Shown: one piece after another, positions 1 through 64,000 of the stretch
Numbering within the stretch: position 1 is the stretch's first letter
Layout of the letters: every line of letters starts with the position of its first letter
Source of the DNA: Aeromicrobium sp.
GTDB taxonomy: Bacteria; Actinomycetota; Actinomycetes; Propionibacteriales; Nocardioidaceae
Direction of reading: 5' to 3'
NCBI GenBank assembly: GCA_025965435.1
Contig: JAOPWZ010000116.1
Span: forward strand, 1 to 64,000
DNA: 64,000 nt
The notes under the pieces: generated by a model
What the model saw: only the letters and a program-made list of their open reading frames with translations
Databases searched by the model: none
What the model was told of the DNA's origin: nothing
Program-made: the position numbers and the translations under genes

Positions 1-1620
1 CGCGACGAGGACGTCGCCCACCAGCTGCGGGCGGAGTACTGCCTCAAGATCGTCGGCGAGGTCACCGCGCGCAAGGAGGGCAACGAGAACCCCAACCTCG
101 CGACCGGCGCCGTCGAGGTCGTGGCCTCCGAGGTCGAGGTCCTGAGCGCGGCGGCGCCGCTGCCGTTCCCGATCAGCGACCACGTCGACGTCGGCGAGGA
201 GGCGCGGCTCAAGCACCGCTACCTCGACCTGCGTCGCTCGGGCCCCAACGCCGCGCTGCGTCTGCGCTCGAAGGTCAACAAGGCCGCGCGCGACGTGCTC
301 GATGCGCACGAGTTCGTGGAGATCGAGACGCCGACCCTCACGCGCAGCACGCCCGAGGGTGCCCGCGACTTCCTGGTCCCCGCGCGCCTCCAGCCCGGCA
401 GCTGGTACGCCCTGCCCCAGAGCCCGCAGCTGTTCAAGCAGCTGCTGATGGTCGCCGGCATGGAGCGCTACTTCCAGATCGCCCGCTGCTACCGCGACGA
501 GGACTTCCGCGCCGACCGGCAGCCGGAGTTCACCCAGCTCGACATCGAGATGAGCTTCGTCGACCAGGCGGACGTCCTCGAGCTGATGGAGGGCATCCTC
601 AAGAAGATGTGGGCCCTCATCGGGTACGACATCCCGACCCCCATCCCGCACATGACGTACGCCGAGGCCATGCGTCGCTTCGGCTCCGACAAGCCCGACC
701 TGCGGATGGGCCAGGAGCTCGTCGAGTGCACCGAGTTCTTCAAGGACACCTCGTTCCGGGTGTTCCAGGCCGAGTACGTCGGCGCGGTCGTCATGCCCGG
801 CGGTGCCTCGCAGCCGCGTCGGCAGTTCGACGCCTGGCAGGAGTGGGCCAAGCAGCGCGGCGCCAAGGGCCTCGCGTACGTCACGATCTCCGAGGACGGC
901 GAGCTCGGCGGTCCGGTCGCCAAGAACCTGTCCGACGCCGAGCGCGCCGGACTGGCCGACCACGTCGGGGCGAAGCCGGGCGACTGCATCTTCTTCGGTG
1001 CCGGTGCGACCAAGTCGACCCGCGGTCTGCTCGGTGCGGCGCGCCTGGAGATCGGCCAGCGCTGCGACCTCATCGACCGGTCCGCGTGGGAGTTCGTCTG
1101 GATCGTGGACGCCCCGTTGTTCGAGCCGTCCGGCGACGCCGTCGCCTCCGGTGACGTGGCCGTCGGCGCCGGCGCCTGGACCGCGGTGCATCACGCGTTC
1201 ACCTCGCCGCAGGACATCGAGACGTTCGACACCGATCCCGGCAACGCGCTGGCCTGGGCCTACGACATCGTCTGCAACGGCAGCGAGCTGGGCGGCGGGT
1301 CGATCCGGATCCACCGCGAGGACATCCAGAAGCGGGTCTTCGCAATCATGGGCATCGAGGAGGACGAGGCGCAGGAGAAGTTCGGCTTCCTGCTCGACGC
1401 CTTCACCTTCGGCGCACCGCCGCACGGCGGCATCGCGGTCGGCATGGACCGGATCTGCGCGATGCTCGCCGGCGCGGACTCGATCCGTGAGGTCATCGCG
1501 TTCCCCAAGTCCGGTGGCGGCTACGACCCGCTGACGGCGGCTCCTGCCCCCATCACGGGCGAGCAGCGCCGCGACGCCGGCGTCGACTGGAAGCCCGAGG
1601 CCAAGAAGTCCGACGACTAG
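1..1620 (+). CDS. aspS: Aspartate--tRNA(Asp/Asn) ligase, 5'-truncated by window start
   Basis: Frame 1 is open from base 1; class II aaRS motifs ([42 protein letters not shown]). Confidence 0.97.
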
Positions 1621-1629
1621 GCTCGTCCC

Positions 1630-2994
1630 ATGAGCTCTGACGGACTGTTCGACATCCCGGACACTCCGCCGACGACGGGCAGCGGCGGAGGCAGCCTCAG
1701 CGGCAACACCCACGCCTCGGCGCCGCTGGCCGTCCGGATGCGGCCGCGGTCGCTGGACGAGCTCGTGGGCCAGCAGCACCTGCTGGCCCCCGGCTCGCCC
1801 CTGCGGCAGATGATCGACGGCAACCAGCCGCTGACGATCCTGCTGTGGGGCCCACCGGGAACCGGCAAGACGACGATCGCGAGCCTGCTCAGCGCTCACA
1901 CCGACCGCCGGTTCGTCGAGGTCTCGGCGGTGTCGGCGGGGGTCAAGGAGGTCCGCGAGACGATCGCCGGCGCCCGGCGCGCCCTGGCGCAGAGCGGCGT
2001 CGAGACCGTCCTGTTCGTCGACGAGGTCCACCGGTTCAGCAAGTCGCAGCAGGACGCACTGCTGCCCGGCGTGGAGAACCGCTGGGTGTCGCTCGTCGCC
2101 GCGACGACCGAGAACCCGCACTTCAGCGTCATCTCGCCGCTGCTGAGCCGCTCGCTGCTGCTGACCCTCGAGAGCCTGACCGACGACGACATCGGCGTGC
2201 TGGTCGACCGCGCACTGACCGACGAGCGTGGGCTGGCGGGCGTCGTGACGCTCACCGACGAGGCCAGGTCGCACCTCGTGCGGCTCGCCGGCGGTGACGG
2301 TCGCCGGGTGCTGACCTATCTGGAGGCGGCCGCCGGCGCCGCGACCAGCCAGGGCAAGGACGAGATCGACGTGGAGGACGCCGCGCTCGCGGTCGACAAG
2401 GCGGCGGTCCGCTACGACCGCCAGGGCGACCAGCACTACGACGTCATCAGCGCCTTCATCAAGTCGATCCGCGGATCGGACGTCGACGCCGCGCTGCACT
2501 ACCTGGCCCGGATGATCGAGGCGGGGGAGGATCCCCGCTTCATCGCGCGCCGGCTGATGATCCACGCGAGCGAGGACATCGGCATGGCTGATCCGACCGC
2601 GCTGCCGCTGGCCACGGCCACGGCGCAGGCCGTCGCGATGATCGGCTTCCCCGAGGCCCGCATCCCGCTGGCGCAGGCGGTCATCCACCTGGCCGCGGCG
2701 CCCAAGTCGAATGCGGTCATCGTCGCGATCGACGCGGCCATCGCCGACGTGCGGGCCGGCAAGGTCGGTGCGGTGCCGCCGGCGCTGCGCGACGCCCACT
2801 ACTCGGGCGCCAAGAAGCTGGGTCACGGCCACGACTACCAGTACCCGCACAACGACGTCCGCGGCGTCGTCGGACAGCAGTACGCCCCGGACGACGTCGA
2901 CGGCACGACGTACTTCGAGCCCGGCGAGCACGGCTTCGAGGCGCGCCTGAGCGAGCGGCTCGCCATCATCCGCAAGATCCTCCGCGACCGCTGA
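1630..2994 (+). CDS. rarA: Replication-associated recombination protein A (RarA/MgsA AAA+ ATPase)
   Basis: [15 protein letters not shown], Walker [41 protein letters not shown]. Confidence 0.96.
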
Positions 2995-3059
2995 CAGGCC
3001 CGGACGGCCCGCAGCGCCTATCCTTCGGCTAACAGGAGAGTCACGTCACGGGGGGCACG

Positions 3060-4205
3060 ATGCGGAACAGATGGTTGCGAGCGGTACCGGCTGGGGTGGT
3101 GCTGGCGGTGGCGGCGTCGCTGATGACGGCGAGCCCGTCCGCTGCGGCAGGGGGCCGGGTGCTGACCCTGGTCATGAACTCGGGCGTCGACACCTCGTTC
3201 GTGCGGGGCGAGACGGTGTGGCTGGGGGGAACCCTCGCGTCCAGCAGCGGCCGGCGGATCTCGGGCCGCACGGTGGTCGTGCACCGTGTGACGTCGAAGG
3301 GCCGCACCCGCGTCGACTCGCGCACGACCGGCCGGAACGGCTCGTACCGCTTCGCGCTGCGGGCGCGCTCGGGCGCCACCTACGTCGCATCCGTCGGCAC
3401 GCTGCGCAGCAAGAAGCTCACCCTGAAGCGGGTCACGACCCGCTCGCTCGAGCAGCGGGAGGCGTCGTTGGCGTCGGAGCTGGGCGGGGCGACGTCCGGC
3501 GTGGAGAGCCACGACGGCGCGCGGTGGCGCTCGTACCGTCGGGGGATGCTGGTGGAGCGCGGCGGCGTGACCTGGCTGGTCCGGGCGCGCGCCTGGCGTG
3601 AGTACCGCGACCAGGGAGGACCGGCCCGGTCGTTGGGAGCGCCGACCCGCGACGCCAGGTGCGATCTGCTCGAGGGGGGCTGCCTGCAGCACTTCACGAA
3701 CGGGGCGATCTACACCAACCCGAAGGCGCGTGACACCGCCGTCTCGCAGGAGGGCCCGGACAACCGGCTCGCCGGGCTCGTGGCCGTCGCCCGGTCGCAG
3801 GTCGGCTACCGCGAGCCGGGATACCGCAAGAGCAAGTACAACCGCTGGATGGGGCGCACCGGCCCGAACGACCCGTGGTGCGGCTACTTCGTGTCGTGGC
3901 TCAGCCACGCCTCCGGCGATGGCCGCGCCATCGTCCGTGCCACGACGTTCCCCGCGCAGATCAGGGCGGAGAAGGCCCGCAAGCGGATCACCTCCAAGCC
4001 GGCGATCGGGCGGCTGGCCTACATCGACCTGTTCAACGACGGTCGCACCAAGCACATCGGCATCGTCAGCAAGTTCGACGACAAGCACGTGTGGATCGTG
4101 GAGGGCAACGTCGACGCCAAGGGCAAGTCGTCGCTCCCGCGTGGCGTCCACGTCGTGAAGCGCAGCCGGGAGCGGGTCAACTACTACGCGACTCCGCGCT
4201 TCTGA
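3060..4205 (+). CDS. Secreted protein with signal peptide, LGFP-like segment and C-terminal CHAP-like amidase domain
   Basis: N-terminal hydrophobic signal ending near SPSAAA; LGFP-like RSLGAPT..CLQHFTNGAIY; CHAP-like Cys (DPWCGYFVSWLSH) and His (KHIGIVSKFDDKHVWIVEGN). Confidence 0.75.
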   Translation: MRNRWLRAVPAGVVLAVAASLMTASPSAAAGGRVLTLVMNSGVDTSFVRGETVWLGGTLASSSGRRISGRTVVVHRVTSKGRTRVDSRTTGRNGSYRFALRARSGATYVASVGTLRSKKLTLKRVTTRSLEQREASLASELGGATSGVESHDGARWRSYRRGMLVERGGVTWLVRARAWREYRDQGGPARSLGAPTRDARCDLLEGGCLQHFTNGAIYTNPKARDTAVSQEGPDNRLAGLVAVARSQVGYREPGYRKSKYNRWMGRTGPNDPWCGYFVSWLSHASGDGRAIVRATTFPAQIRAEKARKRITSKPAIGRLAYIDLFNDGRTKHIGIVSKFDDKHVWIVEGNVDAKGKSSLPRGVHVVKRSRERVNYYATPRF

Positions 4206-4256
4206 CGGACCCCTCGGCTGGGCCGCGGTGCGCATCACCGCGATAGGCTCGTCCTC

Positions 4257-4730
4257 ATGTCGGCAGAGGGCTGGATGCTTGTGGCGACCGCGGTCTTGGC
4301 CGTGGTCGCGATCGGTGCTGCCCTCGTCGCGGTGCGCGCCGTGCGCCAGATCTCCCGGACGTCGCCCGCCGAAGCCGCCGTCCAGCAGACGGTCCACCGC
4401 CCCGCCGAGATCGTCATCCACGAGACCCGCGCCGCCGACACCGAGATGCCTGCGCCGCGCGTCGTCGAGGGACGCCTCGTCGTCCCGCCGACGCAGCACC
4501 AGGTGGTGCAGACGGCCCTCGGCCGTCCCGGCGTGCGCCTGTCGGTGTTCGTCCACGGTGCGGCACACGCCCTGCGGGCCGAGAGCCGCGATCGCATCTC
4601 GGCGCTGATGCGTCGCGAGTACCGCCGCCGCCGGCGTGAGCGCCTGCAGGCCGGACGGCGCGCCGTCCGGGCCGCGCGGCCCGGTCCTGCGCAGCCCACC
4701 CCGCCGTCCGACCAGTGGTTGAGCTCATGA
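4257..4730 (+). CDS. Small single-TM membrane protein (DUF948-like position upstream of alaS)
   Basis: N-terminal TM helix GWMLVATAVLAVVAIGAALVAVRAV; 4-bp ATGA overlap with next gene. Confidence 0.65.
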   Translation: MSAEGWMLVATAVLAVVAIGAALVAVRAVRQISRTSPAEAAVQQTVHRPAEIVIHETRAADTEMPAPRVVEGRLVVPPTQHQVVQTALGRPGVRLSVFVHGAAHALRAESRDRISALMRREYRRRRRERLQAGRRAVRAARPGPAQPTPPSDQWLSS

Positions 4731-5008
4731 AATCGCGCATCGTGTGGTTCGTGGCCGGCTCGGCCGCCGGCGTCTACTCCGCCGCGAAGGCCCGCCGCGT
4801 CGCCTACCGCCTCTCGGCCCCCGGCGTCGTCGACCAGGCCTCGGCCCTCGGGGTCGGCTGGCGCGCGTTCAGCGCCGAGCTGCGCGACGGCATGCAGGCC
4901 CGCGAGCAACAGATCGTCCACCGGCTGACGGACGCCTCCGCGCCGCCTGCCCTCGGCCTCGACGAGGCCCCCATCGACCAGACGTCACTCGACCAGAAGG
5001 CCACCTGA
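4727..5008 (+). CDS. Small conserved membrane protein (DUF6167-like) upstream of alaS
   Basis: MKSRIVWFVAGSAAGVYSAAKARRVAYRLSAPG; start chosen at the ATGA junction at 4727; ends TGATG into alaS. Confidence 0.7.
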   Translation: MKSRIVWFVAGSAAGVYSAAKARRVAYRLSAPGVVDQASALGVGWRAFSAELRDGMQAREQQIVHRLTDASAPPALGLDEAPIDQTSLDQKAT

Positions 5009-7665
5009 TGCACACTGCGGAGATCCGCCGCCGCTTCCTCGACCACTTCGAGAAGGCAGGACACACCGTGGTGCCCTCGGCGCCGCTGTTGTTCGACGAT
5101 CCCAACCTGCTGTTCGTCAACGCCGGCATGGTGCCGTTCAAGCCGTACTTCCTGGGCCAGGAGACCCCGCCGTGGAACCGTGCGACGAGCGTCCAGAAGT
5201 GTGTGCGCACCCTCGACATCGAGGAGGTCGGCAAGACCACGCGGCACGGCACGTTCTTCCAGATGAACGGCAACTTCTCGTTCGGTGACTACTTCAAGGA
5301 AGGGGCCATCACGCACGCGTGGGGCCTCATCACCGGCTCCGTCGACGACGGCGGCCTGGGCATCGACCCCGACAAGATCTGGGTCACGGTGCTGCACACC
5401 GACCAGGAGTCGCGGGCGCTGTGGAAGAAGGTCGCGGGCCTGCCCGACGAGCGCATCCAGGATCGGGGCCTGCTCGACAACTACTGGCACATGGGTGTGC
5501 CCGGCCCCGGCGGCCCGTGCAGTGAGATCTACGTCGACCGCGGGCCCGAGTTCGGTCCGGACGGCGGCCCCGTCGTCGACGAGGACCGCTTCCTGGAGAT
5601 CTGGAACCTGGTGTTCATGCAGGAGGAGATCTCCAACGTCCGCGCCAAGGACCAGTTCGACGTCATCGGCGAGCTGCCCAACAAGAACATCGACACCGGC
5701 ATGGGCCTGGAGCGCGTCGCCTACCTGCTGCAGGGCAAGGGCAACCTCTACGAGATCGACGAGGTCTTCCCGGTCATCGAGAAGGCGTCGGAGATCTCCG
5801 GACGCACGTACGGCAAGGACCACACCGACGACGTTCGCTTCCGCGTCATCGCCGATCACGTCCGCAGCGGGTTGATGCTGATGGGCGACGGCGTCACGCC
5901 GGGCAACGAGGCGCGCGGCTACGTCCTGCGCCGCCTGCTGCGCCGCGCCGTGCGCTCGATGCGCCTGCTGGGGTTCGACGACCCGGCACTGCCGCTGCTG
6001 CTGCCGGTCAGCCTGGAGCGCATGAAGGCGTCGTACCCCGAGCTCGAGGCCGACTTCCCGCGCATCGAGCAGATCGCGTACGCCGAGGAGGAGACCTTCC
6101 GCCAGACGCTGGGCAAGGGCACCCAGATCTTCGAGACGGCCGCGGTCGCGGTCAAGGAGAAGGGCGACTCAGCGCTGTCCGGCGACCAGGCCTTCGCGCT
6201 GCACGACACCTACGGCTTCCCGATCGACCTGACGCTCGAGATGGCGTCCGAGCAGGGGCTCAGCGTCGACGAGGACGGCTTCCGGGCGCTCATGGCCGAG
6301 CAGCGCTCACGCGCCAAGGCCGATGCCAAGTCCAAGAAGGGCAGCCACGCCGACACGACGGTCTACCGCTCGGCCCTCGACGCCAACGGCCCGACGGACT
6401 GGCAGGCCTACACGACGCTGACCACCGAGTCGCGCGTCCTCGCCCTGATCGCCGCCGGCGCCACGGTGCCGGCGATCGGCGCGGGCTCGGTCGGCGAGGT
6501 CGTGCTCGACCGCACGCCGTTCTACGCCGAGTCCGGCGGACAGCACGCCGACGCCGGGCACCTGCAGTGGGACGGCGGACGGGCCGAGGTGCTCGACGTC
6601 CAGCGGCCCGTGCGCGGTCTCGTCGTGCACCAGATCCGCGTGCTCGAGGGTGAGCTGACGCTCGACCGCACGGTCGAGGCGGCCGTCGACCCGGAGTGGC
6701 GCCGCGGTGCACGCCAGGCCCACTCGGGCACGCACGTCGTGCACGCAGCGCTGCGCGAGGTGCTCGGCCCCACGGCGCTGCAGTCCGGCTCGTTCAACCG
6801 TCCGGGCTACCTGCGCCTCGACTACGGCTGGAGTGGCGGGCTCTCGCCCGACCAGCTGTCCGGGGTCGAGGAGGCGTCCAACCGCGCGCTGCGGGCCGAC
6901 CTGCCCGTGACGGCCAAGACGATGTCGCTGCCCGAGGCCCGCGAGTGGGGCGCGCTGGCGCTGTTCGGCGAGACGTACGGCGAGGACGTGCGCGTCGTCG
7001 AGATCGGCGGCCCGTGGTCGCGTGAGCTCTGTGGCGGCACGCACGTCGAGCGGTCGTCGCAGATCGGCACCGTCGTCATCACGTCGGACGGCTCGGTCGG
7101 TGCGGGCAACCGCCGTGTCGAGGCGCTCGTCGGTCTCGAGGGCTTCCAGTACCTGGCCCGGGAGCGCGATGTCGTCCGGCAGCTCACCGACCTGCTCAAG
7201 ACCCAGCCAGAGGACGTCCCGGGCCGGGTCCAGGACCTCATGGAGCGTCTCAAGGCCGCCGAGAAGGCCGCCGAGAAGATCAAGGCCGCCCAGCTGCTGG
7301 GCGCAGCGGGTGACGTCGCCAACAGTGCCAAGGACCTGGGTGGCGTCGCGTACGTCGGCCATCATGCGGCCGGCGCGGGCGGGGGAGACGTGCGCACGAT
7401 CGCGCTCGACATCCGCAAGCGACTGGCCGATCGTCCCGCGGTCGTGGTCGTCATCGGCGACGCGGGCGACAAGCCGGCTGCTGTCGTGGCGCTCAACGAC
7501 GCCGCGCAGGAGCGCGGCCTCTCGGCCAACGAGCTCATCAAGGTGGTCGGCCAGCACATCGGCGGCCGCGGCGGTGGCAAGGCCGATGTCGCACAGGGTG
7601 GCGGCACGGACGTGGCGGCGATCCCCGCCGCCCTGGCCGCGGTCGAGGCCGCCCTCGGCGCGTGA
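5008..7665 (+). CDS. alaS: Alanine--tRNA ligase
   Basis: MHTAEIRRRFLDHFEKAGHTVVPSAPLL, CVRTLDIEEVGKTTRHGTFFQMNGNFSFGDYFK, ELCGGTHV; start corrected from ORF start 4744 to ATG 5008. Confidence 0.98.
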   Translation: MHTAEIRRRFLDHFEKAGHTVVPSAPLLFDDPNLLFVNAGMVPFKPYFLGQETPPWNRATSVQKCVRTLDIEEVGKTTRHGTFFQMNGNFSFGDYFKEGAITHAWGLITGSVDDGGLGIDPDKIWVTVLHTDQESRALWKKVAGLPDERIQDRGLLDNYWHMGVPGPGGPCSEIYVDRGPEFGPDGGPVVDEDRFLEIWNLVFMQEEISNVRAKDQFDVIGELPNKNIDTGMGLERVAYLLQGKGNLYEIDEVFPVIEKASEISGRTYGKDHTDDVRFRVIADHVRSGLMLMGDGVTPGNEARGYVLRRLLRRAVRSMRLLGFDDPALPLLLPVSLERMKASYPELEADFPRIEQIAYAEEETFRQTLGKGTQIFETAAVAVKEKGDSALSGDQAFALHDTYGFPIDLTLEMASEQGLSVDEDGFRALMAEQRSRAKADAKSKKGSHADTTVYRSALDANGPTDWQAYTTLTTESRVLALIAAGATVPAIGAGSVGEVVLDRTPFYAESGGQHADAGHLQWDGGRAEVLDVQRPVRGLVVHQIRVLEGELTLDRTVEAAVDPEWRRGARQAHSGTHVVHAALREVLGPTALQSGSFNRPGYLRLDYGWSGGLSPDQLSGVEEASNRALRADLPVTAKTMSLPEAREWGALALFGETYGEDVRVVEIGGPWSRELCGGTHVERSSQIGTVVITSDGSVGAGNRRVEALVGLEGFQYLARERDVVRQLTDLLKTQPEDVPGRVQDLMERLKAAEKAAEKIKAAQLLGAAGDVANSAKDLGGVAYVGHHAAGAGGGDVRTIALDIRKRLADRPAVVVVIGDAGDKPAAVVALNDAAQERGLSANELIKVVGQHIGGRGGGKADVAQGGGTDVAAIPAALAAVEAALGA

Positions 7666-8123
7666 CGACCAGGCGCGGCCGGCGGCTCGGCGTCGACGTG
7701 GGGGACGTGCGCATCGGCGTCGCGATCAGCGACCCGGACGGCATCCTGGCCACCCCCGTCGAGACCGTCGCCGCCGGACCGGCAGCGATCGGCCGGCTGG
7801 CCCAGATCGTGCGCGAGAACGAGGTGTTCGAGTGCATCGTCGGGCTGCCGACGGGCCTGTCGGGCCGCGAGGGCCCCGCAGCGATCAAGGTGCGGGCCTT
7901 CTGCACCGACCTGCAGACCGCGATCGACCCGGTGCCGATCAGGCTGTTCGACGAGCGCATGTCGACGATCACGGCAGACTCGAACCTGCGCGCCAGTGGA
8001 CGCTCCGGGCGCGGCAAACGCAGCATCATCGACCAAGCGGCCGCTACGGTTATTCTTCAGACCGCGTTGGACTCGGAGCGGACCCGCGGGTCCGCCCCCG
8101 GCGAGAGCATGAGGGAAACATGA
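7662..8123 (+). CDS. ruvX: Holliday junction resolvase-like RuvX (YqgF)
   Basis: LGVDVGDVRIGVAISDPDG, LPTGLSGREGP, RLFDERMSTITA; GTG start with GTGA overlap. Confidence 0.93.
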   Translation: MTTRRGRRLGVDVGDVRIGVAISDPDGILATPVETVAAGPAAIGRLAQIVRENEVFECIVGLPTGLSGREGPAAIKVRAFCTDLQTAIDPVPIRLFDERMSTITADSNLRASGRSGRGKRSIIDQAAATVILQTALDSERTRGSAPGESMRET

Positions 8124-9265
8124 GCGAGAACGACAGTGGACTGGACCTGATCACGGGTGGTCCGGACGAGCCCGGGGGCCCCGCAGGACCGGGCCGGCGA
8201 CGGGCCGAGCGCCCGCCCCGCAACTTCTGGCGTCGCCGGATCATCGCGTTGGTCGTGGTCGTGCTCCTGATCGCTGCTGCGGTGTTCGTGGGCGGCAAGG
8301 TCAAGGACCGGTTCTTCTCCAGCGCCGATGACTACACGGGCCAGGGCACGGGAAGCATCGTCGTGACGATCCCGCCCGGCGCCGACGGTCAGCAGATGGC
8401 CAATATCTTGTTCAAGGCCGGTGTGGTCAAGAGCGCCGACGCGTTCTACCAGCTGGCGCTGACGGACAAGCGGTTCGCGACGATCCAGGCCGGCTCGTTC
8501 AAGCTCCGCAAGGAGATGTCGGCCGACTGGGCCATGCGAGAGCTGAGCGACCGGGGCAACCGCGCCGAGGGCAAGGTGACGATCCCCGAGGGCTCCCGCG
8601 TGGGCGAGATCGTGACGGCCATCGCCGCCAACACCGACATCAAGGAGGACGACCTCACCGCGGCGCTCGACAAGCCCGAGACGCTGGGCCTGCCGGACGT
8701 GGCCAAGCTCAACCCGGAGGGCTACCTGTACCCGGCGACGTACGAGGTCGCGCCCGGCACGACGGCCACCGAGCTGCTTCAGCAGATGGTCAACAAGACC
8801 CTCGCCGTGGCGAAGTCGCTGGACATCGGCACCCGCGCCAAGGCCCTGGGCCTGACCGGTGAGCAGGTCCTCACGGTCGCGAGCATCCTGGAGTTCGAGG
8901 GCAAGCTCGACGAGGACTACCCCAAGATCGCCCGGGTCCTCTACAACCGCATCGCCGACGGCATGCCGCTGCAGCTCGACTCGACCGTGTCGTACGTCAG
9001 CGGCCGGGAGGGCGACGTCTGGACGACGCCGGAGGAGCGCGCCAACCCGTCGCTCTACAACACGTACCAGAACCCGGGGTTGCCGCCCGGGCCGATCGGC
9101 TCGCCGGGGGAGAAGACCATCGAGGCCGCGCTGAACCCGGCGGAGGGCTCGTGGCTGTACTTCCTGGCGACCGATCTGGAGACCGGCGAGACGACCTTCA
9201 GCAACACCTATGCGGAGCACGTCAAGGCGTGCAAGGCGGCCTTCGGCGCCGACACCCAGTGCTGA
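8120..9265 (+). CDS. mltG: Endolytic murein transglycosylase MltG (YceG-like)
   Basis: Single TM, VTIPEGSRVGEIV, ASILEFEGKLDEDYPKIARVLYNRIADGMPLQLDSTVSY, NTYQNPGLPPGPIGSPG; ATGA start. Confidence 0.95.
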   Translation: MSENDSGLDLITGGPDEPGGPAGPGRRRAERPPRNFWRRRIIALVVVVLLIAAAVFVGGKVKDRFFSSADDYTGQGTGSIVVTIPPGADGQQMANILFKAGVVKSADAFYQLALTDKRFATIQAGSFKLRKEMSADWAMRELSDRGNRAEGKVTIPEGSRVGEIVTAIAANTDIKEDDLTAALDKPETLGLPDVAKLNPEGYLYPATYEVAPGTTATELLQQMVNKTLAVAKSLDIGTRAKALGLTGEQVLTVASILEFEGKLDEDYPKIARVLYNRIADGMPLQLDSTVSYVSGREGDVWTTPEERANPSLYNTYQNPGLPPGPIGSPGEKTIEAALNPAEGSWLYFLATDLETGETTFSNTYAEHVKACKAAFGADTQC

Positions 9266-9275
9266 GCGCCTGCTG

Positions 9276-10079
9276 ATGCTCTGCGCCATCCTGGGCTCGC
9301 CGGTCGCCCATTCGTTGTCACCTGCCATGCACCGAGCGGCCTACGCCGCGCTCGACCTCGACTGGGCGTACGAACGGGTCGAGGTCGGCGAGGGCGGGCT
9401 CGCCGCGTTCATGACCGCCCTCGGTGATGACGTTCGCGGCCTGTCGGTCACGGCCCCGTTGAAGCGGGAGGCGGCAGCGTTCGCCCACCAGCGCAGCGAG
9501 GACGTCGAGGTGCTCGGCGTGGCCAACACGCTCGTCATCGAGGACGGACTGGTCTCGGCCCACAACACCGACGTCCCCGGCGCCGCCGCCGCGCTCGACG
9601 AGCTCGGCGTCAAGCCGCCGATCGTCGCCCGGATCCTGGGTGGCGGTGCCACCGCCGCGTCGGTGGCCCTGACCCTCGTGCGCCTCGGCGTCGAGGAGAT
9701 CGAGTTCGTGGTGCGCGACCCGTCGAGGGCCGCGGAGGCCGAGGCCGTCGCTCGCGGCCGCGGCATCGGCGTCACCGTCCGGCTCCTCGACGAGCCGCTG
9801 ATCAACCGGGTCGACCTCTTGGTGTCGACGATTCCCGGCGACGCGATCGGTACGCGGTCGCACGAGCTCGTCGACTCCTCGCGCGCCGTCTTCGACGTCG
9901 TCTACGACCCGTGGCCGACCGTGCTGGCCCACGCGGCCGCGGACTCGAGCACCCCGCTGGTCACCGGGCTCGACCTGCTCGCCCACCAGGCCGCGTTCCA
10001 GGTGGAGCTGATGACCGGCTCCTACGTCTCTCCACAGGTGTTGCGCGAGGCCGCCCTCGCCGAGCTCTCTGCTCGCTAA
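9276..10079 (+). CDS. aroE: Shikimate dehydrogenase
   Basis: LGSPVAHSLSPAMHRAAYAALDLDWAYERVEV, GLSVTAPLK; start at ATG 9276 after mltG stop. Confidence 0.93.
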   Translation: MLCAILGSPVAHSLSPAMHRAAYAALDLDWAYERVEVGEGGLAAFMTALGDDVRGLSVTAPLKREAAAFAHQRSEDVEVLGVANTLVIEDGLVSAHNTDVPGAAAALDELGVKPPIVARILGGGATAASVALTLVRLGVEEIEFVVRDPSRAAEAEAVARGRGIGVTVRLLDEPLINRVDLLVSTIPGDAIGTRSHELVDSSRAVFDVVYDPWPTVLAHAAADSSTPLVTGLDLLAHQAAFQVELMTGSYVSPQVLREAALAELSAR

Positions 10080-10087
10080 GGTGGATC

Positions 10088-10768
10088 GTGATCATCCTCA
10101 TCGCCGCCGTCGCGGCGGCGCTCATCGGCGCCCTGGGCCCGTTGGTCCTGCGCCGGCTGCCGGAGCCCCCCCAGCCCGATGACGACAAGCTGCCGTACGC
10201 GGTGCTGTCGGAGTTCCGCTTCCTCGCCGCAGGTCTCGCGATCTTCGCCGCCGTGCTCGCGGGGATCGTGGCCTGGCGCATCGACGAGACCGAGCTCGTC
10301 CCGGTCTGGGTCGTGCTGGCGGGCGTCGGCTCGTGGCTGTCGTTCATCGACTGGCACACCCGTCTGCTGCCCTTCCTGATCGTCGCCCCGCTGTACGCCG
10401 TGACGCTCCTCCTCGTGGCGATGGGTGCGCTGCTGTTGAACGATCTCGACGTCCTGGTGAACGCGCTGATCTCGAACGTGATCGTGTTCGCGGTCTTCTT
10501 CGCCTGCTACTGGCTCGGACGCCGCTTCTTCGGCGGGGCCTTCGGCTACGGCGACGTCCGGCTCTCCGGTGTGCTGGCCCTCGCGCTCGGCGCGCTGGGC
10601 TCGAGCGAGGTCTTCGTGGGCATGTACGGCGGGTTCATCCTCGGCGCGGTGCTGGGCATCGTGCTGTCGAAGCTCAAGATCGTCGATCCGAAGGAGTATG
10701 CCTTCGGGCCCTACATGGTGATCGGCGCGGTGATCGGTGCCGCGTGGGGCCCGGCGATCTACCGGTGA
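10088..10768 (+). CDS. A24 family prepilin peptidase
   Basis: Multi-TM; aspartyl motifs SFIDWHTRLLP and GYGDVRL; GTG start at 10088. Confidence 0.88.
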   Translation: MIILIAAVAAALIGALGPLVLRRLPEPPQPDDDKLPYAVLSEFRFLAAGLAIFAAVLAGIVAWRIDETELVPVWVVLAGVGSWLSFIDWHTRLLPFLIVAPLYAVTLLLVAMGALLLNDLDVLVNALISNVIVFAVFFACYWLGRRFFGGAFGYGDVRLSGVLALALGALGSSEVFVGMYGGFILGAVLGIVLSKLKIVDPKEYAFGPYMVIGAVIGAAWGPAIYR

Positions 10769-10830
10769 GCCCCACCAAGCTGCGTGGACGCGTGCGGGGC
10801 TGAGCGAGGGGGCATGGGAGAATCGTGCCC

Positions 10831-12009
10831 ATGCTTCGTTGGTTGACCGCTGGTGAGTCCCATGGTCCTGCGCTCGTCGCCGTCCTCGAAGGGCTGCCGG
10901 CCGGTGTGCAGGTGACCAGCAAGGAGATCCAGGCGGCCCTGGCACGTCGACGTCTCGGCTACGGCCGCGGCGCGCGCATGGCCTTCGAGCAGGACGAGCT
11001 CGAGATCGTCGGCGGCCTGCGCCACGGCTCCACGATGGGCAGCCCCATCGCCCTGCGCATCGGCAACAGCGAGTGGCCCAAGTGGGAGCAGGTCATGGCG
11101 GCCGACCCGGTCGACACCGAGATCCTCGACGGGCTCAAGCGCAATGCCCCGCTGACCCGCCCGCGGCCCGGCCACGCCGACCTGGCGGGCATGCAGAAGT
11201 ACGGCTTCGAGGAGGCGCGCCCGGTGCTGGAGCGGGCCAGTGCGCGTGAGACGGCTGCCCGGGTCGCGCTCGGCGAGATCGCGGCGCAGTTCATCCACCA
11301 GGCGACCGGCGCCACGATCGTCTCGCACGTCGTCGAGCTCGGCACCGTCCGCGCACCAGCCGGTGTCATCCCGACCCACGCCGATGTCGAGGCGCTCGAC
11401 GCGGATCCCGTCCGCTGCTTCGACGCCGACACGAGCGCCGCGATGGTGGCCGAGATCGACCTGGCCCACAAGGAGGGCGACACCCTCGGTGGCGTCGTCG
11501 AGGTCGTCGTCGAGGGCCTGCCCCCGGGCCTCGGCTCCTACACGCACTGGGACAAGCGGCTCGACGGCCGCCTGGCCCAGGCGCTCATGGGCATCCAGGC
11601 CATCAAGGGCGTCGAGCTCGGTGACGGCTTCGAGCTCGCGCGCACCCGCGGCTCGCTGGCGCACGACGAGATCGTCCCGACCGCCGACGGCATCCGCCGG
11701 GTGTCCGGCCGGGCCGGCGGCACCGAGGGCGGCATGACGACCGGCGAGATCCTGCGGGTCCGCGCCGCCATGAAGCCCATCGCGACGGTGCCGCGCGCCC
11801 TGCGGACGATCGATGTCGAGACCGGTGAGGAGGCGCGCGCCCACCACCAGCGGTCCGACGTCTGCGCCGTGCCCGCTGCCGGCATCGTCGCCGAGGCCAT
11901 GGTCGCGCTGGTCGTCGCCGACTCCCTGGTCGAGAAGTTCGGTGGTGACTCGGTCGAGGAGACCCGACGCAATGTCGAGGGCTACCTCGCCAACCTGAGG
12001 CTCCGTTGA
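10831..12009 (+). CDS. aroC: Chorismate synthase
   Basis: [61 protein letters not shown]. Confidence 0.97.
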
Positions 12010-12515
12010 GTCCGCTGCTCGTCCTGGTGGGGCCTCCCGGCGCCGGCAAGACGACGACGGCGCGCGCGGTCGCCAGGCGACTTGGGACGACCTTCCGCGA
12101 CACCGACCAGGACATCGCGGAGCTGGCCGGCGCGGAGGTGTCGGAGATCTTCATCGACCACGGCGAGCAGCACTTCCGCGAGCTCGAGGAGCAGGCCGTG
12201 GCCACGGCCCTGGTCGAGCACGACGGGGTGCTCGCCCTGGGCGGCGGCGCCGTGCTCAGCGAGAAGTCGCGCCAGCTGCTCACGGGGCACCGGGTCGTCT
12301 TCCTCGACGTCGGCCTGGCGGCCGCCGTCTCCCGTGTCGGCATGAATAGCAACCGGCCGCTCCTGCTCGGCAACGTACGTTCGCAGCTGAAGGGACTCAT
12401 GGACCGCCGACGCCCCCTGTACGACGAGGTCGCCCGTTTCACGGTCGTCACCGACACCCTCCAGCCGGCCGAGGTCGTCGATCGGGTGCTCCAGCTCGTC
12501 GAGGAGGATGCGTGA
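12006..12515 (+). CDS. aroK: Shikimate kinase
   Basis: [45 protein letters not shown] start. Confidence 0.94.
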
Positions 12516-13606
12516 GCACCCGGCTGACGGTCCCGACCGCGCATCCGTACCAGGTCGTGATCGGCAACGGCGTGCACGACGAGCTGCGGGGCCTGGTCGG
12601 CCTCGGCAGCGGCGTCATGCGCGTCGCGATCATCCACGCCCCGACCATGGCCGACCACGCCCGGCGGCTGCGCGAGCCGCTGCTGGACGACCACCTCGAG
12701 GTGCATCTCATCGAGGTGCCCGACAGCGAGCAGGCCAAGACCGCCGACGTCCTCACGTTCTGCTGGAAGATCCTGGGGGAGGCGGGGTTCACCCGCTCCG
12801 ACGTCATCGTCGGCCTCGGAGGTGGCGCGACCACCGACCTCGCCGGGTTCGTGGCCGCCAGCTGGCTGCGGGGCGTGCGGTTCGTCAACGTGCCGACGAC
12901 GGTGCTCGGCATGGTCGACGCCGCGGTCGGCGGCAAGACCGGCATCAACACCGCCGAGGGCAAGAACCTCGTCGGGGCGTTCCACGAGCCGGTCGGCGTG
13001 CTGTGCGACCTGGACGTGCTGCACGGGCTCCCGGCGCGTGAGCTGCGCAGCGGGATGGCCGAGGTCATCAAGTGCGGATTCATCGCCGACCCGTCGATCC
13101 TCGACCTCGTCGAGGCGGCGCCCGACTCCGTCCGCGACCCGATGTCGCCCATCGTGGCCGAGCTGATCACCAAGGGGATCGCGGTCAAGGCACGGACCGT
13201 CGCCGGCGACCTGCGCGAGACCGGGGCCGACGGCTCGATCGGCCGTGAGGCGCTGAACTACGGGCACACCTTCGGGCACGCTGTCGAGCGCTTCGAGCGG
13301 TACCGTGTCCGTCACGGCGAGGCGATCTCGATCGGCATGGTGTTCGTCGCCGAGCTCGCGCACCGCTCGGGGCTCATCGAGAAGGACCTGCTCGACCGGC
13401 ACCGCGCGATCCTGTCGAGCATGGGTCTGCCCGTGAGGTACCGGCCCGGCATCTGGGAGGCCTTGGCGACCACGATGCGCCTGGACAAGAAGACCCGCGG
13501 CGACCAGCTGCGTTTCGTCGTCCTGGAGTCTCTCGCCCAGCCCGTCATACTCGCCGGGCCGGACGAGTCGCTCCTGCTCGGTGCGTACCAGGCGGTGGCG
13601 TCATGA
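12512..13606 (+). CDS. aroB: 3-dehydroquinate synthase
   Basis: VIVGLGGGATTDLAGFVAASWLRGVRFVNVPTTVLGMVDAAVGGKTGIN, EALNYGHTFGHAVE. Confidence 0.97.
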   Translation: MSTRLTVPTAHPYQVVIGNGVHDELRGLVGLGSGVMRVAIIHAPTMADHARRLREPLLDDHLEVHLIEVPDSEQAKTADVLTFCWKILGEAGFTRSDVIVGLGGGATTDLAGFVAASWLRGVRFVNVPTTVLGMVDAAVGGKTGINTAEGKNLVGAFHEPVGVLCDLDVLHGLPARELRSGMAEVIKCGFIADPSILDLVEAAPDSVRDPMSPIVAELITKGIAVKARTVAGDLRETGADGSIGREALNYGHTFGHAVERFERYRVRHGEAISIGMVFVAELAHRSGLIEKDLLDRHRAILSSMGLPVRYRPGIWEALATTMRLDKKTRGDQLRFVVLESLAQPVILAGPDESLLLGAYQAVAS

Positions 13607-14670
13607 CGACCTCAGCACGTCGTGCGGCCCTGTGCGCGGCCCTGACCGAGCGGGGACTGGCGGGAGTGCTCGTCACGACGCTCGTGAACGTCCGCTACCT
13701 GACCGGGTTCACCGGGTCCAACGGCGCGCTGCTCGTGCCGGTCGAGGGTGAGCCGGTGTTCTTCACCGACGGCCGTTACCGCGACCAGGCCGACGAGGAG
13801 CTGCCGGACGTCGCGCACGTCATCGGCCGCGACCTGCTGACCGGTGCGGCCGAGCGCATGGCATCTGGCCGCTGGGGGCTGGAGACGCACACCCTCAGCG
13901 TCGACGGCCACCACCGGCTGGTGGAGCTCGCGCCGGACGTCGAGCTGGTCGCAGCCGGCCGGGTCGTGGAGGAGCTGCGCGAGGTCAAGGACGAGCCCGA
14001 GATCGAGGCCCTGCGCCGGGCCTGCGACATCTCCACGCAGGCGCTGGAGCAGGTGCTCGCCGGGCCGCTCGTGGGCCGTACCGAGCGCGCGGTCGCCCGT
14101 GACTTGGAGGCGCGGATGCTCGACCTCGGCGCCGAGGCGATCGCGTTCGAGACGATCCTCGCGTGCGGCGACCACACCGCGATCCCTCACCACCACCCGA
14201 CGGACCGGGTGCTGGCGCGCGGCGACCTGCTCAAGATCGACTTCGGGGCACGGGTCGACGGCTACCACGCCGACTGCACCCGCACGGTCGTCCTGGGACC
14301 CGCCGACGACTGGCAGAAGGAGGTCCATGCCGCCGTCCGGGAGTCACAGGCCGCGGGCCTGGAGCTGCTGCGCGAGGGCGTCGCGGTGAGCGCGTCGGAC
14401 GCCGCCGCACGAGGTTCGCTGCAGTCCACGGGGTGGCTCGACGCCTTCACGACGGGCCTGGGCCACGGCGTCGGGCTCGAGATCCATGAGGACCCGTTCA
14501 TCGCGGGCTCACACGCAGGTAAACTGTCCAGTCGCACCGTCCTCACGATGGAACCGGGCATCTACGTGCCGGGTCGTGGGGGAGTGCGCATCGAAGACAC
14601 CGTCCTCGTGACCGCGGGTGCCCCCGAGGTACTCACCACGATGACCAAAGACCTCCTGGAGATCGGCTGA
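13603..14670 (+). CDS. Xaa-Pro aminopeptidase (M24B)
   Basis: [80 protein letters not shown]. Confidence 0.93.
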
Positions 14671-15233
14671 TGGCCACCACGAACGACATCAAGAACGGCA
14701 TGGTCCTCGACCTCGACGGACAGCTCTGGTCCGTCATCTGGTTCCAGCACCACAAGCCCGGCAAGGGTGGGGCCATGGTCAAGACCACGCTCAAGAACAT
14801 CATGAGCGGCAAGACCGTCGACAAGACGTTCAACGCGGGTCTGAAGATCGAGACCGCCAACGTCGACAAGCGCGACTTCACGTACCTGTACCACGACGGC
14901 GACTCGTACGTCTTCATGGACAAGACGACGTACGACCAGCTCAACGTCACCGACGCCGTCGTCGGCGACGCCAAGGACTACATGCTCGACAACCAGGACG
15001 CGATGCTCGCGCTGCACGAGGGTGTGCCGCTGTACATCGAGCTGCCGGCGTCGGTCGAGCTGCTGGTCGAGTACACCGAGCCCGGCCTCCAGGGAGACCG
15101 CTCGAGCGGCGGCACCAAGCCCGCGCGCCTCGAGACCGGCAAGGAGATCCAGGTGCCGCTGTTCATCGTCAACGGCGAGAAGATCAAGGTCGACACCCGC
15201 GACGGCAGCTATCTCGGTCGCGTGTCGTCCTGA
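14670..15233 (+). CDS. efp: Elongation factor P
   Basis: [43 protein letters not shown]. Confidence 0.98.
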
Positions 15234-15643
15234 TGTCAGCCCGGACCAAGTCACGCAAGCGCGCACTCGACATCCTCTTCGAGTCGGAGGCGCAGAGCCT
15301 CCCGCCCGGAGGGACGCTGGCTGACCGGCGGGCCGATGGGGAGTACCCCGTCAACGAGTACGCGGTGATGCTGGTCGAGGGCGTCGTCGCCCACCGCGAT
15401 CGTCTCGACGAGATCATCACGGAGAACGCGAAGGACTGGACGCTGGAGCGCATGCCGGCCGTCGACCGCAACCTGCTGCGCCTCGGCGCGTTCGAGATCC
15501 TCTACGTCGAGGACGTGCCCGATGTCGTCGCCGTGAGCGAGGCCGTGAACCTCGCCGCCGATCTGTCGACCGATGAGTCGCCGTCGTTCGTCAATGGCCT
15601 GCTGAGCCGGATCGTCGAGCTCAAGCCGAGCCTCACGGTCTGA
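15233..15643 (+). CDS. nusB: Transcription antitermination protein NusB
   Basis: [50 protein letters not shown]. Confidence 0.96.
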   Translation: MSARTKSRKRALDILFESEAQSLPPGGTLADRRADGEYPVNEYAVMLVEGVVAHRDRLDEIITENAKDWTLERMPAVDRNLLRLGAFEILYVEDVPDVVAVSEAVNLAADLSTDESPSFVNGLLSRIVELKPSLTV

Positions 15644-15663
15644 GCGCAGCGCCGCCACGCACG

Positions 15664-15703
15664 ATGAGGGTTTGCGGTAGCAGGAGCGACCGCAAACCCT
15701 CAT
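15664..15703. terminator. Perfect 15-bp inverted repeat after nusB (hairpin, no U-tract)
   Basis: ATGAGGGTTTGCGGT - AGCAGGAGCG - ACCGCAAACCCTCAT. Confidence 0.6.
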
Positions 15704-15780
15704 GGTCGGTCGGACGGGCGCGCCGAGCCGCTGCCGGGGAGCAGGAGGCCCGCTGGTAGTCTGGGCGGGTAATCACGACA

Positions 15781-15816
15781 TCCTTTAACGGCCGTCCCGA
15801 GAGGCGGAGAAGGAGG
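15781..15816 (+). promoter_or_regulatory. PyrR-binding-loop-like RNA element overlapping the pyrR Shine-Dalgarno
   Basis: TCCTTTAACGGCCGTCCCGAGAGGCGGAGAAGGAGG; GUCCnGAGAGGC-type core, outer TCCTT pairs with AAGGA inside the SD. Confidence 0.75.
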
Positions 15817-15822
15817 TCAGAC

Positions 15823-16413
15823 ATGGTCGCGTCCGATGACGCCGCACGTGCTGACGCTGCGCACACACCGCTCGATCAGACCGCTCGCACGGTCCTCGAC
15901 GAGCAGGACATCTCCCGGGCGCTGACCCGCATCACGCACGAGATCCTCGAGCGGAACCGTGACTCGTCCGGACTCGTGCTCCTGGGCATCCCGACGCGCG
16001 GAGTGCACCTGGCCCGTCGCATCGCCGAGCGGATGTCCGAGGTCGAGGACCGCACGATCACCGCCGGGGCGCTCGACATCACGATGTACCGCGACGACCT
16101 GAGGCTCAAGCCGGCCCGGGCGCTCGAGCACACCGAGATCCCCGACGACATCGACGGCAAGGTCGTCGTGCTGATCGACGACGTGCTGTTCTCCGGGCGG
16201 ACGATCCGCGCCGCGCTCGACGCGCTCAACGAGCTCGGACGTCCCAAGGCCGTCCAGCTCGCCGTGCTGATCGACCGTGGGCACCGTGAGCTGCCGATCC
16301 GGGCCGACTTCGTCGGCAAGAACCTGCCGACGTCGCTGGTCGAGCGGGTCAAGGTGTCGCTGGTCGAGACCGACGACCTGGACGCCGTCGCGATCCGGGG
16401 GGAGTCGGCATGA
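15823..16413 (+). CDS. pyrR: Bifunctional pyr operon regulator / uracil phosphoribosyltransferase PyrR
   Basis: [57 protein letters not shown]. Confidence 0.97.
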
Positions 16414-17387
16414 TCAAGAACCTCCTGAGCGCCGGCGACCTCGACCGCGCCGACGCGATCCGCATCCTCGACACCGCCGAGGAGCTGCTGGGCGTCGCGA
16501 GCCGTCCGATCAAGAAGCTGCCCACCCTGCGCGGACGCACCGTGGTCAACCTCTTCTTCGAGGACTCGACCCGCACCCGCATCTCGTTCGAGGCGGCCGC
16601 CAAGCGGCTCAGCGCCGACGTCATCAACTTCTCGGCCAAGGGCTCGAGCGTGTCGAAGGGCGAGAGCCTGAAGGACACCGCCCTGACGCTGCAGGCGATG
16701 GGCGCGGACGCCGTCATCATCCGTCACCACTCCTCGGGCGCCCCGCACCGGCTCGCCCAGGCCAAGTGGACCAAGGGTGCGGTCATCAACGCCGGCGACG
16801 GCACGCACGAGCACCCCACCCAGGCGTTGCTCGACGCGTTCACGATGCGCCGGCACCTCACCGGATCGGTGGGGGGCGACCTGCAGGGCAAGAACGTCAC
16901 GATCGTGGGCGACGTGCTCCACAGCCGGGTCGCCCGCTCCAACGCGCTGCTGCTCGACACCCTCGGGGCCAACGTCACGCTGGTCGCCCCGCCGACGCTC
17001 CTGCCGGTCGGCGTGGACCACTGGCCGGTCAAGACGTCGTACGACCTCGACAGCTCGCTGGAGAAGGCCGATGCCGTGATGATGCTGCGTGTGCAGGCCG
17101 AGCGCATGAATGCGTCCTACTTCCCGAGCGCCCGGGAGTACTCCCGCCGCTACGGTCTCGACACCACCCGGCTGAACCGGCTGCCCGACCACGCCATCGT
17201 GATGCACCCCGGACCGATGAACCGAGGCATGGAGATCACCGCCGACGTCGCCGACCACGTCCGGTCGGTCATCGTCGAGCAGGTCACCAACGGCGTCGCG
17301 GTCCGCATGGCCGTCCTGTACCTCCTGCTCGGCGGCGCGGCTGACGAGAGCACGACCGAAGACTCCTCCACAAAGGACCGTGAATGA
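16410..17387 (+). CDS. pyrB: Aspartate carbamoyltransferase catalytic subunit
   Basis: [49 protein letters not shown]. Confidence 0.97.
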
Positions 17388-18679
17388 CCAGCACCGTGAT
17401 CCGGGGAGCGCGCCTCCTCGGTGCAGAGCCCACCGACATCGCCTTCGAGGACGGTGTCATCACCGCGGTCGGTGACGGCGCCACCGGGCACGACGCGATC
17501 GACGGAACCGGTCTCGTCGCGCTGCCCGGTCTCGTCGACCTCCACACGCACGTGCGCGAGCCCGGTCGCGAGGACGCGGAGACGGTGCTCACCGGCTCGA
17601 TGGCGGCCGCGCGCGGCGGATTCACCTGTGTGCACGCGATGGCCAACACCGAGCCCGTCGCGGACACGGCCGGCGTGGTCGAGCAGGTCTGGCGACTCGG
17701 CCGCGAGGGCGGCTACTGCGACGTGCAGCCCGTCGGCGCCGTCACGGTCGGTCTGCAGGGCGCGCAGCTCGCGGAGCTCGGCGCGATGGCCGACTCCGCC
17801 GCCGGTGTCAGGGTCTTCTCCGACGACGGCAAGTGCGTGTCGGACGCCGTGCTGATGCGCCGGGCGCTGGAGTACGTCAAGGCGTTCGACGGCGTCATCG
17901 CGCAGCACGCGCAGGAGCCCCGGCTCACCGAGGGTGCCCAGATGAACGAGGGCCCGCTCTCCGGCGAGCTCGGGCTGGTCGGCTGGCCCGCGGTCGCCGA
18001 GGAGGCGATCATCGCCCGCGACGTGCTGCTGGCCGAGCACGTCGGGTCGCGGCTGCACGTCTGCCACCTCTCGACCCGCGGCTCCGTCGAGATCATCCGA
18101 TGGGCCAAGAGCCGCGGCATCGACGTCACGGCCGAGGTCACGCCGCACCACCTGCTGCTGAGCGACGACCTCGTGCGCAGCTACGACCCGATCTACAAGG
18201 TCAACCCGCCGCTGCGCTCCAACGACGACGTCGAGGCGGTCCGCGAGGGCCTGGCCGACGGCACGATCGACATCGTCGCGACCGACCATGCGCCGCACCC
18301 CATGGAGGACAAGGAGTGCGAGTGGTCGGCGGCCGCCTTCGGCATGCTCGGCCTCGAGACCGCACTGTCGGTCGTCCAGCAGACGATGGTCGACACCGGC
18401 CGCCTGACGTGGGCGCAGGTCGCCGACAAGATGTCGACCAAGCCCGCCTCGATCGGACGCGTCGAGAACCAGGGTCGCCCGCTCGCGGTGGGGGAGCCGG
18501 CCAACATCGTGCTGGTCGATCCCTCGGCGAAGCGCACGATCGACCCCCGCGACACCGCCTCGCTGTCGCGCAACAACCCGTACTCCGGACTCACGCTGCC
18601 GGGCGAGGTCGTGGCGACCTTCCTGCGCGGCAGACCAACCGTCCGTGACCGTGCACTCGTGGAAGGCAGCAACGCATGA
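17384..18679 (+). CDS. pyrC: Dihydroorotase
   Basis: [55 protein letters not shown]. Confidence 0.97.
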
Positions 18680-19865
18680 CGAACGACGTTTCGACAGGCT
18701 CGACGGGCGAGGCGATGTTGGTGCTCGAGGACGGCCGCGTGTTCCGCGGCGACTCGTTCGGCGCGATCGGCGAGACGATCGGCGAGATCGTGTTCTCGAC
18801 CGGCATGACCGGCTACCAGGAGACCCTGACCGATCCGTCGTACAAGGGTCAGATCGTGGCCATGACGGCGCCGCACATCGGCAACACGGGCGTCAACGAC
18901 GAGGACTTCGAGTCGCGCCGCATCTGGGTCGACGGCTACATCGTCCGCGATCCCGCCCGGGTCCGCAGCAACTGGCGGTCGAACCGCAGCCTCGACCAGG
19001 AGCTCGCGGCCCAGGGAGTCGTCGGCATCAGCGGCATCGACACGCGCGCACTGACCCGCCACCTGCGCGAGCGCGGTTCCATGCGCGGAGCGGTCAGCTC
19101 GACCAGCACGGACGTCGCCGCGATCCTGGCGCGCGTGCAGGCAGCGCCGTCCATGAAGGGCGCCAACTTCCTGGCCGACGTCACGACCGACACGACGTAC
19201 GTCGTGCCGGCCGTGGGGGAGAAGCGGTTCACGGTCGCCGCGATCGACCTCGGCATCAAGGGGATGACCCCCCGCCGCCTCGCCGAGCGGGGCATGGAGG
19301 TCCACGTCATGCCGGCCACGACGACGTACGACGAGATCGTGGCCCTCGCGCCCGACGGCGTCTTCATGTCCAACGGGCCCGGCGACCCGGCTGCCGCCGA
19401 GCAGGCCGTCGCCCTGCTCAAGCAGGTGCTGGCGGCGAGGATGCCGTACTTCGGCATCTGCCTCGGCAACCAGATCTTCGGCCGTGCGCTCGACCTGGGC
19501 ACCTACAAGCTGGTCTACGGCCACCGAGGCATCAACCAGCCCGTGCAGGACCTCACGACCGGCAAGGTCGAGATCACCTCGCACAACCACGGCTTCGCCG
19601 TCGACGCGCCCACCGAGGGCACGTTCGAGACCCCCTTCGGGCCGGGTCGGGTCACCCACGTGTGCCTGAACGACGACGTCGTCGAGGGACTCGCCCTGCT
19701 CGACCAGGCGGCCTTCAGCGTCCAGTACCACCCCGAGGCGGCCGCCGGCCCGCACGATGCGGCCTACCTCTTCGACCGATTTGTTGATCTGATGCAGGAG
19801 AATTCCGTGGTTTCGACCCTTCGACAGGCTCAGGACAAGCCGAGCTCAACCGACGGGGGTGTCTG

Positions 19866-19866
<1 letters not shown>
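18676..19866 (+). CDS. carA: Carbamoyl-phosphate synthase small subunit
   Basis: [62 protein letters not shown]; repeat-derived N- and C-terminal tails. Confidence 0.97.
18688..18706 (+). repeat. REP-like motif GTTTCGACAGGCTCGACGG inside carA 5' end
   Basis: Shares TTCGACAGGCTC core with copies at 19817 and 59449. Confidence 0.6.
19807..19840 (+). repeat. REP-like motif GTGGTTTCGACCCTTCGACAGGCTCAGGACAAGC inside carA 3' end
   Basis: CCCTTCGACAGGCTCAGG core; translates to [10 protein letters not shown] tail. Confidence 0.75.
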
Positions 19867-23192
<3,326 letters not shown>

Positions 23193-23217
23193 CCCGTCAG
23201 CGGGGAGGTGGGCTGCG

Positions 23218-24033
23218 ATGAGCTTCGGTTCCAGGGCGCGGGTGGCGATGCAGGCCTACGGCCCCGCATGCATCGGGATCGACCCGCATGCCTCGTTGCT
23301 CGAGGCGTGGGGGCTGACCGACGACGTCGAGGGGCTCGACCGGTTCGCGACCATCTGCGTCGAGGCGTTCGCCGGCCAGGTGGCGTTCGTCAAGCCGCAG
23401 TCGGCGTTCTTCGAGCGCTTCGGAGCCAGGGGAGCGGTCGTCCTCGAGCGGACGATCGAGGACCTGCGGCACACCGGCTCGCTGGTGATCCTCGACGTCA
23501 AGCGCGGTGACATCGGCTCGACCGCCCAGGCGTACGCCGACGCGTACCTCGACGACGACGCCCCCATGGCGGCCGACGCGATCACGGTCAGCCCGTTCCT
23601 GGGCTTCGGATCGCTCGATCCCTTCTTCGACGTCGCGGAGAAGAACGACGCCGGCGTGTTCGTGCTGGCCCTGACCTCCAACCCGGAGGGACCCGAGGTC
23701 CAGCACGCGCGCGCCGGGGACCGCAGCGTCGCGGGCAGCGTCCTGTCGCAGCTGGCCGGCCTCAACGCCGGCGCCACCCCGATGGGCTCGTACGGGGCCG
23801 TGGTGGGTGCCACGATCGGCAGCGCCACGGAGGACCTCGCGATCAACGGGCCGATCCTCGTGCCCGGCTTCGGTGCGCAAGGCGGCACGGTCGACGACAT
23901 CCGGCGCCTGTTCGGCGGCGTCATCGACAACGTGATCCCGTCGACGTCGCGGGGCGTCCTCGCAGCGGGTCCTGACGTGACGGCGCTGCGCGAGGCTGCG
24001 TCGCGCGTCAACGCCGAACTTGTAGGGTCGTGA
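23218..24033 (+). CDS. pyrF: Orotidine 5'-phosphate decarboxylase (bacterial subfamily 2 type)
   Basis: CIGIDPHASLLEAWG, VAFVKPQSAFFERFG, LVILDVKRGDIGSTAQAYA. Confidence 0.95.
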   Translation: MSFGSRARVAMQAYGPACIGIDPHASLLEAWGLTDDVEGLDRFATICVEAFAGQVAFVKPQSAFFERFGARGAVVLERTIEDLRHTGSLVILDVKRGDIGSTAQAYADAYLDDDAPMAADAITVSPFLGFGSLDPFFDVAEKNDAGVFVLALTSNPEGPEVQHARAGDRSVAGSVLSQLAGLNAGATPMGSYGAVVGATIGSATEDLAINGPILVPGFGAQGGTVDDIRRLFGGVIDNVIPSTSRGVLAAGPDVTALREAASRVNAELVGS

Positions 24034-24067
24034 CTCCCAGCATGGCCGTTGATCGAGGAGACATCGA

Positions 24068-24496
24068 ATGAACAAGACCGCTGCGGTGCTGGTCACCGCT
24101 GTCGTGTCGATGACCGTGCTGGCGGGCTGCAGTGGCGAGGACCCCTACTGTGCGGCGGTCAAGGAGCAGAAGTCGGTGCTCGACTCGTTCGGCAAGAAGC
24201 GCACCGATGCGAGCTTCGCGACCTACGCCAAGGCGGTGCGGGCCATCACCTCGACCGCGCCCGACACGATCAAGGACGACTGGGCGAAGCTCGGCAGCGT
24301 GACCGACGGTGTCGTCAAGGCCCACCAGAAGGCCGGCATCAAGCTCGAGGACATGACTCCCGAGAACCTGCAGAAGGTCGACAGCGACGACCTCAAGACG
24401 CTCAACGCCGCGTACGAGAAGTTCAACGGCACGACCACGCAGCGGACGGCGGTCGTCAAGGACGTCAAGACCGCGTGCGACATCACCCTGAAATGA
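24068..24496 (+). CDS. Small putative lipoprotein
   Basis: MNKTAAVLVTAVVSMTVLAGCSGEDPYC: lipobox LAGC; no domain recognised. Confidence 0.75.
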   Translation: MNKTAAVLVTAVVSMTVLAGCSGEDPYCAAVKEQKSVLDSFGKKRTDASFATYAKAVRAITSTAPDTIKDDWAKLGSVTDGVVKAHQKAGIKLEDMTPENLQKVDSDDLKTLNAAYEKFNGTTTQRTAVVKDVKTACDITLK

Positions 24497-24527
24497 CCCA
24501 TCGCACGCTCCCAGAGAGGTGACCCGA

Positions 24528-24866
24528 GTGGCACTCCCGATACTCACCCCCGAACAGCGCCGAGCTGCCCTGGAGAAGGCTGCCGCCGCGCGACAGCTGC
24601 GCGCCGACGTCAAGGTGCGCCTCAAGTCGTCGAGCGCCAGCCTGACCGACGTCATCCAGGAGGCCAAGGTCGACGAGGTGATCGCCAAGCTGCGGGTCGT
24701 CGACCTGCTCCAGTCGATGCCCGGCGTGGGCAAGGTGCGCGCGCAGGAGATCATGCAGCGCATCGGGATCGCCAACAGCCGACGACTGCGTGGGCTCGGC
24801 GTCAACCAGGTCTCGGCCCTTCTCGCGGAGTTCGCCGACCGTGCCGAGCGTCCCAGTCGTGCCTGA
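24528..24866 (+). CDS. mihF: Integration host factor, actinobacterial type (mIHF)
   Basis: [78 protein letters not shown] 24528 chosen from SD AGAGAGG. Confidence 0.92.
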
Positions 24867-25446
24867 CCAGCCCAGCCGGTCCCGGCTCGTCGTCCTGGCC
24901 GGGCCGACGGCCGTCGGCAAGGGCACTGTCGCCACCTGCGTGCGCGAGCAGCATCCGGACATCTGGATCTCCGTGTCGGTCACCACGCGCCCGGCCCGTC
25001 CGGGCGAGATCGACGGCGTCCACTACCACTTCATCGCCGACGACGAGTTCGACCGGCTGGTCGCCGAGGACGGGCTGCTGGAGTGGGCGGTCGTCCACAG
25101 CGCCGCCAAGTACGGCACGCCGCGGGCTCCCGTCGAGGAGCGGCTGGCGGCCGGTGTCCCCGCCCTGCTCGAGATCGACCTGCAGGGCGCGCGGCAGGTG
25201 CGCGCGACGATGCCCGAGGCGCTGATGTGCTTCCTGAAGCCACCGAGCTTCGAGGAGCTGGAGCGCCGCCTCGTCGGCCGGGGCACGGAGGGCCCGGAGG
25301 AGCGGGAGCGCCGATTGAGGACGGCGCGCACCGAGCTGGCCGCTGAGGCGGAGTTCGACGTGACGATCGTGAACACCGATGTCGAGACCGCGTGCGAAGA
25401 ATTGGTAGACTTGTTCAGATCCGGCACCAGCCGGGTCAATTCTTGA
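24841..25446 (+). CDS. gmk: Guanylate kinase (start 24841 or GTG 24859)
   Basis: [52 protein letters not shown]. Confidence 0.94.
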
Positions 25447-25482
25447 CTCTTCTTTTCCATCAACCGCTTTCTGTGAGGCTCA

Positions 25483-25785
25483 GTGTCCACGACACGCTCA
25501 ACTGCCATCGGCATCACCAACCCGCCCCTCGACGACCTGCTCGAGAAGGCGGACAGCAAGTACAAGCTCGTCCTCTACAGCGCCAAGCGCGCGCGTCAGA
25601 TCAACGCCTACTACTCGCAGCTCGGCGAGGGCCTGCTCGAGTACGTCGGACCGCTCCTGGAGACGGGTGTGCAGGAGAAGCCGCTGTCGATCGCGCTGCG
25701 CGAGATCAACGCCGACCTCCTGACGGTCGAGGACATCGATCCCGAGGCCGAGGCAGCCGCTGCGGCCGCGGCTGAGAAGGCCTGA
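25483..25785 (+). CDS. rpoZ: DNA-directed RNA polymerase subunit omega
   Basis: [35 protein letters not shown]. Confidence 0.96.
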
Positions 25786-25798
25786 CCCACCCCTCGGG

Positions 25799-27013
25799 GT
25801 GACCCACATGGTTATCGAGGTCGTCCTGGGCGTCTCCGGCGGCATCGCGTCCTACAAGGCCGCGGAGCTGGTGCGCCTGTTCACCGAGTCCGGACACAGC
25901 GTCCGCGTCGTCCCCACGGAGTCTTCACTGAACTTCGTGGGGGCTGCCACGTGGGAGGCGCTGAGCGGCAAGCCCGTGCAGGTCGGCGTGTTCGAGCACG
26001 TCGACGAGGTCGCGCACGTGCGCATCGGCCAGGGGGCCGATCTCGTGCTGGTCGCTCCCGCCACCGCGAACGTGCTGGCGAAGGCCGCCCACGGCCTCGC
26101 CGACGACCTGCTCACCAACACGCTGCTCACGGCCCGCTGCCCGGTGATGTTCGCCCCCGCGATGCACACCGAGATGTGGGAGAACGCCGCGACGCAGGCC
26201 AATGTCGCGACGCTGCGGGCCCGCGGGCACATCGTGCTCGAGCCTGCGGTGGGACGCCTGACCGGCGTCGACACCGGCAAGGGACGCCTGCCCGCCCCGA
26301 CCGAGATCTTCCGCGCCGCCCTCAACGTCCTCGAGGACCGCGCGCTGGACCTGACCGGCCGGCACGTGGTGATCTCCGCCGGAGGCACCCGCGAGTTCCT
26401 CGATCCCGTGCGGTTCCTCGGCAACCGTTCGTCCGGACGCCAGGGGTATGCGCTCGCAGAGGCCGCGGTCGCCCGGGGAGCGCGCGTCACGGTCGTCGCC
26501 GCCAACGTCACGCTCCCGCCGCCCGCCGGCGTCGACGTCGTCCCCGTCGTCAGCACCGAGGAGCTGCGTCAGCAGATGCACCTCGCGACCGCCGATGCCG
26601 ACGCCGTCGTCATGGCCGCCGCGCCGGCCGACTTCCGGCCCGCGGAGTTCGTCGACGCCAAGATCAAGAAGACTCCCGACGGCGTGGCTCCCCAGATCCA
26701 CCTGGTCGAGAATCCGGACATCCTCGTCGAGCTGGTCGCGGCCCGCACCAGCAAGCATCCCGTGATCGTCGGCTTCGCTGCCGAGACCGGCGATGCCGAC
26801 GCCACCGTCATCGAGCACGCCCGCGCCAAGCTCGCCCGCAAGGGCTGCGACCTGCTGGTCGTCAACGACGTCAGCGACGGCAAGGTCTTCGGCCGCGACG
26901 ACACCGAAGCCGTCGTGCTCGGAGCCGACGGTAGCCTCATCGACGTCCCGCCAGGTCCCAAGAGCGGGCTGGCGCACACGGTCTGGGACGCCGTCGTCCA
27001 CCGCTTGGACTGA
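25799..27013 (+). CDS. coaBC: Bifunctional phosphopantothenoylcysteine decarboxylase / PPC synthetase (start GTG 25799 or ATG 25808)
   Basis: [65 protein letters not shown]. Confidence 0.95.
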
Positions 27014-27075
27014 GCAGCACCCACAGACCGTCTCGATCGTTACACTTTTCGACAGCCACCAACCCAGGAGAAAAT

Positions 27076-28269
27076 GTGAGCCGCTTCTTCACGTCCGAGT
27101 CAGTGACCGAGGGTCACCCGGACAAGATCGCCGACCAGATCAGCGACAGCGTCCTGGACGCCCTGCTCGCCGTCGACCCCAAGAGCCGTGTGGCCTGTGA
27201 GACGTTCATCACGACGGGCCTGATCGTCGTGGGTGGAGAGGTCACCACCGAGGCGTACGCCGACATCGCCAAGATCGCTCGCGACCGCGTGCTGGAGATC
27301 GGCTACGACTCCTCCGTCAAGGGCTTCGACGGCGCCTCGTGCGGCGTGCAGATCACGCTCGACGCGCAGTCGCCCGACATCGACCAGGGCGTCGACACGG
27401 CCTTCGAGGGCCGCACGCAGGGGTCGGCCGATCCGCTCGACCTGCAGGGCGCCGGCGACCAGGGCCTGATGTTCGGCTTCGCGGTCGACGAGACGCCCGA
27501 GCTGATGCCGCTGCCGATCACCAGCGCGCACCGCCTCGCCGAGCAGCTGACCGCCGTCCGCAAGGACGGCACGCTGCCGTACCTGCGTCCCGACGGCAAG
27601 ACCCAGGTCACGGTCGAGTACGACGACAACGACAAGCCCGTGCGCGTCGACACCGTCGTGCTGTCGACGCAGCACGAAGAGGGCATCGACCTGGAGTCGC
27701 AGCTCGCGGTCGACATCAAGAAGCACGTCGTCGACGTGGTTCTGGCCGACTTCGACATCGACACCGCCGACTACCGGCTGCTGGTCAACCCGACCGGCAA
27801 GTTCGTCATCGGTGGCCCCATGGGCGACGTGGGCCTGACCGGCCGCAAGATCATCGTCGACACCTACGGCGGATACGCCCGCCACGGCGGCGGCGCGTTC
27901 TCCGGCAAGGACCCGAGCAAGGTCGACCGTTCCGCCGCGTACGCGATGCGCTGGGTCGCCAAGAACATCGTCGCGGCCGGCCTGGCCACGAAGGTCGAGG
28001 TCCAGGTCGCCTACGCGATCGGCAAGGCGCACCCGGTCGGCTTCTACGTCGAGGCCTTCGGCACCGAGACCGTCCCGGTCGACAAGATCCGCGAAGCCGT
28101 CCTGGAGGTCTTCGACCTGCGCCCGGCCGCGATCATCCGCGATCTCGACCTTCTGAAGCCCATCTACGCGCAGACCGCTGCCTACGGCCACTTCGGTCGT
28201 CAGCTCCCCGGCGTCGTGTGGGAGACCACCGACCGCGCCGAGGCGCTCAAGGCAGCAGCGTCGAAGTAG
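27076..28269 (+). CDS. metK: S-adenosylmethionine synthase
   Basis: [58 protein letters not shown]. Confidence 0.98.
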
Positions 28270-28300
28270 GGCTGTCTCAGCGGGCTGGTAGAACAGCACC

Positions 28301-30289
28301 GTGACCAGCGACGAGGGACCAGAGCAGCTTGCTCTGGTCCCTTCGGCGTCCCCGGCCCGCCAACGGGCTGCGAAGCCCGCCCCGGCGGCGGCGCCCCTGC
28401 TGCCCGTGGCCCGCGTCGTCGTCGACTCCGGGCTCGCGCACCTCGACCGGTTCTTCGACTACCTCGTGCCCGAGCAGCTCGCGGTCAGTGCGGTGCCCGG
28501 GTGCCGGGTCAAGGTGCGCTTCGCCGGACGCCTCGTCGACGGGTACGTCGTCGAGCGGGTCGAGCGCAGCGATCACGACGGACGGCTCGGCTTCCTGGCC
28601 AAGGTGGTCTCCCCGGAGGCCGTCCTCACGCCGGAGGTGCTCAGGCTGGCGCGTGCCGTCGCCGATCGGTACGCCGGCGCGCTCGGTGACGTCCTGCGGC
28701 TCGCCGTCCCGCCGCGCCACGCCCGGGCCGAGAAGGTCGTCGGCACCCCCAGCGACGCCCCGTTGCCCATCGGCAGCGTCGAGGGCTGGCAGACCTATGT
28801 GCACGGCCTGACGTTCGTGGCGTCCTTGCGGGCCGGCGAGCGTCCGCGTGGCTGGCTGACGGCCGTGCCGGGCCCCGACCCGGCCCGGCTCGTGGCCGAG
28901 GCGGTGCTCGCGACGTTGGGCTCGGGCCGGGGATCGGTCGTGTGCGTGCCCGATGCGCGCGACGTCGCCCGGTGGGACGCGGTGTTCACCGAGATCCTGG
29001 GGGAGGGGCGCCACGTCGTGCTCACCGCCGCGCAGCAGCCCGAGGCTCGCTACCGGTCGTTCCTCGCGGCCGCACGCGGCGACGTCCGGGTGGTGCTCGG
29101 CACCCGTGGGGCTGCCTTCGCGCCGGTGCGCGACCTCGGCCTGGTGGCGATGTGGGACGACGGCGACGACCTGTTCGCCGAGCCCCGCGCCCCGTACCCC
29201 CACGCCCGCGAGGTGCTGCTCCTGCGCTCGACACAGCAGGACACCGCGCTGCTCATCGGTGGCTATGCGCGCACCGCCGAAGGCCAGTCGCTGATCGAGA
29301 GCGGCTGGTGCACCGAGCTCGCCGCCGAGCAGCGCACGCGCCGGCGCGCCTGGCCACGGCTCGCCGTGACGGACGGCTCGACCGCCGGCTCGAGCCCCGT
29401 CCGGCTCCCGCACGAGGCCTTCCGGGCGATCCGGTCCGCCGAGGGATCGGTGCTCGTGCAGGTGCCCCGCCGGGGCTACCGCGACTCGCTGTCGTGCCAG
29501 ACGTGTCGCGAACCGGCCCGCTGCACGACCTGTCAGGGCCCGTTGGGGCAGCCGTCCGCCTCCGCGCCGGTGGCGTGCCGCTGGTGCGGACGCACGGCGT
29601 CGCCATGGGCCTGTCCGCACTGCCACGGCACCCGGCTGAGGTCGCCGGTCGTCGGCGCCCTGAGAACGGCCGAGGAGTTCGCCCGCGCCTTTCCCGAGCT
29701 GGAGGTCGTCACTTCCGGTGGTGCCTCGATCCTGTCCGACCTGCCGGCAGGACGCCGCCTGGTGCTGGCGACGCCGGGGGCGGAGCCGCACGTCGAGGGC
29801 GGGTACGACGTCGTGATGCTGCTCGACACCTGGTTGATGATGGCGCGCGAGGACGTGCGCGTCGACGAGGAGTCGCACCGGCGGTGGTTCAACGCCCTGG
29901 CACTGGCCCGTCCCGGCGGCCGGGCCGTCGCGGTCGGAGATGCCCAGACGCTGCAGGCCCTGGTGCGGGCCGACCCGGCCGGATTCGCTGCCCGCGAGCT
30001 GGCTGCCCGCGCCGAGACCCACCTCCCGCCGACGGCCCGACTGGCCACCGTCGACGGCCCCGACGACGTCCTGGCGGCGCTCGCCGAGCGTGCATGGACG
30101 CCGCACACCGAGGTGCTCGGACCCGTGCCCGTCGACCAGCGGTCACCCGACGCCGGACAGCGACTGATCCTGCGGGCGCCACGACGCGAGGGCGCCGCGC
30201 TGGCGGCGGCGCTGGCTGCGGTGGCCGCCGAGCGCAGCGCCGCCAAGCAGCCCGGCCTGCGCGTCCAGGTGGATCCGCCCACCTTCTGA
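28301..30289 (+). CDS. priA: PriA-like primosomal protein N', probably helicase-inactive actinobacterial type
   Basis: PVARVVVDSGLAHLDRFFDYLVPE, Zn-binding CQTCREPARCTTCQ..CRWCGRTASPWACPHC; no Walker A or DEAH box seen. Confidence 0.88.
   Translation: MTSDEGPEQLALVPSASPARQRAAKPAPAAAPLLPVARVVVDSGLAHLDRFFDYLVPEQLAVSAVPGCRVKVRFAGRLVDGYVVERVERSDHDGRLGFLAKVVSPEAVLTPEVLRLARAVADRYAGALGDVLRLAVPPRHARAEKVVGTPSDAPLPIGSVEGWQTYVHGLTFVASLRAGERPRGWLTAVPGPDPARLVAEAVLATLGSGRGSVVCVPDARDVARWDAVFTEILGEGRHVVLTAAQQPEARYRSFLAAARGDVRVVLGTRGAAFAPVRDLGLVAMWDDGDDLFAEPRAPYPHAREVLLLRSTQQDTALLIGGYARTAEGQSLIESGWCTELAAEQRTRRRAWPRLAVTDGSTAGSSPVRLPHEAFRAIRSAEGSVLVQVPRRGYRDSLSCQTCREPARCTTCQGPLGQPSASAPVACRWCGRTASPWACPHCHGTRLRSPVVGALRTAEEFARAFPELEVVTSGGASILSDLPAGRRLVLATPGAEPHVEGGYDVVMLLDTWLMMAREDVRVDEESHRRWFNALALARPGGRAVAVGDAQTLQALVRADPAGFAARELAARAETHLPPTARLATVDGPDDVLAALAERAWTPHTEVLGPVPVDQRSPDAGQRLILRAPRREGAALAAALAAVAAERSAAKQPGLRVQVDPPTF
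28314..28342 (+). terminator. Perfect 13-bp hairpin, 3-nt loop, inside priA 5' coding region downstream of metK
   Basis: AGGGACCAGAGCA-GCT-TGCTCTGGTCCCT followed by TCGG. Confidence 0.65.
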
Positions 30290-30316
30290 CGGAGATGCGC
30301 CGCATAGACTCGGCCC

Positions 30317-31252
30317 GTGAGAATCGTCTTTGCAGGAACCCCCGAGACGGCGCTCCCGTCCCTCGAGGCGCTGGTGGCCAGCCGCCATGACGTCGTCGCG
30401 GTCATCACCCGTCCCGACGCACCGGCGGGCCGTGGTCGCACCCTGACGCCGTCACCGGTCGCGCTGGCGGCCGAGGCGCACGGCATCGAGGTGCTCAAGC
30501 CCGCGAAGCCCTCCGACCCGGACTTCATGGCGCGACTGCGCGAGCTCGCTCCCGACTGCGTGCCGATCGTCGCCTACGGCGCGCTGATCCGGCGCGAGGC
30601 GCTCGACATCCCGCCCTACGGCTGGATCAACCTGCACTTCTCGGTGCTGCCGTCGTGGCGTGGCGCCGCGCCGGTGCAGCGGGCCATCATGGCCGGTGAC
30701 GAGGTCACCGGCGCCACCGTCTTCAGCCTGGTCGAGGAGCTCGACGCTGGCCCCGTGCTGGGCACCATCACCGAGCTGATCCGTGACGACGACACCACGG
30801 CCGAGCTGCTCGAGCGGCTGGCCGACTGGGGCAGCAAGCTGCTCGTCGACGTCGTCGACCACATCGAGGACGGCGACATCGCGGCCGTTCCGCAGCCCGA
30901 GGACAACATCTCCTACGCGCCGAAGCTCACGACGGAGGAGGGGCGCATCGACTGGAACCGCCCCGCCTTCGCGATCGACCGGCACATCCGCGGCTGCACC
31001 CCGGCGCCCGGAGCCTGGACGACCTTGGGCGATGACCGGATCAAGATCGGTCGCGCCACGATCGCCGACGACCGCACGCTCGAGCCCGGCCGGATCTCGG
31101 TCGGCAAGCGCGAGGTGCGGGTCGGCACGACCACGACCGACCTCATCCTGGGCGACGTGCAGGCCGTCGGCAAGAAGCGCATGGCGGCGGCCGACTGGGC
31201 CCGCGGCACGACCTTCGACGCCGAGCCGAGCTTCTCGGGAGATCCGGCATGA
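30317..31252 (+). CDS. fmt: Methionyl-tRNA formyltransferase
   Basis: [47 protein letters not shown]. Confidence 0.97.
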
Positions 31253-32532
31253 CCGATCCCGTGCGGTCTGTCGCGTTCCATGCCCTGCGTGCGGTCGGGG
31301 AGAAGGACGCCTACGTCAACCTGATCCTTCCGGGGATGCTCGACGAGCACCACATCGAGGGCCGCGACGCGGCCTTCGCGACCGAGCTCGTGCACGGCAC
31401 CCTGCGCCGCCAAGGCACCTACGACGCGATCATCGACCACGTCGCCAGCAAGGGCATCGGGTCGATCGACGCGCCGGTGCTCGACGCCCTGCGGCTCGGT
31501 GCCCACCAGCTGCTCAACATGCGGGTGCCGGCGCACGCCGCGGTCTCCACGACGGTCGACGTCGTCCGCCGCGAGATCGGCCACAAGCCCGTCCACTTCG
31601 CCAACGCCCTGCTGCGCAAGATCGGGCAGAAGGACCTCGACGGCTGGCTCGCGATCGTCACGAAGGATCTCGAGGGTGACGAGGACCGCGCTGTCCGGAC
31701 GTCGCACCCGCTGTGGATCGTGCGGGCACTGCACGAGGCGCTCGGCGGCCACGCCACCCAGATCGACAAGCTGCTCGCGGCCGACAACGTCCCGCCGCGG
31801 GTGACGCTGGTCGCCCGACCGGGCCTGAGCACCCCCGAACAGCTCCCCGGCACGCCCGGACTGCTGTCGCCGTACGCCCGCATCCTCGACGAGGGCGGCG
31901 ACCCCGGCGCCATCGCGGAGGTGCGCGACGGACGCGCGGGCGTGCAGGACGAAGGATCTCAGCTCGTCGCGATCGCGCTGGCCGAGGCGCCTCTCGAGGG
32001 TCCGGACGAGCGATGGCTCGACCTGTGCGCCGGCCCCGGTGGCAAGGCGGCCCTGCTGGCGGCGCTGGCCGGCTCCCGCGGCGCGACGCTGGTCGCCAAC
32101 GAGATGCAGGAGCACCGCGCCGAGCTCGTCCGGCACGGCGTGCGCCGGCTCGACAACGTCGAGGTGACGGTGTTCGACGGCCGTGAGGGTCCGTGGGAGG
32201 CCGGGACGTTCGACCGCGTGCTCGTCGACGCGCCGTGCACCGGCCTCGGCGCACTGCGCCGGCGCCCGGAGTCGCGCTGGCGCCGCAAGCCGTCAGATCT
32301 CGACGGCCTCGTCCCGCTGCAGGAGGCGCTGCTCACCCGCGCGCTCGACCTGGTGCGGCCCGGGGGAGTCGTCGCGTACGCGACCTGCTCACCGCACGTG
32401 CGGGAGACCCGCGGTGTGGTCGACGCGGTCACCGTCGCCCGCGACGACGTCGAGATCGAGTCCACGCACCAGTGGTGGCCCCACATCGACGGCACCGATG
32501 CGATGTTCTGTGCCCTGATCCGGCGTCGATAG
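31249..32532 (+). CDS. rsmB: 16S rRNA (cytosine-C5) methyltransferase, RsmB/Fmu family with NusB-like N-terminus
   Basis: [57 protein letters not shown]. Confidence 0.95.
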
Positions 32533-32542
32533 GGTTCGGGGC

Positions 32543-33214
32543 ATGGGCATCCAGATCACCCCCAGCATGCTGTCGGCCGACTTCGCGAACCTCGAGGCCG
32601 AGGCCGCGCGCATCAGCGGCGCCGACTGGCTGCACATGGACGTCATGGACAACCACTTCGTGCCCAACCTGACGCTGGGCGCCCCGGTCATCGAGGCGCT
32701 GGCCAAGGTCGCGCAGCAGCCGATCGACGCGCACCTCATGATCGAGGACCCCGACCGGTGGGCGCCCGCCTACGTCGAGGCGGGTGCCGGCAGCATCACG
32801 TTCCACGTCGAGGCGGCCGCCGCTCCGGTCCGGCTGGCCCGCGAGATCCGGGCCAAGGGCGCCCGCGCGTCGATGGCCCTCAAGCCGGCCACTCCGATCG
32901 AGCCGTACGCCGACCTGCTGCCCGAGCTCGACATGGTGCTGATCATGACCGTCGAGCCGGGCTTCGGCGGTCAGAAGTTCCTCGACCTGTGCCTGCCCAA
33001 GATCCGGCGGACGCGCGAGCTGATCGAGCAGCACGGCGGTGACATCTGGCTCCAGGTCGACGGGGGGGTCTCGGTCGAGACGATCGAACGGTGCGCCGAA
33101 GCCGGTGCGGACGTCTTCGTGGCCGGTTCTGCCGTCTTCGGGGCCGATGATCCCGACGACATGGTGGCGCAGCTGCGCGCGCTCGGCTCGGATGCCGGAC
33201 GTCACATCCACTGA
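32543..33214 (+). CDS. rpe: Ribulose-phosphate 3-epimerase
   Basis: [46 protein letters not shown]. Confidence 0.97.
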
Positions 33215-33259
33215 CGGGATGGGCCCGGCTAGAATGGCGGTACGAGCTTCGCGCTCGTG

Positions 33260-33384
33260 TGCTCCGGGGTCGGTGTAATTCCGAACCGGCGGTCATAGTC
33301 CGCGACCCGCGTCCCACCTCGGTGGGGCACGGTTGAGCCGGTGAAATTCCGGCACCGACGGTGAAAGTCCGGATAGGAGGAGCA
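33260..33384 (+). ncRNA. FMN riboswitch (RFN element)
   Basis: TGCTCCGGGGTCGGTGTAATTCCGAACCGGCGGTCATAGTCCGCGACCC...GAGCCGGTGAAATTCCGGCACCGACGGTGAAAGTCCGGATAGGAGGAGCA; P1 TGCTCC/GGAGCA; upstream of ribD. Confidence 0.96.
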
Positions 33385-33479
33385 TGTGTCGTGGCGCTGC
33401 GCGCCACGGCGGGCGGCCAGCACCTGGTCACCGACGAACCCCGGGGTGTGCGAGTGAGACATCACCCACCCGGAGGATC

Positions 33480-34517
33480 ATGGCAACCGACATCGAGATC
33501 AGCGCGATGCAGCGCGCCCTCGAGGCAGCAGCGACCGTGCGACGGGCGTTGCCGAACCCGCGAGTGGGCTGTGTGCTGCTCGCGCCGGACGGCCGGGAGA
33601 TCGCGGTGGGCCTCCACCGCGGCGCCGGCACGCCCCACGCCGAGGTGGACGCCCTCGCACAGGCCGGCGACGCGGCCCGGGGAGCGACCGCGGTCGTGAC
33701 CCTCGAGCCGTGCAACCACACGGGTCGCACCGGCCCGTGCGCGCAGGCCCTGATCGAGGCCGGAGTGGCCCGGGTCGTCTTCGGGCAGATCGACCCCGAC
33801 CGCACCGCGTCCGGAGGAGCATCCACGCTCCGGGCCGCAGGTGTCGACGTCGAGGCCGGCGTCATGGCCGAGGAGGCCACCGACCTCAACGTCGAGTGGA
33901 CGTTCGCCGTGACGTCCGGACGTCCGTTCGTGACGTGGAAGTACGCCGCCACGCTCGACGGCCTGAGCGCGGCCCCCGACGGCACCAGCAAGTGGATCAC
34001 CAGCGACATCGCACGGCGTGACGTGCAGACCTTCCGAGCCGGAGCCGACGCGATCGTGGCCGGTACCGGAGCGGTCCTGGCCGACGATCCCCGCCTGACG
34101 GTGCGCGACGCCGACGACATGCCCCTGCCGTTCGACCAGCAGCCGCTGCGGGTCGTCGTCGGTGAGACGCGCATCCCCAACTACTTCCGGGTGTTCGACC
34201 GGGTCGCGCCGACGCTGATGATCCAGTCGCGCGATCCCGAGACGGTGCTGCAGAAGCTCGTCGAGAACGGCATCCGGCACATCTGGCTCGAGGGCGGCCC
34301 GCGGCTCGCCGGTGCGTTCTGGAACGCCGGCGTCATCGACCGCATCGTCGGCTACATGGCTCCCGCGATGCTCGGATCGGGCCGCGCGGCCCTGGAGGGC
34401 GAGGCGACCACCTTGGCCGACCTGCGCCCCATCAACATCGAGGACCTGCGGATGGTGGGTCCTGACATCCGCATCATCGGCACTCCCGGACGTATGCAGC
34501 GAGAGGACTTCGACTGA
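33480..34517 (+). CDS. ribD: Bifunctional diaminohydroxyphosphoribosylaminopyrimidine deaminase / 5-amino-6-(5-phosphoribosylamino)uracil reductase
   Basis: LPNPRVGCVLLAPDG, GTPHAEVDAL, VTLEPCNHTGRTGPCAQALIEAGVARVV; start ATG 33480. Confidence 0.95.
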   Translation: MATDIEISAMQRALEAAATVRRALPNPRVGCVLLAPDGREIAVGLHRGAGTPHAEVDALAQAGDAARGATAVVTLEPCNHTGRTGPCAQALIEAGVARVVFGQIDPDRTASGGASTLRAAGVDVEAGVMAEEATDLNVEWTFAVTSGRPFVTWKYAATLDGLSAAPDGTSKWITSDIARRDVQTFRAGADAIVAGTGAVLADDPRLTVRDADDMPLPFDQQPLRVVVGETRIPNYFRVFDRVAPTLMIQSRDPETVLQKLVENGIRHIWLEGGPRLAGAFWNAGVIDRIVGYMAPAMLGSGRAALEGEATTLADLRPINIEDLRMVGPDIRIIGTPGRMQREDFD

Positions 34518-35161
34518 TGTTCACCGGTCTCATCGAGGAGAAGGGCACCGTCACCGCGGTGGAGGAGCTCGGCGACTCCGTGCGCCTGACGATCCGTGGC
34601 CCCGTCGTCACGTCCGACGCCGGCCACGGCGACTCGATCGCGGTCAACGGCTGCTGCCTGACGGTCATGAGCCAGGACGGCGACACCTTCGGGGCCGACG
34701 TCATGAAGGAGTCGCTCGATCGCACCTCGCTGGGCGATCTCGGCATCGGCTCTGAGGTCAACCTGGAGCGGGCCACGCAGGCGGGAGCACGTCTCGGCGG
34801 CCACATCGTGCAGGGACACGTGGACGGCACGGGGCACATCCTGGACCGCACGCCCAGCGAGCACGGTGGCGTCGTGGAGTGGGAGATCGTCCGCATCGCC
34901 CTGCCCGCCGAGCTGGCCAGGTACCTGGTCGGCAAGGGATCCATCACGGTCGACGGCACGTCGCTGACGGTCGTCGAGGTCGTCGACGCAGATCCGTCGG
35001 CGGGCGGCTCGTCGTGGTTCTCGGTGTCGCTGATCCCCACCACGCTCGCCGACACCACGCTCGGCACCAAGGCACCGGGCGACCGGGTCAATCTCGAGGT
35101 GGACATCCTCGCCAAGTACGTCGAGCGCCTGCTGGGCGCTCCGGAGAAGGGACAAGCATGA
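34517..35161 (+). CDS. ribE: Riboflavin synthase alpha chain
   Basis: [42 protein letters not shown]. Confidence 0.97.
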
Positions 35162-36390
35162 GCGAGCACGAGAGCGTCCGCCTCGACAGCATCGAGCGCG
35201 CGATCGAGGACTTCCGCACGGGCAAGGCGATCGTGGTCGTCGATGACGAGAACCGCGAGAACGAGGGCGACATCATCTTCGCCGCGAGCAAGGCGACGCC
35301 CGAGCTCATGGCCTTCCTGGTGCGCTACTCCAGCGGCCTGATCTGCGCGCCCATCACCGGCGAGATCCTCGATCGCCTCGCGATCCCGCTCATGACGCCG
35401 CACAACCGCGAGAAGATGCGGACCGCGTACACCGTCTCGATCGATGCGCGGGACGGCATCACGACCGGCATCTCCGCCGCCGACCGGGCTCGCACCTGCC
35501 GGGTGCTCGCCGACTCGGCGACCGAGCCGTTCGAGCTCAACCAGCCGGGCCACATCATCCCGCTGCGGGCCAAGCCCGGGGGAGTGCTCGAGCGCGCCGG
35601 CCACACCGAGGCGGCCGTCGACTTCGCCCGGCTCGCCGGCCTGACGCCTGCCGGGGTGATCGGTGAGGTGCTCAACGACGACGGCACGCTGATGAGGGCG
35701 CCCCAGCTGCGGGAGTTCGCCGACGAGCACGACATCGCGCTGGTCTCGATCGAGGACCTGCAGATCTACCGGCGCCTGCACGAGTCGCAGGTCGACCGTC
35801 TCGCGACGACCCGTCTGCCGACCGAGTTCGGAGAGTTCACGGCGCACGGCTACCGCGACCGCATCGAGGGATCCGAGCACATCGCCTTGATCCACGGCGA
35901 TCCCGGCACCCAGGACGTGCTGGTCCGCATCCACTCCGAGTGCCTCACCGGTGACGTGTTCGGCTCCCGTCGCTGCGACTGCGGGCCGCAGCTCGAGCTG
36001 TCGATGACGGAGATCACCGCAGCGGGCGCCGGCATCGTCGTGTACCTGCGCGGCCACGAGGGACGCGGCATCGGCCTGCTGCACAAGCTGCGTGCGTATG
36101 CGCTGCAGGACGCCGGCAGCGACACCGTCGACGCCAACCTCGAGCTGGGCTTCGGCGAGGACGAGCGCGACTACGCCGCCGGCGCGCAGATCCTGCGTGA
36201 CCTGGGCGTCACGTCGGTCCGTCTGCTGACCAACAACCCCGGCAAGACCACGGCCCTCGAGGCGTACGGGGTCAAGGTCAGCGAGCGACTTCCCCTGGTC
36301 ATCGCCCCGACCGAGGACAGCCTGCGATACCTGCAGACCAAGGCCGAGCGCATGGGCCACGATCTTCCCGGACTGGAGAACCTGTCATGA
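35158..36390 (+). CDS. ribBA: Bifunctional 3,4-DHBP synthase / GTP cyclohydrolase II
   Basis: [63 protein letters not shown]. Confidence 0.97.
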
Positions 36391-36857
36391 GCGGTGCAGG
36401 AGCGCCCGATCTGACGATCGACGCAGCCGGAGCCACGGTCGTGATCGTGGCCTCGAGCTGGCACACGCAGGTCATGGACGGCCTGATCGCCGGTGCGCAG
36501 GCCGCACTCGCCGACGCCAACGTCACCGACGTGAGCCTCGTGCGGGCGCCCGGGTCGTTCGAGCTGCCGATCCTGTGCCAGGCCTACGCGCGTCAGGGCT
36601 GTGACGCCGTCATCGCCCTCGGTGTCATCATCCGCGGTGGCACGCCGCACTTCGAGTACGTCTCGGCGGCCGCGACCGATGGACTGAACCGGGTGGCGCT
36701 CGACACGGGCGTGCCGATCGGCTTCGGCTTGCTGACGACCGACGACGAGGCGCAGGCCCTGGACCGGGCCGGCCTGGCCGGCTCCCGCGAGGACAAGGGA
36801 CGTGAGGCCGTCGAGGCCGCACTGTCCACCTGGAACGTCCTGCGCACCCTCGCGTGA
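36387..36857 (+). CDS. ribH: 6,7-dimethyl-8-ribityllumazine synthase
   Basis: [38 protein letters not shown]. Confidence 0.95.
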
Positions 36858-36879
36858 CGCACCGATAGACTCCATGGCG

Positions 36880-37143
36880 ATGAAGACCTTCGATGACCTC
36901 TTTGCCGAGCTGACCGACAAGGCAGCCCAGCGCCCCGAGGGCTCGCGCACCGTCGCCGAGCTCGATGCCGGCGTCCACTCGATCGGCAAGAAGCTCGTCG
37001 AGGAGGCCGCCGAGTCGTGGATGGCCGCCGAGCACGAGGGAGCCGAGCGGACCGCTGAGGAGATCAGCCAGCTGCTCTACCACGCGCAGGTCATGATGAT
37101 CGCCTCCGGCATCACGCTCGACGACGTCTACGCGCATCTGTGA
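36880..37143 (+). CDS. hisE: Phosphoribosyl-ATP pyrophosphatase (start 36880 or 36874)
   Basis: [53 protein letters not shown]. Confidence 0.95.
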
Positions 37144-37225
37144 CGGATCGGCCGGCGCCCTCCCCGAGCCGCTGACCGGTCCGTGCCTCCGCCGCCAGTC
37201 ACAGAACTTCTGAGAAGAGAACCCG

Positions 37226-38071
37226 ATGCTCAAGATCGCCGTACCCAACAAGGGCGCCCTGGCCGAGGCCGCCGCCCAGATGCTTGCCGAGGCCGGCTAC
37301 CGCCAGCGCCGCAACGCCAAGGACCTCGTCACGCTGGACCCCGAGAACGATGTCGAGTTCTTCTACCTGCGCCCGCGTGACATCGCGATCTACGTGGGGG
37401 AGGGCACGCTGGACGTCGGGATCACCGGCCGCGACCTGCTGCTCGACTCCGGCGCGCACGCGGTGGAGAACGTCGAGCTGGGCTTCGGCGCCTCGACCTT
37501 CCGGTTCGCCGGTCCCGTCGGCAAGCTGTCGAGCGTCGGCGACCTGCAGGGTCTGCGCATCGCGACGTCGTACGAGGGCATCGTCGGCGCCTACCTCGCC
37601 GAGCGCGGCATCACGGCCGACGTCGTGCGGCTCGACGGTGCCGTCGAGTCGTCGATCCGCCTCGGTGTCGCCGACGCGATCGCGGATGTCGTGGAGACCG
37701 GGAGCACCCTGCGGCAGGCCGACCTCGAGGTGTTCGGCGAGCCGATCCTGTCGTCGGAGGCCGTGCTCATCACGCAGCAGGATGCGGCCGAGCCGGTCGG
37801 CTTCGACGTGTTCAAGCGGCGGCTCGACAGCGTCATCGTGGCGCGGACGTACGTCATGATGGACTACGACATCCGGGTCGACCAGGTCGACCGTGCCGTC
37901 GAGCTGACGCCGGGCATCGAGTCGCCGACGGTGTCCCCGCTGCACCGCGAGGGATGGGTCGCGGTGCGCTCGATGGTGCCGCGCGACGGGGCCCAGAAGA
38001 TCATGGACCAGCTCTACCAGCTGGGTGCCCGCGGCATCCTGGTCACGGACATCCTCGCGTGCCGGATCTGA
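37226..38071 (+). CDS. hisG: ATP phosphoribosyltransferase
   Basis: MLKIAVPNKGALAEAAAQMLAEAGY, DVGITGRDLL; C-terminal ACT-like regulatory domain. Confidence 0.97.
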   Translation: MLKIAVPNKGALAEAAAQMLAEAGYRQRRNAKDLVTLDPENDVEFFYLRPRDIAIYVGEGTLDVGITGRDLLLDSGAHAVENVELGFGASTFRFAGPVGKLSSVGDLQGLRIATSYEGIVGAYLAERGITADVVRLDGAVESSIRLGVADAIADVVETGSTLRQADLEVFGEPILSSEAVLITQQDAAEPVGFDVFKRRLDSVIVARTYVMMDYDIRVDQVDRAVELTPGIESPTVSPLHREGWVAVRSMVPRDGAQKIMDQLYQLGARGILVTDILACRI

Positions 38072-38472
38072 GGACGTTCCGCCCCGGCGGCGCGCGCATC
38101 GTCTCGTACGCCGTCGCGGTCATCATGCTCGGGCTGACGGCGGTCATCGCCTTCGCGCTGCCCGACGAGATCGCCTTCACGACCGCCGAGACGGTCACGC
38201 TGTGGATCATCATCATCGCGGTGCTGGTCCTGCTCCACGGGGTCGGCCGCAGCTTCGTGAAGGCGACGGACACCGGCATCGAGGTGCTGAACGGGTACCG
38301 CCGCCGTCAGCTGGCCTGGACCGAGGTCGAGGGCATCGCGATGAACACCGGCGCCCCGTGGCCGACCCTCGTCACGAAGGACGACGAGCGGATCATGCTG
38401 TTCGCGATCCAGGGCACCGACGGCAGGTACGCCCGCGAGGCCGTCGCCTACCTGCGCGGACGGGTGCGATGA
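38059..38472 (+). CDS. PH-domain membrane protein
   Basis: Two TM helices followed by DTGIEVLNGYRRRQLAWTEVEGIAMNTG. Confidence 0.8.
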   Translation: MPDLRTFRPGGARIVSYAVAVIMLGLTAVIAFALPDEIAFTTAETVTLWIIIIAVLVLLHGVGRSFVKATDTGIEVLNGYRRRQLAWTEVEGIAMNTGAPWPTLVTKDDERIMLFAIQGTDGRYAREAVAYLRGRVR

Positions 38473-38948
38473 CCCACGGACACGACCGGTCGCTGGCCGG
38501 CCCGCAGTTCCCCGGCGACGACGGAACGGTCTATCCGGAGCTTGCCGCGGCGTTCGGCGACGACATCGCCGTGCTGCAGGCCTTGCCCACCGTCCGGGTG
38601 TTCGTGCCGATCGTCGCGCTGCTCGGCGAGACGCCGGCCGAGGGGGACAAGAACGCCGACATGGCGGCGGTCCTCATGACCGGTGCCGACGGCCGTCAGG
38701 CGCTGCTCGCGTTCAGCAGCGTCGCGACCATGGCCGTATGGGACCCGCAGGCCCGTCCCGTCCCGATTCTGGGCAAGGACGCCGCCCGCGCGACCCTCGA
38801 CGAGGGTGCCTCGGCGATCCTGGTCGATCTGGGCAACCCGACGTTCACGGTGATCGAGAGCGATGACGTCCAGCACCTCGCCGCGGGCCACCGCCTCGTG
38901 CGGAGTGCTGCGGGCACCGCCTGGATCAGCGCGCCGCCGAGCAGCTGA
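38469..38948 (+). CDS. SseB N-terminal-domain-like protein
   Basis: VRVFVPIVALLG..NADMAAVLMTGADGRQALLAFSSVATMAVWDPQARPVPILGKDAA; ATGA overlap with previous gene. Confidence 0.75.
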   Translation: MTHGHDRSLAGPQFPGDDGTVYPELAAAFGDDIAVLQALPTVRVFVPIVALLGETPAEGDKNADMAAVLMTGADGRQALLAFSSVATMAVWDPQARPVPILGKDAARATLDEGASAILVDLGNPTFTVIESDDVQHLAAGHRLVRSAAGTAWISAPPSS

Positions 38949-39953
38949 CTAGCTCGCGGCGACGCTGCGGACGTCGCGCAGCGGCACCGTGATGTGCACG
39001 TTGCCGTCGTGGCGCTCGACCCGGGCGACGAAGCCGGCCTGGCCGACGGATCGCAGCAGCTTGTCGTTCGAGCCGGCCGTGACGAAGGTCAGCCGGGCGG
39101 CGCCCTCCTGCTTGGCGACCCCTGCCGCGTACTTGACCACGCGGGTGCCCAGACCGTGGCCCTGCCAGACGTCCTCGATGATGAGCTGGAAGGTCCAGGT
39201 CGCGTCGAGGTGCTCGAGCACGCCGTGGCCGACGACGTCGTGGCCCATCTGCACCACGATGGCGGTGCCGGTGTCGGGCACGACGAGGCGTCGAGCCATC
39301 CGGGTGGTCATCGGCATCTTGAGCGGCACCTGGTACCGGTTGTACAAGGTATCGACGCTGCACCGTTCGTGCAGGGCCGAGACGGCCTCGATGTCGGCGA
39401 GCGTCGCCCGACGGACGACCGGCTCGGCCGTGCCCGGCGACGGGGTGATGAGCGGGACGTCGTTGCCGGCATCGCTGACCAGCGACAGCAGCGCCTGCGC
39501 GCGGGTCCGCTCGACCGGGGTGAACGGGATCGCGCGGGTGATGCGGAGCTCGGAGCCGCTGCGATGCGTCAGCACCAGGACGTCGTGGCCCGTGTAGTCG
39601 GCGACATCAGGGGGTTCGGTCTCCAGCAGCTCGCGCAGGACCTCCTCGACGTCCCGCTCCTCCTCGAGGATCTGGTGGACGCCCCGCAGGTAGCGAGTCG
39701 GCGGGTCGGTCAGCGACGAGTCGGTGACCCGGGTGGCCGACACCGCCGACCCCCCGGCCGCGGCGAACAGCTCGGCGACCCTGACGTCGGTCCAGCCGTC
39801 GGGTGCGCTGACGACGAACTCGTCCGTCACCCGCGGTGTCGTCGCCAGGACCTGGAGGGCGACGATGTTGAGGTCGGCGCGGCCGCAGGCCAGCGCGATC
39901 TCGGCCAGCATCCCGGGCCGGTCGTGAAGAGTTGTCCGTACGCGCCACTGCAT
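38949..39953 (-). CDS. ACT domain-GNAT acetyltransferase fusion protein
   Basis: N-terminal ACT-like RTTLHDRPGMLAEIALACGRADLNI; C-terminal GNAT-like VWQGHGLGTRVVKYAAGVAKQEGAARLTF; start ATG (39953) or GTG (39959). Confidence 0.8.
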   Translation of the reverse strand: MQWRVRTTLHDRPGMLAEIALACGRADLNIVALQVLATTPRVTDEFVVSAPDGWTDVRVAELFAAAGGSAVSATRVTDSSLTDPPTRYLRGVHQILEEERDVEEVLRELLETEPPDVADYTGHDVLVLTHRSGSELRITRAIPFTPVERTRAQALLSLVSDAGNDVPLITPSPGTAEPVVRRATLADIEAVSALHERCSVDTLYNRYQVPLKMPMTTRMARRLVVPDTGTAIVVQMGHDVVGHGVLEHLDATWTFQLIIEDVWQGHGLGTRVVKYAAGVAKQEGAARLTFVTAGSNDKLLRSVGQAGFVARVERHDGNVHITVPLRDVRSVAAS

Positions 39954-40301
39954 GCCCACATCGTGCAGCAGGGATCTTGCGCTGCCGCGTCGTCCGTGTT
40001 TCGGCGGTGCAACATCGGCCGCGGCGGCCGCCGCCACGTCCGGGCGCGTCGATTTCGCAACCGGGTGCCGTCGCTGGTAGCCTTGAGGCCGAAGTGGAGT
40101 CACCTCCCACCTGCACGGTTCACGACTGTGGGGTAAGCCAGATGTGTTGCCTGCGGTGCAGACCGCGTGCAAGAGGTCAATGGTTGCGCACTTTCCGGCG
40201 TGAGTCGGGAATGTGGCGTTGGTGGCGTCCGTTTCGTACGGGGGCCACTTTTCTTTTTCCCGGAAATGTCCGTGGCCCTCCACACGACCCCAGGAGGATC
40301 C

Positions 40302-40991
40302 ATCACCACAGAGCTGCGCGTCAACGACCGAATCCGAGTGCCCGAAGTACGCCTCGTCGGTCCTGGCGGTGAACAGGTCGGCATCGTTCGTATCGAAGAT
40401 GCCCTGCGACTGGCGGCGGAAGCCGACCTCGATCTCGTCGAGGTGGCGCCCACAGCTCGTCCGCCCGTCTGCCGTCTCATGGACTACGGCAAGTTCAAGT
40501 ACGAGACCGCACAGAAGGCACGCGAGTCCCGCCGCAACCAGACCAACACCATCATCAAAGAGATGAAGTTGCGTCCGAAGATCGATCAGCACGACTACGA
40601 CACCAAGAAGGGTCACGTCGTCCGATTCCTCAAGGCCGGCGACAAGGTCAAGATCACCATCATGTTCCGTGGCCGCGAGCAGCACCGCCCCGAGCTGGGC
40701 TACCGCCTGCTGCAGCGCCTGGCCGCCGACGTCGAGGATCTCGGTTTCATCGAGTCCAACGCCCGTCAGGACGGCCGCAACATGACGATGGTGCTCGGTC
40801 CGCACAAGAAGAAGTCCGAGGCCCAGGCCGAGGTCAAGGCCGAGAAGGTCAAGAGCATGGACGCGAAGGCAGCCGACAAGGCAGCCGAAGAGGCCGAGGT
40901 CAAGGCCCATCGCGAGGCCGCCCAGGCGGTCGCCACACCCAAGAAGCCACGTCGTCGTTCAGAGAACCTCGACCCAGACATGGAGGCATAA
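40302..40991 (+). CDS. infC: Translation initiation factor IF-3, probable AUC start codon
   Basis: [43 protein letters not shown] at 40292-40297; upstream residues in the ORF do not resemble IF-3. Confidence 0.93.
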
Positions 40992-41185
40992 TGCCGAAGT
41001 TCAAGCCCCACTCGGGGATGAAGAAGCGCGTCAAGGTCACGGGCAGCGGCAAGCTCCGTCGTGAGCAGACCAACCGTCGCCACCTGCTCGAGGTCAAGTC
41101 GTCCTCGCGCAAGCGGCGCCTCGAGGGCTCCACGGCCGTCTCGAAGGCCGATGTGCCCCGCGTGAAGAAGATGCTCGGTCTCTGA
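40991..41185 (+). CDS. rpmI: 50S ribosomal protein L35
   Basis: [34 protein letters not shown]. Confidence 0.98.
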
Positions 41186-41242
41186 CCGCGTTCCACCCCT
41201 CCCACGGACTAGCAAGTCCACTGATTCTTAAGGAGAACTGAG

Positions 41243-41635
41243 ATGGCACGCGTCAAGCGCTCAGTCAATGCACAGAAGAAGCGCCGTCAGACACTCGAGC
41301 GAGCTGCGGGCTACCGCGGTCAGCGCTCACGGCTGTACCGCAAGGCCAAGGAGCAGGTCACTCACTCGCTGGTCTACAGCTACCGTGACCGCAAGGCCAA
41401 GAAGGGCGACTTCCGTCGTCTCTGGATCCAGCGCATCAACGCTGCGGTCCGCGCCGAGGGCATGACGTACAACCGCTTCATCCAGGGCCTCAAGGCCGCT
41501 GGTGTCGAGGTCGACCGCAAGATCCTGGCCGAGCTGGCCGTCAACGAGCCGGCCGCGTTCTCGGCCCTCGTGCAGACCGCGAAGGACAACCTTCCGGCCG
41601 ACGTCAACGCTCCGAAGGACGGCGCCGCGGCCTGA
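41243..41635 (+). CDS. rplT: 50S ribosomal protein L20
   Basis: [39 protein letters not shown]. Confidence 0.98.
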
Positions 41636-41654
41636 CCGCGGTACCTCAACAGAG

Positions 41655-42503
41655 TTGAACCACCACGACGTGGCGAGTCCTCCACCCGATCCCGGGCCAG
41701 GCGAGCTCACCGTCCGCTCAGGACGCGTGAAGCACGCCAGGAGGCTCGCCACTCGTGCGTTCCGGGCCGAGCAGCGCGAGTTCCTCGCCGAGGGTCCCCA
41801 AGCGGTGCGGGAAGCCCTCGCGCACGGCGGTGCCGTGCTTGAGGTCTTCGCCACGGTCGACGCGACGAAGCAGCACACCGACCTCGTCGCGGCCGCACGT
41901 CGCGGCGACGGCACGTGGCACGTCGTGACCGACGACGTCGTTGAGGCGATGACCGACACGGTCCAGCCACAGGGTGTCGTTGCCCGGTGCGCGATGCTCG
42001 ACCGGCCCCTGGCGGCATTGCTGGACCGGGATCCCTCGTTCCTGGTCGTGTGCGCCGACATCCGCGATCCCGGCAACGCCGGTGCGGTGATCCGCTGCGC
42101 CGACGCCGCCGGAGCCCACGGGGTGGTGTTCGTCGGCGACAGCGTCGACCCGTACAACCCCAAGTCGGTGCGCGCCACGGTCGGCAGCATCTTCCACGTG
42201 CCGATCGTCGTGGCCCGCGACATCCCCGCCTCGCTGGCGGCCCTGCAGGAGGCCGGGCTGGTCGTGCTGGCCGCGGACGGCAAGGGCGACGTCGGCCTCT
42301 TCGACGACTCACTCGACCTGTCGGTCCCCACGGCCTGGCTCATGGGCAACGAGGCGTGGGGCCTGCCCGACGACGTCCGGGCGCTGTGCGACTCGGTCGT
42401 CGCGGTGCCGATCTTCGGCCGCGCCGAGAGCCTCAACCTCGCGACGGCCGCGGCCGTCTGTCTCTACGCGACCGCCCGCGCTCGGGTGGGTCGGTCCGGA
42501 TGA
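41655..42503 (+). CDS. TrmH/SpoU family RNA methyltransferase
   Basis: SGRVKHARRLATRAFRAEQREFLAEGPQAV, DIRDPGNAGAVIRCADAAGAHGVVF, AWLMGNEAWGL; TTG start proposed. Confidence 0.9.
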   Translation: MNHHDVASPPPDPGPGELTVRSGRVKHARRLATRAFRAEQREFLAEGPQAVREALAHGGAVLEVFATVDATKQHTDLVAAARRGDGTWHVVTDDVVEAMTDTVQPQGVVARCAMLDRPLAALLDRDPSFLVVCADIRDPGNAGAVIRCADAAGAHGVVFVGDSVDPYNPKSVRATVGSIFHVPIVVARDIPASLAALQEAGLVVLAADGKGDVGLFDDSLDLSVPTAWLMGNEAWGLPDDVRALCDSVVAVPIFGRAESLNLATAAAVCLYATARARVGRSG

Positions 42504-42552
42504 CGCGATGCGGTTCGGCAGAACTGGTCCATCGGTACTAGATTCACTGCCC

Positions 42553-43611
42553 ATGCAGCCTGCCCAGCAGACGGTCTTCGACGACTACCCGGACGGCGTC
42601 ATCATCGCCGGTGCGGATGGGATCGTCGAGTACGTCAATGCGCGGATCAAGGTCATGGCGCGGGCCGAGGGCGACGAGATGCTCGGCATGCACCTGTCCG
42701 ACGCCGTCCCGTTCGACGACCTCAACGGCAACTCGTGGTTCGACTGCACACGGCCCTACGACGGCCTCAACATCCGCACCCGCACCTCCGAGTCGTCGTG
42801 GTGGTCGCCCAGGGGCAGCGAGTACCTGATCACCGCCAGCCTGGTCAGGCAGCGGCGCGGGGGACCGGTGCAACGCGTCATCGTGAGCGTGCGCAACGCC
42901 CGCATCCGCAACCTGGCCGACCGTGAGCGGTCCGACCTCGTGGCCACGGTCGCCCACGAGCTGCGCTCGCCTCTCACCGGCATCAAGGGGTTCACCTCGA
43001 CGCTTCTGACCAAGTGGGACAAGTTCTCCGAGGAGCAGCGGCAGCTGATGCTGGAGACGGTGGACGCCGATGCCGACCGGCTCAGCCGGCTCATCACCGA
43101 GCTGCTTGACGCCGCTCGCATCGACGCCGGACGGCTCACGCTGAAGCGCGGACCGGTCCGGCTCGCGGAGGTCGTGCGCCACGTGCTCACGAACGTCTCC
43201 GGCGGCGCCACCGAGCCGTTCGAGATCAGCATCACCGACGACGTAGACCTGATCTGGGGCGACAGCGACCGGATCCACCAGGTCGTCACCAACCTGGTCG
43301 AGAACGCGATGCGCCACGGCTTCGGGCTGCGCGAGATCGTCGTGCAGAACACCCGTCGGGCCAATCCGGGGGCCGGTGTGTCCCTGGAGGTCCACGACAA
43401 CGGTCCGGGCATCCCGGTCGAGATGCGGCAACGGGTGTTCAGCCGGTTCTGGCGGTCCGGTCCCGGTGCCGGCAGCGGGCTCGGCATGTACATCGTGCGA
43501 GGCATCGTCGAGGAGCACGGGGGGACGATCGAGATCCGTGACGCCGACGGCGGGGGCGCCCTGATCCGGGTGTGGTTCCCCATCAACGAGCCGGACTCGA
43601 TGTCCGACTGA
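42553..43611 (+). CDS. PAS domain sensor histidine kinase (orphan)
   Basis: PAS-like N-terminus, H-box VATVAHELRSPLTGIKGF, N-box NLVENAMRHG, G-box DNGPGIPVE/GSGLGMYIVRGIVEEHGG; start 42553 preferred over 42508. Confidence 0.88.
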   Translation: MQPAQQTVFDDYPDGVIIAGADGIVEYVNARIKVMARAEGDEMLGMHLSDAVPFDDLNGNSWFDCTRPYDGLNIRTRTSESSWWSPRGSEYLITASLVRQRRGGPVQRVIVSVRNARIRNLADRERSDLVATVAHELRSPLTGIKGFTSTLLTKWDKFSEEQRQLMLETVDADADRLSRLITELLDAARIDAGRLTLKRGPVRLAEVVRHVLTNVSGGATEPFEISITDDVDLIWGDSDRIHQVVTNLVENAMRHGFGLREIVVQNTRRANPGAGVSLEVHDNGPGIPVEMRQRVFSRFWRSGPGAGSGLGMYIVRGIVEEHGGTIEIRDADGGGALIRVWFPINEPDSMSD

Positions 43612-43668
43612 GGGTCACTAGACTGACCGGGTCGATAGACAGACAGCTCTTCGAAAGACAGGTTTGAC

Positions 43669-44772
43669 GTGTCCGCCCCCAACTCCTCGTACGACCCGGT
43701 GGAGGTCACCCCTCTGCGATCCGACGAGATCGACCGCATGCGCGACGAGGCCCTCGCGGCGATCGCGGCGGCCGTCACGCTGGACGACCTCAAGCAGGTC
43801 CGCATCGACCATGTCGGTGACCGCTCGCCGATCGCCCTCGCCAACCGCGAGATCGGCGCGTTGCAGCCCCAGGCGCGCAAGGAGGCCGGCCAGCGGGTCG
43901 GTCAGGCCCGCGGCGCGATCAACCAGGCGCTCGCTGCGCGCACCGCCGAGCTGGAGGAGGCGGAGGAGCAGCAGGCGCTCGTCACCGAGGCCGTCGACGT
44001 CACCCTGCCGTGGGACGTCCAGCCGATCGGCGCCCGCCACCCCGTCACGACCCTGTCCGAGCACATCGCCGACATCTTCGTCGCGATGGGCTGGGAGATC
44101 GCCGAGGGCCCCGAGGTCGAGGCCGAGTGGCTCAACTTCGATGCGCTGAACCTCGGTCCCGATCATCCGGCGCGGACGATGCAGGACACGTTCTGGGTGA
44201 CGCCCGAGCGCGCGGCGATGGTGCTGCGCACCCACACGTCGCCGGTGCAGGCCCGCACGATGCTGACCCGCACGCCTCCCATCTACGTCGCGTGCCCCGG
44301 CCGGGTGTTCCGCACCGACGAGCTCGACGCGACCCACTCGCCGGTGTTCCACCAGGTCGAGGGCCTCGCGATCGACGAGGGCCTGTCGATGGCCCACCTC
44401 AAGGGCACGCTCGACCACTTCGCCCAGGCCATCTACGGCGACGGCATGACCACACGGTTCCGTCCGTCGTACTTCCCGTTCACCGAGCCGAGCGCCGAGA
44501 TGGACCTGCTCTGCTACGTGTGCCACAACGAGCCCGATGCCGTGGCGGCGTGCCGCACCTGCAAGGGCGAGGGCTGGGTCGAGTGGGGCGGTTGCGGGGT
44601 GGTCAATCCGCGGGTGCTGATCGCCTGTGGCATCGACCCGGAGCGGTACTCCGGCTTCGCCTTCGGCATCGGCATCGATCGCACCATCACGTCCCGCTAC
44701 GACATCGCCGACCTGCGCGACCTGTTCGACGGCGACATCCGTTTCACCGAACCGTTCGGAGTCGAGCTGTAA
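43669..44772 (+). CDS. pheS: Phenylalanine--tRNA ligase alpha subunit
   Basis: HPVTTLSEHIADIFVAMGWEIAEGPEVE, FWVTPERAAMVLRTHTSPVQARTML, GFAFGIGIDR. Confidence 0.97.
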   Translation: MSAPNSSYDPVEVTPLRSDEIDRMRDEALAAIAAAVTLDDLKQVRIDHVGDRSPIALANREIGALQPQARKEAGQRVGQARGAINQALAARTAELEEAEEQQALVTEAVDVTLPWDVQPIGARHPVTTLSEHIADIFVAMGWEIAEGPEVEAEWLNFDALNLGPDHPARTMQDTFWVTPERAAMVLRTHTSPVQARTMLTRTPPIYVACPGRVFRTDELDATHSPVFHQVEGLAIDEGLSMAHLKGTLDHFAQAIYGDGMTTRFRPSYFPFTEPSAEMDLLCYVCHNEPDAVAACRTCKGEGWVEWGGCGVVNPRVLIACGIDPERYSGFAFGIGIDRTITSRYDIADLRDLFDGDIRFTEPFGVEL

Positions 44773-47288
44773 TGAAGGTTCCTGTCTCCTGGCTCCGCCA
44801 GTACGTCGACCTGCCCGCCGACCTGTCCACGGTCGACCTCGCGGCCCGTCTGACGGCGTTCGACCTCAAGCTCGAGGAGATCGTCTCGTCGGGCATAAGC
44901 GGACCGCTCGTGGTCGGCCGCGTCCTGAACCTCGTCAAGGAGGAGCAGAAGAACGGCAAGACGATCAACTGGTGCCGGGTCGACGTCGGTGCGCACAACG
45001 ATCCGTCCGTTCCCGACGCCCCGGGCGAGGACGTCCCGTCACGCGGCATCGTCTGCGGGGCGCACAACTTCGTCGAGGGCGACCTGGTGGTCGTCTCGCT
45101 GCCCGGCACGGTGCTGCCCGCCCTGGGATTCGAGATCTCGGCGCGCAAGACGTACGGGCACGTGTCCGACGGCATGATCTGCTCGTCCGCCGAGCTCGGG
45201 CTGCCCGGAGATGCGAGCGGCATCATCGTGCTCGAGCCCGGCTCCGCGGCCCCCGGCGACGACGCGATCGCGCTGCTGGGCCTGGGGGAGGAGGTCCTCG
45301 ATCTCGAGGTCAACCCCGACCGTGCCTATGCGCTGTCGCTGCGCGGCGTCGCCCGCGACGCCGCGATCGCGTTCGGCGTGCCGTTCCACGACCCGGCGGA
45401 CGTCGAGGCCGAGACGGTCGCGACTGCCGGTCCGGGCGCGTACCCGGTGCAGGTGCAGGACCCCACGGCCTGCCCGGTGTTCGCCGCGCTGACGGTGACC
45501 GGTGTGGATCCCTCCGCCGTCACGCCCCCGTGGCTGGCGCAGCGCATCGAGCTGGCCGGCATGCGGTCGATCTCGTTGGCCGTCGATGTGACGAACTACG
45601 TCATGCTCGAGCTCGGCTTTCCGATCCACGGCTACGACCGCTCCCTCCTCAAGGGCCCGCTGGTCGTCCGTCGCGCGTCCGACGGCGAGAAGCTCACGAC
45701 GCTGGACGGTGTCACCCGCACGCTGACCGCCGAGGACGCCGTCGTCACCGACGACCGCGGCCCGGTGGGTCTCGGCGGTGTCATGGGCGGCGAGGAGGTC
45801 GAGATGACGTCCACGACGACCGATGTCGTGATCGAGGCGGCCGTGTGGACCGCGCCGATGATTGCCCGCACCGCCCGGACCCAGCGCCTGACGTCGGAGG
45901 CGGCGAAGCGCAACGAGCGGGGCGTCGACCCGACCCTGCCCGCCCACGCCGCGCGTCGCGTCGCCGATCTGCTCGTCGAGCACGGCGGTGGCACGTTGGA
46001 GGACGGCCTCACGCTGATCGGTGAGGCCCCCGTGCCTGCCGACATCGTCCTGCGGGCCGATCTGTCGGCTCGGGTCACCGGTGTCGACATCGACACGATC
46101 GCTGCGGTGGAGGCCCTCGAGGCCAATGGCTGCGCGGTCGAGGTCGACCACGACTGGCTGACCGTCACGCCGCCCCCGTGGCGACCCGACCTGACCGATC
46201 CGTACGACGTCGTCGAGGACGTCCTGCGCGTCGTCGGCTACGACCAGGTGCCGTCGGTCATCCCCGTGGCCCCGGCGGGGCGCGGACTGAGCGTGGCCCA
46301 GAAGCTGCGCCGCCGGGCGGGCAACATCCTGGCCGGCGAGGGACTCGTCGAGGTCAAGACCTTCCCGTTCGCCGGTCCGGCCGACTGGGACCGCATGGGC
46401 CTGCCGGCCGACGACGTCCGCCGTCGGCAGGTGCTGCTGGAGAACCCGCTGTCCGCGGAGGAGCCCGGCCTGACCACGACCCTGCTGTCGGGCCTGCTCC
46501 GCAGCCTGGTGCTGAACATCGGGCGCGGGCACGCCGACGTCCACATCACCGAGACGGGACGCGTCTTCCTCCCGCAGGCCGTCGAGGCGGAGGCACCGAT
46601 CTACGGGGTCGACCGGCGTCCGACGGTCGAGGAGCTCGACGCGTTCGCGGCGGTCCTGCCGCACCAGCCGTATCACGTGGGCCTCGTCATGAGCGGCGAA
46701 CGTGTGCGCTCCGGGTGGGCCGGCGCCGGTCGCCCCGTCACCTGGGCCGATGCCGTGGCGGTCGTGCGCCACCTCGCGACGGCGCTGCACGTCGACATCG
46801 AGGTCGAGGCCGCTGACCAGGCGCCGTGGCATCCGGGCCGGTGCGCCGCGATCGTCCTCGACGGCGTCACGATCGGTCATGCCGGTGAGCTGCACCCGCG
46901 GGTGCTCAAGGCCTACGGCCTGCCGCCGCGGGTCGTCGCGGCGGAGGTCGACCTCGACGCCCTCATCGCGGCGTCGCCGGCCGTCGGTCCGCGTCCGGAC
47001 TTCTCGGCGTACCCCGTGGCCAAGGAGGACCTGGCCCTGGTCGTCGACGTCTCGGCCGCTGCCGGCCCGCTGGCGACGACGCTGGCCTCGTCCAGCCCGC
47101 TGATCGAGTCGGCGCGGCTGTTCGACGTCTACACCGGTGAGCAGGTGGCCGAGGGCAAGAAGTCGCTGGCGTTCGCGCTGCGTCTGCGGGCTCCCGACCG
47201 CACCCTGACCGACGAGGACATCAAGGGCGCCCGCGAGGCCGCGGTCAGTGCAGCGGCCTCGCAGCACGGAGCCACCCTCCGCACCTGA
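44772..47288 (+). CDS. pheT: Phenylalanine--tRNA ligase beta subunit
   Basis: MKVPVSWLRQYVDLPADLSTVDLAARLTAFDLKLEEI; tRNA-binding, B5 and FDX-ACB-like regions. Confidence 0.97.
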   Translation: MKVPVSWLRQYVDLPADLSTVDLAARLTAFDLKLEEIVSSGISGPLVVGRVLNLVKEEQKNGKTINWCRVDVGAHNDPSVPDAPGEDVPSRGIVCGAHNFVEGDLVVVSLPGTVLPALGFEISARKTYGHVSDGMICSSAELGLPGDASGIIVLEPGSAAPGDDAIALLGLGEEVLDLEVNPDRAYALSLRGVARDAAIAFGVPFHDPADVEAETVATAGPGAYPVQVQDPTACPVFAALTVTGVDPSAVTPPWLAQRIELAGMRSISLAVDVTNYVMLELGFPIHGYDRSLLKGPLVVRRASDGEKLTTLDGVTRTLTAEDAVVTDDRGPVGLGGVMGGEEVEMTSTTTDVVIEAAVWTAPMIARTARTQRLTSEAAKRNERGVDPTLPAHAARRVADLLVEHGGGTLEDGLTLIGEAPVPADIVLRADLSARVTGVDIDTIAAVEALEANGCAVEVDHDWLTVTPPPWRPDLTDPYDVVEDVLRVVGYDQVPSVIPVAPAGRGLSVAQKLRRRAGNILAGEGLVEVKTFPFAGPADWDRMGLPADDVRRRQVLLENPLSAEEPGLTTTLLSGLLRSLVLNIGRGHADVHITETGRVFLPQAVEAEAPIYGVDRRPTVEELDAFAAVLPHQPYHVGLVMSGERVRSGWAGAGRPVTWADAVAVVRHLATALHVDIEVEAADQAPWHPGRCAAIVLDGVTIGHAGELHPRVLKAYGLPPRVVAAEVDLDALIAASPAVGPRPDFSAYPVAKEDLALVVDVSAAAGPLATTLASSSPLIESARLFDVYTGEQVAEGKKSLAFALRLRAPDRTLTDEDIKGAREAAVSAAASQHGATLRT

Positions 47289-47300
47289 GCCGCAACCCAA

Positions 47301-47397
47301 CGCTGACGGGTCACTTCTGGCCCCACGACGGGTCACTTCTGTCTCCTGCGGGGGGCCAGCATCGACCCCTCAGGGGGCCAGAAGTGACCCGTCAGCG
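47301..47397. repeat. Nested inverted/direct repeat with perfect 24-bp outer arms, at convergent pheT/lemA junction
   Basis: CGCTGACGGGTCACTTCTGGCCCC (47301-47324) and its exact reverse complement (47374-47397), with two further degenerate copies between. Confidence 0.85.
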
Positions 47398-47407
47398 ATC
47401 GGGGGCT

Positions 47408-47968
47408 CTAGAAGGTGACGGTGGGGGCGGTCTCCTGGCCCTCGGGGGCGTTGTAGAACTCGCGGGCCTTCACGCCGGCGACACCGGTGAACAGCAGCCA
47501 GGGGATCGTCTGGACGATCTTGTTGAGCGACGCCACTGCGTCGTTGTAGTACTGGCGCGCGAACGAGATCTTGTTCTCGGTGTCGGAGAGCTCCTTCTGC
47601 AGCTCCAGGAAGTTCGTGGACGCCTTGAGGTCGGGGTAGGCCTCGGCGACGGCCAGGACGTCGACGATGGCCCGGTCGAGCTGGGCCTGCGCGGCGGCCT
47701 TCTCCGGCACGGTGCCGTTGTCGGCAGCGGCCTTGACGGCCGTGCGCGCCCGCGTCACCTCCTCGAACACCCCGCGCTCGTGCTGGGCGTAGCCCTTGAC
47801 GGTGTTGACGAGGTTCGGGATCAGGTCGGCGCGACGGGTCAGCTGCACGTCGATGCCACCGAGCGCCTCCTGCGCACCGATGTCGAGGCGGCGCAGCTTG
47901 TTGAAGGCGTAGGCGGCGAACAGCGCCACCAGGACGATGATGCCGACGATGGACAGAAGAACGACCAT
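47408..47968 (-). CDS. lemA: LemA family protein
   Basis: Single TM then FNKLRRLDIGAQEALGGIDVQLTRRADLIPNLVNTVKGYAQHERGVFEEVTRARTA. Confidence 0.95.
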   Translation of the reverse strand: MVVLLSIVGIIVLVALFAAYAFNKLRRLDIGAQEALGGIDVQLTRRADLIPNLVNTVKGYAQHERGVFEEVTRARTAVKAAADNGTVPEKAAAQAQLDRAIVDVLAVAEAYPDLKASTNFLELQKELSDTENKISFARQYYNDAVASLNKIVQTIPWLLFTGVAGVKAREFYNAPEGQETAPTVTF

Positions 47969-48017
47969 GGATGTCTCCTAGGACAGGGATGGGGGGATCG
48001 GAGCAGGGACTGCGGGT

Positions 48018-49832
48018 CTACCAGGAGCCGCCACCGCCGCCGCCACCACCGCCGCCACCGCCGCCGCCACCGCCGCCACCACCGCCGGAGGACGACGACT
48101 GCGTGGCCGCGTAGGCGCTGATCGAGGAGGCCAGCGACGACTCGAAGCCGGAGAAGGCGTCGGCGCTGCCGAACGTGCCGCCCGGCGCGGCCGAGCCCGT
48201 CCCGCCGGCGAACCACACCGGGGTGGGGGCCGGCGAACCGGTCGTGACCTCGTACTTGCGGGCCCATCGATCGGCGCAGTCGAAGGCGACGGCGTACGGG
48301 ATGTAGGCCGTGTAGAGGTCCTGACGGCTGCTGAAGTCGAACCGGTCCTTGGCCGAGGTCGTCGACAGCATGCGCTCGAACCCGCCGGCCCGCGACCACA
48401 GCTCGCGGCCCAGCGGGGTGCGCCGCCTGCCGATCCCCGCCGTGAACAGTCCCGCTCCGCCGAACGCGATGCCCGCGAGCGGCAGGAGGTACATGGAGAC
48501 CGGCGGGTGCAGGAAGATCCCGATGCCCAGGAGGGCGACCGCGGCGGCGCCGACCACGATGCGGGCGATGGTCTCGGACGTCACCGAACGTTGCGCGCCG
48601 ATGCCGTCGGCCCACGTGCTGGTCTGGGCCTCGAGGGCATCACGCGTCGCCTCCAGCTGCTGGCCGGCCTCGACGGACTTCTTGCTGGCCGTGAACGTCG
48701 CCCCGGGCTGGGTGACTCCCAGGGACGTCCCGACGAACCGGGTGACGTCGTCGGTCGCGGCCCAGGCGGCCTCGTCACCGACGCCGGTGACGGTCCAGGT
48801 CGTGCCGTCGTCGTCGTGCGACAGCGTCGTGAGACCCTGCTCGGCCTGGTAGAGCAGCGTGGCCACGAGACTGCGCTCGGGTGCCTCCTCGCTCGTCAGG
48901 TAGGCCGTCTGGACCGGCCCGAGGCCCGGCGGCGGCTCGTACATGACCGGATAGCCCGGCTGCTCTTCACGCGACCGGCGCTCGAGCGCGTACGCGAGGC
49001 CACCGAGCACGAGGGTGAGCACGAGGATGGCGGTCAGGTTGCCCGCGGACTGCCCGATGGCCCGGTCGGCCTGGACGGGCCACGGCACCGTCACCCGGTC
49101 CGGTGTCTCCATCGGCAGGCCGATGCGGACCGTCACCGGGGTGCGCGGCGGCAGCGGTCCCGTAGAGACGATCACGTTGTCGGTGCCACCGCCCTCGATG
49201 CCGCACGTGCCCGAGCTGTCGAACCCCGAGGTGCACTGCACCAGGCCGGATACCGCCGGCAGGGTCATCCGGACCGTGGTCTTCTCGATCTCCATCTGCC
49301 AGCCCTCGGGCACGACGTTCCAGTGGAACACCGACTCGGCGGGCTCGTCGTCGGCCCAGCTCGACGAGGCGAACGAGCCGTTGCCGGCGGTGGCGGGAGA
49401 CAGCGCACCCTTGACGACATAGCTGATCGTGTACGTGTGGGCACCGGGCTCGACGGTCGCGTCGGGATCGCCGATCTTCGCGACGCGCAGCTTGCGGCCC
49501 ATCTGCCACTGCAGGTCGAACGGGACGCTCTTGCCGTCGAGCTCGACCTTGATCTGCTCGGGATTGAGCCGCACGTGCGGGTCGGTGGGGTCGGCCAGGT
49601 CCCAGAAGCGGAAGATGCCGTGCCGGCCGGCCGGGAACTCCGTCGTCAGGGTCTCCTTGGCCACGAGCGTGCCCTCGGCCGTGAGGATGTAGTCGACCTG
49701 GTAGTCCGTGATCCGGACCGGATCGGGTCCTGTCGCCTCGTCGTCCCCCCCGACGAGCGCCGACGCGGCGGGCAGGACCAGGAGGGCCGTCGCCACCAGG
49801 AGCACGACGACGCGCAGGACGATCCGATTCAT
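48018..49832 (-). CDS. DUF2207 family membrane protein with C-terminal poly-Gly tail
   Basis: N-terminal signal, ITDYQVDYILTAEGTLVAKETLTTEFPAGRHGIFR, ends SSSSGGGG...GGSW; adjacent to lemA. Confidence 0.9.
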   Translation of the reverse strand: MNRIVLRVVVLLVATALLVLPAASALVGGDDEATGPDPVRITDYQVDYILTAEGTLVAKETLTTEFPAGRHGIFRFWDLADPTDPHVRLNPEQIKVELDGKSVPFDLQWQMGRKLRVAKIGDPDATVEPGAHTYTISYVVKGALSPATAGNGSFASSSWADDEPAESVFHWNVVPEGWQMEIEKTTVRMTLPAVSGLVQCTSGFDSSGTCGIEGGGTDNVIVSTGPLPPRTPVTVRIGLPMETPDRVTVPWPVQADRAIGQSAGNLTAILVLTLVLGGLAYALERRSREEQPGYPVMYEPPPGLGPVQTAYLTSEEAPERSLVATLLYQAEQGLTTLSHDDDGTTWTVTGVGDEAAWAATDDVTRFVGTSLGVTQPGATFTASKKSVEAGQQLEATRDALEAQTSTWADGIGAQRSVTSETIARIVVGAAAVALLGIGIFLHPPVSMYLLPLAGIAFGGAGLFTAGIGRRRTPLGRELWSRAGGFERMLSTTSAKDRFDFSSRQDLYTAYIPYAVAFDCADRWARKYEVTTGSPAPTPVWFAGGTGSAAPGGTFGSADAFSGFESSLASSISAYAATQSSSSGGGGGGGGGGGGGGGGGGGGSW

Positions 49833-49899
49833 GGCTGCATCCTAGGGCGACCGAGAGGTCACGGACCGCGAACGTCCCACGCGACGTCCGCCCGTCTTC

Positions 49900-54693
<4,794 letters not shown>

Positions 54694-54697
<4 letters not shown>

Positions 54698-55845
54698 GCG
54701 TGACCGCAGCACAGGGCTTCACCGCACAGGGGGTGGCGGCCGGCCTCAAGTCGACCGGTGCGCCGGACGTCGCCGTGGTCGTCAACCACGGCCCCTCGAA
54801 GGCCGCCGCCGCGGTCTTCACCAGCAACCGGTGCAAGGCCAATCCGGTGCTGTGGAGCCAGGAGGCCATCAAGACCGGTTCGGCCGTCGCCGTGGCCATC
54901 AACTCCGGCGGGGCGAACTGCTACACCGGGGCGGAGGGCTTTGCGATCACCCACCGGACCGCCGAGACCGTCGCCGAGCTGCTGGGCGTCGGCGCGATCG
55001 ACGTGCAGGTCTGCTCGACCGGGCTGATCGGGCTGCTCAACGACAGCGAGGCGCTGCTGTCCGGCGTGCGCGCCGCCGTCGAGGGCCAGAGCGTCGACGG
55101 TGGCCACACCGCCGCGACGGCCATCATGACGACCGACAGCGTCGCCAAGGAGGCCGTGGCCCGCGGCGACGGCTTCACGGTCGGCGGCATGGCAAAGGGG
55201 GCCGGCATGCTGGCTCCCGCTCTCGCGACGATGCTCGTCGTCGTCACGACCGACGCCGACGTCGACTCCGCGACGGTCGATGCCGCGCTGCGGTCCGCGA
55301 CGGCGCAGACCTTCGACCGCCTCGACTCCGACGGCTGCCAGTCGACCAACGACACCGTGCTGCTGATGGCGTCAGGCGCCTCGGGCACCCGCCCCGATGC
55401 CGACGCGTTCACGGCCGCCGTCACCGACGTGTGCCGCGACCTCGCGATGCAGCTGCTCGCCGACGCGGAGGGGGCCGACCACGAGATCGCGATCGAGGTC
55501 GTCAACGCGGCATCGGTCGACGACGCGCTCGAGGTCGGTCGCTCGGTCGCCCGCAGCAACCTGTTCAAGTGCGCGATCTTCGGCAAGGACCCCAACTGGG
55601 GACGCATCCTCGCCTCGGTGGGCACGACGCAGGCCGCCTTCGACCCCGCCGACCTCGACGTCGCCCTGAACGGCGTCTGGGTGTGCCGCAACAGCGGCCC
55701 GGGGGAGTCGCCCGACTCCATCGACCTCGACGCCCGCGCGGTGTCGGTGATCATCGACCTCAAGTCCGGCGACCAGTCGGGCACCATCTGGACGAACGAC
55801 CTGACCCAGGCCTACGTCCACGAGAACTCGGCGTACTCCTCATGA
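54694..55845 (+). CDS. argJ: Bifunctional glutamate N-acetyltransferase / amino-acid acetyltransferase
   Basis: [47 protein letters not shown]. Confidence 0.97.
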
Positions 55846-56809
55846 CTGATGACCAGCAGACCGACCATGAATGGCATCCCGACGAGTGGAAGAAGGCGAC
55901 CGACAAGGCCGCCACGCTCGCGAAGGCCCTGCCGTGGCTGAAGAAGTACCACGGCACGGTCATCGTGGTGAAGTACGGCGGCAACGCGATGACCGACGAG
56001 GCGCTCAAGCGCGCCTTCGCCGAGGACATCGTGTTCCTGCGGCTGGCCGGCTTCAAGCCCGTCGTGGTGCACGGGGGCGGCCCGCAGATCAGCGCGATGC
56101 TCGACAAGCTCGGCATCGAGTCGGAGTTCCGCGGCGGCCTGCGGGTGACGACGCCCGAGACGATGGACGTCGTCCGCATGGTGCTCACGGGTCAGGTGGG
56201 TCGCGAGCTCGTCGGCCTGCTCAACCAGCACGGCGACCTCGCCGTAGGCCTCTCCGGTGAGGACGGCGGTCTGTTCACGGCCGAGAAGACGATGCCGGTG
56301 ATCGACGGCGTCGAGACCGACATCGGCCTGGTGGGCGAGGTCGTGGGCGTGCGCCCCGAGGCAGTGCAGGACCTGATCGAGGCCGGACGCATCCCGGTCG
56401 TCTCGACCGTCGCGCCCGACGCGTCGGGGCAGGTGCACAACGTCAACGCCGACACCGCAGCGGCCGCACTGGCGGTGGCGCTCGGCGCCGAGAAGCTGCT
56501 GGTGCTGACCGACGTCGAGGGCCTCTACGCCGACTGGCCGAACAGCTCGGACGTCATCGGCGAGATCAGCCCCGAGTCGCTCGCCGAGCTCATCCCGACG
56601 CTGTCGAGCGGCATGATCCCGAAGATGACCGCCTGCCTCAAGGCGGTCGAGGAGGGCGTCAAGCGCGCGACCGTCATCGACGGCCGTGAGCCGCACGCCG
56701 TCCTGCTGGAGATCTTCACCGACGAAGGCGTCGGCACCCAGGTCGTGCCCGGAGCGCCGACCCGCGTCCGCACGGCGCTTTACGCGACGAGCGTCGACAA
56801 GGACAAGAG

Positions 56810-56813
<4 letters not shown>
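55842..56813 (+). CDS. argB: Acetylglutamate kinase
   Basis: [45 protein letters not shown]. Confidence 0.97.
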
Positions 56814-60847
<4,034 letters not shown>

Positions 60848-60877
60848 CCGGTTCAGGCGGGTGGCTAGGCTCGCGGC

Positions 60878-61552
60878 ATGCGTTCTCGCCTTCTCGCCGT
60901 CGCGGCGTCCACGGTCCTGCTGTCCATCCTCACGGCGTGTGGGGGCTCCGACGACGAGCCCGCAACTGACGCTTCCGCGTCGGCCGACGCCACACCGTCC
61001 GCCAGCGCCCCGGCGCCGGCCGCCGACGGCACGTGCACGTACGCCGAGGCGACGGAGGCCGGCAAGAAGGCCGAGCTGCCCCCGAGCGAGCCGACGAGCC
61101 TCGATGCGGTGACCATCAAGACCAACCGCGGCACCATCAAGGCGACCCTGACGCCCGAGGCCGCCCCGTGCACCGTCAGCTCGTTCGCATCGCTGGCCAA
61201 GCAGGGCTACTTCGACGGCACCAAGTGCCACCGGCTGGTGCAGGGATTCGTGCTGCAGTGCGGTGACCCCTCGGCCACCGGAACGGGTGGCCCGGGCTAC
61301 AGCTTCGGCGACGAGCTGACCGGCTCCGAGACCTACCCGGCCGGCACGCTGGCGATGGCGAACGCCGGACCCGACACGAACGGCTCGCAGTTCTTCATCG
61401 TCCTCGCCGACGCCGACCTCCCGCCGGACTACACGGTCTTCGGCTCCGTCGACGCAGCCGGTCTGAAGGTCGCCCAGGAGATCGAGAAGGAAGGCAACGG
61501 ACCCGACGGCGTCGCGCCGGCCAAGGACGTCATCCTCGAGTCCGTCAGCTGA
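60878..61552 (+). CDS. Peptidyl-prolyl cis-trans isomerase (cyclophilin type) lipoprotein
   Basis: Lipobox LTACGGS; cyclophilin VQGFVLQCGDPSATGTGGPGYSFGDE, GTLAMANAGPDTNGSQFFI. Confidence 0.94.
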   Translation: MRSRLLAVAASTVLLSILTACGGSDDEPATDASASADATPSASAPAPAADGTCTYAEATEAGKKAELPPSEPTSLDAVTIKTNRGTIKATLTPEAAPCTVSSFASLAKQGYFDGTKCHRLVQGFVLQCGDPSATGTGGPGYSFGDELTGSETYPAGTLAMANAGPDTNGSQFFIVLADADLPPDYTVFGSVDAAGLKVAQEIEKEGNGPDGVAPAKDVILESVS

Positions 61553-61557
61553 CCTCG

Positions 61558-62139
61558 GTGGCGCCGGCGACCCCGGAGGACGTGGCGGAGCGGGCCCGCG
61601 GACTGCTCGGACGGGTGCTCCACGGCCACGGCGTGGCCGTGCGCATCACCGAGGTCGAGGCGTACGGGGGAGTCGACGATCCCGCCTCGCACGCCTTCAC
61701 CCGGACGCCGCGCAGCGACATCATGTACGGGCCGCCGTGGCGCCTGTACGTGTATCGCTCGTACGGGATGCACTTCTGCGCCAACATCGTCACGGGCCCC
61801 ACGGACCGGGCCGCGGCGGTGCTGGTGCGCGCCGGCGAGGTCGTCGAGGGCGTCGAGACGGCCCGTGCGCGCCGCCTCGGTGTGAAGGACCCCGCCCTGG
61901 CGCGGGGGCCGGGCAACCTCGCCCGGACGCTGGGCATCACCCTCGACGACCTCGGCACCGACCTGCACGCGGACGAAGGTGTCCGGCTGGGCCCGCCGCC
62001 GGACGGTGCTCCGCCGATCACGGCCGGTCCACGCGTCGGCGTCTCGAAGGCGGCGGACGTGCCGTGGCGCTTCTGGGTCACGGGTGACCCGACGGTGTCG
62101 GCGTACCGTCGCAGCCCGCGCGCTCCCGCCCAGGGGTAG
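61558..62139 (+). CDS. DNA-3-methyladenine glycosylase (AAG/Mpg family)
   Basis: ITEVEAYGGVDDPASHAFTRTPRSDIMYGPPWRLYVYRSYGMHFCANIV; GTG start, supported by the open frame only. Confidence 0.92.
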   Translation: MAPATPEDVAERARGLLGRVLHGHGVAVRITEVEAYGGVDDPASHAFTRTPRSDIMYGPPWRLYVYRSYGMHFCANIVTGPTDRAAAVLVRAGEVVEGVETARARRLGVKDPALARGPGNLARTLGITLDDLGTDLHADEGVRLGPPPDGAPPITAGPRVGVSKAADVPWRFWVTGDPTVSAYRRSPRAPAQG

Positions 62140-62166
62140 CCCCGCGGTCGACCTCACGCAGTCCCG

Positions 62167-62826
62167 TCAGCGCCAGCGGTACCGGCGCTCGGGCCGGCCG
62201 GCGTTGCCGTAGTTGAGCCGGACAGCGGCGAGGCCTTGGTCGACGAAGTACTCGAGGTAACGCCGGGCGCTGACGCGCGACAGGCCGACCCGGTCGCCGC
62301 AGTCGGCCGCCGACAGCTCCGGGTTCTGGGCGAGCGCATCGGCGACGAGCTGGGCCGACTCCGGGCTGAGCCCCTTCGGAAGGTCGGCCGAGCTCGACGG
62401 CGGCCCGCCGAACGCGCGGTCGATGGTCGCCTGGTCGGGAGCTCCCGCCGCGAGGGTCGTGAGGGCCTCGCGGACGCGCTGCATCCGTGCTGCGAAGTCG
62501 ACGTACTCGAACGGCTTGACGAGATACTGCATCGCTCCGCCGTGCAGCGCCGTCCGCACGGCCTCGGCATCACGTTCGGCCGTCACCATCACGACGCCGA
62601 CGGCGCTGCCGTCCGCCCGCAGCTGCTGCAGGACCTCCAGCCCGCTCATGTCGGGCAGGTGGACGTCCAGCAGCACGAGATCCGGTGAGAGATCGGCGCA
62701 CATCCTCAGCGCCTCCGCGCCGCTGCGGGCCGTGCCGGCGACGGAGAAACCCGGCGTGCGATCGACGAACCTGGCGTGGATGCCGGCGACCATGAAGTCG
62801 TCGTCGACGACGAGCACCGAGATCAT
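62167..62826 (-). CDS. Response regulator, CitB/DcuR-type
   Basis: ISVLVVDDDFMVAGIHARFVDRTPGFSVAGTARSG, PDLVLLDVHLPDMSGLEVL; C-terminal HTH. Confidence 0.92.
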   Translation of the reverse strand: MISVLVVDDDFMVAGIHARFVDRTPGFSVAGTARSGAEALRMCADLSPDLVLLDVHLPDMSGLEVLQQLRADGSAVGVVMVTAERDAEAVRTALHGGAMQYLVKPFEYVDFAARMQRVREALTTLAAGAPDQATIDRAFGGPPSSSADLPKGLSPESAQLVADALAQNPELSAADCGDRVGLSRVSARRYLEYFVDQGLAAVRLNYGNAGRPERRYRWR

Positions 62827-64000
62827 GCGGCCTCCTTGGGCAGACGGACGTGGAACACCGCGCCCGCGTCGTGGGTGACGGTCACGGTGCCACCGCGCTG
62901 GGTGCAGATGAGACGGACGAGCGGCAGCCCGATGCCTCGTCCGCCGAGGACGTCGAGCTTGGTCGAGAAGCCGCGCGTGAAGATCGCGTCGGCGAGCTCC
63001 GACGGTACCCCGGGCCCGTTGTCGCGCACGACGAGGTCGATCTGCGACCCCGTCTCGGTCAGGTCGACCGTGACGGCGGGGGAGGCGCCCGCCTTGCAGG
63101 CGTCGACGGCGTTGTCCACGAGGTTGCCGATGATCGTGGTCAGGTCGGCGGAGGTCGCCGGTCCCAGAGCGCCGAGCCGCGAGCTCGGCGTCAGGGTGAG
63201 GGTGACTCCGGCCTCGGCGGCGACGCTCGACTTCGCGATCAGCAGTGCAGCGACCGCAGGGTCGGACACCCGTTGGGTCACCGCATCGCTGATCTCGGCG
63301 CGTCGGCGGGTCAGGACGCCGACCAGGGACGTCACCTCGTCGTACTCGCCGAGCTGCACGAGCCCGGAGATGGTGTGCAGCTGGTTGGCGAACTCATGGG
63401 TCTGGGCGCGCAGCGTGTCGGTGATCGACAGGTTCGAGCTGAGCTGGCTCTGCATCGACACCAGATCGGTGCGGTCGCGCATCGTGGTCACGGCACCGAT
63501 GCCCTGACCACGGCTGGAGGCCGATCGCTGGTTGAACACCACGACGCGCTCGCCGACCAGGAGCGCGGTGTCCTGGCTGTGGGTACCGGCGGTGAGCACC
63601 TGGACGACCTGGTCGTCCAGACCCAGCGCGTCCAGCGTCCGCCCCACGACGTCCTCGTCGAGCCCCAGCAGGGCCCGGGCGCCGTCGTTGACCATCGTGA
63701 CCCGGTTGTCGGTGCCGACGGCGATGACGCCCTCGCGAATGCTGTGCAGCAGTGCCTCGCGGTGGTCCGCGAGCGTCGCGAACTCGTGTGGTGCGAGGCC
63801 GCGCGTCCGTCGCTTCACCAGCCGCGCCAGCAGCCAGGAGCCGGCGATGCCGAGCCCGGCGCCCACCCCGAGGTACAGGATGAGCTCGTCCGCGGCGTTG
63901 GTGAGCCGGGTCCACGTCGAGGGGTAGCGCTCCTCCGCGATCGCGAGCCCCACCAGGTCCCCGGTGTCGTCGAGGATCGGGGCGTGGCCCGCGACGAAAC
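62823..64000 (-). CDS. CitA/DcuS-type sensor histidine kinase, N-terminus beyond window
   Basis: PAS-like HSIREGVIAVGTDNRVTMVNDGARALLG, H-box TLRAQTHEFANQLHTISGLVQLGEYDEV, HATPase DNGPGVPSELADAIFTRGFSTK; frame stays open past 64000. Confidence 0.92.
   Translation of the reverse strand, partial: FVAGHAPILDDTGDLVGLAIAEERYPSTWTRLTNAADELILYLGVGAGLGIAGSWLLARLVKRRTRGLAPHEFATLADHREALLHSIREGVIAVGTDNRVTMVNDGARALLGLDEDVVGRTLDALGLDDQVVQVLTAGTHSQDTALLVGERVVVFNQRSASSRGQGIGAVTTMRDRTDLVSMQSQLSSNLSITDTLRAQTHEFANQLHTISGLVQLGEYDEVTSLVGVLTRRRAEISDAVTQRVSDPAVAALLIAKSSVAAEAGVTLTLTPSSRLGALGPATSADLTTIIGNLVDNAVDACKAGASPAVTVDLTETGSQIDLVVRDNGPGVPSELADAIFTRGFSTKLDVLGGRGIGLPLVRLICTQRGGTVTVTHDAGAVFHVRLPKEAA

Follow-up and report, generated by a model that had tools for sequence, protein, structure and literature searches.

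In the gap between the convergent pheT and lemA genes of an Aeromicrobium genome, we uncovered a 97-bp nested palindrome, which we interpret, with a probability of about 0.6, as belonging to a REP/REPIN-like family of tandem-inverted repeats that is dispersed over gene 3′ ends and in which a nuclease substitutes for the Y1 transposase. The element, which was identified in a window of 64,000 nucleotides (the whole stretch of DNA that was analyzed), comprises two 22-nt units per side (Table 1). As originally predicted, its 24-bp outer arms are perfect reverse complements, the base pair beyond them being a mismatch, and a second forward copy is present near 47327, namely GACGGGTCACTTCTGTCTCC (47327–47346), which matches the first copy at 18 of 20 positions with a step of 22. 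The second reverse copy, which the same prediction had placed at 47352–47374, likewise exists; however, it starts at 47351, and divergence of the inner arms is evident, this copy showing 82% identity to the adjacent outer one, again with a step of 22. The nested palindrome is far beyond chance: when folded as RNA, its two strands reach −84.4 and −86.5 kcal/mol versus approximately −48 for shuffled sequences (z of −9.6 and −10.7), and none of 200 shuffles is equally stable.

Table 1. Positions of the pheT/lemA element, its neighbors and the copies of two further palindrome families (P1 and P2) in the same genome.
Feature	Sequence	Position	Strand	Description
Whole tandem-inverted element	window	47301..47397		(+)(+)(-)(-), framed CGCTGACG...CGTCAGCG; folds; same architecture in orthologous slots of relatives
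Outer left arm	window	47301..47324	+	24 bp, CGCTGACGGGTCACTTCTGGCCCC, perfectly complementary to 47374-47397
Outer right arm	window	47374..47397	-	24 bp
Forward unit 1	window	47305..47326	+	22 nt, GACGGGTCACTTCTGGCCCCAC
Forward unit 2	window	47327..47348	+	22 nt, GACGGGTCACTTCTGTCTCCTG
Reverse unit 2	window	47351..47372	-	22 nt, diverged, GGGGGCCAGCATCGACCCCTCA
Reverse unit 1	window	47373..47394	-	22 nt
pheT, phenylalanyl-tRNA synthetase beta chain	window	44772..47288	+	upstream, convergent; Pfam B3_4, tRNA_synthFbeta, FDX-ACB
lemA	window	47408..47968	-	downstream, convergent; Pfam LemA 4e-53
P2, five sites	L168; L201; L237; L257; L270	11137; 1124; 14788; 2047; 10139		
P2 around paralogue	L441 (C144)	1335-2581		arms 1230 nt apart, AbiEi/DUF559-like paralogue inside
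P1 copies	L171; L194; L195; L234; L237	8036; 2339; 9459; 2297; 17783		
P1 copies (continued)	L240; L249; L252; L273	8589 and 11530; 9743; 3993; 3189		

Comparison of the pheT/lemA gap across relatives shows that the site and the frame (GCTGACG...CGTCAGC) are conserved, with the unit itself being replaced: GACGCGTGGGTTGCG units occupy it in G033, G008, G034, G043 and G013, GAGGGGGTACTTGTCGCCC units in G003, GACGAGGGGGTTGGCGCCCC in G044 and GACGAGACCGTTACCGCCCC in G038. In G023, a GACGGGTCACTTATTGCC array lies 3′ of pheT, with lemA not immediately adjacent, and in some remoter members the slot holds ordinary hairpins (L089, L091, L100, L101) or, in others, there is nearly no gap. Numerous array sites have orthologous counterparts in other genomes, and three elements of the present genome sit in gene pairs that bear GCGTGGGTT arrays in relatives. 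A second slot, between gcvP and a hydrolase gene, was surveyed unconditionally, i.e., regardless of the presence of an array: arrays with differing units were found in G000 (the present genome), G003, G034, G043, G020, G029, G038 and G012, a one-armed version in G023 and another short palindrome in G035, and the array is absent in many others; the emptiness of this slot in several relatives means that the hairpin is dispensable there. The G035 occupant (L389) is the short dispersed palindrome CCTTGAGCTTGTCGAAAGG, which we also observed on contigs of the present genome (L256 103, L231 397, L255 506 and 10328, L257 8336).

The letters of the units thus follow the genome and not the site, forming concerted “dialects”. 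Over the 13 variable nucleotides of the unit, identity is 0.78 between different slots of one genome and 0.40 between different dialects at the same slot, with unrelated pairs standing at 50%, and a difference of this size between same-genome and same-slot identity was reached in none of 2000 permutations. Sites in the five GCGTGGGTT genomes had been sampled via GCGTGGGTT itself; upon repeating the comparison without these genomes, the values are 74% versus 57%. At a single site, the left arm resembles the right arm (0.87) only a little more than arms taken from different sites of one genome resemble each other (0.83), from which it follows that the homogenization acts genome-wide. Two dialects each are found in G023 and G020, so that the correspondence of unit and nuclease-like gene (see below) is not strictly one-to-one.

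This behavior also bears on the copy number of the window's own unit. The exact core GGGTCACTTCTG occurs at this locus only in the 2.15-Mb assembly (58.8% complete), and none of 98 relatives contains the 15-mer GACGGGTCACTTCTG. When 257 Gb of genomes were scanned with a 16-mer of the unit, 66 scattered single matches were obtained, none with a tandem partner, which is consistent with chance; similarly, there were eight isolated 16-mer matches in viral contigs, one partial 31-base match (E of 1) in plasmids and no match in phages. Searches against Rfam returned for the element only hits below threshold, namely plant-miRNA hairpin look-alikes and one snoRNA match, and nothing at gathering score for the arrays of relatives. 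The original prediction had treated the number of copies as a gauge of dispersal, and by that measure the exact sequence is confined to a single locus in the assembly, yet the element is not unique, as same-frame elements occur elsewhere in the genome and in the corresponding slots of relatives. A test by exact sequence is misleading here because the letters of the unit vary from site to site and are exchanged as a whole from one species to the next, with the frame and the sites being retained.

In the present genome, 1.16 Mb of whose 2.15-Mb assembly was surveyed for palindromes, we identified three further elements of the same frame (L184 7591-7685, L261 17467-17577 and L340, the last being contig C99 6609-6705) and a less certain one at a contig edge (L255). 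Another contig of this genome, L274 (positions 1-1278; G000:C90), starts inside an array with GAGTCACGTACG units that adjoins a paralogue of the nuclease-like gene described below. Arrays seem to break the assembly, and the copy numbers for this genome are to be read as lower bounds. The dispersal is also seen in relatives: allowing up to one mismatch, TGACGCGTGGGTTGCG is matched 122 times in G043, 96 in G034, 47 in G013, 31 in G033 and 17 in G008; four further genomes have no more than two matches each, and the other 40, the present one among them, have none. We read 73 arrays from the five genomes rich in this sequence and found the (+)n(-)m pattern in 47 of them. The arrays of the genus are framed GCTGACG...CGTCAGC, and their units measure precisely 21 or 22 nt; the same-strand step is 21 nt in three of the five genomes and 22 nt in two, with almost no exceptions. 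Most array ends are no farther than about 25 nt from a stop codon, and, among the 72 arrays with both neighbors known, 45 are in convergent gaps, 26 are co-directional and one was called divergent. For this last case (L206), the full gene list has a plus-strand gene ending there, so that it is probably a 3′-end site too. Against a background of 77 convergent cases among the 611 gaps measuring 20 nt or longer in 1.16 Mb of this genome, the convergent excess is pronounced (Fisher p of approximately 1e-19).

The common thread connecting these arrays to a protein emerges from the relA slot, where, in several genomes, a gene of about 310 codons, coding for a nuclease-like protein, separates the plus from the minus arms; the neighbors at one such slot are relA and a DUF349-like gene. 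Across the genus, within which bracketing was assessed, 24 of 29 homologues of this gene are bracketed by inverted repeats (score of at least 15), against none of 273 control genes of similar size from the present genome. The 29 homologues occupy about 12 slots, with 15 of them belonging to a single orthologous slot. Viewed from the side of the repeats, five of 57 genes at array loci are bracketed and four of these five are the nuclease-like gene; the fifth, lying between (+) and (-) arrays in G034 (L209 1518-3000), codes for a nitrilase. Moreover, the units flanking the relA-slot gene match the other arrays of their own genome (0.75) better than those of other genomes (0.55, with one dialect collapsed), a correspondence reached in five of 20,000 permutations. 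Paralogues that share 30% identity lie between palindromes of an entirely different kind, and at 20 further paralogue loci most, albeit not all, are clearly flanked. Hence, the repeat families appear to be paired, each with its own nuclease-like gene placed between two copies. A profile search detects the family in 58 of 59 genomes, which were drawn from the order and the genus. In G027, arrays of the GCTGACG frame are present and a close paralogue is absent. In the present genome, the flanking unit of one paralogue (C90), GAGTCACGTACG, is related to but unlike that of the window; a paralogue cognate to the window's unit was not found in the incomplete assembly, and we predict that a paralogue at the relA slot of this genome, if present, would be flanked by GACGGGTCACTTNTGGCCC units.

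Two palindrome families associated with distant paralogues are themselves dispersed in the genomes that carry those paralogues, one of them being in the present genome. The first, the GATGTGTAGCGKT palindrome around the G040 paralogue, has 18 matches in G040, 11 in G007, seven in G017 and seven in G041, a single match in each of two other genomes and none in 43, with no control matches. It was read beside a paralogue in the fetched loci of G040, G017 and G007; in G041, judging by coordinates alone, a match at 2419734 and the paralogue at 2419955-2420722 are separated by about 220 bp. The second, P2 (GGTTTCCCATGAGGCC), is dispersed in the present genome: at five sites its arms are separated by 72 nt, and a further pair of arms encloses a paralogue (Table 1).

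Beyond these, we noted other palindromes of the same genome. P1 (CCCGCTGAGTGTGACGTTT) has arms at a constant spacing, spans about 68 bp with a variable middle and is present as ten paired copies in 1.16 Mb; a partner gene was not found within that surveyed portion. P3 (CGGTTTACCACGCTGGCA, 90 bp) occurs at L189 18866, L195 13981 and L248 4064, and palindromes similar to it bracket paralogues in G034 (L445) and G020 (L459). Tandem-inverted palindromes with CCGCGAGTGGTGCAA units form a further family of similar design (L177 9117-9202; L184 12338-12425), and a possible dispersed palindrome, (C)ATGAGGGT..GGTAGC..ACCCTCAT, lies at 15664-15703 of the window and at L199 3653-3692 and L278 3476-3590.

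A straightforward interpretation of the element would be that of a plain two-way terminator, i.e., a hairpin maintained by selection in the gap of a convergent gene pair and lengthened through tandem slippage, with the nuclease gene as a passenger. It is indeed a GC-rich hairpin immediately following the stop codons, and the abutment of arrays on stop codons, their preference for convergent gaps, the very stable folds, the above-mentioned ordinary hairpins in the pheT/lemA slot of some distant relatives and the occurrence of a short hairpin in place of one array in this genome (L189) all agree with it. However, this interpretation leaves unexplained both why unrelated sites of one genome share a unit that differs at orthologous sites between sister species and why a single protein family is so consistently bracketed; the emptiness of the gcvP slot in several relatives and the lack of a U-tract past the stem on either strand (ATCGGGGGCT on the plus, TTGGGTTGCG on the minus) also speak against it, and we regard it as unlikely. 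As for the original reading of a bidirectional terminator made from a dispersed palindromic unit, the dispersal and the 3′-end position are borne out, but termination itself is not, given the missing U-tract and the slot that is empty in several relatives. Judging from sequence and position, the hairpins are probably two-way 3′-end elements that might act in termination, in the protection of mRNA 3′ ends or in both.

The protein offers clues as to how such units might be recognized. In an alignment of 26 members, E202, R206, P217, D234, E245, D247 and G248 (L411 numbering) are invariant. Searches with single members against Pfam (E up to 0.1) recovered MTES_1575 (REase) for 19 of the 26, AbiEi_4 for 17, DUF559 for 11 and AbiEi_1 for eight, and three of the 26 matched TIGR00632 vsr. 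In Foldseek searches with an AlphaFold2 model (mean pLDDT 90), the sole significant match among solved structures was AbiEi (6y8q, E of 1.2e-5), and viral DUF559 proteins were matched at an E of 3e-5. The catalytic domain of I-Bth0305I aligned with a TM score of 0.70 over 100 columns (on target), with a Foldseek E of about 1 and a profile E of 0.016, and the Vsr fold gave a TM score of 0.49 on target with a non-significant E-value. From these, we infer an N-terminal AbiEi-like DNA-binding part and a C-terminal Vsr/DUF559-like putative nuclease part, with the model fold and the conserved acidic residues E202, D234, E245 and D247 fitting a nuclease of the Vsr/DUF559 (PD-(D/E)XK-like) type.

AbiEi and its Mycobacterium tuberculosis homologue Rv2827c bind 23-bp inverted repeats, in pairs, in their own promoters (PMC7319586). 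The closeness of that length to the 21–22-nt units suggests that the latter are likewise binding sites. Unlike in these type IV antitoxins, to which the best structural match of the model belongs, the antitoxin domain is here replaced by the nuclease-like C-terminal part, and among the flanking genes read by eye no AbiEii-type toxin was noted adjacent. The same precedent would accommodate a regulon in which an AbiEi-like repressor controls itself via the repeats, with the dispersed copies being regulatory or chromosome-organizing, and the 21–22-nt steps would suit cooperative binding along one face of the DNA. We consider this improbable, as the arrays are at 3′ ends, with only the one array called divergent, and lie on both sides of the gene, beyond promoters; furthermore, the nuclease-like fold and its invariant acidic residues are retained, and replacement of the unit across a whole genome would be unusual for operators. 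The C-terminal part has a weak match in sequence and shape to Vsr and the EDxHD homing endonucleases, such as I-Bth0305I; those homing enzymes are associated with introns or inteins, whereas the putative nuclease here lies between palindromes at gene ends.

Hence, we propose that a dedicated protein, whose gene lies elsewhere in these genomes, binds the 21–22-nt units and would cut or nick at them or at the hairpins extruded from them. Repair or copying from other copies could then spread the units and expand or shrink the arrays, and a new unit might thereby replace an old one at existing sites, giving rise to genome-wide dialects. When transcribed, the copies would fold on both strands into very stable hairpins that may function as two-way 3′-end elements. 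Neither target-site duplications nor a fresh insertion were found, the flanks of empty and full gcvP slots being too diverged to read. More tentatively, one might conceive of a selfish or domesticated element, in which the Vsr/DUF559-type nuclease copies its cognate palindromes and overwrites rival dialects in a gene-drive-like sweep. If so, the hairpins at the terminator sites of a genome would be rewritten together whenever the specificity of the nuclease changes.

Transposon ends of the IS21 and Tn7 type also carry tandem inverted transposase sites of about 20–24 bp, and the arrays could in principle be miniature versions of such elements. An IS21-type helper locus is present in the genus (L360), with one flank bearing tandem end units of about 24 nt and the opposite flank an inverted copy. 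However, its ends differ in sequence from the arrays, clear IS21 helpers are found in just one of 49 genomes over the cut-off against the wide spread of the arrays, and the bracketed genes are nuclease-like rather than coding for DDE transposases, all of which renders this origin highly improbable. Mobilization of the arrays as REPINs by RAYT (Y1 tyrosine) transposases would likewise give dispersed palindrome pairs beside gene 3′ ends (PMC3733652). This identity can be all but excluded, as both the defining enzyme and the tag are missing: PF01797 is found in none of 49 genomes of the genus, the same search being positive in five of 14 control genomes, and the GTAG tag is absent.

Placed among known repeat systems, the family of dispersed arrays paired with a nuclease-like gene recalls the DNA uptake sequences of Neisseriaceae, short repeats that form inverted terminator pairs and whose letters vary by species around a fixed core. 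The arrays differ from these in their far fewer copies, their greater tandem length and the bracketed nuclease-like gene. The closest parallel is with the REP/REPIN–RAYT systems (REPtrons), which also consist of dispersed inverted pairs near gene 3′ ends, favor convergent gaps, include a dedicated gene flanked by its own repeats and occur as several families per genome (PMC3733652). Yet, where those have a GTAG (or CGTC) tag outside a short stem, the present arrays are tandem-inverted, are made of 21–22-nt units without a GTAG tag and have the GCTGACG/CGTCAGC frame inside a long stem; their flanked gene, with its AbiEi-like and Vsr/DUF559-like parts, belongs to another protein family than Y1. 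The CGTC-tagged REPs, stem-loops of 8–9 bp known from five phyla with actinobacteria not among them, were reported without a dedicated enzyme, leaving RAYT as the known enzyme of just one class of REP palindromes (PMC3733652). They, too, are dispersed 3′-end palindromes, and the units described here end in CGTC(A); by their description, they are set apart by the location of GACG/CGTC within a long stem in our arrays.

In the open-access papers searched, we found neither a link of DUF559, Vsr or AbiEi–DUF559 proteins to dispersed palindromes nor an earlier description of one. REP-type palindromes are among the commonest repeats of bacteria, and here an unrelated and widespread nuclease-like family is bracketed by distinct palindrome families, a pairing that looks like a new type of enzyme for bacterial palindromic repeats. 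It predicts that each paralogue would bind its own 21–22-nt unit and that a change of paralogue would alter which repeats spread. The arrays also present a natural case of dispersed gene-end hairpins that change in concert at orthologous sites between sister species.
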